Assembly: GCA_020073665.1 (NCBI GenBank)
Contig: JAIQEU010000028.1
Span: 1 to 38,649 of the forward strand
Length of the DNA: 38,649 bases
From: Terriglobia bacterium
GTDB taxonomy: Bacteria > Acidobacteriota > Terriglobia > Terriglobales > Acidobacteriaceae
Direction: 5' to 3'
The translations under genes and the position numbers were made by a program. The notes beneath the pieces were generated by a model. It was not told the DNA's origin. It did no database searches and saw nothing but the letters and a program-made list of their open reading frames with translations. Positions within the stretch are counted from its first letter, which is position 1, and each line of letters begins with the position of its first letter. Below, piece by piece: positions 1-38,649 of this stretch.

Positions 1-1053
1 TACAACACCTCGAACGAGCTGACCTCGACGCCGACCACCAGCTACACCTACGACAACAACGGCAACACCAAAACCAAGTCGGACGGGACGCAGTACAACT
101 GGGACTTTGAGAACCGGCTGGCGAGCGTGGTGCTGCCGGGAGCGGGCGGGACGGTGTCGTTCAAGTACGACGGGTTCGGGAGAAGGGTGCAGAAGTCGTT
201 TGTGCAGGGCGCGAATACCACGACGACGGATTACGTATATGATTTCGTTAACCTCTTGGAGGAGGTGGATCAGAGCGGAAATGTCCTGGCCCGGTATACT
301 CAGGGACCATTGGTGGATGAGCCTCTGGCAGAACTCCGCTCTGGAACTACCAGTTATTACGAGCAGGACAGTCTTGGCACCGTCACATCTCTGAGTACTT
401 CGGCCGGAGCCCTCGCAAACACGTACACCTACGACTCGTTCGGGAAGCTGACGGCTTCGAGCGGGACTATCTTCAACCCTCTGGCGTACTCGGGGCGCGA
501 GGTCGACTCGGAAACCGGCATCTACTACCACCGAGCCCGATATTACGATCAAAACATCGGGAGGTTTTTTAGCGAGGACCCGATTCGGTTTCGCGGCGGA
601 GTCAACTTCTATCGCTACGTTGCGAACAACCCTGTTAGCCTGACAGACCCATCTGGGCTCAAGGTGTCAAAATGTTGCCGGACCACGCAAGTGAACTGGT
701 TTGTCGACTTCCTTTCAGGTGTGACTGGGTTCAAGCACTGCTTCATTAAGACTGATACCAAGACCGCGGGTATGGGACCTGTCGGCGGCGGGCCGCTGCC
801 TGCCTGCCCCCTGTATGCCCAGACTCAGGTCAGGGATCACTCCTCCGAGTCCGGGGCAGACTGTCAGGAGATACCTAACGTCGACGAGTCTTGTGTCAAT
901 CGAGAACTGCAAATTGGGGCGTCAACTGGGCGCTGGACACTAACCAACCAGTGCAACAGCTTCGTCTATGGTGTTCTGTATAAGTGCAGAACATGCAAGA
1001 AGTCAGACTTCGACCCAATTACGTACGGTTACGCCACGAAGTGTGGAGTATAG
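1..1053 (+). CDS. Rhs/YD-repeat protein, 3' end, with variable C-terminal tip
   Basis: The reading frame is open from base 1, so the gene starts before the window. The first ~210 codons carry YD/RHS repeats (YTYDNNGN, FKYDGFGRR, YTYDSFGKL) and end in the Rhs-associated core, with the conserved stretch RYYDQNIGRFFSEDPI and then NPVSLTDPSGLK around 540-660. After this hallmark, the last ~130 residues are a different, Cys-rich sequence (about ten Cys) including GFKHCFIKT and TNQCNSFVYGVL. In Rhs polymorphic toxins the core shell is conserved and the tip is the variable effector. The spaced His and the Cys in NQCNSFV could be a papain-like/permuted NlpC-P60 dyad, but that is inference only. A two-TM gene starts 9 nt downstream, where an immunity gene is expected. 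The Rhs assignment is firm; the toxin activity is not shown. Confidence 0.9.
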   Translation, partial: YNTSNELTSTPTTSYTYDNNGNTKTKSDGTQYNWDFENRLASVVLPGAGGTVSFKYDGFGRRVQKSFVQGANTTTTDYVYDFVNLLEEVDQSGNVLARYTQGPLVDEPLAELRSGTTSYYEQDSLGTVTSLSTSAGALANTYTYDSFGKLTASSGTIFNPLAYSGREVDSETGIYYHRARYYDQNIGRFFSEDPIRFRGGVNFYRYVANNPVSLTDPSGLKVSKCCRTTQVNWFVDFLSGVTGFKHCFIKTDTKTAGMGPVGGGPLPACPLYAQTQVRDHSSESGADCQEIPNVDESCVNRELQIGASTGRWTLTNQCNSFVYGVLYKCRTCKKSDFDPITYGYATKCGV

Positions 1054-1062
1054 AGCATCGCC

Positions 1063-1311
1063 ATGAATTCAAAAACCGCTAGAGTGAGATATTGGGTGGG
1101 AGCGGTGCTCCTCATTCTCGCGTCAGGCTGGTCTTTCAACATTGCAACGTACAATTGGTTTGCGGCCGACTTCCATAACCAATACAGTCATGCGCATGCC
1201 TTACGAGGGAATATTTTCTTCATCGTGGCGCTTGCGCTTTTCGTAGCGTCCGTGTTGGTTATCGTTGCGATTCTCCGTTCCGGCAAAAAGCGACAGATGG
1301 CGAAGACGTGA
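1063..1311 (+). CDS. small two-TM membrane protein, candidate Rhs immunity protein
   Basis: An 82-aa protein with two hydrophobic segments (about residues 10-30 and 51-70), a short loop rich in His/Tyr/Asn between them, and a basic tail (RSGKKRQ). The ATG lies 9 nt after the Rhs stop, and its TGA overlaps the ATG of the following hydrolase (TGATG), so the three genes are probably co-transcribed. I do not recognise the family. Its place directly after an Rhs variable tip is where cognate immunity proteins usually sit, and a membrane location would suit a toxin acting in the envelope. That role is inferred from context only. Confidence 0.6.
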   Translation: MNSKTARVRYWVGAVLLILASGWSFNIATYNWFAADFHNQYSHAHALRGNIFFIVALALFVASVLVIVAILRSGKKRQMAKT

Positions 1312-2018
1312 TGTTGGAGACGCTAGTACTTCTGCCCGGCTTGGACGGCACCGGAACCCTCTTCGCCGGGCTCATTTCTGAGCTTCCGCCAACGATGAAA
1401 GTGAAGATCGCGAGGTATCCGACAGACCGATTCTTCTCCTACTCTGAACTTTTGCCTTCCGTGAGGGGACTAGTTCCGAGCAGTGATCCGTTCCTCCTGG
1501 TAGCTGAATCCTTTTCGACTCCGTTGGCCGCAATGCTTGCGGCCACACGCCCGCCGAACCTGGTCGGACTGGTCATGGGTGCAGGGTTCGTTAGGAATCC
1601 TTTGGGAGGCTGGTCGAACCTCGCCAGGATTCTGGCAAGACCTTTCCTGTTCAGGCTTCCACCACCGGGCTTCGCGCTCGAGTATTTCCTCATCGGGAGT
1701 GATCCGCCAAGTGCCCTTGAGGCTGGTGTCCGTCAGGCTCTAGGGCTTGTGAGTCCCATGGTTTTGTCCCGGAGGGTCCACGCGGTCTTGAACTGCGACG
1801 CGAGAGAAGACCTCGCGCGAACTGATCTCCCGATGATGTACGTCCAAGCGGAAGGCGACCGCCTGGTGCACGCAGAATGTTTTGTAGAGATTCAACGGCT
1901 TCGACCGGATGCCCTGTTGTCCTCGGTCCGAGCTCCGCATCTCGTCTTCCAGAGAGAGCCACAAAAGGTAGCGAAAGTCATCGTGCAATTCATTCGTCAG
2001 TTGCCAGGTTCTTCTTGA
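1311..2018 (+). CDS. alpha/beta hydrolase family protein
   Basis: A 235-aa single-domain alpha/beta hydrolase. It opens with the oxyanion-region pattern LLPGLDGTGTLF (residues ~6-17). The nucleophile elbow reads VAESFSTPLA, so the Ser is present but the usual flanking Gly residues of GxSxG are Ala and Ser. A candidate acid is Asp in AEGDRLVH, and the candidate His is in APHLVF near the C-terminus. The start is the ATG at 1311, overlapping the stop of the upstream small membrane gene; a GTG one codon earlier is also possible. There is no signal peptide, so it should be cytoplasmic. The substrate cannot be told. It is probably cargo of the accessory region, co-transcribed with the Rhs locus. 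Confidence 0.8.
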   Translation: MLETLVLLPGLDGTGTLFAGLISELPPTMKVKIARYPTDRFFSYSELLPSVRGLVPSSDPFLLVAESFSTPLAAMLAATRPPNLVGLVMGAGFVRNPLGGWSNLARILARPFLFRLPPPGFALEYFLIGSDPPSALEAGVRQALGLVSPMVLSRRVHAVLNCDAREDLARTDLPMMYVQAEGDRLVHAECFVEIQRLRPDALLSSVRAPHLVFQREPQKVAKVIVQFIRQLPGSS

Positions 2019-2065
2019 AAACGTATCCCGATGCAACGACGGTGGAGTACGACTACCACGCAACC

Positions 2066-2288
2066 TGAGCGGCTCCCCATTTTCTGACACACCTTGAGAG
2101 TTAGTTTCCGGCAAAATCTACTACCTGAGAAGGGGAGGTTTGCCGTGAAGAGGAAACGTTTTTCCGTAGAACAGATCGTGGGGGTTTTGAAGCAGGCCGA
2201 GCTGGGGGTGCTGGTGGCGGAGCTGATCCGCCAAGTGGGGATTTCGGAGCAGACTCTGTATCGTTGGAAGAAGCAGTACAAAGTATAG
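2066..2288 (+). mobile_element. truncated IS3-type element (left end plus start of orfA)
   Basis: A candidate left inverted repeat starts with TGAGCGGCTCCCC at 2066, as IS3-family ends typically begin with TGA followed by a C-rich stretch. It is followed about 65 nt later by the start of an orfA. The element stops shortly after the HTH; no orfB (DDE integrase) and no right end are visible before the IS91-type transposase. The end assignment is tentative because no partner end is available for comparison. Confidence 0.5.
2145..2288 (+). pseudogene. IS3-family transposase OrfA fragment (HTH only)
   Basis: A 47-residue frame from GTG 2145, preceded by a strong Shine-Dalgarno (AGGGGAGG, 2131-2138). 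The product reads KRKRFSVEQIVGVLKQAE, then ELIRQVGISEQTLYRWKKQY, the typical HTH_Tnp_1 helix-turn-helix of IS3 OrfA. Normal OrfA proteins are roughly 90-100 aa and continue into a leucine-zipper coiled coil. Here the frame stops right after the WKKQY motif, so the protein is cut to its DNA-binding half and is unlikely to be functional. The break probably reflects a deletion or the insertion of neighbouring mobile DNA. Confidence 0.8.
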
Positions 2289-2476
2289 GAAAATCAAAAT
2301 CCTGTGTTTGGTAATGGACGATGACCTTTCCGACGACTCGGGATGGACTATAGCCCAGATCAAGGAAGCGCGGTTGAGGTCGTCTGGGTCCCCTGGAACG
2401 AAGACGGTGAGGCGGTCGGGCAGACAGCAGGAGGGAGGCAGGATCTTGCGAACGGCAATCTAGGGGGACCCTTTGA

Positions 2477-3574
2477 CTAGCCGGATTCTGGCGCTATTCG
2501 CCGCACCCATGTCATCTTCTTGCCGCTGCTGTCGAGGAGCGGGTCTTTTCCAAAGTCTCGCTTGATCGCTTCCGCCCACCGGAGAGGTTTGGGGCGTGGT
2601 CTTCGTTTCTGCCTCAGGATTGCAAAGATGGCTGCTGAGGTTTGTCTCAGTGCGCGCGGGGCAAGCAGCCCAAAGCAACGAACAGCGTGCTGATAGCGTT
2701 CGGGAATGTGTTGAGCCCAACGGTCGATAAACTCTTCTGGTGAGCACTGCACGGTGATGCGGTGACCCAGCCTCTTGTCTTTTGTGCAATACGTCACGCT
2801 TCGTTCCCCGATGCAGATGATGCGACGCTGCGCAATAGGCGGCCGCCTCACATAGCGACCGGCGTATCGTAGGAAACGCTCTTTGGAGCCGAGGGATTGA
2901 ATGTGGATGCTCCACCAGCGGTTCCCCTGCTGGACAAGCATCGCTTCCATCTGGTCAGCGGTAAGTTCGGTATGGAGCAGCCCCGCTCGCAAAGCTGTGC
3001 GGACCAGCTTGATCACGGCGTTTCGCCAAGACTCCATCAACGAGTCGCGGCCATAGTAGACCCGAGACGTCCAGGAACCGGACGCTTGCAGCCCTCCCGC
3101 GGTGACCATTGTGTGCACGTGTGAATTGAACTCCAACCGCCCGTTGAAGGTATGCAGAATAGCAATGACGCCGACCCGTAGTCCGTACCTGGCACTTACC
3201 CATGCCTGGATAACGTTCGCGGCAAGCGCTGGCAGAGCCCGTGCCAAGGGCGGGTGGTCGCGGAAAAGCTGCCAAAACAAGTCGGGCACGGTGAACGTGA
3301 TCCCCTTGTACATTGCGTCTGGCAGTGCGGCCCACCGCTCGCGCTGCCATTGCACGGTGGCCCGATAGCCACAACTTGGGCAGGCGCGGGACTTACAGGT
3401 GTGATAGACGATCCTCTCCTGGTTCTCTGAGGCGTATACCTCGGCACCCAAAGCTGGGGTGCGGCACAGCAGCGCACTGCGAAAGGCCCGTCGAACGGAC
3501 GATCGGGCCTCATCCCGGTCCCAGTGTGAACGGGTCTGAGACAGAATCTGCGTGAGTGGGTTGCGATATTTCAC
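2477..3574 (-). CDS. IS91-type (Y2, HUH) transposase with zinc-binding N-terminus
   Basis: A 365-aa rolling-circle transposase. Residues ~37-75 form a zinc-binding region with Cys60, Cys65 and Cys68 (HTCKSRACPSCGYR). The HUH metal-binding motif is His152-Val-His154 (FNSHVHTMV). The paired catalytic tyrosines fit Tyr237-AGR-Tyr241 (RYAGRYVRRP). These are the Y2_Tnp hallmarks. The reading frame is open further upstream, but GTG 3574 is chosen because it overlaps the upstream ParB-like gene's stop as GTGA and the upstream extension only shadows that gene. It is the last gene of an HTH-ParB-transposase operon. The 188 nt between its stop and the IS3 remnant hold no gene; the element's ori/ter ends could not be placed. 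Confidence 0.9.
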   Translation of the reverse strand: MKYRNPLTQILSQTRSHWDRDEARSSVRRAFRSALLCRTPALGAEVYASENQERIVYHTCKSRACPSCGYRATVQWQRERWAALPDAMYKGITFTVPDLFWQLFRDHPPLARALPALAANVIQAWVSARYGLRVGVIAILHTFNGRLEFNSHVHTMVTAGGLQASGSWTSRVYYGRDSLMESWRNAVIKLVRTALRAGLLHTELTADQMEAMLVQQGNRWWSIHIQSLGSKERFLRYAGRYVRRPPIAQRRIICIGERSVTYCTKDKRLGHRITVQCSPEEFIDRWAQHIPERYQHAVRCFGLLAPRALRQTSAAIFAILRQKRRPRPKPLRWAEAIKRDFGKDPLLDSSGKKMTWVRRIAPESG

Positions 3575-4689
3575 GCCAGATTCAACTTCCCTTGAGAATG
3601 CAGACCGGTTAACAGATCCTCGCCTACGAGAATAACCGTGCGTTGAATCCGACTGGTCCGCACCAAGACTGATCCGGGTTGTCGTGCTTCCTGTTCCCAC
3701 AGGGCATCGAGCATTCTGAGGAGATCGAGGCTGGTCTTCTCTTTGCCGGGTCGAGCGATAGACTGACGGATTACCTTGCTGGTTGCGCGTTCCAAGCCGT
3801 GACGGGTGAATTGCTCCACCTGCTGGTCCTTGGGCAGCCTGCACCAATGGATCGCGCGGTTGATCGTTATCGTCCCGTCTCGCAAGGCTTCTATTAGTCG
3901 CGCATGTGCGGTCTGCAGGATCGCTTTTACGTTCGAGACGTTACGAGCGCCAACGCCTGCAGTCTGGGCAATTTCCTGCCGCACATCTATCTGTTGAGCT
4001 TCCGGCAGATTTGCCGAACCCTTGTACCGGCCCCCGAGACGCATTTTGTCGAGCGCCTTCTGCTGGAGACTTGGCTCCAGAGTAAGCGCCAGGCAAATGC
4101 GAATGAACGCATTCCATCCCCTTCGGGGTTGGTGATGCGCGAGTATGAACTGGAGGGACTCATTCTCACTGAGCGAATACTCGATGCAATTGACTTCGTG
4201 CCTACCTTCGAAGATGGCCAACCGCCAGCGTCCAAAGCCGGTCAGAATTGTCCCGCTCGTCGTGGTGAGAATCGGCTCGGCTGCGGGCTGGTCCTTCAAT
4301 CGGGTAGCCTCGTTCAGTTCGCCCACCACATCGATCAAGTCGGGCTTATCCAATGCTGGATGTAGCCGCAGGCTTTTTGGGGAACGAAGGACCGGGCGGG
4401 CTTCCCACCGGCTCGTCGCGAGGTGAGGCTGGAGTTGGTCCAAAGGACGGGCTTCAGGTCCGCAGGGGTTGTCGGCGCGCCCATAGCCTGGAGGCTCATA
4501 GGAACGGTTATCCGAGAGCGCGGCGAATTCCCGTTGTCCTGTGGTCATGCGTTCGCTGGAGATACCCTCAGAGCGCGCTCTGCCGCTTTTTGGCTGACTC
4601 GCAGCACCGGAATGACCGTCTGCCTTCACGCTACGTCTCTTATTGCCACCGATTCCCGCGCTTTGGCGAAGGAGACTTACCACCGTCAT
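3571..4689 (-). CDS. ParB-like nuclease/DNA-binding domain protein
   Basis: A 372-aa protein. The first ~100 residues are low-complexity and polar. Residues ~105-190 resemble a ParB/Srx N-terminal domain: RLHPALDKPDLID, then PILTTTSGTILTGFGRWRLA with the GxxR-type motif of ParB, then an acidic/Gln stretch (LSENESLQFILAHH). Residues ~230-285 contain a helical region like a ParB HTH (IDVRQEIAQTAGVGARNVSN). The start at ATG 4689 overlaps the end of the upstream HTH gene by 50 nt in another frame; a later ATG at residue 48 is an alternative. The stop overlaps the GTG of the Y2 transposase (GTGA), implying translational coupling. The role is unknown; binding or preparing the element's DNA for the transposase is a guess from context. 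Confidence 0.75.
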   Translation of the reverse strand: MTVVSLLRQSAGIGGNKRRSVKADGHSGAASQPKSGRARSEGISSERMTTGQREFAALSDNRSYEPPGYGRADNPCGPEARPLDQLQPHLATSRWEARPVLRSPKSLRLHPALDKPDLIDVVGELNEATRLKDQPAAEPILTTTSGTILTGFGRWRLAIFEGRHEVNCIEYSLSENESLQFILAHHQPRRGWNAFIRICLALTLEPSLQQKALDKMRLGGRYKGSANLPEAQQIDVRQEIAQTAGVGARNVSNVKAILQTAHARLIEALRDGTITINRAIHWCRLPKDQQVEQFTRHGLERATSKVIRQSIARPGKEKTSLDLLRMLDALWEQEARQPGSVLVRTSRIQRTVILVGEDLLTGLHSQGKLNLA

Positions 4690-4843
4690 GAATCACTCTT
4701 TGCAACTCCGACTCGCGGATCATCGTCCGCCCGCCGACCTTCGTGCGTTGCAACTTGCCTTGACTCAACCATGCGTGAATGGTCCACTTTGAGATGCCAC
4801 CCAGACGACGAGCAGCTTCTTCGACTGAAACCAAGATGTCCAT
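4640..4843 (-). CDS. excisionase-like HTH DNA-binding protein
   Basis: A 67-aa protein that is almost entirely a winged helix-turn-helix of the MerR/excisionase (HTH_17) type: VSVEEAARRLGGISKWTIHAWL, then GKLQRTKVGGRTMI, then a short basic tail. The ATG at 4843 is preceded by a good Shine-Dalgarno (GGAGG, 6 nt away). It heads the minus-strand operon and overlaps the ParB-like gene by 50 nt. Proteins of this size and fold act as recombination directionality factors or repressors in integrated elements. It could control the divergent integrase promoter or help excision by the tyrosine recombinase; the sequence alone does not separate these. Confidence 0.8.
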   Translation of the reverse strand: MDILVSVEEAARRLGGISKWTIHAWLSQGKLQRTKVGGRTMIRESELQRVIHDGGKSPSPKRGNRWQ

Positions 4844-4900
4844 TTGGAGCCTCCAAGCAGCGCTGCGCTGCCCTAAACGCATATTCGCACAACAAGGCTC

Positions 4901-4948
4901 TTGCAAACACAACTTCTTATGAGATACGATTAACGCATTAAATCGTAT
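4901..4948 (+). promoter_or_regulatory. divergent control region with palindromic operator
   Basis: A perfect 8-bp inverted repeat, ATACGATT (4924-4931) and AATCGTAT (4941-4948), has a 9-bp spacer, and its right arm reaches into the start codon of the CGNR-like gene. A plausible sigma70 promoter overlaps it: TTGCAA at 4901-4906 and TACGAT at 4925-4930 with an 18-bp spacer. No Shine-Dalgarno precedes ATG 4947, so the transcript may be leaderless or nearly so. The site lies between the excisionase-like gene and the zinc-finger/integrase genes and looks like a switch between them. Confidence 0.55.
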
Positions 4949-5570
4949 GCTAGAACGCACAAGGACATTTCGCCTCACCCGGAAGCGCAGTTTCCCAGGA
5001 GGGGCGCTCGGACTCAAGCTCGTTCGCTGGCTGAACAAGAAGCATGAAACCGAGAGAGTGGTCACCCTACTCGATATCGCCTTAAAGATTCAGAGGATCG
5101 CTCCCAAGAAAAGGACCTTCACCCTGGCAACTGATCGCCATGCCACTGAGTTCTCGCAGGTACTTGACGAGCTAAACGCGCGTCTGCGCTCTTTCTCGCT
5201 CAGCCCCCAACTGAGCGCCCGGGCAGGAAGCAGGTTCCGGGTTGGCTGGGAACCGAATATCACGTCACGAAAGGTCGGAAGGTTATTCGCCGATGCCGAG
5301 GAAATGGCAGAGGTCGAGAACGTGATGCGCATACTCGCGCTGATGGAGCAGGGGTTGCTGGATCGCCTTCGCCGATGCACATGTAGCAGATGGCTCATAG
5401 CGAGAATTAGGAGACAGGTGTTTTGTAGTACCGCTTGCCGACAGGCGCAGTTTAGGTCCACAGAGAGCTACAGGAAGAAGCGCCGGGAGTACATGAAGAA
5501 GTACTACGACGATCACTTTGGGAAAGCACGACTAGACAGGACTAGGAGGAATCATGGCGGGAAACGCTGA
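4947..5570 (+). CDS. CGNR-like zinc-finger protein upstream of integrase
   Basis: A 207-aa basic protein. The C-terminal third has a Cys pattern fitting a treble-clef/CGNR-type zinc finger: Cys144-x-Cys146, then Cys160-xxx-Cys164 (CTCSRWLIA and VFCSTACRQ), followed by a very basic helix (YRKKRREYMKKYYDDH). The middle, ADAEEMAEVENVMRILALME, is predicted helical and typical of the region before CGNR fingers. The N-terminus is unlike anything I recognise. The ATG overlaps the palindromic operator, and the 3' end overlaps the tyrosine recombinase gene by 17 nt, so the two are translated from one message. A DNA-binding accessory or regulatory role for the integrase is likely but inferred. Confidence 0.7.
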   Translation: MLERTRTFRLTRKRSFPGGALGLKLVRWLNKKHETERVVTLLDIALKIQRIAPKKRTFTLATDRHATEFSQVLDELNARLRSFSLSPQLSARAGSRFRVGWEPNITSRKVGRLFADAEEMAEVENVMRILALMEQGLLDRLRRCTCSRWLIARIRRQVFCSTACRQAQFRSTESYRKKRREYMKKYYDDHFGKARLDRTRRNHGGKR

Positions 5571-6642
5571 TGGTGTTTACACGCGCAGAGATCGATCAGG
5601 GTACTGGATGCATTGGACTGACGCTCAAGGCCTTCGCAGATGGCGGAAGTTGAATGTGCGGACGCTATCCCAAGCACGAGCGGCGCGGGCTGCTGAGCTA
5701 GTCCGCGTGGAACACAGCAGGGTCCTGGGCTTTGCCCCACCGGGGGAAGAGACGTTCGCAGATGTGGCAGTAAAGTTCCTGGCGCACCAAAACGCACGGC
5801 TCACACCAAAGGCTTATGAGCGCGAACGTGGCATCGTGAACGAGCACCTAGGCAGTTTCTTTCCGGGCCGGCTTGCAAGTATTCGCCGCTTGGATATTCA
5901 GCGATACGTCACCAAACGATCGAGCGAAGTTTCCGCTCACTCGGTTCACAAAGAATTGAACATCCTCAAGCACCTCCTTCGCCTGGCGGTCGAATGGGAG
6001 ATTATCCCGCTTAGCCCCGCTCAAGCCGTGAAATCTCCTCGCGTCCCCGCCGGGCGCGTGCGGTATCTTCAACCGACTGAGTTGCACGCCTTGCTGGAGG
6101 CTTGCCCGGAATGGCTGCGACCGGTTGCCGTGGTGGCGGTTGTGACAGGGATGCGGCGGTCGGAGGTGCTTGGTCTGCGCTGGCTCGACGTTGACATTGC
6201 CAATGCCCGCATCTTGCTCCCGCAGACGAAAAACGGGGATGGGCGAATTGTGTATCTGAATCAGTCCGCGCTCGCCGCGCTGCAGTCCGTTCTGAGGACG
6301 GCCTTGCCGAAAGCGACGGATCTAGTTTTTACGGGAATCACTCCTGCACAGGTGAGCGTTGCGTTCGCACGCCTGCGTCGGAATCAGGGGATTTTCGATT
6401 TCCGCTTTCATGACCTGCGCCACACTGCAGCCAGCTGGTTGCGGATGAAAGGCGCGGACATTCACACCGTCGCCCAATTGCTAGGTCACAAGGACCTTAG
6501 AATGGCTGCGCGTTACCAGCACCTTTCGCCTTCGTTCCTGGCTGATGCCGTAGCGACTTTGGACGGCGTTTTTGGCGTTCTCTGTTACCCAGGCGTTACC
6601 CAAACAAAGACACTCGAAGGGGCTGCGGTTGCAAGTGCTTAA
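5554..6642 (+). CDS. tyrosine recombinase / phage-type integrase
   Basis: A 362-aa site-specific recombinase. The N-terminal part has an AP2-like/arm-binding stretch and a SAM-like core-binding domain (about 65-150). The catalytic domain carries the full set: Arg201 (VTGMRRSEVLGL), Lys226 (TKNGDG), His286-xx-Arg289 (FHDLRHTAASWL), His312 (LLGHKD) and nucleophile Tyr321 (AARYQHLS). The start ATG 5554 has an excellent Shine-Dalgarno (AGGAGGA). It overlaps the upstream zinc-finger gene and stops 7 nt from the CCA end of tRNA-Glu, the probable attachment site. All catalytic residues are present, so the enzyme is likely active. Confidence 0.95.
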   Translation: MAGNADGVYTRRDRSGYWMHWTDAQGLRRWRKLNVRTLSQARAARAAELVRVEHSRVLGFAPPGEETFADVAVKFLAHQNARLTPKAYERERGIVNEHLGSFFPGRLASIRRLDIQRYVTKRSSEVSAHSVHKELNILKHLLRLAVEWEIIPLSPAQAVKSPRVPAGRVRYLQPTELHALLEACPEWLRPVAVVAVVTGMRRSEVLGLRWLDVDIANARILLPQTKNGDGRIVYLNQSALAALQSVLRTALPKATDLVFTGITPAQVSVAFARLRRNQGIFDFRFHDLRHTAASWLRMKGADIHTVAQLLGHKDLRMAARYQHLSPSFLADAVATLDGVFGVLCYPGVTQTKTLEGAAVASA

Positions 6643-6649
6643 TAATAGT

Positions 6650-6727
6650 TGGCGTCCCCGACGGGATTTGAACCCGTGTTACCGCCGTGAAAGGGCGATG
6701 TCCTAGGCCAGGCTAGACGACGGGGAC
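6650..6727 (-). tRNA. tRNA-Glu (anticodon TTC)
   Basis: On the minus strand the 7-bp acceptor stem GTCCCCG (5' end at 6727) pairs with CGGGGAC, followed by discriminator G and an encoded CCA (6652-6650). The anticodon loop is CTTTCAC, giving anticodon TTC at 6691-6689. The T-arm has GGTTCAAATCC. The sequence closely matches bacterial tRNA-Glu. The encoded CCA lies directly next to the integrase stop, consistent with this gene serving as attachment site while staying intact. Confidence 0.97.
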
Positions 6728-6882
6728 TACTACACGGCAGGAGCCTGCGGCTAGATTTCGATACTAGCAGCGCGTTCCTAGCGTGTCAAAGGCAGCGCGG
6801 CACCCTGCCGGTGCGCCGCAACCACGCGGCGGCTACGTTTACAATTGAGCATGGCCGCAACCGGCGGCCTTGCGGAATCTTC

Positions 6883-7476
6883 ATGGCCGATCCTCTTTAT
6901 TTCAGTCTTTGGTTCTCCAGCTTTGACCCGGAGGACATGCTGCCACACGTCTTGGCGGTGTTGCGGCAGTTTCCATTTTCCGCACAACAGCCCGGCGTCA
7001 CTTATCTGTCGCTCCATCCCGTGTCGTGGAACGAACCCACCATTCTGGAACAGCGATTCCGGCCGGGGATTGATCCCGAGCAAGCAGTCCTGATCGCCTT
7101 CGATCTGCTCCACGAAGATTATGCCTACGTGTTCGAGGCCTATTGGGACCTGTGGATTCTTGCCGAAGGCGCGACAGAATGGGTGTTGCAACCGTCGCCG
7201 GTGAAGTTTCTGGTGCACGGCCCGGAGTTCGATGAAGGGTGGAGCGAGCAGGCCGGGCACATCCAAGTGGATTTCGGACTGGACGCACCTTTTCTACAGG
7301 AGGGCGTGCAACTCACCAGCGTGGCCGAAACCCGAGTCCGCGCCAACGTTCAGAAGCTGGTAGAGTTCACCACCTCAGTGGAGAAGAACTCCGGAACCAG
7401 CGCGCGATTATTGTGGTCGGAGTCCGAGGAGAATCTGGCCCAGAAGCTGATTAATCGTTTGCAAAAAGTTCAGTGA
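6883..7476 (+). CDS. conserved hypothetical protein
   Basis: A 197-aa soluble protein of unknown function, starting MADPLYFSLWFSSF at ATG 6883. The frame is open further upstream, but the ATG gives the natural start because the preceding residues are low-complexity and Arg-rich. It is acidic, with aromatic patches (HEDYAYVFEAYWDLWIL, and FDEGWSEQAGHIQVDFGLD) and an amphipathic C-terminal helix (ARLLWSESEENLAQKLINRL). No signal peptide or membrane segment is seen. It is the first gene on the chromosomal side of the tRNA and converges with ppdK across a shared hairpin. No function is proposed. Confidence 0.75.
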   Translation: MADPLYFSLWFSSFDPEDMLPHVLAVLRQFPFSAQQPGVTYLSLHPVSWNEPTILEQRFRPGIDPEQAVLIAFDLLHEDYAYVFEAYWDLWILAEGATEWVLQPSPVKFLVHGPEFDEGWSEQAGHIQVDFGLDAPFLQEGVQLTSVAETRVRANVQKLVEFTTSVEKNSGTSARLLWSESEENLAQKLINRLQKVQ

Positions 7477-7485
7477 CTGAAACAA

Positions 7486-7525
7486 ATGGGGACGCACCAG
7501 ACGCTCCTGTTCTCGGCGTCCCCAT
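7486..7525. terminator. bidirectional hairpin between convergent genes
   Basis: Perfect 10-bp arms ATGGGGACGC (7486-7495) and GCGTCCCCAT (7516-7525) with a 20-nt loop lie between the ends of the hypothetical gene and ppdK. On the minus strand the hairpin is followed by TTTGTTTC, a weak U-tract. It most likely terminates both transcripts; a REP-type element is an alternative. Confidence 0.6.
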
Positions 7526-7531
7526 CGGTTC

Positions 7532-10321
7532 CTATTTAGTTCTTCCGCCCTCAACTTTCAACTTCTCGCTGGCTGCGGCCTGGGCGGCTGCGAGCCTGGC
7601 GGTCAGCACGCGGAAGGGTGAACAGGAAACGTAGTTCAGGCCGGTCTGGTGGCAGAATTCCACCGACGATGGTTCGCCACCATGCTCTCCGCAGATGCCC
7701 ACCTTCAACGTGGGACGTGTCTTGCGTCCACGCTCGGTCGCCATCCTGACCAACTGCCCGACACCCTCTCGATCCAGCACCGCGAACGGATCCTGTTTGA
7801 GAATTCCCTCTTCCAGGTACGTAGGCAGGACTTTGTTGAAGTCGTCGCGCGAGATGCCCATGGTGGTCTGGGTCAGGTCGTTAGTGCCGAAAGAGAAGAA
7901 CTCGGCCTCTTTGGCGATTTCATCGGCAACCAGGGCGGCCCGCGGCAACTCGATCATGGTGCCGACCAGGTAAGGCACCTTCATTCCTTTCTCTTTGAAT
8001 ACTTCTTCGGCCACGCGGCGCACGATCGCTCCCTGGTGCGCCATCTCTTTCACCGTAGCGGTCAGCGGGATCATGACTTCCGGATGGACCTTAACGCCTT
8101 CCTTCGCAACCGTCACCGCCGCCTCGAAGATGGCGCGTACCTGCATCTCGGTGATCTCGGGATAGGTAATGCCCAGGCGGCATCCGCGGTGCCCGAGCAT
8201 GGGATTGAACTCATGCAATTGTTCAACCCGGCTCAGCAGCGCCGGCAGAAGTTTCTTCATATCGCTTGCCGTTTTCGCGCCGTAATCGCGATACTTTGCC
8301 ACCAGAGATTTCTTCTCCTGGGCACTGGCCGACGGCAACGTCACGATGTCCACCATCAACTCCTCTCGCCGAGGAAGGAATTCGTGCAGCGGCGGATCGA
8401 GGGTACGGATGGTGACGGGGAAGCCGTCCATGGCGCGGAAAACACCGATGAAGTCCGCCCGCTGCATGGGCAGCAGCTTCTTGAGGGCGGCGCGGCGGTC
8501 TTTTTCATTATCGGCGAGAATCATGGCACGCATGTGCGGAATTTTCTTCTCGCCAAAGAACATGTGCTCGGTACGGCACAGGCCAATGCCTTCGGCGCCG
8601 AACTCGCGGGCCTTCTCGGCGTCGCGCGGAATGTCGGCGTTAGCCCGCACCCCTAGTTTGCGGAAGGGCTCGGCCCAGGCCATGAACTTCATCAACTCCG
8701 GATCATCGGGGCTGGCGTCAAGAGTGTTGAGCTTACCCTTGATCACGCGGCCGGTGGTGCCGTCGAGCGAAACCCAGTCGCCTTCCTTGAATACCTGGCC
8801 TTTGACACGCATTTCGCGGGCTTTCTCGTCCACCACGATGTCGCCGGCACCCGCTACACAGCACTTGCCCATACCGCGCGTGACCACCGCGGCGTGGCTG
8901 GTCATGCCACCGCGCGAGGTAAGAATGCCCTTGGCCACTTCCATCCCGTGGATGTCTTCCGGGGTGGTCTCGGCGCGCACCAGGATGACCGGCGTCTTCT
9001 TATCGTGCGCAACTTTCTCGACCGCTTCGTCGGCGGTGAAAACGATCTGGCCGACCGCGGCCCCCGGGGAAGCTGGCAAGCCCGTGGCCAGCACTTCGAC
9101 TTTGCCGCTTTTTTCGTCGAGCCGAGGAACCAGGAAGTCGTAGAGTTGGTTCGGGTCGACGCGGAAGATGGCCTCTTCCTTGGTGATCAGTCCCTCTTCC
9201 ACCATCTGAATGGCCACGCGCACCGCCGCCAGGCCCGTACGCTTGCCGTTGCGGGTCTGCAGCATGTAGAGCTTGCCATCCTGGATGGTGAACTCAAAGT
9301 CCTGCAGGTCCTTGTAGTGTTTTTCCAGCCGGGTGGTAATGTCGCGCAGCTGGTTGTAAACCGCGGGCATGATTTTCTCGAGTTCGAGGATGTGGACAGG
9401 GGTGCGCACGCCGGAAACCACGTCCTCACCCTGGGCGTTCAACAGGAACTCGCCGTAAAACTCCTTGTCGCCATTCGCCGGATTGCGGGTAAAGCCGACG
9501 CCGGTGCCGCTGGTGTCGCCGAGATTGCCGAACACCATGGCCTGCACGTTCACCGCGGTGCCCAGGTCGTCGGAAATATTATTGATGCGGCGATAGTGCT
9601 TGGCCCGCTCATTCTGCCAGGAGCGGAACACGGCGTCGCGCGCCATGACCAATTGCTCGTGGGGATCCTGCGGGAAGTCGCGGTGGGCATGCTTTTTGAC
9701 GACCTTCTTGTATTCTGCGATGACTTCGTTGAGCGCTTTGGCGTCGAGGTCGGTATCGAGTTTGGTTTTCTTCTGCTTCTTCTTGTGGTCGAACACGTGC
9801 TCAAACGCTGCCTTGTCGATGTCGAGCACCACGTTGCCAAACATCTGGATAAGGCGCCGGTAGGAGTCGGCCGCAAAGCGGGGATTGTTGCTGCGCTTGG
9901 CCAGCGCTTGCACGCTCTCGTCGTTGAGGCCGAGATTGAGGATGGTGTCCATCATGCCGGGCATGGAGAATTTCGCGCCCGAGCGCACGCTGACCAGCAG
10001 CGGATTCTCGCCTTTGCCCAGCTTCTGGTGCTGCAACTCCTCAAGGTGCTTGAGGGCATCTTCCATCTGGCGGTCCACATCGCCGGAGACCGCGTTGTGC
10101 CGCATGTACTCGCGGCAGGCCTCGGTCTGGATGGTGAAGCCCGGAGGCACGGGAAGGCCGGCATTGGTCATCTCGGCCAGTCCGGCGCCCTTGCCGCCGA
10201 GTTCATCTTTCATTTTGCCGTGGCCGTCGGCCTTGCCACCGCCGAAGAAGTAAACGTACTTGGTGGCGGACGGTTTATGGATCATCTCAATTTCGGTTTC
10301 AGGGAGAGTAGTTGTCGCCAT
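7532..10321 (-). CDS. ppdK: pyruvate, phosphate dikinase
   Basis: A 929-aa enzyme interconverting pyruvate + ATP + Pi and PEP + AMP + PPi. The N-terminal nucleotide-binding domain begins YVYFFGGGKADGHG and has the KGAGLAEM and GFTI motifs. The swivelling phosphohistidine domain has GGMTSHAAVVTRG with catalytic His476 and, two residues before, Thr474, the position phosphorylated by PPDK regulatory proteins in other organisms. The C-terminal PEP/pyruvate TIM barrel has GIGLCRTEHMFF, SFGTNDLTQTTMG, and CGEHGGEPSS with catalytic Cys877. A Lys-rich insert lies at ~180-210. ATG 10321 is preferred over upstream in-frame codons because family similarity begins right after it. It follows glyS on the same strand with a repeat-bearing gap. 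Probably used in gluconeogenesis or PPi-linked glycolysis. Confidence 0.97.
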   Translation of the reverse strand: MATTTLPETEIEMIHKPSATKYVYFFGGGKADGHGKMKDELGGKGAGLAEMTNAGLPVPPGFTIQTEACREYMRHNAVSGDVDRQMEDALKHLEELQHQKLGKGENPLLVSVRSGAKFSMPGMMDTILNLGLNDESVQALAKRSNNPRFAADSYRRLIQMFGNVVLDIDKAAFEHVFDHKKKQKKTKLDTDLDAKALNEVIAEYKKVVKKHAHRDFPQDPHEQLVMARDAVFRSWQNERAKHYRRINNISDDLGTAVNVQAMVFGNLGDTSGTGVGFTRNPANGDKEFYGEFLLNAQGEDVVSGVRTPVHILELEKIMPAVYNQLRDITTRLEKHYKDLQDFEFTIQDGKLYMLQTRNGKRTGLAAVRVAIQMVEEGLITKEEAIFRVDPNQLYDFLVPRLDEKSGKVEVLATGLPASPGAAVGQIVFTADEAVEKVAHDKKTPVILVRAETTPEDIHGMEVAKGILTSRGGMTSHAAVVTRGMGKCCVAGAGDIVVDEKAREMRVKGQVFKEGDWVSLDGTTGRVIKGKLNTLDASPDDPELMKFMAWAEPFRKLGVRANADIPRDAEKAREFGAEGIGLCRTEHMFFGEKKIPHMRAMILADNEKDRRAALKKLLPMQRADFIGVFRAMDGFPVTIRTLDPPLHEFLPRREELMVDIVTLPSASAQEKKSLVAKYRDYGAKTASDMKKLLPALLSRVEQLHEFNPMLGHRGCRLGITYPEITEMQVRAIFEAAVTVAKEGVKVHPEVMIPLTATVKEMAHQGAIVRRVAEEVFKEKGMKVPYLVGTMIELPRAALVADEIAKEAEFFSFGTNDLTQTTMGISRDDFNKVLPTYLEEGILKQDPFAVLDREGVGQLVRMATERGRKTRPTLKVGICGEHGGEPSSVEFCHQTGLNYVSCSPFRVLTARLAAAQAAASEKLKVEGGRTK

Positions 10322-10349
10322 GGTATTAGTCCTTTGCGTTGCGAAATTC

Positions 10350-10372
10350 GTAGCGCCGGCGCCCCGCCGGCC
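10350..10372. repeat. GC-rich REP-like palindrome (GTAGCGCCGGCG family)
   Basis: The sequence starts GTAGCGCCGGCG and ends CCCCGCCGGCC, forming a short-loop palindrome in the leader between glyS and ppdK. A close relative in opposite orientation lies at 38306-38327 and a diverged one at 19586-19607. Confidence 0.6.
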
Positions 10373-10452
10373 TTTCGTGAACTTGTCATCCAGAGCGATG
10401 CCCAAGCCTGGGTCTCTTTCGCCCCCGGGGATCGCTAGTTTCTTGCTCGGCT

Positions 10453-10474
10453 ACCCACGGCTTGCGCCGTGGGT
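10453..10474. repeat. perfect 9-bp-arm hairpin after glyS
   Basis: ACCCACGGC (10453-10461) and GCCGTGGGT (10466-10474) flank a 4-nt loop, 22 nt beyond the ppdK-side end of the glyS stop region. No U-tract follows on the minus strand, so it is more likely a REP-like element or an mRNA-end hairpin than a classical terminator. It lies in the glyS-ppdK gap and could act on ppdK expression. Confidence 0.55.
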
Positions 10475-10496
10475 TCATTCTTGCGCCGTTTCGCGG

Positions 10497-12647
10497 CTAT
10501 TTTGTGCCCTCGGTCACGATCTCGGAGAAGTCGGCGATGGTCGAGAATTCTTTCAGCAACGTCTGCAGCAACCCAAGTCGATTGGCTCGCAGACGGTCAT
10601 CTTCCACCATCACCATGACTTTGTCGAAAAACGTGTCCACCGCAGGCCGCAGTTTTGAAATCTCGATCAGGGCGGGTTCGTAATTGCGCTGCGCGCTCAG
10701 CGCCGCGACCGCCTTTGCGGCCTGGGGAATTCGTGCGGCAAGATCGCGCTCCGCGGCTTCCTGCAAAGCTGCGGCTTCGACGGTCCCGGCAATCTCTTTT
10801 TTCGTTTCTGCCGCCTGGCGCAAAATGTTCTTGATGCGCTTGAATGCGACTGAAATAGACTCGAAATCCGCCGATGGGCGCACCTTGGTGACCGCCTGCG
10901 CGCGGGCCACCGCATCCACCACGTCATCGGAACCCGCGGCCAATACGGCGTTCACCACGTCGTACTTGAAGCCGAGCGCGTCGCGCAGGTAGAACTCCAG
11001 ACGCTCACGGAAGAAATCGCGCAACGAGTTGGGGAAATCAACCTTGGCGGAGAACTTCTTCTCCGCTTCCGACCCGCGGTAGGCTTCGCGGGCATCGGCG
11101 AATAGCCGGCTGAGGTGCAGCGGCAGTTTGTACTCCGCAATCGTCTTGACAATTCCGTTGGCCTGGCGGCGCAGGGCGAAGGGATCTTTCGATCCCGTCG
11201 GCTGCAATCCCAGCGCAAACATGCCGGCTATGCTGTCGGCCTTGTCGGCGATCGAGAGTACCGCGCCTTCTAGGGTGCGCGGCACTGAATCTTCCATCGA
11301 CTCGGGCTTGTACTGGTCGTAGATGGCGTCGGCGATGGCGAAGCGGGCGTTCTCGGGCAGGTCGGCGTCCAGTTGCTGCACGCGCGCGTAGAGCCCGCCC
11401 ACAATGCCCTGCAGTTCGGTAAATTCCTTCACCAGTTCTGTCGTCAGATCGGTCTTGGCGAGGTAGGCCGCCTTGTGGATCACGCCGGGGCGAATCTGTG
11501 TGCCGCTCTGGCGAATGATTTCCGCCGACCAACTGCACAGCCGCTGCACGCGCAGGGCTTTTTCGTAGTAGCTGCCGAGATCTTTCTGGAAGGTGACGGC
11601 CTTCAGCCATTCCGTGCGCTCGCGCAGCCGATGCTTCTGGTCGGTCTGCCAGAAGAAGCGGGCGTCGTTGAAGCGGGCACGGAGTACACGCTCGTGTCCA
11701 TGACGGATGATGCCCTGGGGATCGCCGTCGGTATTCAGTACGGCGAGAAAGTGCGGCGTCAGTTTGTGGGTCGAGCCGTCTTCGATGGCGAAGTAATTCT
11801 GGTGGTCGCGCATCACCGTGACCAGGACTTCTTCTGGAAGTTCCAGGAACTCGGGATCGAAATTCCCCAGAATCACCGAGGGGTATTCGGTCAGATTGAC
11901 GACTTTATCGAGCAAGGCCTTATCTTCGCGCCAACGCGCGCCGGGGATGGTGCGGGTTGCGGCGTCCAGCGCTTTGCGGATTTGCGCTTCGCGGTCGCCG
12001 CGGCCCAGGACTTTGGCTTGCTTCAGCGCGTCGACGTAGGCGTTGCCGGGACGCGCAATCGGTACGGGCCCATCCGCCAGGATGCGGTGGCCGCGCGACT
12101 GGTTGCCGGCGCGAATGCCATCGAATTCAAGAGGAACTACCTGGTCGTCGAGCAGGGCCACCAGCCAGCGCACCGGACGCACAAACTTCTCGCTGGGCTT
12201 GCGCCAGTACATGTTCTTGGGCCAGTAGATGGAGTTGATTTCTTTGGGAAGCAGTTCGGCCAGAAGGTCGGCGGCGGCGCGGCCTTTCTTAGTCACTTTG
12301 GCCGACAGGTACTCGCCCTTGGGAGTGGTGACCCGCTCCAGTTGCGAAACGTCCACCCCAGCTTTCTTGGCGAAGGCGTGGGCAGCGGGCGTGGGCTGAC
12401 CGTCTTTGAACGCAACGCTCACCGATGGGCCGTTGATTTGCTCGGTGACATCGGGCTGAGCGGAGGGGATACCCGAGACCAGCACCGCCAGGCGTCGCGG
12501 CGTATCGAGATATGAGATGGCTTGGCTCGCGGCCAGGCGTTCGCGCTGGAGCAGATCGCTCAGGCGAGTTCGCAGTTCGAGGGATGCGGCGTCGATCATC
12601 CGCGCCGGAATTTCTTCGCAACCGATTTCCAGCAGAAAGTCAGGCAT
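10497..12647 (-). CDS. glyS: glycyl-tRNA synthetase beta subunit
   Basis: A 716-aa subunit of the alpha2beta2 glycyl-tRNA synthetase, which charges tRNA-Gly. It opens with the family signature PDFLLEIGCEEIPARM and contains INGPSVSVAFKDGQPT, VRPVRWLVALLDD, SRGHRILADGP and NLTEYPSVILGNFDPEFLELP, then the HD-like region and the C-terminal DALR-type anticodon-binding domain (RPAVDTFFDKVMVM near the end). ATG 12647 directly precedes the conserved PDFLLEIG; an in-frame GTG at 12659 is an alternative, and neither has a strong Shine-Dalgarno. It sits downstream of glyQ in the order recO-glyQ-glyS-ppdK. Confidence 0.97.
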   Translation of the reverse strand: MPDFLLEIGCEEIPARMIDAASLELRTRLSDLLQRERLAASQAISYLDTPRRLAVLVSGIPSAQPDVTEQINGPSVSVAFKDGQPTPAAHAFAKKAGVDVSQLERVTTPKGEYLSAKVTKKGRAAADLLAELLPKEINSIYWPKNMYWRKPSEKFVRPVRWLVALLDDQVVPLEFDGIRAGNQSRGHRILADGPVPIARPGNAYVDALKQAKVLGRGDREAQIRKALDAATRTIPGARWREDKALLDKVVNLTEYPSVILGNFDPEFLELPEEVLVTVMRDHQNYFAIEDGSTHKLTPHFLAVLNTDGDPQGIIRHGHERVLRARFNDARFFWQTDQKHRLRERTEWLKAVTFQKDLGSYYEKALRVQRLCSWSAEIIRQSGTQIRPGVIHKAAYLAKTDLTTELVKEFTELQGIVGGLYARVQQLDADLPENARFAIADAIYDQYKPESMEDSVPRTLEGAVLSIADKADSIAGMFALGLQPTGSKDPFALRRQANGIVKTIAEYKLPLHLSRLFADAREAYRGSEAEKKFSAKVDFPNSLRDFFRERLEFYLRDALGFKYDVVNAVLAAGSDDVVDAVARAQAVTKVRPSADFESISVAFKRIKNILRQAAETKKEIAGTVEAAALQEAAERDLAARIPQAAKAVAALSAQRNYEPALIEISKLRPAVDTFFDKVMVMVEDDRLRANRLGLLQTLLKEFSTIADFSEIVTEGTK

Positions 12648-12734
12648 GAAAGAAAACACCCTATTCTCGCAAAATGGGCTAACGGCGCGATGTGAGCGCC
12701 GTCACAACGGGAAGTCCCCGCAAATGTGTGTGGT

Positions 12735-12751
12735 GCGGGCACCCCGCCCGC
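12735..12751. repeat. GC-rich palindrome between glyQ and glyS
   Basis: GCGGGC (12735-12740) and GCCCGC (12746-12751) flank a 5-nt loop, 20 nt from the glyQ stop. It is similar in composition to the other short GC palindromes in the intergenic gaps of this window. Confidence 0.4.
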
Positions 12752-12770
12752 GTGCGCACAACTGCAAACT

Positions 12771-13790
12771 CTAAACGGGAGCCACCTCCCGCTTCGGCTT
12801 GGCCTTCTTACCTACAGGTTCAGCCTCAGATTCTTCCGCCGGGGCGTCGCTTTGCTGGTCCACGTAGGCCCTGGCAATTCCCACGGCCAATGCCCGCACC
12901 CGCGCGATCACGCTCACGCGCTCAGTCACCGATATGGCGCCCCGGGCATCGAGGATATTGAACAAGTGCGAACACTTCAGGCAGAGGTCGTAGGCCCCAA
13001 GCACGGGAAAACGCTTCTTGTTCCGGCCAACGCCGCCGGTCGCGATTTCTTCCTTGCCGAGGGCAGCGAATTTTTCCAGGAGCGCCCTGCATTCTGACTC
13101 GCACAGTGCGAAGTGCTGCCAGGCTTTCTCCACGTCGGCCGTCTCGAAATTGTAGACCGAAAACTGCAACTCATCCGCCAGGCGGACGTCGCCGTAGGTC
13201 GTGACCCCGCCGGTCTCGGGATCACGCGCCCATACGATGTCGTAAATCGAGTCCACATCCTGCAGGAAGGCGGCGATGCGCTCCAGGCCATAAGTCAACT
13301 CAGCCGAGATGGGATCCAGATCCACCCCGCCGCACTGCTGGAAGTAGGTGAACTGCGTGATCTCGAGGCCGTCGAGCATGACCTGCCAGCCGATGCCCCA
13401 GGCACCCAGCGTGGGCGATTCCCAGTTGTCCTCTTCGAACTTGATGTCGTGCTGGCGCAGGTCAATGCCCATCGCGCCGAGCGACTCCAGGTAAAGCTCC
13501 TGCACGTTCTCCGGCGGAGGCTTCAGGATCACTTGCAGCTGGTTGTGCTTGTAAAGCCGGTTGGGATTCTCGCCATAGCGGCCATCGGCGGGCCGGCGCG
13601 ACGGTTGCACGTAGGCTACCTTGTAGGGCTTTGGCCCAAGCACACGCAGAAAAGTTTCCGGCGCCATGGTGCCGGCGCCGACTTCGACGTCGTAGGGCTG
13701 CTGCAGGACACATCCTCGCTCGGCCCAGAAGGTCTGGAGGCGGAGGATGAGTTCCTGGAAAGTCGGCGGATTGGGCTTCGATGGATTCAC
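12771..13790 (-). CDS. glyQ: glycyl-tRNA synthetase alpha subunit
   Basis: A 339-aa catalytic subunit of class II alpha2beta2 GlyRS. Residues ~10-290 match the family throughout: [67 protein letters not shown] and [15 protein letters not shown]. The family is usually ~290-300 aa; here ~40 extra residues form a Lys/Glu-rich tail ([15 protein letters not shown]). The start is GTG 13790, the first usable start before conserved sequence, with no clear Shine-Dalgarno and only 8 nt from a large inverted repeat. Both GlyRS subunits are therefore expressed from the same strand and probably the same transcript. Confidence 0.97.
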
Positions 13791-13797
13791 AGTGCGA

Positions 13798-13884
13798 AGC
13801 TCTTAGCTCTTAGCCATTAGCTCTTGCTCTTAGCTTTTTCGCAGATGGTTTGAGCTAAGAGCTAAGAGCTAATGGCTAAGAGCT
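13798..13884. repeat. large near-perfect inverted repeat built of AGCTCTTAGC units
   Basis: The left arm (13805-13835) and right arm (13853-13884) are near-perfect inverted copies, ~31 bp each with a 1-nt indel, around a 17-nt loop. Each arm is a run of AGCTCTTAGC/GCTAAGAGCT-like units. It fills the recO-glyQ gap, and its right arm supplies the last serine codons and the TAG stop of recO. In the mRNA it would form a long stem just before the glyQ start. Confidence 0.85.
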
Positions 13885-14619
13885 GATCTTCTCCAGCATT
13901 CCTGCCGTCACCAGCTTCTTCTCAATATGCCGCTGCAGCGTCTGGATCAGGAACTTTCGCAGGTCCGCACCCAGGGCTTTTGGCCAGGGTGCGCCCGCAA
14001 AGCTCTCTACCGGGGCCCGAAACATCTGGGCGGCAAGGGTTCGCGACTCAGCCGAAATCTCCGACGAGGCAAGCCGCTTATCGTCCAGGCACATCAACCC
14101 GTCGGCCAGGGCGTGGAAGAATGCGCGATTCCCGTTCAGCACTCTGCCGCAGGTGATGCACTCCGACAGGTCAGGCAAATAGCCCATCAGCCGGGTGATC
14201 CACAGCTCAAAATACGTGACCGGCATCCAGACTTCAGTGCCGCGCAAGCCTGCCAGTACCGAAAGCGCCAGGCGAAACACCGCGTCGTTGGCCTCGCGGT
14301 CGGGCAACAACTCGTCCAGCAACTCCGCGACGTGGGCCAGGGCTACGGCCCGCGGATAACTCACCTGCGTGGCCAGCGGCGATTCCAGCACTTCGCAGGA
14401 ATCCAGCCGGGTCAACTCCTGCCGTTCGCGGTCTTCGTAAGACGCCTTGACGTAGGTCAGCGGTTCCAGCGCCCCGCCGAACCGGCGCCTCGACTTCTTG
14501 GCCGACCGCGCCACCCCGCGCACCTTGCCTTCCAGCCGAGTGAACAACGTGACCAGCAGGTCGGCCTCACGCAACGGGTACGTGCGCAGAACAATCGCTT
14601 CCGACTCCTTCAGCGCCAT
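13876..14619 (-). CDS. recO: DNA repair protein RecO
   Basis: A 247-aa recombination mediator that helps load RecA in the RecFOR gap-repair pathway. The N-terminal OB fold reads SEAIVLRTYPLREADLLV, then LFTRLEGKVRGVARSAKKS, with the RRFGGALEPLTY motif characteristic of RecO. The middle is helical (HVAELLDELLPDREAND). The zinc-site region has CITCG (two Cys) but only one later Cys (GLMCLDD), so the four-Cys site of some RecO proteins is incomplete. ATG 14619 begins the conserved N-terminus. The final codons and stop (TCT TAG) come from the inverted repeat at 13853-13884. Confidence 0.95.
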   Translation of the reverse strand: MALKESEAIVLRTYPLREADLLVTLFTRLEGKVRGVARSAKKSRRRFGGALEPLTYVKASYEDRERQELTRLDSCEVLESPLATQVSYPRAVALAHVAELLDELLPDREANDAVFRLALSVLAGLRGTEVWMPVTYFELWITRLMGYLPDLSECITCGRVLNGNRAFFHALADGLMCLDDKRLASSEISAESRTLAAQMFRAPVESFAGAPWPKALGADLRKFLIQTLQRHIEKKLVTAGMLEKISS

Positions 14620-14681
14620 GGGAGCCTTGCAGGTTGATTCTCGATTGTAATTGAGGGGTGGGGAGATGGAAAGCGGGCAAA

Positions 14682-14754
14682 GCTCTCAGCCGTCGGCTTT
14701 CAGCTTTCAGTTTCTTGCGCCCTTACCGATAGCTGAAAGCGGAGAGCTGAGAGC
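14682..14754. repeat. inverted repeat of GCTCTCAGC / GCTTTCAGC units
   Basis: GCTCTCAGC (14682-14690) pairs with GCTGAGAGC (14746-14754), and GCTTTCAGC (14696-14704) pairs with GCTGAAAGC (14732-14740). It fills the gap between the ferredoxin gene's 3' side and recO. The unit design resembles the repeat at 13798-13884 though the sequence differs. Confidence 0.75.
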
Positions 14755-14793
14755 CAAAAGCAAAGGCGCAGACCCGGAACACAGGTCTGCGCC
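14750..14793 (-). terminator. rho-independent terminator of the ferredoxin gene
   Basis: Perfect 10-bp arms GGCGCAGACC (14765-14774) and GGTCTGCGCC (14784-14793) with a 9-nt loop lie 22 nt after the ferredoxin stop on the minus strand. They are followed by the T-rich run TTTGCTTTTGG. Confidence 0.8.
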
Positions 14794-14815
14794 CTTGCGG
14801 AACTTAGGCCAGGAG

Positions 14816-15076
14816 CTACCGCCCGTAGTACTTGGCGTTGCGCTCGGTGAAGGACTTCCACTTTTCCGGCAGATCGTCGAGCGCGAAGATGGCTGACACC
14901 GGGCACACGGGTACGCAGGCGCCGCAGTCAATGCACTCGACCGGATCGATGTACAGCATTTCTTCTTCGGCGTGCGCCGGTTCATCCTTCTTGGGATGAA
15001 TGCAATCCACCGGGCAAGCATCCACGCAGGCGGTGTCCTTGGTCCCGATGCACGGTTCAGCAATCACGTAAGCCAT
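14816..15076 (-). CDS. 7Fe ferredoxin ([3Fe-4S][4Fe-4S], FdxA-like)
   Basis: An 86-aa electron carrier. The Cys spacing matches the Azotobacter FdI/FdxA class: Cys9-x7-Cys17-x3-Cys21-Pro, an extra Cys25, then Cys48-xx-Cys51-xx-Cys54-xxx-Cys58-Pro. By analogy Cys9, Cys17 and Cys58 bind the [3Fe-4S] cluster and Cys21, Cys48, Cys51 and Cys54 the [4Fe-4S] cluster. The start ATG 15076 (MAYVIAEPCIG) has an upstream GGAG and matches the family N-terminus; the frame extends further but without similarity. The gene is monocistronic, with its own terminator. Partner enzymes are not evident nearby. Confidence 0.95.
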   Translation of the reverse strand: MAYVIAEPCIGTKDTACVDACPVDCIHPKKDEPAHAEEEMLYIDPVECIDCGACVPVCPVSAIFALDDLPEKWKSFTERNAKYYGR

Positions 15077-15169
15077 GAGTTTTCCGTCTCCCTGATATGT
15101 GCGGAACTTAACAGAACCGCACATTCTAACAAGAAATAGCGACGACCGTACAGCGCGGAGCAGCGAATC

Positions 15170-15196
15170 AGCTTCCGGTTGCTAGCTTCCAGCTAG
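15170..15196. repeat. AGCTTCC/TAGCT-type repeat at the aconitase gene end
   Basis: The run AGCTTCCGGTTGCTAGCTTC continues into CAGCTAG and contains three AGCTTCC-like units. On the minus strand it begins with the TAG stop codon of the aconitase-family gene (15195-15193). It is related in style to the repeats at 36902-36934 and 38281-38300. Confidence 0.55.
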
Positions 15197-17226
15197 GCCC
15201 CTACTAGTTCCCGCTCTTCGCTCGGTTGATACTCCACGATGTGTCCTGCCACCGCACTCGCCGCGACGGTGAGGGGCGAAGCCAGGTACATCTGCCCCGG
15301 GCCGCTGCGGCCGGGGAAGTTTCGATTCTGGGCGCTGATCACGACCTGGTCGGGACGGGTCGACACCCCGGGCCCGGCATTGATGCAGGCTCCGCAGCTG
15401 GGCTCAATCACGTGTGCCCCGGCTCTCTCGAAGATATCGAGGTAGCCCTTCTGTATGCAGTACTCGCGTGTCTCCTGCGAGCCGAACTGGATGTAAAACT
15501 TCACCGAGTCGGCTACGCGCTTGCCGTGTTTGAGCGCGTCCGCGAGTACCACAGCATACATGTCCATGTCTTCATTCTTGCCGGCGGTGCAGGTGCCGCC
15601 GTAGGCCAGTTCGACCGGCACGGGCGTGTTCAGGTCGCGAATGTACTTGCCATTGCCCGGATCGCCCGGCGTAGCCACCATCGGCGCGATCTCCGACGCG
15701 TCCAGTTCGATGACGTGGGCGTACTGGGCATCCGAGTCGCTGTACAGGCCTTCGATCATCGACTCGACTTGTTTGCGACCGAGGCCGCGGCGCTCGACCA
15801 GGAATTCGACGGCTTTCTTGTCGGGGGCGACGATGCCGGTGAAACCGCCGATCTCGGCTGCCATGTTGGTCATGGTGGCGCGCTCGTCGACGCTGAGTTC
15901 TTCGACGGCCTCGCCGCAGTACTCCATGACCTTGGCCAGCGCCTTGCCGCTGCGCACGTAATCGAGCGCCAGAATTTTCAGGATGAAATCCTTGGCAGTA
16001 GCGTTGGGGCGTCGTTTGCCGCGCACGATGATCTTCACCGATTCCGGCACCTTCACCCGCACATCTTTCGTGATCCAGGAATTGAACACGTCAGTGGTCC
16101 CGATGCCGAAGGCCACGCAGCCAATCGCTCCGACATGGGGCGTGTGCGAGTCCGAGCCTACGTTCACCTGGCCGGGCAAGGCGTAGGATTCGAGCATCAC
16201 CGAGTGGCAAATGCCTTCCGAACCCTTGCGGTCTTTCAGTTCGCCGTGCAACTTGATGCCCTGGGCCTTGGCGAAAGCTTCCTGCTTGAGCTTGAGTTGC
16301 GTTGCCAGGTCGAGCAGGCCCAGTTTTTTCTTCTCCTCGGAAATGACTTCGTCGAGGAAGGTCAGGTGATCGCGAAAGAAACGGACGGACGAGGCGTCGT
16401 TGACCGGCACATCCTTGCCGACAAACTGCTCGTAGAAGATGGCGGCCATGGGGGTGACGTATTCGTGGCTGAAGCGCAGGTCGACACGGGTAAATCCGGT
16501 GTCGCCTGGTTTCACTGCTTCCACGCCGACTTTTCCCTCGGGGGTGACCATGTGGCGGGCGAAAATCTTCTCGGCCAGCGTCATGGGACGCTTCTTAGTC
16601 GGGATGGGCGGCAGGAACACCTTGCCCTGCATGCGGGCCACGTTGAACGGGAACAGGCCGCCGTGTTCGATGACCTGGCGGGTGATGTCGTCTTCGCCCG
16701 CGGTGAACTCGGCGAGCGGAATTTCTTCTCCGGCGCGAATGCGATCGATGAGAGAGAAGTTGGTGGAAGTGAGTACGCCCAGGTTCTGGCAGTTCTGCTT
16801 GTAAATACGCTCAATGTTTTCGGCGATGACCAGCTTGATGCCGGCACACATTTCGGCATAGGGCGACTGCTCGCGGCTGGAACCCTTGCCGCGGCGCTTG
16901 CCGCTCACCGAGGCCACAAAGCCGCCGCGCTTCACTTCGCCGCGCTGAATCGGCGTCTGGTCGCCGCATCGCAGGCCGGCGTAGGGAATTTCGCCCAGGG
17001 TTTGATCAAAGTAGAAGCAGAGATGGGCCGGGGTAATCTCGTCGGTGGAGATGTCGTCGCGCAGCTTGGGATTGTTGGCTGGGTTTTTGGTGTCCCACGG
17101 CAGGTCTTCGCCCGTAAGTTGCCGTTTGATGAGTTCCGGGTCTTCGGTCAAGAACAGTATTCGTCCCGCCAGCTGAACCCGGGCCGGACGTTTGTCGATT
17201 TTTCGGTTTAGTAGTGGATTGGTCAA
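15193..17226 (-). CDS. aconitase-family hydro-lyase with N-terminal swivel domain
   Basis: A 677-aa [4Fe-4S] hydro-lyase. Residues ~50-200 form the swivel domain (DDISTDEITPAHLCF, SGKRRGKGSSREQSPYAE), which lies at the C-terminus in AcnA but precedes the catalytic part here, as in AcnB-like order. The catalytic part holds VGSDSHTPHVGAIG and the cluster Cys ligands in AYGGTCTAGKNED and EPSCGACINAGPG. It lacks the long N-terminal HEAT-like domain of AcnB. The substrate may be citrate/isocitrate or a related hydroxy-tricarboxylate. The only early start is TTG 17226, with AGGA 7 nt upstream, an unusual start. A -10-like TACAAT lies at 17308-17303. The TAG stop is inside a repeat. Confidence 0.9.
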   Translation of the reverse strand: MTNPLLNRKIDKRPARVQLAGRILFLTEDPELIKRQLTGEDLPWDTKNPANNPKLRDDISTDEITPAHLCFYFDQTLGEIPYAGLRCGDQTPIQRGEVKRGGFVASVSGKRRGKGSSREQSPYAEMCAGIKLVIAENIERIYKQNCQNLGVLTSTNFSLIDRIRAGEEIPLAEFTAGEDDITRQVIEHGGLFPFNVARMQGKVFLPPIPTKKRPMTLAEKIFARHMVTPEGKVGVEAVKPGDTGFTRVDLRFSHEYVTPMAAIFYEQFVGKDVPVNDASSVRFFRDHLTFLDEVISEEKKKLGLLDLATQLKLKQEAFAKAQGIKLHGELKDRKGSEGICHSVMLESYALPGQVNVGSDSHTPHVGAIGCVAFGIGTTDVFNSWITKDVRVKVPESVKIIVRGKRRPNATAKDFILKILALDYVRSGKALAKVMEYCGEAVEELSVDERATMTNMAAEIGGFTGIVAPDKKAVEFLVERRGLGRKQVESMIEGLYSDSDAQYAHVIELDASEIAPMVATPGDPGNGKYIRDLNTPVPVELAYGGTCTAGKNEDMDMYAVVLADALKHGKRVADSVKFYIQFGSQETREYCIQKGYLDIFERAGAHVIEPSCGACINAGPGVSTRPDQVVISAQNRNFPGRSGPGQMYLASPLTVAASAVAGHIVEYQPSEERELVGA

Positions 17227-17373
17227 GTTTGAATCCTGAATGCAATTAATTCGATCCGGTGCGGCTTGGGCCCGACGGATGCGCCTTCATCCCCACGGAA
17301 ATATTGTACCGCTAACTCAGGCCCTAGACTCCCCGGCCCCAGAGCTACGACCAGCGACCTGCCCCCTGCACGC

Positions 17374-18300
17374 TTAGTGATGTCCGTTCTTGCGATCGTA
17401 TTTTTCACCCGCCGGAATGGCGACCGTCAACTGATCTTCCTTCGGCGGAAGCGGACAGGTAGCGTATGGCGTCACCGCGCAGGGCGGGTTGTAGGCGCGG
17501 TTGAAGTCGATCACGAGCTTGTTGTTCACCACCGGTCCGGTCTTCAGAAAACGTCCGGGCGGATAGGTTTCGGTCTTGCTGGTCAGGTCCTTGAAAATGA
17601 AAGACAGGCCTTCTTTGGGATCACCCCCAAGAGCGGACAACTGCACTTCCTGGCCATTGACCTTGAACCGCGCTACGCCTGCGACTGGCGTGGGTGTGAC
17701 ATCTCCGAGAACGTTGGGCACGTCGACCATCTTCTTGCCGTCTGACGGTGTCCAGGTTGCAGTGATCTTGTAATCGGGCTGCAGCGGATAGAAGATCGGC
17801 CCGCGGTAGTTCTTCACCGCCGGGCTCTCCAGATCTTTCACCCGGATGCCGACACGCTGGCCGCGCTGGATCACGTGCATGCGGAGCTTACCGAGTTCCA
17901 CCACAGAGAGGTTTCCCGAGGTGTCGGGCTGAAGCTTGGCCTTCGCAACCACCTTGCCATCCACTTTCGCGGCGACACCGGGCGCAAAGCTCACAGTTAC
18001 GTCGCTGCCTTCGAGATCGAAAGTGCCGGCGTTGGCGGGCGCCGAGTGTTCGGGGAGAACCAGATTGCTTTTCGAATCAGTGCCGAAGGTGTTCGCGCCC
18101 GGTTTGAGCCAGAACAGGCCCGCAAGCGGCAGCCAGTTTTCTTTCAGGTCGTCGACTAGCCCGGCTTTCCACTTCTCGAAATCCTGCTGGTAGGCAGGGT
18201 CCACCGGCTTCGACTGAGCGCGCGCGGACACGGTCAGAGCCAGCAGAAACACCGCAATGATTCCGGACTTCATTTTCTGTTCGATCGTGCCTTGCGCCAT
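17374..18300 (-). CDS. secreted DUF1684 family protein
   Basis: A 308-aa protein. The N-terminus has a basic residue and a hydrophobic core (KSGIIAVFLLALTVSARAQ), a signal peptide likely cleaved after ARA. The mature part fits DUF1684: FEKWKAGLVDDLKENWLPLAGLFWL near the start, a beta-rich centre, and the signature VIDFNRAYNPPCAVTPYATCPLPP near the end. The start ATG 18300 is chosen because GGAGGTC lies 6 nt upstream; ATG 18273 would give a cleaner signal peptide but has no ribosome site. The function of the family is not known. Confidence 0.9.
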   Translation of the reverse strand: MAQGTIEQKMKSGIIAVFLLALTVSARAQSKPVDPAYQQDFEKWKAGLVDDLKENWLPLAGLFWLKPGANTFGTDSKSNLVLPEHSAPANAGTFDLEGSDVTVSFAPGVAAKVDGKVVAKAKLQPDTSGNLSVVELGKLRMHVIQRGQRVGIRVKDLESPAVKNYRGPIFYPLQPDYKITATWTPSDGKKMVDVPNVLGDVTPTPVAGVARFKVNGQEVQLSALGGDPKEGLSFIFKDLTSKTETYPPGRFLKTGPVVNNKLVIDFNRAYNPPCAVTPYATCPLPPKEDQLTVAIPAGEKYDRKNGHH

Positions 18301-18340
18301 TATGACCTCCAGCGGCATGGACGGCCGGTGCTACGGCCTT

Positions 18341-19165
18341 TTAGCTTCGAAATGCCCGTGGATCGGGTAGCGGTTCCAGTCCGCGGCCCTTGTAAATCGC
18401 GTCGAACTCCGCGAGCAAGGCCTCATGCACCAGACCGTTGGAGGCCAGCGTTTCCCGACTGGCGATTTGAAACGGGCCGCCGCTGAAATCGGTCACCCGG
18501 CCTCCCGCTTCTTCCACCATCAGCACGCCGGCCGCAGTGTCCCAGGGATTCAGATTAAATTCCCAGAAACCATCGAAGCGTCCGCAGGCCACCGAACAAA
18601 GATCCAGCGCCGCCGATCCAGCCCGACGCACGCCGTGGGTACGCAATGTGATCTGATGGTAGAAGTAGATGTTGGGGTTCTTGTGCCGCTTGTGACTGGG
18701 GAAACCGGTCGCCACCAGGCACTCGGCGAGATTCGCGGTCTTCGAGACCTGGACTGGCTCGCCATTCAGGAACGCGCCGCTTCCCTGCTCAGCGGAAAAC
18801 AACTCGTCGCGGGTGGGGTCGTAGACCACGCCGGCGATGCGCTTGCCCTTGTACTCCAGGGCCATGGAGACGCAGAACACGGGAAAGCCGTGGGCAAAGT
18901 TCGTGGTGCCGTCGAGCGGATCGATGTACCAGCGATAGTCGCTGCCGGTTTCGATGCGCGCGCCCTCCTCGCCAATCACGTCATGCGAGGGCCAGCGCGC
19001 CCGAATGCGCTCGAGGATCAGCGTCTCCGATTCGCGGTCCGCCACCGTGACCAGGTCAACGTCGCCCTTGTACTCCACCTTCACCTTGACATGCTGCTGG
19101 AAGTACTTCATCAGCAGCGCGCCGGCTTCGCGGGCGATTTCGGAGGTCGCGGGGACAAAGGACAT
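18341..19165 (-). CDS. inositol monophosphatase family protein
   Basis: A 274-aa Mg2+-dependent phosphatase. The metal site is complete: GEEG (Glu66/67), WYIDPLDGTTNFAHG (Asp82, Asp85) and the second motif WDTAAGVLMVEEAGG. Length and layout match SuhB/IMPase enzymes, which hydrolyse inositol-1-phosphate or related sugar phosphates; the substrate is unclear. The start ATG 19165 begins the conserved part; the open frame upstream only reads through the repeat between this gene and hfq. Same strand as hfq, 62 nt apart. Confidence 0.95.
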   Translation of the reverse strand: MSFVPATSEIAREAGALLMKYFQQHVKVKVEYKGDVDLVTVADRESETLILERIRARWPSHDVIGEEGARIETGSDYRWYIDPLDGTTNFAHGFPVFCVSMALEYKGKRIAGVVYDPTRDELFSAEQGSGAFLNGEPVQVSKTANLAECLVATGFPSHKRHKNPNIYFYHQITLRTHGVRRAGSAALDLCSVACGRFDGFWEFNLNPWDTAAGVLMVEEAGGRVTDFSGGPFQIASRETLASNGLVHEALLAEFDAIYKGRGLEPLPDPRAFRS

Positions 19166-19166
19166 A

Positions 19167-19231
19167 GTAGCTGGGGGCTGGTGACTGGTGGTTGGTTTTT
19201 GCCCGGCTACCAACTACCAGCCACCAGCTAC
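19167..19231. repeat. imperfect inverted repeat (GTAGCTGG / CCAGCTAC) between hfq and the IMPase gene
   Basis: Outer arms GTAGCTGG (19167-) and CCAGCTAC (-19231) with inner CTGGTGACTGGTGGTTGG and CCAACTACCAGCCACC form a long imperfect stem. On the minus strand it starts with the TAG stop of hfq (19230-19228). Confidence 0.7.
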
Positions 19232-19506
19232 TTCTTTTTTCCGTCCTCCGAGATGTAGGTGATCTCGTGTTTGAAGATGAACAAATTGGGCTGGCCCTCG
19301 CGGGTCAAGCGGACCATGTTCTTGTCGTAATACTCAATCCAGCCGCGGACGATCTCTCCATCACGCAGCTTGATGCTGATGGGCTTCTGCTTCTCGCCGA
19401 GAGACTTCAGGTAAGCCGCCTCCTCCGAGGTTTCTTCGGGAGGGCTGGACTTGGCTTTGCGCGGGCCGCCGGGAATTCCTTGACCGTGAAAGGGCATGGT
19501 TGGCAT
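19228..19506 (-). CDS. hfq: Hfq-like Sm-fold RNA chaperone
   Basis: A 92-aa protein. Residues ~30-86 fit the Hfq Sm fold: YLKSLGEKQKPISIKLRDG (Sm1-like strand), RGWIEYYDKNMVRL, and the Sm2 motif FIFKHEITYISE, which corresponds to the YKHAIS motif of E. coli Hfq, with Lys and His kept. Differences are an N-terminal ~28-residue Gly/Pro/Lys-rich extension, no C-terminal tail (ends DGKKK), no clear Gln8, and DKNM in place of the DQF rim motif. It probably binds U-rich RNA as a hexamer, but proximal-face contacts may differ. The start may be ATG 19506 or 19497; neither has a good ribosome site. Its stop lies in a repeat. Confidence 0.85.
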   Translation of the reverse strand: MPTMPFHGQGIPGGPRKAKSSPPEETSEEAAYLKSLGEKQKPISIKLRDGEIVRGWIEYYDKNMVRLTREGQPNLFIFKHEITYISEDGKKK

Positions 19507-19560
19507 TTTACACGGGCGTGAGCCACCGCTGCTGGTGGGCGTCTTTAGGCGGAACCACGC

Positions 19561-19607
19561 GGCGGGCGAGGACGCCCGCCGGACAGCTGCCGGGACGGCG
19601 GCGCTAC
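19561..19607. repeat. tandem GC-rich palindromes before hfq
   Basis: GGCGGGCG (19561-19568) and CGCCCGCC (19573-19580) form a perfect 8-bp stem with a 4-nt loop. They are followed by GCTGCCGGGACGGCGGCGCT, a diverged copy of the palindromes at 10350 and 38306. It lies in the gap between the TonB receptor's stop and hfq. Confidence 0.6.
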
Positions 19608-19622
19608 GATCTGGTCAACGGC

Positions 19623-22600
19623 TTAGAACGTCAACTTCAATCCGAACTCGATCTGCCGGGGTGAGCCCAGGGAAAAAACACCGGTTCCCACACCAGTCCG
19701 CGTGTTGCCTGCCGCGCGCAACGCAGCCGTCGTGCCGTTGGCCGAACCGGGCGTGCCGTCGAGAGTTCCACTCAAGGTATTGTTGGGGGCATCGAAGTTG
19801 GCCAGGTTGAAAACATTGAAGAACGAAACCATGGGTTCGATGGTCAGGCTTTCGCGGATTTTGTGCGGCCAGCTGACGGTCACATCCATGGTACGCAGCC
19901 AGCCCAGACCGACTTGCCCGGCGGGCGCCGGCTGAAGTAGCTGCTCAACCCCGCCCAGCGATGCCAATTGTGAATGGGTAAAGAAGCCGGCATTGAGGAG
20001 GGCCTGGCCTGCGGGAGTCGCCTGTCCGGCGTAGTTCTGGTTGTAGTAGCTGATCACTTGGTTAATGCTGCTTGCTGATGCGTAACTGCCGGAGCCGCCG
20101 AGTTTGGTGCCAGGCACCAGATCGCCGATGCCGCCGTTGGAGGCCGAGGTTCCGTCCCCAGTGCCGTCTCCGGTCACGTCGGTCACAAAAATTCCTCCTG
20201 GGTTTCCGCTGGTTGGCAAGCGCAGATCGATGGGCAGCGGGCTGTAGAAGTGACCGATGACGCCCAGGCGGAAGGACGCCGGAAGATCAAGCGTCCCACC
20301 AAAAGAAACCTGGTTTCTGCGATCGAGGCCGTTTGGCCCGATGAGCCGGGTGGGAAAATTGTTGTCTTCGGCAGAGTTGATGAAGTCGGAATCCTGCGCC
20401 GTCGCCACATACTTCGAGAATGCGTAGGAAACCTGCATATCCATGCTCTTGACGAAGCGGAAGGGATGATCGAGATTCTGCTTCAACGTCATCTGCAAGC
20501 CGTCATAGACCGACCGGCCCACAGGGAACAGCAGTTGGTTCGTGCCGATGTTTTTGTTCTTGCCGGGAAAAGCTGCCGCCGGACACGGGGAACCGCCACA
20601 AAGAGCGTTGCCCGAATCGAGGCCGTACTGAGCGAAGTCGGCAATCGTACCGGCGAAGAGATCGGGAACCGGGCCCTGTGGAGTCAACATGACATTGTTG
20701 AAGTGGGCAAGGTAGCAATTGATGGCGGCCTGAGAGCTGCCGCCGGCACCCGCGGCGGGGGCGCAGAACGCCGACGCTCCCTGATTGTTTGTAATCGTCG
20801 CGTTAATGGCAGCCAGCGCAGCAGTTGAATTCAGGTAGCGGGCATCGCCCACGTGGTTCACATCGATCGCCAACTGGTTGTGGGTACCAACGTTGCGGAC
20901 GTAGTCCACAGTCAGTACCATGCCTCGCCGAAATTCGTGCTGAATACCGATATTCATCTGCACTGAGCGCGCCGTCTTGTAATCGGGAGCGAACAGGTTC
21001 GTGCCAAAGGCGTTGTTCCCCGAGGCCAGCGTGTTGCCAATGAAGACGCTGTTAACCGCCGGGCCTGCAGCGATAGTGGCGGCTTGGTAATCGGATTGGA
21101 GCTTGGCAATGGCGGCAGCTGCAGTGCCAATTGGCGAACCGCAAAATGACGGGTTCTCCGGAGTCCCGTCAGGGAGGTTAAAAGGAACGGGCTGACCGTT
21201 GGAACACGCGTCCTGGAAGCCCAGAAATAAGCCTTGCGACAAGCGTGCCGGCCGGTCGTAGAGGTTGTTGTTCCAGACCGAGTTTTCGTAGAACAGGCCG
21301 ATGCCACCACGCACGACCGTCTTGCCGGCTCCGGTCGGATCCCAAGCGATTCCGATCTGCGGTGCGAAGTTGCTGTTGGGCTGGCGCACGCGGTTGCCCA
21401 AGCCGGGCCCCAGCAGATCAAGAATGTTGCCGGTGCAGGGCGTCCCTCCCGCAGCCAGGGCTGCAGCCAGGGTGGGATCGAGTTGGGAACACGGAATCGG
21501 TGCCAGGTCGCTGTCAGTGCGGCCGGTATCACGCACATAGCGCAGGCCGGCGTTCAGGGTCATGTTCTTGCGAATCTTGAACGAGTCACCTACGTACCAG
21601 GAAATGCGGTTGTCCGGACCCAAACCACCTCCCGGCAAGCCAAAGGCTGGCAGCTCCGAAGAGAAGCCCTGGCCGTTCCCGAGCGTCACTTGCTGGACGG
21701 GATAATTGAGTGGGTTGGCCGCGCCGCCGGGGAACGGTCCGGTGGCTAGTGTGGGGTCAGAAATCGAAGAGACCGCTGGAGCGAGTCCTAGAAATTCCGC
21801 CGTTCCTCCGCCCTGCAGACGGTTATAACCGAAGCCGTAGCGAAATACGTGAGCGTGAAAAGTGCGGCTACCGTCGTACTTGAATTGCTTGTCGGTCTGG
21901 AAAGTTGTCTGCGGCGCCAGAAAATTCGGACCAGAGCAGAAATCATTTTGCCCAGCCGAGAGACAGAAGGGGTCGTTGCCGATGGCCAGTTCCAGTTGCG
22001 GCGCGGGATTCGGGAGGTTGCTTCCGGCGACAGCGTCGGTTATGCCGTTGCGGAATTTTGTATAGCCGACCCGGATGCTGTGGGTGTAGACGCCGGTGGT
22101 GAAGTCGAGCCCGAAAGCGTGAACCGGGGTGTGGTTATTGTTGGCAAACGGCTGGTAGGTGTTGGGAATGTATCCCGACACGTTGCTGTTCTGCTCGAAG
22201 GAAAAGCGGTAGAACATCCGCGCGGAGCCTTTGAACTGGTAATCCAAGCGGCCAATGGTCTGGGTGTCGCGGAAAGGGGAGCTGAAATTGCCCGCCAGCG
22301 ACGCAAACTGGTTTCCCGGCAGTACGGGCGCCTGCAGATCCTGCTTGGTGCGCTCGCCGTCGAGGAAGAAGAAGAGACGGTCCTTGATCACGGGACCACC
22401 CACCCGTCCGCCGAATTGATTGCGCTGGAACGGACTCTTGGGCCCGGGCAAGGCCGCCGCGACACTGCTGTCACGGAAGAAGTAGAAACCCTGGCCATGC
22501 CAGGTGTTGGTTCCTGTGCGGGTCACGACGTTGACGGAACCCGAAGAGGTCAACTCGGTAGACAAATCCAGAGATGACTGTCCAATCTGGAATTCCTCGA

Positions 22601-23279
22601 TCGCGCCCTCGGGAATGTTCTGGGTAGTGGTGCCCACGGTTTCGTCGCTGATGTCGATGCCGTCCACTTCGATGCGCGCGGTGCGCCCGAAACGGCCGCC
22701 AAACGAAATCGATGAGAACCCGTTCTTGGTGGGATCGAAGTTGCCGCCGTCCTGAATCTGCACGCCGGGTTCAAGCTGGGCCAAATCCAGGAAATTGCGC
22801 CCGTTGATGGGCAGGGTATCGATCTGCTTCGCCGTGAGCACGCCTTGCACTGTGGCCTGTTCCGTGTTTACTGCCAGCGCGGTGCTCTGCACTTCCACCA
22901 CTTGATTGGTCTGACCGACTTGCAGCTTTACATTTCCTGCGGCGGTCACGCCGACCTGCACCGTCAGCGGAATTTCTACCGCCTTGAAGCCCTGCACCTC
23001 AACCCGCACCACGTACTGTCCCGGAATCAATGCGCCTGAAGCGTAGGTACCGGCAGAGGTGGTGGAGGTGGCGAGCACCTGGCCGGTGCCGCGGTTGGTG
23101 ATGGTCACCTTGGCACCGCTGACGACGGCATTGCTGGGATCCACCACGGTGCCGTGAATGCTGCCGGTTGAGATCGTGGTCTGAGCCGGGGCCGCATTGG
23201 AACCAAACAGAACCACCCCGACAAGCAGTGCCAGGACAACGGTTGAGACCGCACGGGCAGGGAAACCGGAATTTGACAT
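19623..23279 (-). CDS. Oar-like TonB-dependent receptor with carboxypeptidase-regulatory N-domain
   Basis: A 1218-aa outer-membrane protein. It has a signal peptide (VSTVVLALLVGVVLFGSNAAPAQ), then a carboxypeptidase-regulatory-like beta-sandwich (~38-120: GSIHGTVVDPSNAVVSGAKVTI). Next come a plug-like domain (QIDTLPINGRNFLDLAQLEPG, VDGIDISDE) and a long beta-barrel with many alternating Gly/Asn/aromatic strands ending QIEFGLKLTF with a terminal Phe. No TonB box is obvious. Such receptors are greatly expanded in Acidobacteriota and probably import or bind glycans or other large substrates; the ligand is unknown. The start ATG 23279 has AAAGGTG upstream and precedes the signal peptide. It is apparently monocistronic. 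Confidence 0.93.
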   Translation of the reverse strand: MSNSGFPARAVSTVVLALLVGVVLFGSNAAPAQTTISTGSIHGTVVDPSNAVVSGAKVTITNRGTGQVLATSTTSAGTYASGALIPGQYVVRVEVQGFKAVEIPLTVQVGVTAAGNVKLQVGQTNQVVEVQSTALAVNTEQATVQGVLTAKQIDTLPINGRNFLDLAQLEPGVQIQDGGNFDPTKNGFSSISFGGRFGRTARIEVDGIDISDETVGTTTQNIPEGAIEEFQIGQSSLDLSTELTSSGSVNVVTRTGTNTWHGQGFYFFRDSSVAAALPGPKSPFQRNQFGGRVGGPVIKDRLFFFLDGERTKQDLQAPVLPGNQFASLAGNFSSPFRDTQTIGRLDYQFKGSARMFYRFSFEQNSNVSGYIPNTYQPFANNNHTPVHAFGLDFTTGVYTHSIRVGYTKFRNGITDAVAGSNLPNPAPQLELAIGNDPFCLSAGQNDFCSGPNFLAPQTTFQTDKQFKYDGSRTFHAHVFRYGFGYNRLQGGGTAEFLGLAPAVSSISDPTLATGPFPGGAANPLNYPVQQVTLGNGQGFSSELPAFGLPGGGLGPDNRISWYVGDSFKIRKNMTLNAGLRYVRDTGRTDSDLAPIPCSQLDPTLAAALAAGGTPCTGNILDLLGPGLGNRVRQPNSNFAPQIGIAWDPTGAGKTVVRGGIGLFYENSVWNNNLYDRPARLSQGLFLGFQDACSNGQPVPFNLPDGTPENPSFCGSPIGTAAAAIAKLQSDYQAATIAAGPAVNSVFIGNTLASGNNAFGTNLFAPDYKTARSVQMNIGIQHEFRRGMVLTVDYVRNVGTHNQLAIDVNHVGDARYLNSTAALAAINATITNNQGASAFCAPAAGAGGSSQAAINCYLAHFNNVMLTPQGPVPDLFAGTIADFAQYGLDSGNALCGGSPCPAAAFPGKNKNIGTNQLLFPVGRSVYDGLQMTLKQNLDHPFRFVKSMDMQVSYAFSKYVATAQDSDFINSAEDNNFPTRLIGPNGLDRRNQVSFGGTLDLPASFRLGVIGHFYSPLPIDLRLPTSGNPGGIFVTDVTGDGTGDGTSASNGGIGDLVPGTKLGGSGSYASASSINQVISYYNQNYAGQATPAGQALLNAGFFTHSQLASLGGVEQLLQPAPAGQVGLGWLRTMDVTVSWPHKIRESLTIEPMVSFFNVFNLANFDAPNNTLSGTLDGTPGSANGTTAALRAAGNTRTGVGTGVFSLGSPRQIEFGLKLTF

Positions 23280-23407
23280 CGTGCACCTTTCTGCAACGCA
23301 CTGCCGCTCGTCGGCGGACGGACCAGCAGTCCGGAGTTTCACCAAAGTGACAGGGAATTACCACAAAACGGTAGTTCTAAAGGCTGCCTACAGTGCTGCA
23401 ATTAGCT

Positions 23408-23424
23408 GTCCAAGATTGTTGGAC
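23408..23424. promoter_or_regulatory. candidate operator palindrome upstream of the TonB receptor gene
   Basis: GTCCAA (23408-23413) and TTGGAC (23419-23424) are a perfect 6-bp inverted repeat with a 5-nt spacer, about 130 nt before the receptor start. On the minus strand the second arm is also a fair -35 hexamer (TTGGAC). The rest of the 271-nt gap (23280-23550) shows nothing else I recognise. Confidence 0.35.
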
Positions 23425-23550
23425 TGACATTCTAATCTATCTTGCTGTTCAGCTAGAAAATCCGTCGAAACAACGTGACTGCGAGTCGTTGCTGAACCTC
23501 CGAACTTTGGTATCCGGTTCTTTCAAGTCCCGAAGAATTGAGCCTGCCGG

Positions 23551-24474
23551 TCACTTTGACTTCGAAGTGTAATAGCCGGTCCGGTGACGGACCTTGTAGC
23601 CGGTTCCTACGGGTACCCCGCTGACGGTCACCTCGATACGACGAAAATCCGAGTCGGCCAAGCGCTGGGATGGATAGTAGGCCAACAGGTATTGCGTGCG
23701 CAGTTCGTCGCTGATCTGTTTGAAGGCGTCGTCCAGTTGGGGAACGGAAGTAGCATAGAAATACCTGCCGCCGGTTTCGCTGGAAAGCGTGATCAGGGCG
23801 TGTTCGCCGCCGGTGTCGCGCCCGGCGCTGGATTCAATGGGCACCACAATAATGCTGTAAACAATGGCTTCGGCTTCCTGTGCGGCCCGGACCGCCTCTT
23901 TGTAGTCGACCTGGCTCACAGTATCGCCGCCGTCGGTAATCACCACCAGCACTTTCCTTCCCTGCCGGGGTTCGAGCGCCTGCGCTGCCAGGAAGAGCGC
24001 ATCGTAAAGCGCGGTAGCGGCACCGTGATGTACGCGCTCGATGCCACGATCGATCTTCTGCAGGTCAGCAGTAAAGGGCGTCACTTCGTGCACGATTTCG
24101 CTGAACTCGTACAGCGACAGCGCGTCCACCGGCCGCAGGATGGCGTGGGCAAAACGCCGGGCCGAAGCCAGTTCCAGCGGCAGGTCCTTGCGCGTGCTGA
24201 GGCTGGTATCCACAGCCAAAATGATGGAAAGCGGTAGGGCCGATTCTTTGTCGAAGACCGCGATCTTCTGTTCTTTGCCGTCTTCCCGCAGCTGGAAGTT
24301 TTCTTTTTTCAGCCCGGCCGCCGGGGCGCCACGGTCGTCAGTGACGGTGGCAAAGACATTGACTAGCTTGACATCGACTTTGATGGTGGTGTCTGGCTCT
24401 TGCGCGAAACCGGCCAGCGCGGCAGCCAGAACGAGACCAATGGTGGCGGAGTATCGCATCGCAAGGCTGGTCAC
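23551..24474 (-). CDS. secreted VWFA-domain protein (acidobacterial TIGR03436-like)
   Basis: A 307-aa protein with a signal peptide (RYSATIGLVLAAALAGFAQ), then a short beta domain (VKLVNVFATVTDDRGAPAAGL, KENFQLREDGKEQKIAVF) typical of VWFA-related acidobacterial proteins. It is followed by a von Willebrand A domain with the MIDAS motif DTSLS (Asp89, Ser91, Ser93), a MIDAS Thr region (HGAATALYDAL) and VVITDGGDT. The C-terminus (GYKVRHRTGYYTSK) is also typical of the family. The start is GTG 24474, which overlaps the moaDE stop as GTGA, with AGGAGGG further upstream; ATG 24459 lacks a ribosome site. It probably binds a protein ligand through a metal in the envelope; the partner is unknown. Confidence 0.93.
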   Translation of the reverse strand: MTSLAMRYSATIGLVLAAALAGFAQEPDTTIKVDVKLVNVFATVTDDRGAPAAGLKKENFQLREDGKEQKIAVFDKESALPLSIILAVDTSLSTRKDLPLELASARRFAHAILRPVDALSLYEFSEIVHEVTPFTADLQKIDRGIERVHHGAATALYDALFLAAQALEPRQGRKVLVVITDGGDTVSQVDYKEAVRAAQEAEAIVYSIIVVPIESSAGRDTGGEHALITLSSETGGRYFYATSVPQLDDAFKQISDELRTQYLLAYYPSQRLADSDFRRIEVTVSGVPVGTGYKVRHRTGYYTSKSK

Positions 24475-25187
24475 TTAGATGCACGCCCTCCTAAAGGGCT
24501 GCCCTGGGCGCGGGGAATCTCGGCGGGAAAAGGCTCACCATCCGCCCATACCGCCCCGTCTTCGAAGTATTCCTTTTTCCAGATGGGCACGGTGTGCTTG
24601 AGGGTATCGATCAGCCAGCGGCAGGCTTCGAAGGCGGCGCCGCGGTGCGCGGATGCGACTACGATCAGCACACTGGTCTCGCCAATCTCCAGCCGCCCCA
24701 AGCGGTGCACGATGGCCACGTCTCGGACTTTGAACTGGGCCAGCGCCTGCTCAGCCAGGCTTTCCAGTTGTTTCAGGGCCATCTCTTCGTAGGCTTCATA
24801 GTCGAGATACAGGGTGCGCCGGCCCCGGGTGTGGTTGCGGACAATGCCATCGAACACCACGGCAGCGCCGTCTTCCGGAAGCTTCAGCGCATCCAGTGTC
24901 TTGTGGGTATCGATCCGTTCCCGCACAATCGCCGCGCGTGGGGCCCCGCCGCTGACCGGCGGCAGCAGCGCGATCTCGTCTCCCGACTTCAGCCGGGCTT
25001 CCGGCCCGGCATATTCCTGGTTTACGGACATCGCAATGGAACCGACCCAATCTTTCAGCTTCGGGATGCGCTGTTGGTAGAGGCTGATCACGTCGCCAAG
25101 GGTGGCGTTATCCGGCAGGCTAAGGGAGTCGCTTCCCCGCCCCACAAGGTCTTTCAGCATGCCGAAGAATAAGACTTGTACCTGCAT
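24471..25187 (-). CDS. fused molybdopterin synthase MoaD-MoaE
   Basis: A 238-aa fusion of both molybdopterin synthase subunits. Residues 1-81 are MoaD (ubiquitin fold, VQVLFFGMLKDLVG, ending LLPPVSGG). The Gly80-Gly81 that is normally the free thiocarboxylated C-terminus is internal here. Residues ~86-238 are MoaE, with IVHRLGRLEIGE, SAHRGAAFEACRWLID and the active-site lysines in LKHTVPIWKKEYF (Lys197, Lys204/205). The enzyme converts precursor Z (cPMP) to molybdopterin. The same order is known in mycobacterial MoaX, which needs cleavage after the diglycine. The start ATG 25187 begins MoaD; the longer open frame upstream crosses the lon terminator. It is coupled to the downstream VWFA gene by GTGA. 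Confidence 0.93.
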   Translation of the reverse strand: MQVQVLFFGMLKDLVGRGSDSLSLPDNATLGDVISLYQQRIPKLKDWVGSIAMSVNQEYAGPEARLKSGDEIALLPPVSGGAPRAAIVRERIDTHKTLDALKLPEDGAAVVFDGIVRNHTRGRRTLYLDYEAYEEMALKQLESLAEQALAQFKVRDVAIVHRLGRLEIGETSVLIVVASAHRGAAFEACRWLIDTLKHTVPIWKKEYFEDGAVWADGEPFPAEIPRAQGSPLGGRASK

Positions 25188-25279
25188 AAGACAGTCGCTG
25201 GTGGCTGGGAAAAACCACTGGTCCACAGCTGCCGAATAGTGTAACGCGCTCCGGGAAATCGCAGCGAACGGAGTGCTTC

Positions 25280-25321
25280 CTGGCAGACAAAGAATGCCAG
25301 TCCCCTTGAGGAGACTGGCAT
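25280..25321 (-). terminator. rho-independent terminator of lon
   Basis: ATGCCAGTC (25294-25302) and GACTGGCAT (25313-25321) are perfect 9-bp arms with further inner pairing around a TTGA-centred loop. On the minus strand the hairpin comes 30 nt after the lon stop and is followed by TCTTTG, a weak T-run. It separates lon from moaDE. Confidence 0.75.
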
Positions 25322-25350
25322 CTGGATATTTGACCAATGGGCAATTGTTC

Positions 25351-27795
25351 TTAGGCCACGGGCTGTTCGTGCAAGACCTTCTCTCGTTCCTCCGCGTCTT
25401 GCTTTTCCTGGTGAGGCGTGGAAGGCAGAGCGATCTCCAGAACTTCGGCAATCGACTTCACATAGTGAATGTTGAGGTTCTCGAGTTGCTCGGGGGTCAA
25501 GTCCTCTTCCACGTTCATCTTGTTTTCCGCGGGGAGGATGACGTCACGCACGCCGGCGCGCTTGGCGGCCAACACTTTCTCCTTGACGCCGCCGATGGGC
25601 AGGACGTTTCCACTGAGCGTGATCTCGCCGGTCATGGCGGTCAGCGGGCGTACCGAACGGTTGCTCAGTAGCGAGACCAGCGCGGTCGCCATCGTCACGC
25701 CGGCCGAGGGACCATCCTTGGGAATAGCGCCCGCAGGCACATGGATGTGCAGATCGTGCTCGGCAAAGAAATTCTCCTGGATACCGAGTTGTGATGAGTT
25801 GGAGCGCACCCAAGTCAGGGCCGCCTGCATCGACTCCTGCATCACCTGGCCGATCTGTCCGGTCATGGTGAAGCCGCCTTTGCCCTTCATGGTGTTGGCT
25901 TCAACAAAAAGAATGTCGCCTCCCGAGGGCGTCCAAGCGAGGCCAACGACCACCCCGGTGCGCTTGGTGCGCTCGGCGATTTCGCCTTCGCTGCGGATCT
26001 TGATTCCGCCCAGAAATTCCTGGATTACTTCCTTCGTCACCACCAGCTTCTCGGTCTTGCCTTCCGCCAGGCGACGCGCCTGCTTGCGGCAGATGGTGCC
26101 GATGTTGCGCTCCAGGTTGCGGACTCCAGCTTCGCGCGTGTAGTGACGGATGATGTTGCTGATCGACTCCTCGGGGAATTCGATCTGCTCCGCGGTGATG
26201 CCGTTCTCTTCGATCTGGCGCGGCACCAGGTATTGGAACGCAATGCGGATCTTCTCTTCCTCGGTGTAGCCCTGGAGTTCGATGATCTCCATGCGGTCGC
26301 GCAAAGGCTCCGAAATGGTGTCCAGGATGTTGGCCGTGGTAATGAACAGCACCTTCGACAGGTCGAAGGGAACGTCGAGGTAGTTGTCGCGGAAGCTGAA
26401 GTTCTGCTCAGGGTCGAGGGCTTCCAGCAGCGCGGAACCGGGATCGCCGCGAAAATCGCGCCCCACCTTGTCGATTTCGTCCAGCATGAATACCGGATCT
26501 TTGGTCTCCGCCCGGCGAATGCCCTGGATGATTTGTCCGGGCAACGCCCCGATGTAGGTGCGCCGGTGACCGCGGATCTCGGCCTCGTCGTGCACACCGC
26601 CCAGGGAGATGCGCACGAACTTGCGTCCCAACGCCCGCGCGATGGATTTGCCCAGCGAAGTCTTGCCCACGCCCGGAGGTCCTACGAAGCACAGGATCGG
26701 GCCTTTCATCGTCGGCTTGAGGCGCCGGACGGAAAGATAGTCGAGGATGCGGTCTTTGACCTTCTTCAGGTCGTAGTGATCGGTGTCCAGCACTTCCTTG
26801 GCTTTGACGATGTCCACATCGCCGCCGGAAGTCTTGGCCCACGGCAGCACCGCCAACCACTCGATGTAATTGCGCGTGACCGAATAGTCGGCAGCCATGG
26901 GCGACATGCGCGAGAGGCGGCCCAACTCTTTCAGGGCCTCTTTCTTCACCTCGTCAGGCATTCCGGCAGCTTCGATTTTTTGGCGAAGCTCCTCGGTGTC
27001 GCGCTGGCCTTCATCCTGTTCACCCAGTTCTTTCTGGATGGCCTTCATCTGCTCGCGCAGGTAATACTCGCGCTGCGTCTGCTGCACCCGGTCCTGCACC
27101 TCGGACTGGATCTTGTTGCGCAGTTGCTGGACTTCCAGTTCCTTGGCCAGGTGCTGGTTGATCTTCTCCAAGCGGACGCGCACGTCTGTGGTTTCAAGCG
27201 TGTCCTGCTTGTCAGCGGTAGAAAGAGACGGTAAGGAAGACGCAATAAAATCCACTAGGCGGCCAGGTTCCTCGATGTTCATGGCCACGGTGGAGAGTTC
27301 GTCCGACAGGGTCGGGGAGCCGGCGACAATCTGCTGGAACAGGGTGAGAACGTTGCGCTGCAGAGCCTCCACCTCGGAACTCTTCGGTGGAATCGCTTCC
27401 GGGACGGTATCGGCCCGCCCGCGCATGAAGGGCGTCAACTGGGTGAACTCCACCAACCGCACCCGCTCCAGGCCTTCGGCAAAAACGAACAGGCTCTGGT
27501 TGGGCATTTTGACGACTTTATGGACCACCGCCAAAGTTCCCACGGTGTAGAGGTCGGTGGGCTGGGGAGCGTCGACGCGAGCCTCGCGCTGCGCTACCAC
27601 CACAATGGTCTTGTCCTCGCCCAGAGAGTTGATCAACTGGACGGAACTTTCGCGGCCTACCGTCAACGGCAGGACCGCATGGGGAAATAGAACCGTGTCG
27701 CGAACCGGAAGAATCGGTAACGACCGCTCCTGCTCCGGCTCTGATTCTTTTTCCTTCGCTTTTACGGTGCGCTCGGGGCGCGTCTTCTCTGCCAT
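25351..27795 (-). CDS. lon: ATP-dependent protease Lon
   Basis: An 814-aa LonA-type protease that degrades damaged and regulatory proteins. The N-terminal substrate-binding domain is at ~25-220 ([20 protein letters not shown]), followed by a coiled-coil region ([18 protein letters not shown]). The AAA+ module has Walker [10 protein letters not shown] (372-380) and Walker [10 protein letters not shown] (435-443). The protease domain carries the catalytic dyad Ser697 ([11 protein letters not shown]) and Lys740 ([14 protein letters not shown]). The length matches the family. The start ATG 27795 has AAGGAG at good spacing. A HAIR-like inverted repeat lies just upstream and a terminator follows, so it is probably transcribed alone and induced by heat or misfolded protein. 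Confidence 0.98.
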
Positions 27796-27802
27796 ATTTC
27801 TC

Positions 27803-27823
27803 CTTGAGTGTATCGTGCTCAAG
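27803..27823 (-). promoter_or_regulatory. HAIR-like inverted repeat (HspR-type operator) at lon
   Basis: On the plus strand CTTGAGT (27803-27809), a 7-nt spacer, then GCTCAAG (27817-27823). The HspR-associated inverted repeat (HAIR) is CTTGAGT-N7-ACTCAAG, so this site differs at one position with exact spacing. It lies 8 nt before the lon ATG; the arm nearest the gene runs into the AAGGAG ribosome site. A weak promoter (TTCTCA, 17 nt, TACACT) would put the -10 box inside the site. HspR is known to repress lon in Streptomyces. No hspR gene is in this window. Confidence 0.65.
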
Positions 27824-28105
27824 TTTTGATGAGAATGACACCCGTAAAGATGCAGCCCGCCCGGGTGATTCCCTACAGGCTGTTGGATTCTAAACCCTTG
27901 GTGGCGGGTTTGCACCCACTCAAAAGTGCCGAAAGAGGGTAAGCCAAAGTCACCGGAGAGGCCGTGTTGCCGGCATGTGCGTGCTTACCCGGCTTGCCCG
28001 GCGAAACAAAAACTGGGCCCACCCCTTACCAAGCTGGAGGGCCTTGGCCGCCGGTGTCCCCACGGGAACCGCGGCGACCGGTTTAGTTATCTTGACACCC
28101 GTTGC
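27824..28105. other. intergenic stretch upstream of lon, no gene seen
   Basis: About 280 nt between the lon operator and the 3' end of the small secreted gene. The open frames here have no ribosome site or recognisable product. No CIRCE element, terminator with a U-tract or RNA gene could be identified. Confidence 0.5.
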
Positions 28106-28480
28106 TCAGAAGACGTGTTTGGCCGTGTCCCCGCGGAAAATCAGCGCCTGCAGCACGCGTTCCTTCGACGCATTCATGACGTAGATCTTCTCGGTCGTGG
28201 CTGCCTTCGCTGGCAGCGGCACCAATTGGCATTTTACCCGGGCTTCGACCGGCTTGTTCTTGCCGAGCTGTTTGAACACCATGATGTGGTTGTCGCCTTC
28301 CATGGTGTGCAGCACCTGGTATTCGCCTTTTGGCAGCAGTACATCGCCAATCCGCATCGGGTTCTCGAAGGTGATTTGGCGGGTGTCGGCGACGCCGTAC
28401 TGGTTTGGTCCCGCATTCAGAAACAGGCTCGTCCCCAACACACACACCGCAATCAAAGCCATGATTTTCAATAAGCGCAT
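28106..28480 (-). CDS. small secreted protein of unknown function
   Basis: A 124-aa protein with a clear signal peptide (LLKIMALIAVCVLGTSLFLNA), so exported. The mature part is beta-rich: TFENPMRIGDVLLPKGEYQV, GDNHIMVFKQLG, and VEARVKCQLVPLP. The LPKGEYQVLHTMEGDNHIMVF pattern resembles small acidobacterial secreted proteins, but I cannot name a family. The start ATG 28480 has a strong GGAGG at good spacing. The single Cys in the mature part excludes an internal disulfide. The 168-nt gap between it and the prephenate dehydratase gene shows nothing I recognise. Confidence 0.8.
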   Translation of the reverse strand: MRLLKIMALIAVCVLGTSLFLNAGPNQYGVADTRQITFENPMRIGDVLLPKGEYQVLHTMEGDNHIMVFKQLGKNKPVEARVKCQLVPLPAKAATTEKIYVMNASKERVLQALIFRGDTAKHVF

Positions 28481-28648
28481 AAGTTCCTCCGTTCCATGAC
28501 CCTCCCTCGCGGGAGGCTAAGAACAGCGTACGACGGGAAGACGACGCTGGCCGTGTGCGTGCTCACGGCTGGTTGTGACGGGTGGACAGAAAATACTGAC
28601 GACCGTCACCAAGCGGGGAAATCCAGCTAAATCTATGCCGTCCAATAC

Positions 28649-29455
28649 TTAAGCGGCGGGGTAGATTCCCAGCACCTTGACCAGGTCGGCCACTTCGGCG
28701 AGGTGGCGGAGGGCATGGTGCGACAGTTCATTGTCTCCGCTGAGGAAATCAGCGTAGAAGACATATTCCCAGGGATGGCCGCGCATGGGGCGAGACTCGA
28801 TCTTGCTCAGGCTGATCTCGCGCAGGGCGAACACGCTAAGTGCCTTGAACAGCGCGCCTGGGACGTTCTTCAGACCAAACGCGATCGAGGTCTTGTTGGC
28901 GCCGGGCAGGACGCGGCGCTTTTTCCGAATGAGAAAGAAGCGAGTGAAGTTCCGCTTGTCATCCTCAATCCCGGCGGCCAGGATGCGACCGCGGTAAACG
29001 CCCGCCGCGGGACGGCTGGCAATGCCGGCGCCATCGTGAAGCTTGTTCTCGACAACATACTTGACAGCTCCAGCCGTGTCGTAAAACGGTACTGCCTCAA
29101 TCTTCGGGTTCCTGCGCAAGAAGTCGCGACACTGCTCGAGCGCCACCGGGTGTGAGTACACCCGACGGATAGCGGCCCGCTTCACGCCAGGGGCGGCGAT
29201 CAGGTTGTGCACAATGCGCAGGCGAAATTCGCGCTGGATAAATACCTTGCGGGCGAGCAGCAGGTCGAAGTGTTCGGCGACGGAACCGGCCAGCGAGTTC
29301 TCAATCGGAATTACAGCCGCGTCCACCGAGCCGCGTTCCAGGCGGTCAAAAACCTCAGCGGAGCGGGCACAGGGCACGACGGTCGAGCGCGGCACCATGC
29401 GCCGGGCCGCCTCGTGGCTGAACGAACCGAGTTCGCCTTGGATGGCAATCTTCAT
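28649..29455 (-). CDS. pheA: prephenate dehydratase with ACT domain
   Basis: A 268-aa monofunctional enzyme converting prephenate to phenylpyruvate in phenylalanine synthesis. The catalytic domain begins KIAIQGELGSFSHEAA and holds VIPIENSLAGSV, SHPVALEQC and the catalytic TRF motif (NFTRFFLI, Thr171-Arg-Phe). The C-terminal ACT domain (~188-265) has PGALFKAL and the ESRP motif (SKIESRPMRG), the phenylalanine-binding site for feedback inhibition. No chorismate mutase domain is present. ATG 29455 opens the conserved N-terminus, with a weak ribosome site. It lies 37 nt after the GNAT gene on the same strand. Confidence 0.95.
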   Translation of the reverse strand: MKIAIQGELGSFSHEAARRMVPRSTVVPCARSAEVFDRLERGSVDAAVIPIENSLAGSVAEHFDLLLARKVFIQREFRLRIVHNLIAAPGVKRAAIRRVYSHPVALEQCRDFLRRNPKIEAVPFYDTAGAVKYVVENKLHDGAGIASRPAAGVYRGRILAAGIEDDKRNFTRFFLIRKKRRVLPGANKTSIAFGLKNVPGALFKALSVFALREISLSKIESRPMRGHPWEYVFYADFLSGDNELSHHALRHLAEVADLVKVLGIYPAA

Positions 29456-29492
29456 GTTAGCTTGCTCATAAAAGCCTGTCTCAGTCCCGGCA

Positions 29493-29981
29493 CTACAGCT
29501 CTTTCTCGAGCACAAAAGCATCCATGTCGTTGGAGTAGTACCGCGGAACCGTTCGCACCAGGAAGTAGCCATGGCGCTTGTAGAACGCCATCGCCGCCTG
29601 ATTGTCGACTGCCGTCTCCAAGGACACGCTGCGGCAGTTGGCCGCTCTTAACCGCTCCTCAGCCGCCTCCAGCAACTTCGAACCGATGCCGCTGCGACGG
29701 GCGGAGGCGACCACGTCAATCGTGATGATGTGCCCAGCGTCTCGCCGGCCTACTTCCCCAACAATGAATCCTACAATGCCGGACGGCTGAGTGCAGGGCT
29801 TGGCAGACGGCCGCGAATTTGTCGGCGGAGCTTCTGTCACCAGGGTGAAAGATCCTCGCCGCCGCATGTAGGTGGCGAGTTCCAGCCGCGAATAGGAGAT
29901 CCCCGGAGGGAAGCAGCTTTGATCGATGCTCCACAGAGTATCGAAATCCTCTCGCCGGAATTCTCGCACGGTGAATTCCAC
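29493..29981 (-). CDS. GNAT N-acetyltransferase (RimI-like)
   Basis: A 162-aa single-domain GNAT enzyme using acetyl-CoA. The motif A region is VVASARRSGIGSKLLEAAEERL, with the R/Q-x-x-G-x-G pyrophosphate-binding loop (RRSGIG). Motif B is SLETAVDNQAAMAFYKRHGYF, very similar to RimI-type acetyltransferases. The N-terminal part (REFRREDFDTLWSIDQSCFPPGISYS) also fits RimI-like proteins. An insert at ~52-68 (PPTNSRPSAKPCTQPSG) is unusual. The start is GTG 29981. It probably acetylates protein N-termini or small amines; the substrate is unknown. Likely co-transcribed with pheA. Confidence 0.9.
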   Translation of the reverse strand: MEFTVREFRREDFDTLWSIDQSCFPPGISYSRLELATYMRRRGSFTLVTEAPPTNSRPSAKPCTQPSGIVGFIVGEVGRRDAGHIITIDVVASARRSGIGSKLLEAAEERLRAANCRSVSLETAVDNQAAMAFYKRHGYFLVRTVPRYYSNDMDAFVLEKEL

Positions 29982-30120
29982 GTCGCCATTGTAGCTGGCG
30001 GGCTTGGAAGATGTAGCCGTACTGCTTGTCCCGGCAGGACTTAGCAGCCTCGAAAAAAATCATGTCCAAGTGGTTGCCCGGTTTGCACCCGAAGTCGTAC
30101 CATTCGCATCAGAGGATGCA

Positions 30121-30774
30121 GTGGGGCGCTTAATCCTAATCGACGCGTTGGCTGCGGTCGCAGTGCTGGCCATTTGGTATTACTGGCTCGCCCGCTATAA
30201 CCGTCGCAAGGGAGCCGCAACGCTGCGCTGGGTTGAAAGCGCGTGCTCGGGAAGGGGCGGCATCGTGGAAGCGCGCTGGCTTGACCGCTGCCGTTTGCAG
30301 GCCAGGCTGGGCTTTGATTCCCACTGGTTCGAGAATGCCCGGGTCACGGTTCGGCTGAGACCGCGTCCCATGCCCGTCGAGTGGTTGCTGAGCTACTGGC
30401 GCAAACAGAGGGAGACGGTCACCTTCGAGGCGGACCTGGACTGCGCTCCCGGGTTTCACTTGGAGGTTGTGCGGCATCGCTGGCTCACGCAGAAACACAC
30501 TCACATCGCGCGCCGCTCCAAGAATTGGGCTGTCTTACGCCCCGGCCCGGTGGTATTGACCACGCGCACCCGCTGGACCCAGGAGCTCACACCCGTAGTC
30601 AACGCGCTGATGACGTCCCCAGGACACAATCTCATCAGTGTGCGGTTCCGTCCGACTTCTCCCCATCTGGCAGCGACGGTTGCGCTGGATGCCTTGTCCG
30701 ATGAGCATGCCGCGGCCAGCTTCCTGGGCGTGGTTCGCGACCTGGCGGCAGGGGCATCCGCCCATCGGCAGTAG
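30121..30774 (+). CDS. membrane-anchored protein of unknown function
   Basis: A 217-aa protein. Near the N-terminus is one strong membrane segment (LILIDALAAVAVLAIWYYWLA, ~4-24) followed by a basic stretch (RYNRRKG), indicating an N-terminal anchor with the body in the cytoplasm. The soluble part is Arg/Trp-rich and beta-like (VESACSGRGGIVEARWLDRC, LGFDSHWFENARVTVRLRPRPMPVEWLLSYWRKQRET). The GTG 30121 start is chosen because it has AGAGGA just upstream and places the membrane segment at the N-terminus. An ATG 39 codons earlier also exists. No family is recognised. It is divergent from the GNAT gene. Confidence 0.7.
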   Translation: MGRLILIDALAAVAVLAIWYYWLARYNRRKGAATLRWVESACSGRGGIVEARWLDRCRLQARLGFDSHWFENARVTVRLRPRPMPVEWLLSYWRKQRETVTFEADLDCAPGFHLEVVRHRWLTQKHTHIARRSKNWAVLRPGPVVLTTRTRWTQELTPVVNALMTSPGHNLISVRFRPTSPHLAATVALDALSDEHAAASFLGVVRDLAAGASAHRQ

Positions 30775-31060
30775 TATTCCAGCCGTTCAGTTTCGCACGG
30801 ATGAACCCGAAAATCGGTCATTTCTGAGTCATCAACAGTCCCTTCCGGCTATTCTCCGATTCCCGCTGCAGTCCGAAATTAATGCCACGTAAGTATTTGC
30901 GAAAAGTGAGCGATTTTGGACAGCCTAACCATGGCGCCCGCCATACCATCAGCGGATAGCGGTGGGGCCCTGAGTGTCAATATTCGTGTTTCTCAGTGGT
31001 GGTGGTTCAGCAACTTCTTTGGATGCCCGTAGGTTTTCTCGGGCGGAATGAGGAACATCT

Positions 31061-31771
31061 ATGAACTCCCCCTACGGCCTGCCCGCTGAATGTCTTACTT
31101 GTCACCTGCGTACCAGCAATTTCTTCTGCGCCCTCTCCCAAGAATCCCTGGACGCCTTCAACCGAATTAAACACACCGCGGTTTTCCCTGAAGGTGCGGT
31201 CATCTTTAACGAAGGACAGAGCCCGCGCGGAATCTTCATGCTTTGCCAGGGGCAGGCCAAGCTCTCCACCACTTCGCGGGATGGGAAAACCTTCATCTTG
31301 CGGATCGCAAAACCCGGAGAAGTCCTCGGCTTGCACGCAATTGTGAGCGGTGTGCCCTACGAATTGACCGCGGAGACGATGCAGCCATGCCAACTGAGCT
31401 TTGTGAACCGGGAAGACTTCCTTCGGTTCCTGAAGGAACACAGTGACGCCTGTCTGCAAGCCGCCCAGCATATCAGCCGCGACTGCCAGGACGCATACGA
31501 GGTAGTCCGCTCCATCGGGTTTTCGCACTCGGTCTCCGGGAGAGTAGCGAAATTCCTGCTCGCCGCGGCGACGGACGGAAGCGTCACGAATGGAGTAGTT
31601 CGCGCCAGGCTCGCGCTGACCCACGAAGACATTGCCCAGCTTATGGGCACCAGCCGGGAAACCATCACGCGCACCCTGGCAGAATTCAGGAGAAAAGACA
31701 TAGTTGAATTAAGGGGTTCGACCTTGATCATCCACAACAAGCCTGCGCTGGAGCAGCTTGTGGCAGCCTAG
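31061..31771 (+). CDS. Crp/Fnr-family regulator with FNR-like cysteines
   Basis: A 236-aa transcription factor. The N-terminus has Cys11-xx-Cys14 and Cys23 (ECLTCHLRTSNFFCAL), plus Cys110 (MQPCQLSF) in the cyclic-nucleotide-binding-like domain. This resembles the Cys20/23/29/122 set that holds the oxygen-sensitive cluster of E. coli FNR, though the second spacing is longer. The sensor domain includes FPEGAVIFNEGQSPRGIFML. The C-terminal HTH is LTHEDIAQLMGTSRETITRTL, whose recognition helix resembles CRP (SRET). The start ATG 31061 has GAGGAA upstream. It may sense oxygen or NO, inferred from the cysteines. The 286-nt upstream gap (30775-31060) shows no clear FNR/CRP box. Confidence 0.92.
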   Translation: MNSPYGLPAECLTCHLRTSNFFCALSQESLDAFNRIKHTAVFPEGAVIFNEGQSPRGIFMLCQGQAKLSTTSRDGKTFILRIAKPGEVLGLHAIVSGVPYELTAETMQPCQLSFVNREDFLRFLKEHSDACLQAAQHISRDCQDAYEVVRSIGFSHSVSGRVAKFLLAAATDGSVTNGVVRARLALTHEDIAQLMGTSRETITRTLAEFRRKDIVELRGSTLIIHNKPALEQLVAA

Positions 31772-31788
31772 GCGGCAGGAGTGCAGCG

Positions 31789-32073
31789 ATGCTCGGCAAG
31801 CGTGAGAAGCCTTCGGGTTCGGCTACGTTCCCTCATTTCGATGACTGGGAACAGCGCGATGACATAGTGGCGGCAGCTTCCAGCTGTCCTGTACGTGATT
31901 GCAGTTCACTGGTCATCGAGTACAAGGAAGCAGGTAGCGTTCGGCCCGGCCACCCCGAAGACTGGGGGTTCAAGTGCGCTCGATGCGGAATAGAGTTTAC
32001 GGTGACGCAAGGCGACCTGATCTTTCAATCTGTGCCGAAGCAATGGCTCTCGTCAGACACCCACGACGCCTAG
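31789..32073 (+). CDS. small zinc-ribbon-like protein
   Basis: A 94-aa protein with two Cys pairs, CPVRDC and CARC, about 30 residues apart (SCPVRDCSSLVIEYK, then WGFKCARCGIEFTVTQGDLIF), suggesting a zinc ribbon. The ATG at 31789 has AGGAG upstream and lies 17 nt after the stop of the Crp/Fnr gene, so the two are probably co-transcribed. The family is not recognised; it may bind DNA, RNA or a protein partner. Confidence 0.7.
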   Translation: MLGKREKPSGSATFPHFDDWEQRDDIVAAASSCPVRDCSSLVIEYKEAGSVRPGHPEDWGFKCARCGIEFTVTQGDLIFQSVPKQWLSSDTHDA

Positions 32074-32142
32074 GCCAAAAGTAATGTCATGAACATGCGA
32101 TGACCCGGGATGTAGAAGCCGCCAAGGTGCAGGTCGCTCGGG

Positions 32143-32897
<755 letters not shown>

Positions 32898-32901
<4 letters not shown>

Positions 32902-33803
32902 GCGCGGCTCCTGGGCAACTCCAGGACGACGGTAGTGCCGTGTCCTTCGCCCTGGCTTTCGGCAAAGGCACGCCCGCCGTGCTTGCGGGCGATGGCGTGG
33001 ACGATGAACAACCCCAGGCCAGTGCCCTTCACACTGCCGGCGGCACGGCCGGGCACGCGGTAGAAGCGTTTGAAGATGCGCTTCAGTTCGGTCTCAGAGA
33101 TGCCCAGCCCCTGGTCGCGTACGCTCAGCACCACATGTTTCTCGTCGGGCGCCTCGACGCGGACGCTGACGTCAATTTTTTCGCCGGAATATTTGATGGC
33201 ATTGTCGAGCAGGTTGGTGACCGCGGTGCGCAGTTCCTCGAAGTCGCCAATCACGGCGGCCCCGGCGCCGTTGACTGCCGCCTGGTAACGCAACGCTTCG
33301 GGCTGCAGGTGGTGGCTGGTGCGGGCCACCTCCACACATTCTTTGACCAGTTCGGCGAAGTCCACTTGCACGCGATGCAATGTGGCTGCTTTGAGTCCCG
33401 CCTTTCCGGCCTTGAGCACCTGCTCCACCGTCCCCAGGAGACGGTTGGTATCGTCGAGCATCAAGCGGTAGAACTCGCGGCGCTTAGCTTCGTCCACGTC
33501 GCGGCGCTGCAGGGTTTGCAGGTAGAGGCGGATGGAAGCGATCGGCGTCTTCAGTTCGTGGGTGACGGCATTGATAAAGCTGTCATGCTGCTCGTTGCGC
33601 CGGATTTCCCGCACCAGGAAGATGGTGTTCAGGATAATGCCAGTGATGATGGCGCCGAAGAAGATGATGCCGAGAAAGACTTTGACGCCTTCACGCCAGT
33701 TGAGGATGATCCAACCGCTGCCCACCGCCACGGCCAAGGCCGCCAGCAACACGCCGAACGTCAGGAAGAACGCGGTGGCTTTGCGGCGCGAGGTGATGCG
33801 CAT
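32898..33803 (-). CDS. sensor histidine kinase with two TM segments
   Basis: A 301-aa kinase. Two adjacent hydrophobic segments (~11-35 and 41-64) are joined by a very short loop, so there is no periplasmic sensor domain. It is followed by a HisKA domain with His82 (FINAVTHELKTPIASIRLYL) and a HATPase domain with the N box (LLDNAIKYSG), G1 (VRDQGLGIS), F box (FKRFYRVPG) and G2 (GTGLGLFIV). The membrane-sensing layout suggests detection within or at the membrane, or via a partner protein. It is translationally coupled to the OmpR-type regulator downstream. Confidence 0.95.
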
Positions 33804-33824
33804 GGCGTGATTCTACCGCGCATG

Positions 33825-33859
33825 GCCCAAAAACAAGAAAGACGCAGCCAGGCTGCGCC
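33825..33859 (-). terminator. rho-independent terminator of the desaturase gene
   Basis: On the minus strand GGCGCAG (33859-33853), a CCTGG loop, then CTGCGTC (33847-33841), with one G-U pair, followed by TTTCTTGTTTTTGG. It lies 42 nt after the desaturase stop, before the sensor kinase gene. Confidence 0.85.
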
Positions 33860-33900
33860 TTTACGGATCACTGGTCTGGAATTGAAACCGCGTCTCTAGC

Positions 33901-34803
33901 CTATACCGAGGCCAGTTCCTGCTCTGGAACCGGCACAACTTTATCTTCTTCCATTTCCAGCTTGCGCAGTTCGGAGAGCTTCACCTGGTAGATGTTCTTG
34001 GCCAGCCCGAGCGTCTTCAGCGCCCAGATGCCGTACCAGTTGATGTCCACTTCGTACCAGCGCAGGCCATGACGGGCGGAAACCGGATGGGCGTGGTGGT
34101 TGTTGTGCCAGCCCTCACCGAAGGTCACCATGGCAATCCAGAAATTGTTGGTCGAAAGATCGCGGGTGGCGAAGCGACGCGAACCCCACATGTGGGTAAT
34201 CGAATTCACCATCCAGGTGGTGTGCAGGCCGACCACGGTCCGCATGAACACGCCCCACAACAGGAACGGCAGGCCGCCAATGGCGTACAGCACCACGCCC
34301 AGCACGATCATGGGAACGTAGTGGTACTTGGTGATCCAGACGTGGAACTTGTCCTTGGCGAGATCGGGCACGAACCTTGCCAGGGTGGTGGTGTCGTGAT
34401 GCATGGACTTGCCGGTAAGGATCCAGCCCATGTGCGACCACCACTTGCCGTCGCGCGGCGAGTGCGGATCGCCATCCTGGTCAGAATACTTGTGATGAAT
34501 GCGGTGCGTGGCCACCCAGAAGATGGGCCCGCCTTCCAGCGCCAGGGTCGCGCAAGTAGTCAGAAAATACTCGACCCATTTGGGAGTCTTGTAGCCGCGA
34601 TGCGTGAGCAGGCGGTGGTAGGCCATCCCGATGCCCAGGCTTCCTGAAACCCACCAGAGAAACAGGGAGAGGAACAGCGCTTTCCAGGTAAAGAAGAACA
34701 GTGCGGCTACGGCCCCGACGTGGAAGAGGGCCATGAAGGTTGCGGTTACCCAATTGACTTGATTATCGCCTGCGGCCTTGCGTTCGAGCGCTGCTAGTTC
34801 CAT
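33901..34803 (-). CDS. acyl-CoA/acyl-lipid delta-9-type fatty acid desaturase
   Basis: A 300-aa membrane di-iron desaturase. The three His boxes are HRLLTH (63-68), HRIHH (100-104) and HNNHH (233-237), plus a further His in NSITHMWG, as in stearoyl-CoA desaturase-like enzymes. At least four hydrophobic segments flank these boxes. It introduces a cis double bond into membrane acyl chains, so it contributes to fluidity control; the regiochemistry is inferred from the family. ATG 34803 is the first start before the conserved region; the open frame upstream is not conserved-looking. It has its own terminator. Confidence 0.93.
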
Positions 34804-34919
34804 GTGATGGTTTTCCCTGTACCCAGTCTGACAGAAGTCAGCGGTTAAATTATCAGGGAGCGGCTTTAGCGACTGTAATAGTTGTGTAATAGGGATGAGC
34901 GATTTGGTTACGGCGGTAA

Positions 34920-35801
34920 CTAAGCCGAAGCGCTCTTGACTTCGACTCCAGCCCATTTCTCCAGCAATGTGAGCGTAGCGGCGTAATCCAGGTTTTCGTG
35001 GCCGTCCTCGGTGGCCATCTCGTAGATTTCCTCCACCATTTCCAACCCTGGTAACTTCACCCGTACCTCTTTGGCCGCATCCAGCGCCAAGCGGAGGTCT
35101 TTGTGCATGAGGCGAAGCGGAAAATTGGCGGAGAAATCTCGTTTCAGAATGAATGGTGCCTTGTAGTCGACCACGCCCGAACGGACCATGGACGCCTGTA
35201 CCAGGGGCAGCAGGGTAGCGGCATCGAGGCCGAGTTTGGCCGCCAGAGTAAGGGCCTCGGCGAAGCCTTCGTAAATGAGCGCGATCTGCAGGTTCATGAC
35301 CAGTTTGGCCGCCTGGCCCTTGCTGGTTTCTCCCATGCGGAAGAATTGCTTGCCCATGGCGGCAAACAACGGCCCGAGCGCGGCAATGGTGGGTTCGTCG
35401 CCGCCCACGATAAAGATGAGAGTTCCGCCTTCCGCCCCAGCCTTCGATCCCGTCATCGGCGCGTCCACATACTGCACGCCCTTCGCACGCAACCGCTCGG
35501 CAAAGCTGCGCGTGGCAGAAGGCGAGATGGTGCTGGAGTCGGCGACGATCATGCCTTCGGCCAGCGACTGCTCAACCCCATCGGGTCCAAACAACACGCT
35601 TTCGACCGCCTTGGTATCAGAAACGCACATCCACACGACCTCGGCGCCACGGGCGGCCTCGGCCGGAGAGGATGCGCTGCTGGCGCCTTCCACTTGCTTA
35701 CCGGGGGTGCGATTCCACACCGTCACCTCGTGCCCAGCCTTCACCAGGTTGGCCGCCATCGGGCGTCCCATGATTCCCAAACCCAAGAAAGCAACTCGCA
35801 T
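34920..35801 (-). CDS. beta-hydroxyacid dehydrogenase (GlxR/GarR-like)
   Basis: A 293-aa NAD(P)-dependent reductase. The Rossmann motif [17 protein letters not shown] is at the N-terminus (7-23), the substrate-binding signature [14 protein letters not shown] at ~113-126, and the catalytic Lys166 is in GQAAKLVMN. It resembles tartronate semialdehyde reductase, 3-hydroxyisobutyrate dehydrogenase and glyoxylate/succinic semialdehyde reductase; the exact substrate is uncertain. With glycerate 2-kinase 1.1 kb away, D-glycerate formation from tartronate semialdehyde is plausible. ATG 35801 has AGGAGAGG upstream. Confidence 0.92.
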
Positions 35802-36004
35802 CGTGATTCCTCTCCTCCACTGGTTTGAGATTAGCACCGACGCCGACAACACGGTCAAGCAATCCGCGGCGGATTGTCTTAGAATGGGGTTCAACTTTGC
35901 CCGCACAGAGTAGGTACTAGTTTGGCTGGGATGGCCCGGCGGGTGGGCCCTCCGCGTGACATGAGTAATTGGTTGGGTCTGAGACTGGACCCGGATTCCG
36001 GCAG

Positions 36005-36901
36005 ATGTTAAAGGCTACTCTCAAGAACCCCGCATTGCGCAAGCGCGCCCAGCAGTTCGGACGGTTGGTGCGCCACTCCGCGATTACCCCCCGCACCGGA
36101 CAGACCCACAAGCCGAAACTGGTATCCAACGGCGAAATGGGCGTGACCTTCATCGGGCATGCCAGTTTTTTCGTGCAAATTGGCGGGCAGAATGTCGTCA
36201 TTGACCCCAATTTCGCGCGCTGGCTGTTCCTGCTGAAGCGGCTGCGCAAGCCGGGCATGCAACTGCGCGACCTTCCGCCCATTGACCTGGTGCTGGTCAC
36301 CCACGCGCACTTCGACCACCTGCACCGGCCCTCGTTGCGTGCGATTGTCCAGCAGACCCTGCGGCGGCGCGGAACGCCACCGACCATCGTGATTCCCCAT
36401 CACGTGTTCGACCTGGTATCGGACCTGGGCTTTGGCGACATCGTCGAATTGGATTGGTGGAACAGCTATCGCCACCGCGCACTGACGGTGACCCATGTGC
36501 CCTCGCGGCATTGGGGAGCCCGAATCATCAAGGACTCGCACCGCGGCTATGGCGGCTACGTGCTACGCGACCATAAGCATTCGGTGTATCACGCGGGCGA
36601 TACCGCTTATTTCTCCGGCTTCCGCGAGATTGGCCGCCGGCTTTCCCCGGAACTGGCGCTGTTGCCCATCGGGGCCTACAACCCGCCAACATTCCGCAAC
36701 GTCCACACCGATCCCAGCGATGCCACCCGCGCCTTCCTCGACTTGAAAGCACGCTGGATGGTTCCCATGCATTATGGATCGTTCCGGCTCTCCCACGAGC
36801 CGATCGAAGAGCCGCTGCAACTGCTGGAGCAAGAGGCGAAGGCGGCGGGGATTGAAGACCGGGTCGTGATACTGGAAGAAGGCGTGACGCAGTTTTTCTG
36901 A
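36005..36901 (+). CDS. MBL-fold metal-dependent hydrolase (NAPE-PLD/UlaG-like)
   Basis: A 298-aa metallo-beta-lactamase-fold enzyme. It begins MGVTFIGHASFFVQIGGQNVVIDP at ~45-68. The metal motif is His100-x-His102-x-Asp104-His105 (THAHFDHLH), with further ligands in HWGAR, HAGDTAYF (Asp) and MVPMHYGSF (His). This layout and the Trp/Arg-rich middle (WWNSYRHRALTVTHVPSRHWGAR) resemble the NAPE-PLD/RomA-like group acting on phosphodiesters or related lipids; the substrate is unknown. ATG 36005 is preferred over a TTG at 35969. It is divergent from the GlxR-like gene. Confidence 0.9.
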   Translation: MLKATLKNPALRKRAQQFGRLVRHSAITPRTGQTHKPKLVSNGEMGVTFIGHASFFVQIGGQNVVIDPNFARWLFLLKRLRKPGMQLRDLPPIDLVLVTHAHFDHLHRPSLRAIVQQTLRRRGTPPTIVIPHHVFDLVSDLGFGDIVELDWWNSYRHRALTVTHVPSRHWGARIIKDSHRGYGGYVLRDHKHSVYHAGDTAYFSGFREIGRRLSPELALLPIGAYNPPTFRNVHTDPSDATRAFLDLKARWMVPMHYGSFRLSHEPIEEPLQLLEQEAKAAGIEDRVVILEEGVTQFF

Positions 36902-36934
36902 AAATGCAGCTTCTAGCTTATAGCCACTAGCCTA
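36902..36934. repeat. AGCTTCTAGC-type repeat between convergent genes
   Basis: The run AGCTTCTAGCTTATAGCC continues into ACTAGCCTAG, between the MBL gene's TGA and the glycerate kinase stop. On the minus strand the TAG of glycerate kinase (36934-36932) lies in the repeat. Confidence 0.5.
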
Positions 36935-38260
36935 GTACCCTAGCAGAACTCGCAAATCCCGCAGGTTGTTTCCGGTAGGTCCCGTAACCACCGCATCGCC
37001 CAAGGCGTTGAAAAACGCATACGCGTTGAACCCCGCCAGACTCGCCTGCAAATCCAGTCCGCGGGCCTTGGCGCGTTCGTGCGTACTACCGTCGGCAACC
37101 GCACCGGCAGCAGCACTGTTGCCGTCGATTCCGTCCGTTCCCGCACTGAGCACCGTGATGCTTTCCCCTGCAATTTTCCCAGCACAGGCCAACGCGAACT
37201 GCTGGTTGCGGCCGCCAGTGCCTCCGTTGGTGACCTTGACCGTCACTTCCCCTCCGGAGATCAAGCACACGCGCTCTGATTTCTTGCGCAGCTCGCGCAC
37301 ACGGTCCAGCAGGTAGTCGGCGGCGCGGACGTAGTCCCAATCATCGCAACTGTTGTCCACCTCCACCGCGAACCCCTGGCGTTGGGCTTCGGCCTTGGCG
37401 GCGTCCAGCAATGAGGCATTCGACAGGATCGGCCACCAGCGGGCGCGATGGAACGCGGGATCGTCGCTCTTGGGGGTTTCTTCCAGTGCCCGGCGCTGAA
37501 ACAGTTCCCGCACTGACGCCGGAAATTGCTCAAGCATGCCGTACTTGGCGGCAATCGCCTGGCAATCTTCCACGCTGGTGGAGTCGGGCATGGTGGGGCC
37601 CGAGGCCAGGGCGTCGGGAGTGTTGTCGGGAACGTCCGAAACCAGCAGCGACACCTGCTGCGCGGAATGCGCGGCGCGCGCCAGCCTGCCTCCTTTGATC
37701 GCCGACAGATGTTTGCGGATGGCATTGATTTCAGCGATGGGCGCGCCGGAGAGGACCAGCACGCGATAGGTCGCAATCAGATCGGCGAGAGAGATTTCGT
37801 CATCGATAGGCTTTTCGGCGATGGAGGAACCGCCACCGCTGAGCAGAAAAATGACCAGCGAGGCAGCCGTCTGCGCCGACAGCGACTTCAGCATGGCTTC
37901 GGCGGCGCGAATTGATTCCTGGTTCGGCGTGGGATGTCCACCCAGGAAATAGCGGAAGCCCCTGATCTGCGACGCAGGCTCGGCCGAGCTGGCGACGATA
38001 CCTTCGAACCGGTCGCCCGCCTGCATTCCCAGCGCGTTGACCATGGCGTGCGCGGCCTTGCCCAGGGCAACCACGAACACTCGGCTGTATGAGTTCAAAT
38101 CGTAAAGATCGTCGCAGACCCGCAGCACCCCGCGCTCGCAATCCACATTGCGCTGAAAGGCCCGGTCGATGCTGGCTTCGGCCAGCGCGTGCTCAAACAG
38201 GTGCCGGGCAGTCACACGCATTTCGACGGCAAGCCGCTCACGGTCGGGAGTTGCGGTCAT
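36932..38260 (-). CDS. glycerate 2-kinase (MOFRL family, GckA-like)
   Basis: A 442-aa kinase converting D-glycerate to 2-phosphoglycerate. The family marks are VVALGKAAHAM, GGHPTPNQESIRAAEAML, LLSGGGSSIAEKP, KHLSAIKGGRLA and SDVPDNTPDALASGPTMPD. The C-terminal MOFRL domain has CLISGGEVTVKV, GGTGGRNQQFALA, SAGTDGIDGNSAAAGAV and TGPTGNNLRD. Length matches the family. ATG 38260 begins the protein, with a weak ribosome site; a later in-frame ATG at residue 14 is possible. It works in the serine/glyoxylate-glycerate route, possibly fed by the GlxR-like dehydrogenase at 34920-35801. Its stop is in a repeat. Confidence 0.95.
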   Translation of the reverse strand: MTATPDRERLAVEMRVTARHLFEHALAEASIDRAFQRNVDCERGVLRVCDDLYDLNSYSRVFVVALGKAAHAMVNALGMQAGDRFEGIVASSAEPASQIRGFRYFLGGHPTPNQESIRAAEAMLKSLSAQTAASLVIFLLSGGGSSIAEKPIDDEISLADLIATYRVLVLSGAPIAEINAIRKHLSAIKGGRLARAAHSAQQVSLLVSDVPDNTPDALASGPTMPDSTSVEDCQAIAAKYGMLEQFPASVRELFQRRALEETPKSDDPAFHRARWWPILSNASLLDAAKAEAQRQGFAVEVDNSCDDWDYVRAADYLLDRVRELRKKSERVCLISGGEVTVKVTNGGTGGRNQQFALACAGKIAGESITVLSAGTDGIDGNSAAAGAVADGSTHERAKARGLDLQASLAGFNAYAFFNALGDAVVTGPTGNNLRDLRVLLGY

Positions 38261-38305
38261 GGGAAGGATTATAGAAGGATAGCCTCTAGCTTCTGGCTTC
38301 CGGTG

Positions 38306-38327
38306 GCCGGCGGGACGCCGGCGCTAC
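38306..38327. repeat. REP-like palindrome (GCCGGCG-GGA-CGCCGGC)
   Basis: Perfect 7-bp arms GCCGGCG (38306-38312) and CGCCGGC (38316-38322) with a 3-nt loop, then GCTAC. On the minus strand the element reads GTAGCGCCGGCG at its start, and the TAG is the stop codon of the flanking hydrolase (38326-38324). It is a near-identical copy of 10350-10372. A short AGCTTCTGGCTTCC run lies next to it at 38288-38301. Confidence 0.7.
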
Positions 38328-38649
38328 AAACCCCTGATCCATTCTTCAATTGCTTCCCGCATCTCCCGCAGACGGCCTTCGAAGAAATGGTCAGCGCTTT
38401 CGATCCGCACCAGCTTGCGTGGTTCGGGGAGGGTTTCCACGAGGCGCTCGAGTTGCGGCCTGGGGCCGAACTGGTCGCGCGTGCCGCTCACGAACAGTTT
38501 CGGCTTGGCGCAGGTCTGAAGAAAGGAAAAGTCATAGACTCGCTCGTCGATGGCGGTAACCGGCAATCCCATGCCGATGACGGCTTTCACCCGGTGGTCC
38601 GGGCAGGTCGCCCGAAGACCCACCGCGGCGCCGAATGAGAAGCCAGCAA
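38324..38649 (-). CDS. alpha/beta hydrolase, partial (C-terminal part)
   Basis: The frame is open to the window edge, so the N-terminal part is missing. The visible ~108 residues start AGFSFGAAVGLRA, the nucleophile elbow GxSxG with its Ser. They continue with KLFVSGTRDQFGP, carrying the candidate acid Asp, and end with SADHFFEGRL, carrying the catalytic His. This is typical of a compact alpha/beta hydrolase related to dienelactone-hydrolase-like or KANL3/Tex30-like proteins. The substrate is unknown. The stop codon TAG is part of a REP-like palindrome. Confidence 0.88.
   Translation of the reverse strand, partial: AGFSFGAAVGLRATCPDHRVKAVIGMGLPVTAIDERVYDFSFLQTCAKPKLFVSGTRDQFGPRPQLERLVETLPEPRKLVRIESADHFFEGRLREMREAIEEWIRGL

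Follow-up and report, generated by a model that had tools for sequence, protein, structure and literature searches.

To judge from sequence comparison, the conserved mobile unit in this stretch of DNA is a two-gene IS91-type module, a parB-like gene followed by a transposase gene (tnp), which is inherited together, and within this clade the ParB-like protein is a near-constant partner of the transposase (TNP). The window, meaning the whole 38,649 nucleotides analysed, carries three ORFs on its minus strand, for an excisionase-like helix–turn–helix (HTH) protein, the ParB-like protein and the IS91-type transposase (Table 1). The original prediction described three overlapping genes: the ORFs are real, as is the GTGA in which parB and tnp overlap, and the 50-nt overlap of xis and parB holds only with a parB start at ATG 4689.

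Along the window the order is tRNA-Glu, integrase, a 207-aa ORF, xis, parB, tnp and an oriIS-like end, so that the module probably lies near one end of a tRNA-Glu island. The integrase and tRNA-Glu genes converge, their 3' ends facing each other. Against the searched families the 207-aa ORF has no match; it carries cysteines near its C-terminus. Beyond tRNA-Glu, a PPDK-like ORF (7532-10405) and then glycyl-tRNA-synthetase-like ORFs suggest ordinary chromosome. The oriIS side holds an IS3 orfA remnant and RHS-type repeats, and the contig (C51, in a genome of 5.4 Mb) stops 2.3 kb beyond oriIS. Window positions 1-209 are identical to the final 209 nt of contig C28 (L002 2456-2664), and given this exact match of contig ends the two contigs may be neighbours. 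Contig C28, from the same genome, carries a 5'-truncated copy of the window's transposase with its own ori end, the same as the window's.

Table 1. Positions, strands and supporting evidence of the features of the module and its island in the window
Feature	Position	Strand	Basis or remark
tnp: IS91-family HUH/Y2 transposase (TNP), 365 aa, GTG start	2477..3574	-	Pfam/NCBIfam, motif alignment
parB-like gene, 372-aa ORF	3571..4689	-	PHROGs, PDB profile, fold; start uncertain
Conserved ParB + HTH part of the parB-like gene	~3592-4398	-	
GTGA stop/start overlap, parB/tnp	3571..3574	-	sequence
oriIS-like end GATTTTGATTTTCCTATAC	2284..2302	-	consensus of copies
Tetranucleotide TGTA at target position	2278..2281	-	
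IS3-type orfA remnant, ori-side flanking DNA	2094..2288	+	HTH_Tnp_1 match
Excisionase-family HTH gene (xis), 67 aa	4640..4843	-	HTH_17, TIGR01764
207-aa ORF, divergent from xis, overlapping the integrase gene start	4947..5570	+	
Tyrosine integrase of the tRNA-Glu island	5554..6642	+	Pfam/NCBIfam
tRNA-Glu (TTC)	6650..6727	-	probable attachment site and island boundary

Linkage and co-divergence of parB and tnp

By its domains the transposase is an IS91-family enzyme of the HUH/Y2 type. It matches Y2_Tnp (E 1e-38) and Zn_Tnp_IS91 (E 3e-15) in Pfam and scores 245 bits against the IS91 equivalog NF033538 (cut-off 125). HxH and YxxxY are invariant across an alignment of 12 rows, and the zinc-binding N-terminus, HxH and YAGRY are all intact in the window's copy. 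A contig search returned relatives at 33 loci, 32 of them from Acidobacteriota by record titles and one, 5'-truncated, from a Chloroflexi MAG. The plasmid search gave 4066 records with TNP matches, all below 60% identity, and the viral contigs searched held no relative.

ParB lies directly upstream of the transposase in 25 of the 33 loci. The other eight are L055 and seven copies in which the N-terminal part of the transposase is missing; where that N-terminus is present, a whole or partial ParB is directly upstream in 24 of 25 loci. Six of these 24 ParB matches lack their N-terminal part, the case in L075 falling at a contig end. In L055 ParB has been lost, a broken integrase frame being fused to tnp instead. 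A set of 200 related genomes, overlapping the records behind the 33 loci, gave 25 transposase hits of this clade (E <1e-70), 22 of them with ParB beside on the same contig. The predicted coupling of a ParB-like gene to an IS91-type transposase is thus borne out by both counts.

As a control we took 20 more distant IS91 transposases from the related genomes. None of these 20 loci gave a ParB match (E up to 0.01). Instead, 17 carry a tyrosine recombinase ahead of the transposase in the same orientation, lying at about -930 to -90 in 16 of them and at a greater distance in L146. The arrangement is therefore, as had been proposed, different from the IS91 layout of tyrosine recombinase and transposase: a ParB-like partner occupies the recombinase slot, and no conserved terIS was found by comparing copies. 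In a maximum-likelihood tree of 43 transposases, rooted at the midpoint, the 22 ParB-linked sequences and L055 are separated from the rest by a branch with support 100/99, and the ParB label changes twice, against 14.6 times in shuffles; this one-sided distribution implies that the partner gene goes with the clade.

The two proteins have also diverged in parallel. Over 22 complete pairs, ParB and TNP protein distances correlate with a Mantel r of 0.86, a value that none of 5000 permutations attained; the set includes four genes interrupted by one to three stops, each of which was read as X. For those closer pairs that allowed the calculation, dN/dS is 0.06-0.39, indicating purifying selection, which on ParB is of an order similar to that on the transposase and somewhat weaker. 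The gap between the two profile ends is 7-40 nt in 22/22 complete pairs.

These data bear on the view that the element is of the ordinary IS91-like kind, with ParB as a passenger or an autoregulator (a KorB-like repressor) that has no part in transposition. KorB does appear among the fold matches of the protein, and the transposase of L055 still spans profile positions 3-364 after the loss of ParB. We nevertheless consider this view distinctly unlikely, since that loss is the only one among 25 loci, ParB co-diverges with its transposase under selection of comparable order, if somewhat weaker, and the short spacing holds in every complete pair.

The ParB-like protein

ParB is a type of protein that loads on DNA and partitions replicons. 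The window's ParB-like protein has no Pfam or NCBIfam match at E 0.1 and a weak match to ParB in PHROGs (E 7e-5). Searched against the PDB, a profile built from 15 relatives recovers ParB chains with a best E of 0.002, a second profile does so at E 0.012, and HTH_ParB is matched by two of the 15 relatives (best E 0.008). The AlphaFold model of the conserved 276 residues has a mean pLDDT of 78 and a pTM of 0.67, the C-terminal part being poor. With this model, Foldseek returned 29 matches at E<=1e-3, including Noc, ParB, Spo0J, KorB and the pNOB8 ParB-N; their TM-scores are modest (query-normalised, 0.24-0.45). The model thus points to the presence of a ParB N-domain and HTH fold, as in ParB, Noc and KorB.

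In other respects the protein departs from these relatives. It is linked to a transposase, and no ParA gene was found beside it among the window's neighbouring ORFs and families. The motifs GERR and ENxQR bind CTP in CTP-dependent ParB. They are kept here in part only, GERRW aligning with GyarW and ENLQR with rhrrs, and these degenerate positions make canonical CTP use doubtful.

Several in-frame starts are available to parB, including ATG 4689, GTG 4629 (just past the xis stop) and ATG 4548. The G+C content by codon position is 0.60/0.62/0.55 over codons 1-47, against 0.63/0.44/0.64 for residues 97-372, and homology to the closest relatives begins at about residue 76-98, or at residue 50 with L036. 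In a phylum sample of 396 genomes, relatives of the protein were found at E 1e-10 in five, the window's own included. The two weak ones, both in G257, have no transposase in the 2.35 kb around each, and the plasmid search gave no ParB relative.

The oriIS end, its flanks and the left end

The original prediction proposed aligning copies to find the ends of the element. This succeeded at one end: the consensus TTTTTG(A/T)TTTTCCTATA occurs within 450 nt past tnp in 28 of the 37 copies with a TNP 3' end, 98-319 nt from tnp as measured to the A of TCCTATA. Mostly S-N-T follows TCCTATA and then a tetranucleotide, conservation ending 7 nt past TCCTATA. In nine of the 37 copies no ori end was found within 450 nt; L059 and L069 have less than 120 nt left, L063 has an ori-like sequence further out, and L070, L082 and L085 have no ori end despite more than 2 kb to search. 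Two ori ends, at 4286-4296 and 4398-4408, lie 112 nt apart in L067.

IS91 targets next to oriIS are of the GAAC/CAAG type. Flanks of this kind had been expected, and CAAG (11 copies), CGAG (6), TGAA (4) or CCAG (3) follows the ori end in 24 of 28 copies; the other four have GGAC, TAAA, CAAC and, in the window, TGTA, which is not CRAG. The module resembles the IS91 family in its transposase, its zinc-binding domain, an oriIS-like end 3' of tnp and CAAG among the flanks. At the window's junction the match of the IS3 orfA to HTH_Tnp_1 breaks at profile position 48 of 75, and in L064 the brxC match of the flank, from 8363 on, starts at model position 59 of 1173. Cut flank genes of this kind are consistent with target DNA meeting the oriIS end. 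The L064 junction falls inside brxC of a BREX system. No hairpin was detected at the window's oriIS end (z 0.46); among six copies folded, z is -0.4 to -1.7 in three, -4.0 in L061 and -2.6 in L065.

At the other end the copies share no sequence: comparing them yielded no conserved left end (terIS), and only some have HTH or QatC blocks in common. In a blastn comparison, L061 and L065 show 90% identity over a block that begins with the ParB domain and takes in all of tnp; upstream of parB they match nowhere, and between tnp and ori they match in the last 32 nt only. The missing terIS could be explained by one-ended events.

Empty sites were sought as well. The window's genome holds no second copy of the IS3 orfA. 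Searches with flanks, covering 45 genomes of one genus and 9 of another, brought up no empty site; they returned the locus itself, genes whose homology ends at least 69 nt before the junction, or short weak matches. For the cut flank gene of L057, 120 genomes held, besides itself, one distant homologue (24% identity).

tRNA islands and the proposed mechanism

The surroundings of the module recall tRNA-integrated genomic islands, with a tRNA gene, a convergent tyrosine integrase and an xis or AlpA-type gene. They differ in that the distal att copy was not found for the window and that an HUH module lies near the island end. Among the 29 loci in which the start of ParB is present, 16 have upstream of parB either a full tRNA gene (7) or an att-like 3' tRNA fragment (9). 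Each full gene is no more than 5.2 kb away and is oriented like the tRNA-Glu of the window (window, L041, L059, L062, L064, L065, L072). All nine fragments are on the same strand and begin in the anticodon stem or loop; read by eye, they are of the Ser, Glu, Phe, Met and Cys types. A motif search located eight of them, at -203 to -380 relative to the first ParB match, and that of L040 was spotted by eye. The first match in L057 covers part of ParB only, and 465 nt separate the fragment from the complete ParB. At gathering score Rfam finds no tRNA in 11 loci, including the nine fragment loci, while ARAGORN calls a 69-nt tRNA-Phe in L057. A further five loci have an upstream integrase (L046, L053, L054, L073, L078), L073 also having a tRNA-Gln in the other orientation. 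The remaining eight of the 29 show neither a tRNA or fragment nor an integrase upstream, and for two of these the upstream DNA available is less than 230 nt.

Between 150 and 400 nt before the first ParB match, eight T-arm motifs occur on one strand against 0.59 expected, and none on the opposite strand against 0.43 expected. The association with tRNA (16/29) exceeds that of the control IS91 loci (3/20; Fisher one-sided p 0.005), as do the fragments alone (9/29 against 1/20, p 0.027), with the qualification that the single control fragment is a motif match only and that control upstream stretches are mostly shorter. No direct repeat of the tRNA 3' end was found in window positions 1-7500, nor did the integrase/tRNA ends share a direct repeat of at least 16 nt with other parts of the loci, in a search run without a positive control. 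On the oriIS side of eight longer loci, three of them of the fragment type, no integrase or tRNA gene occurs in 5-23 kb.

Other island features came to light in passing. Elsewhere in the same genome, unlinked to the window, a second tRNA-Glu 3' fragment lies at C13:42724-42765 (L181); read by eye, it is flanked by an integrase remnant and, across from that, by an operon that includes a ParA-like gene, and it is possibly another island end. Upstream of parB, L042, L047/L072, L049/L059 and L033/L053 carry a unit of about 2.85 kb that comprises a QatC-like gene (PADLOC QatC, E 1.5e-54 in L072) and a gene of about 270 aa of unknown function. It is flanked by 30-bp inverted repeats (ACTCGCGCAACTCGCG...) in L047, as alignment also indicates in L049.

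The excisionase-like gene probably belongs with the island. The window's xis ORF matches HTH_17 (E 5e-10) and TIGR01764 'excise' (E 3e-8). Small HTH genes stand upstream of parB in nine of the 29 loci and are of two families: six belong to HTH_17, that of L046 lying just below the cut-off, and three to AlpA. Candidates were first picked by regular expression, so further HTH genes may exist. None of the nine loci also has a tRNA fragment. Homology between L061 and L065 starts at the first ParB-domain codons, which places the HTH gene of L065 outside the shared block; beside that gene, upstream of parB, a unit of about 60 nt is repeated head to tail. In L034, a close relative, there is no overlap between the HTH ORF and parB, so the 50-nt overlap is not a conserved trait. 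Joint inheritance, proposed for all three genes, holds for parB and tnp and was rejected for xis on its occurrence, its two families and the missing overlap. We regard xis as probably the island's recombination-directionality or regulatory gene, outside the conserved pair. It is for xis that an accident of neighbouring island genes still stands, with a gene of two families at nine of 29 loci; as an account of the whole set it is most improbable, being refuted for parB and tnp by their adjacency in 24 of 25 loci and their single transposase clade.

A different account makes ParB and TNP the replication or mobilisation core of a tRNA-integrating island. The transposase would be a relaxase or rolling-circle initiator acting on the excised circle, oriIS its nick site, ParB the factor that partitions or regulates the circle, and the DNA past oriIS cargo. 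The tRNA genes and att-like fragments at 16 of 29 loci agree with this, as do the xis or AlpA-type genes, the integrases of further loci and the conservation of CRAG, expected for part of a nick site. We think it unlikely, given the genes cut past oriIS (brxC in L064, the IS3 orfA in the window), the three long fragment-type loci without an integrase or tRNA at the partner end, and the fit of the transposase to the IS91 equivalog model.

The reading we prefer, and hold to be probable, is that the parB-tnp module transposes IS91-like from oriIS, with ParB as an accessory or regulator of the transposase. We infer a course in which the transposase, as an HUH/Y2 nickase, would cut the oriIS terminus and join it to a CRAG-type tetranucleotide, from which transfer would proceed back across tnp and parB to no fixed left end, in a one-ended, ISCR-like manner. 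The ParB-like protein would bind DNA through its ParB/HTH part and would assist or regulate the transposase, either at the transposon or on its circle; such a role at the transposon is our most economical guess. Movement of the whole island at tRNA-Glu would fall to its own integrase and xis. A bolder version, unlikely in our estimation, is that a ParB-like clamp or spreader took over the job of the tyrosine recombinase in resolving, segregating or positioning the circle, and that islands gained a second, oriIS-led means of moving or trimming, with att as the left end.

The nearest published parallel is GIsul2 with CR2-sul2, described as an IS91-like transposase inside an integrase-driven island carrying alpA, in which the putative CR2 terIS starts inside the island's att core (PMC9376610). 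The tRNA att-like fragments just upstream of parB would parallel a terIS in an att core. GIsul2 differs in sitting at guaA and not at a tRNA gene, and the portion of that article consulted names no ParB-like gene (PMC9376610). Among titles and abstract openings, with few subscription journals represented, no paper pairs ParB with an IS91 transposase (PMC9376610, PMC13393415, PMC12772301 and PMC6218425 included). IS91/ISCR transposases are held to move neighbouring genes (PMC13393415, PMC12772301).

That the partner differs between two IS91 clades sets up a natural comparison through which its function could be explored. To our knowledge, the role of the genes that accompany IS91/ISCR transposases is unclear. 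The pair also ties HUH transposition to tRNA islands, some copies carrying or abutting phage-defence genes (BREX brxC in L064, the QatC-like gene in L072). If the clamp or spreader reading were true, these would be islands with two mobility systems.
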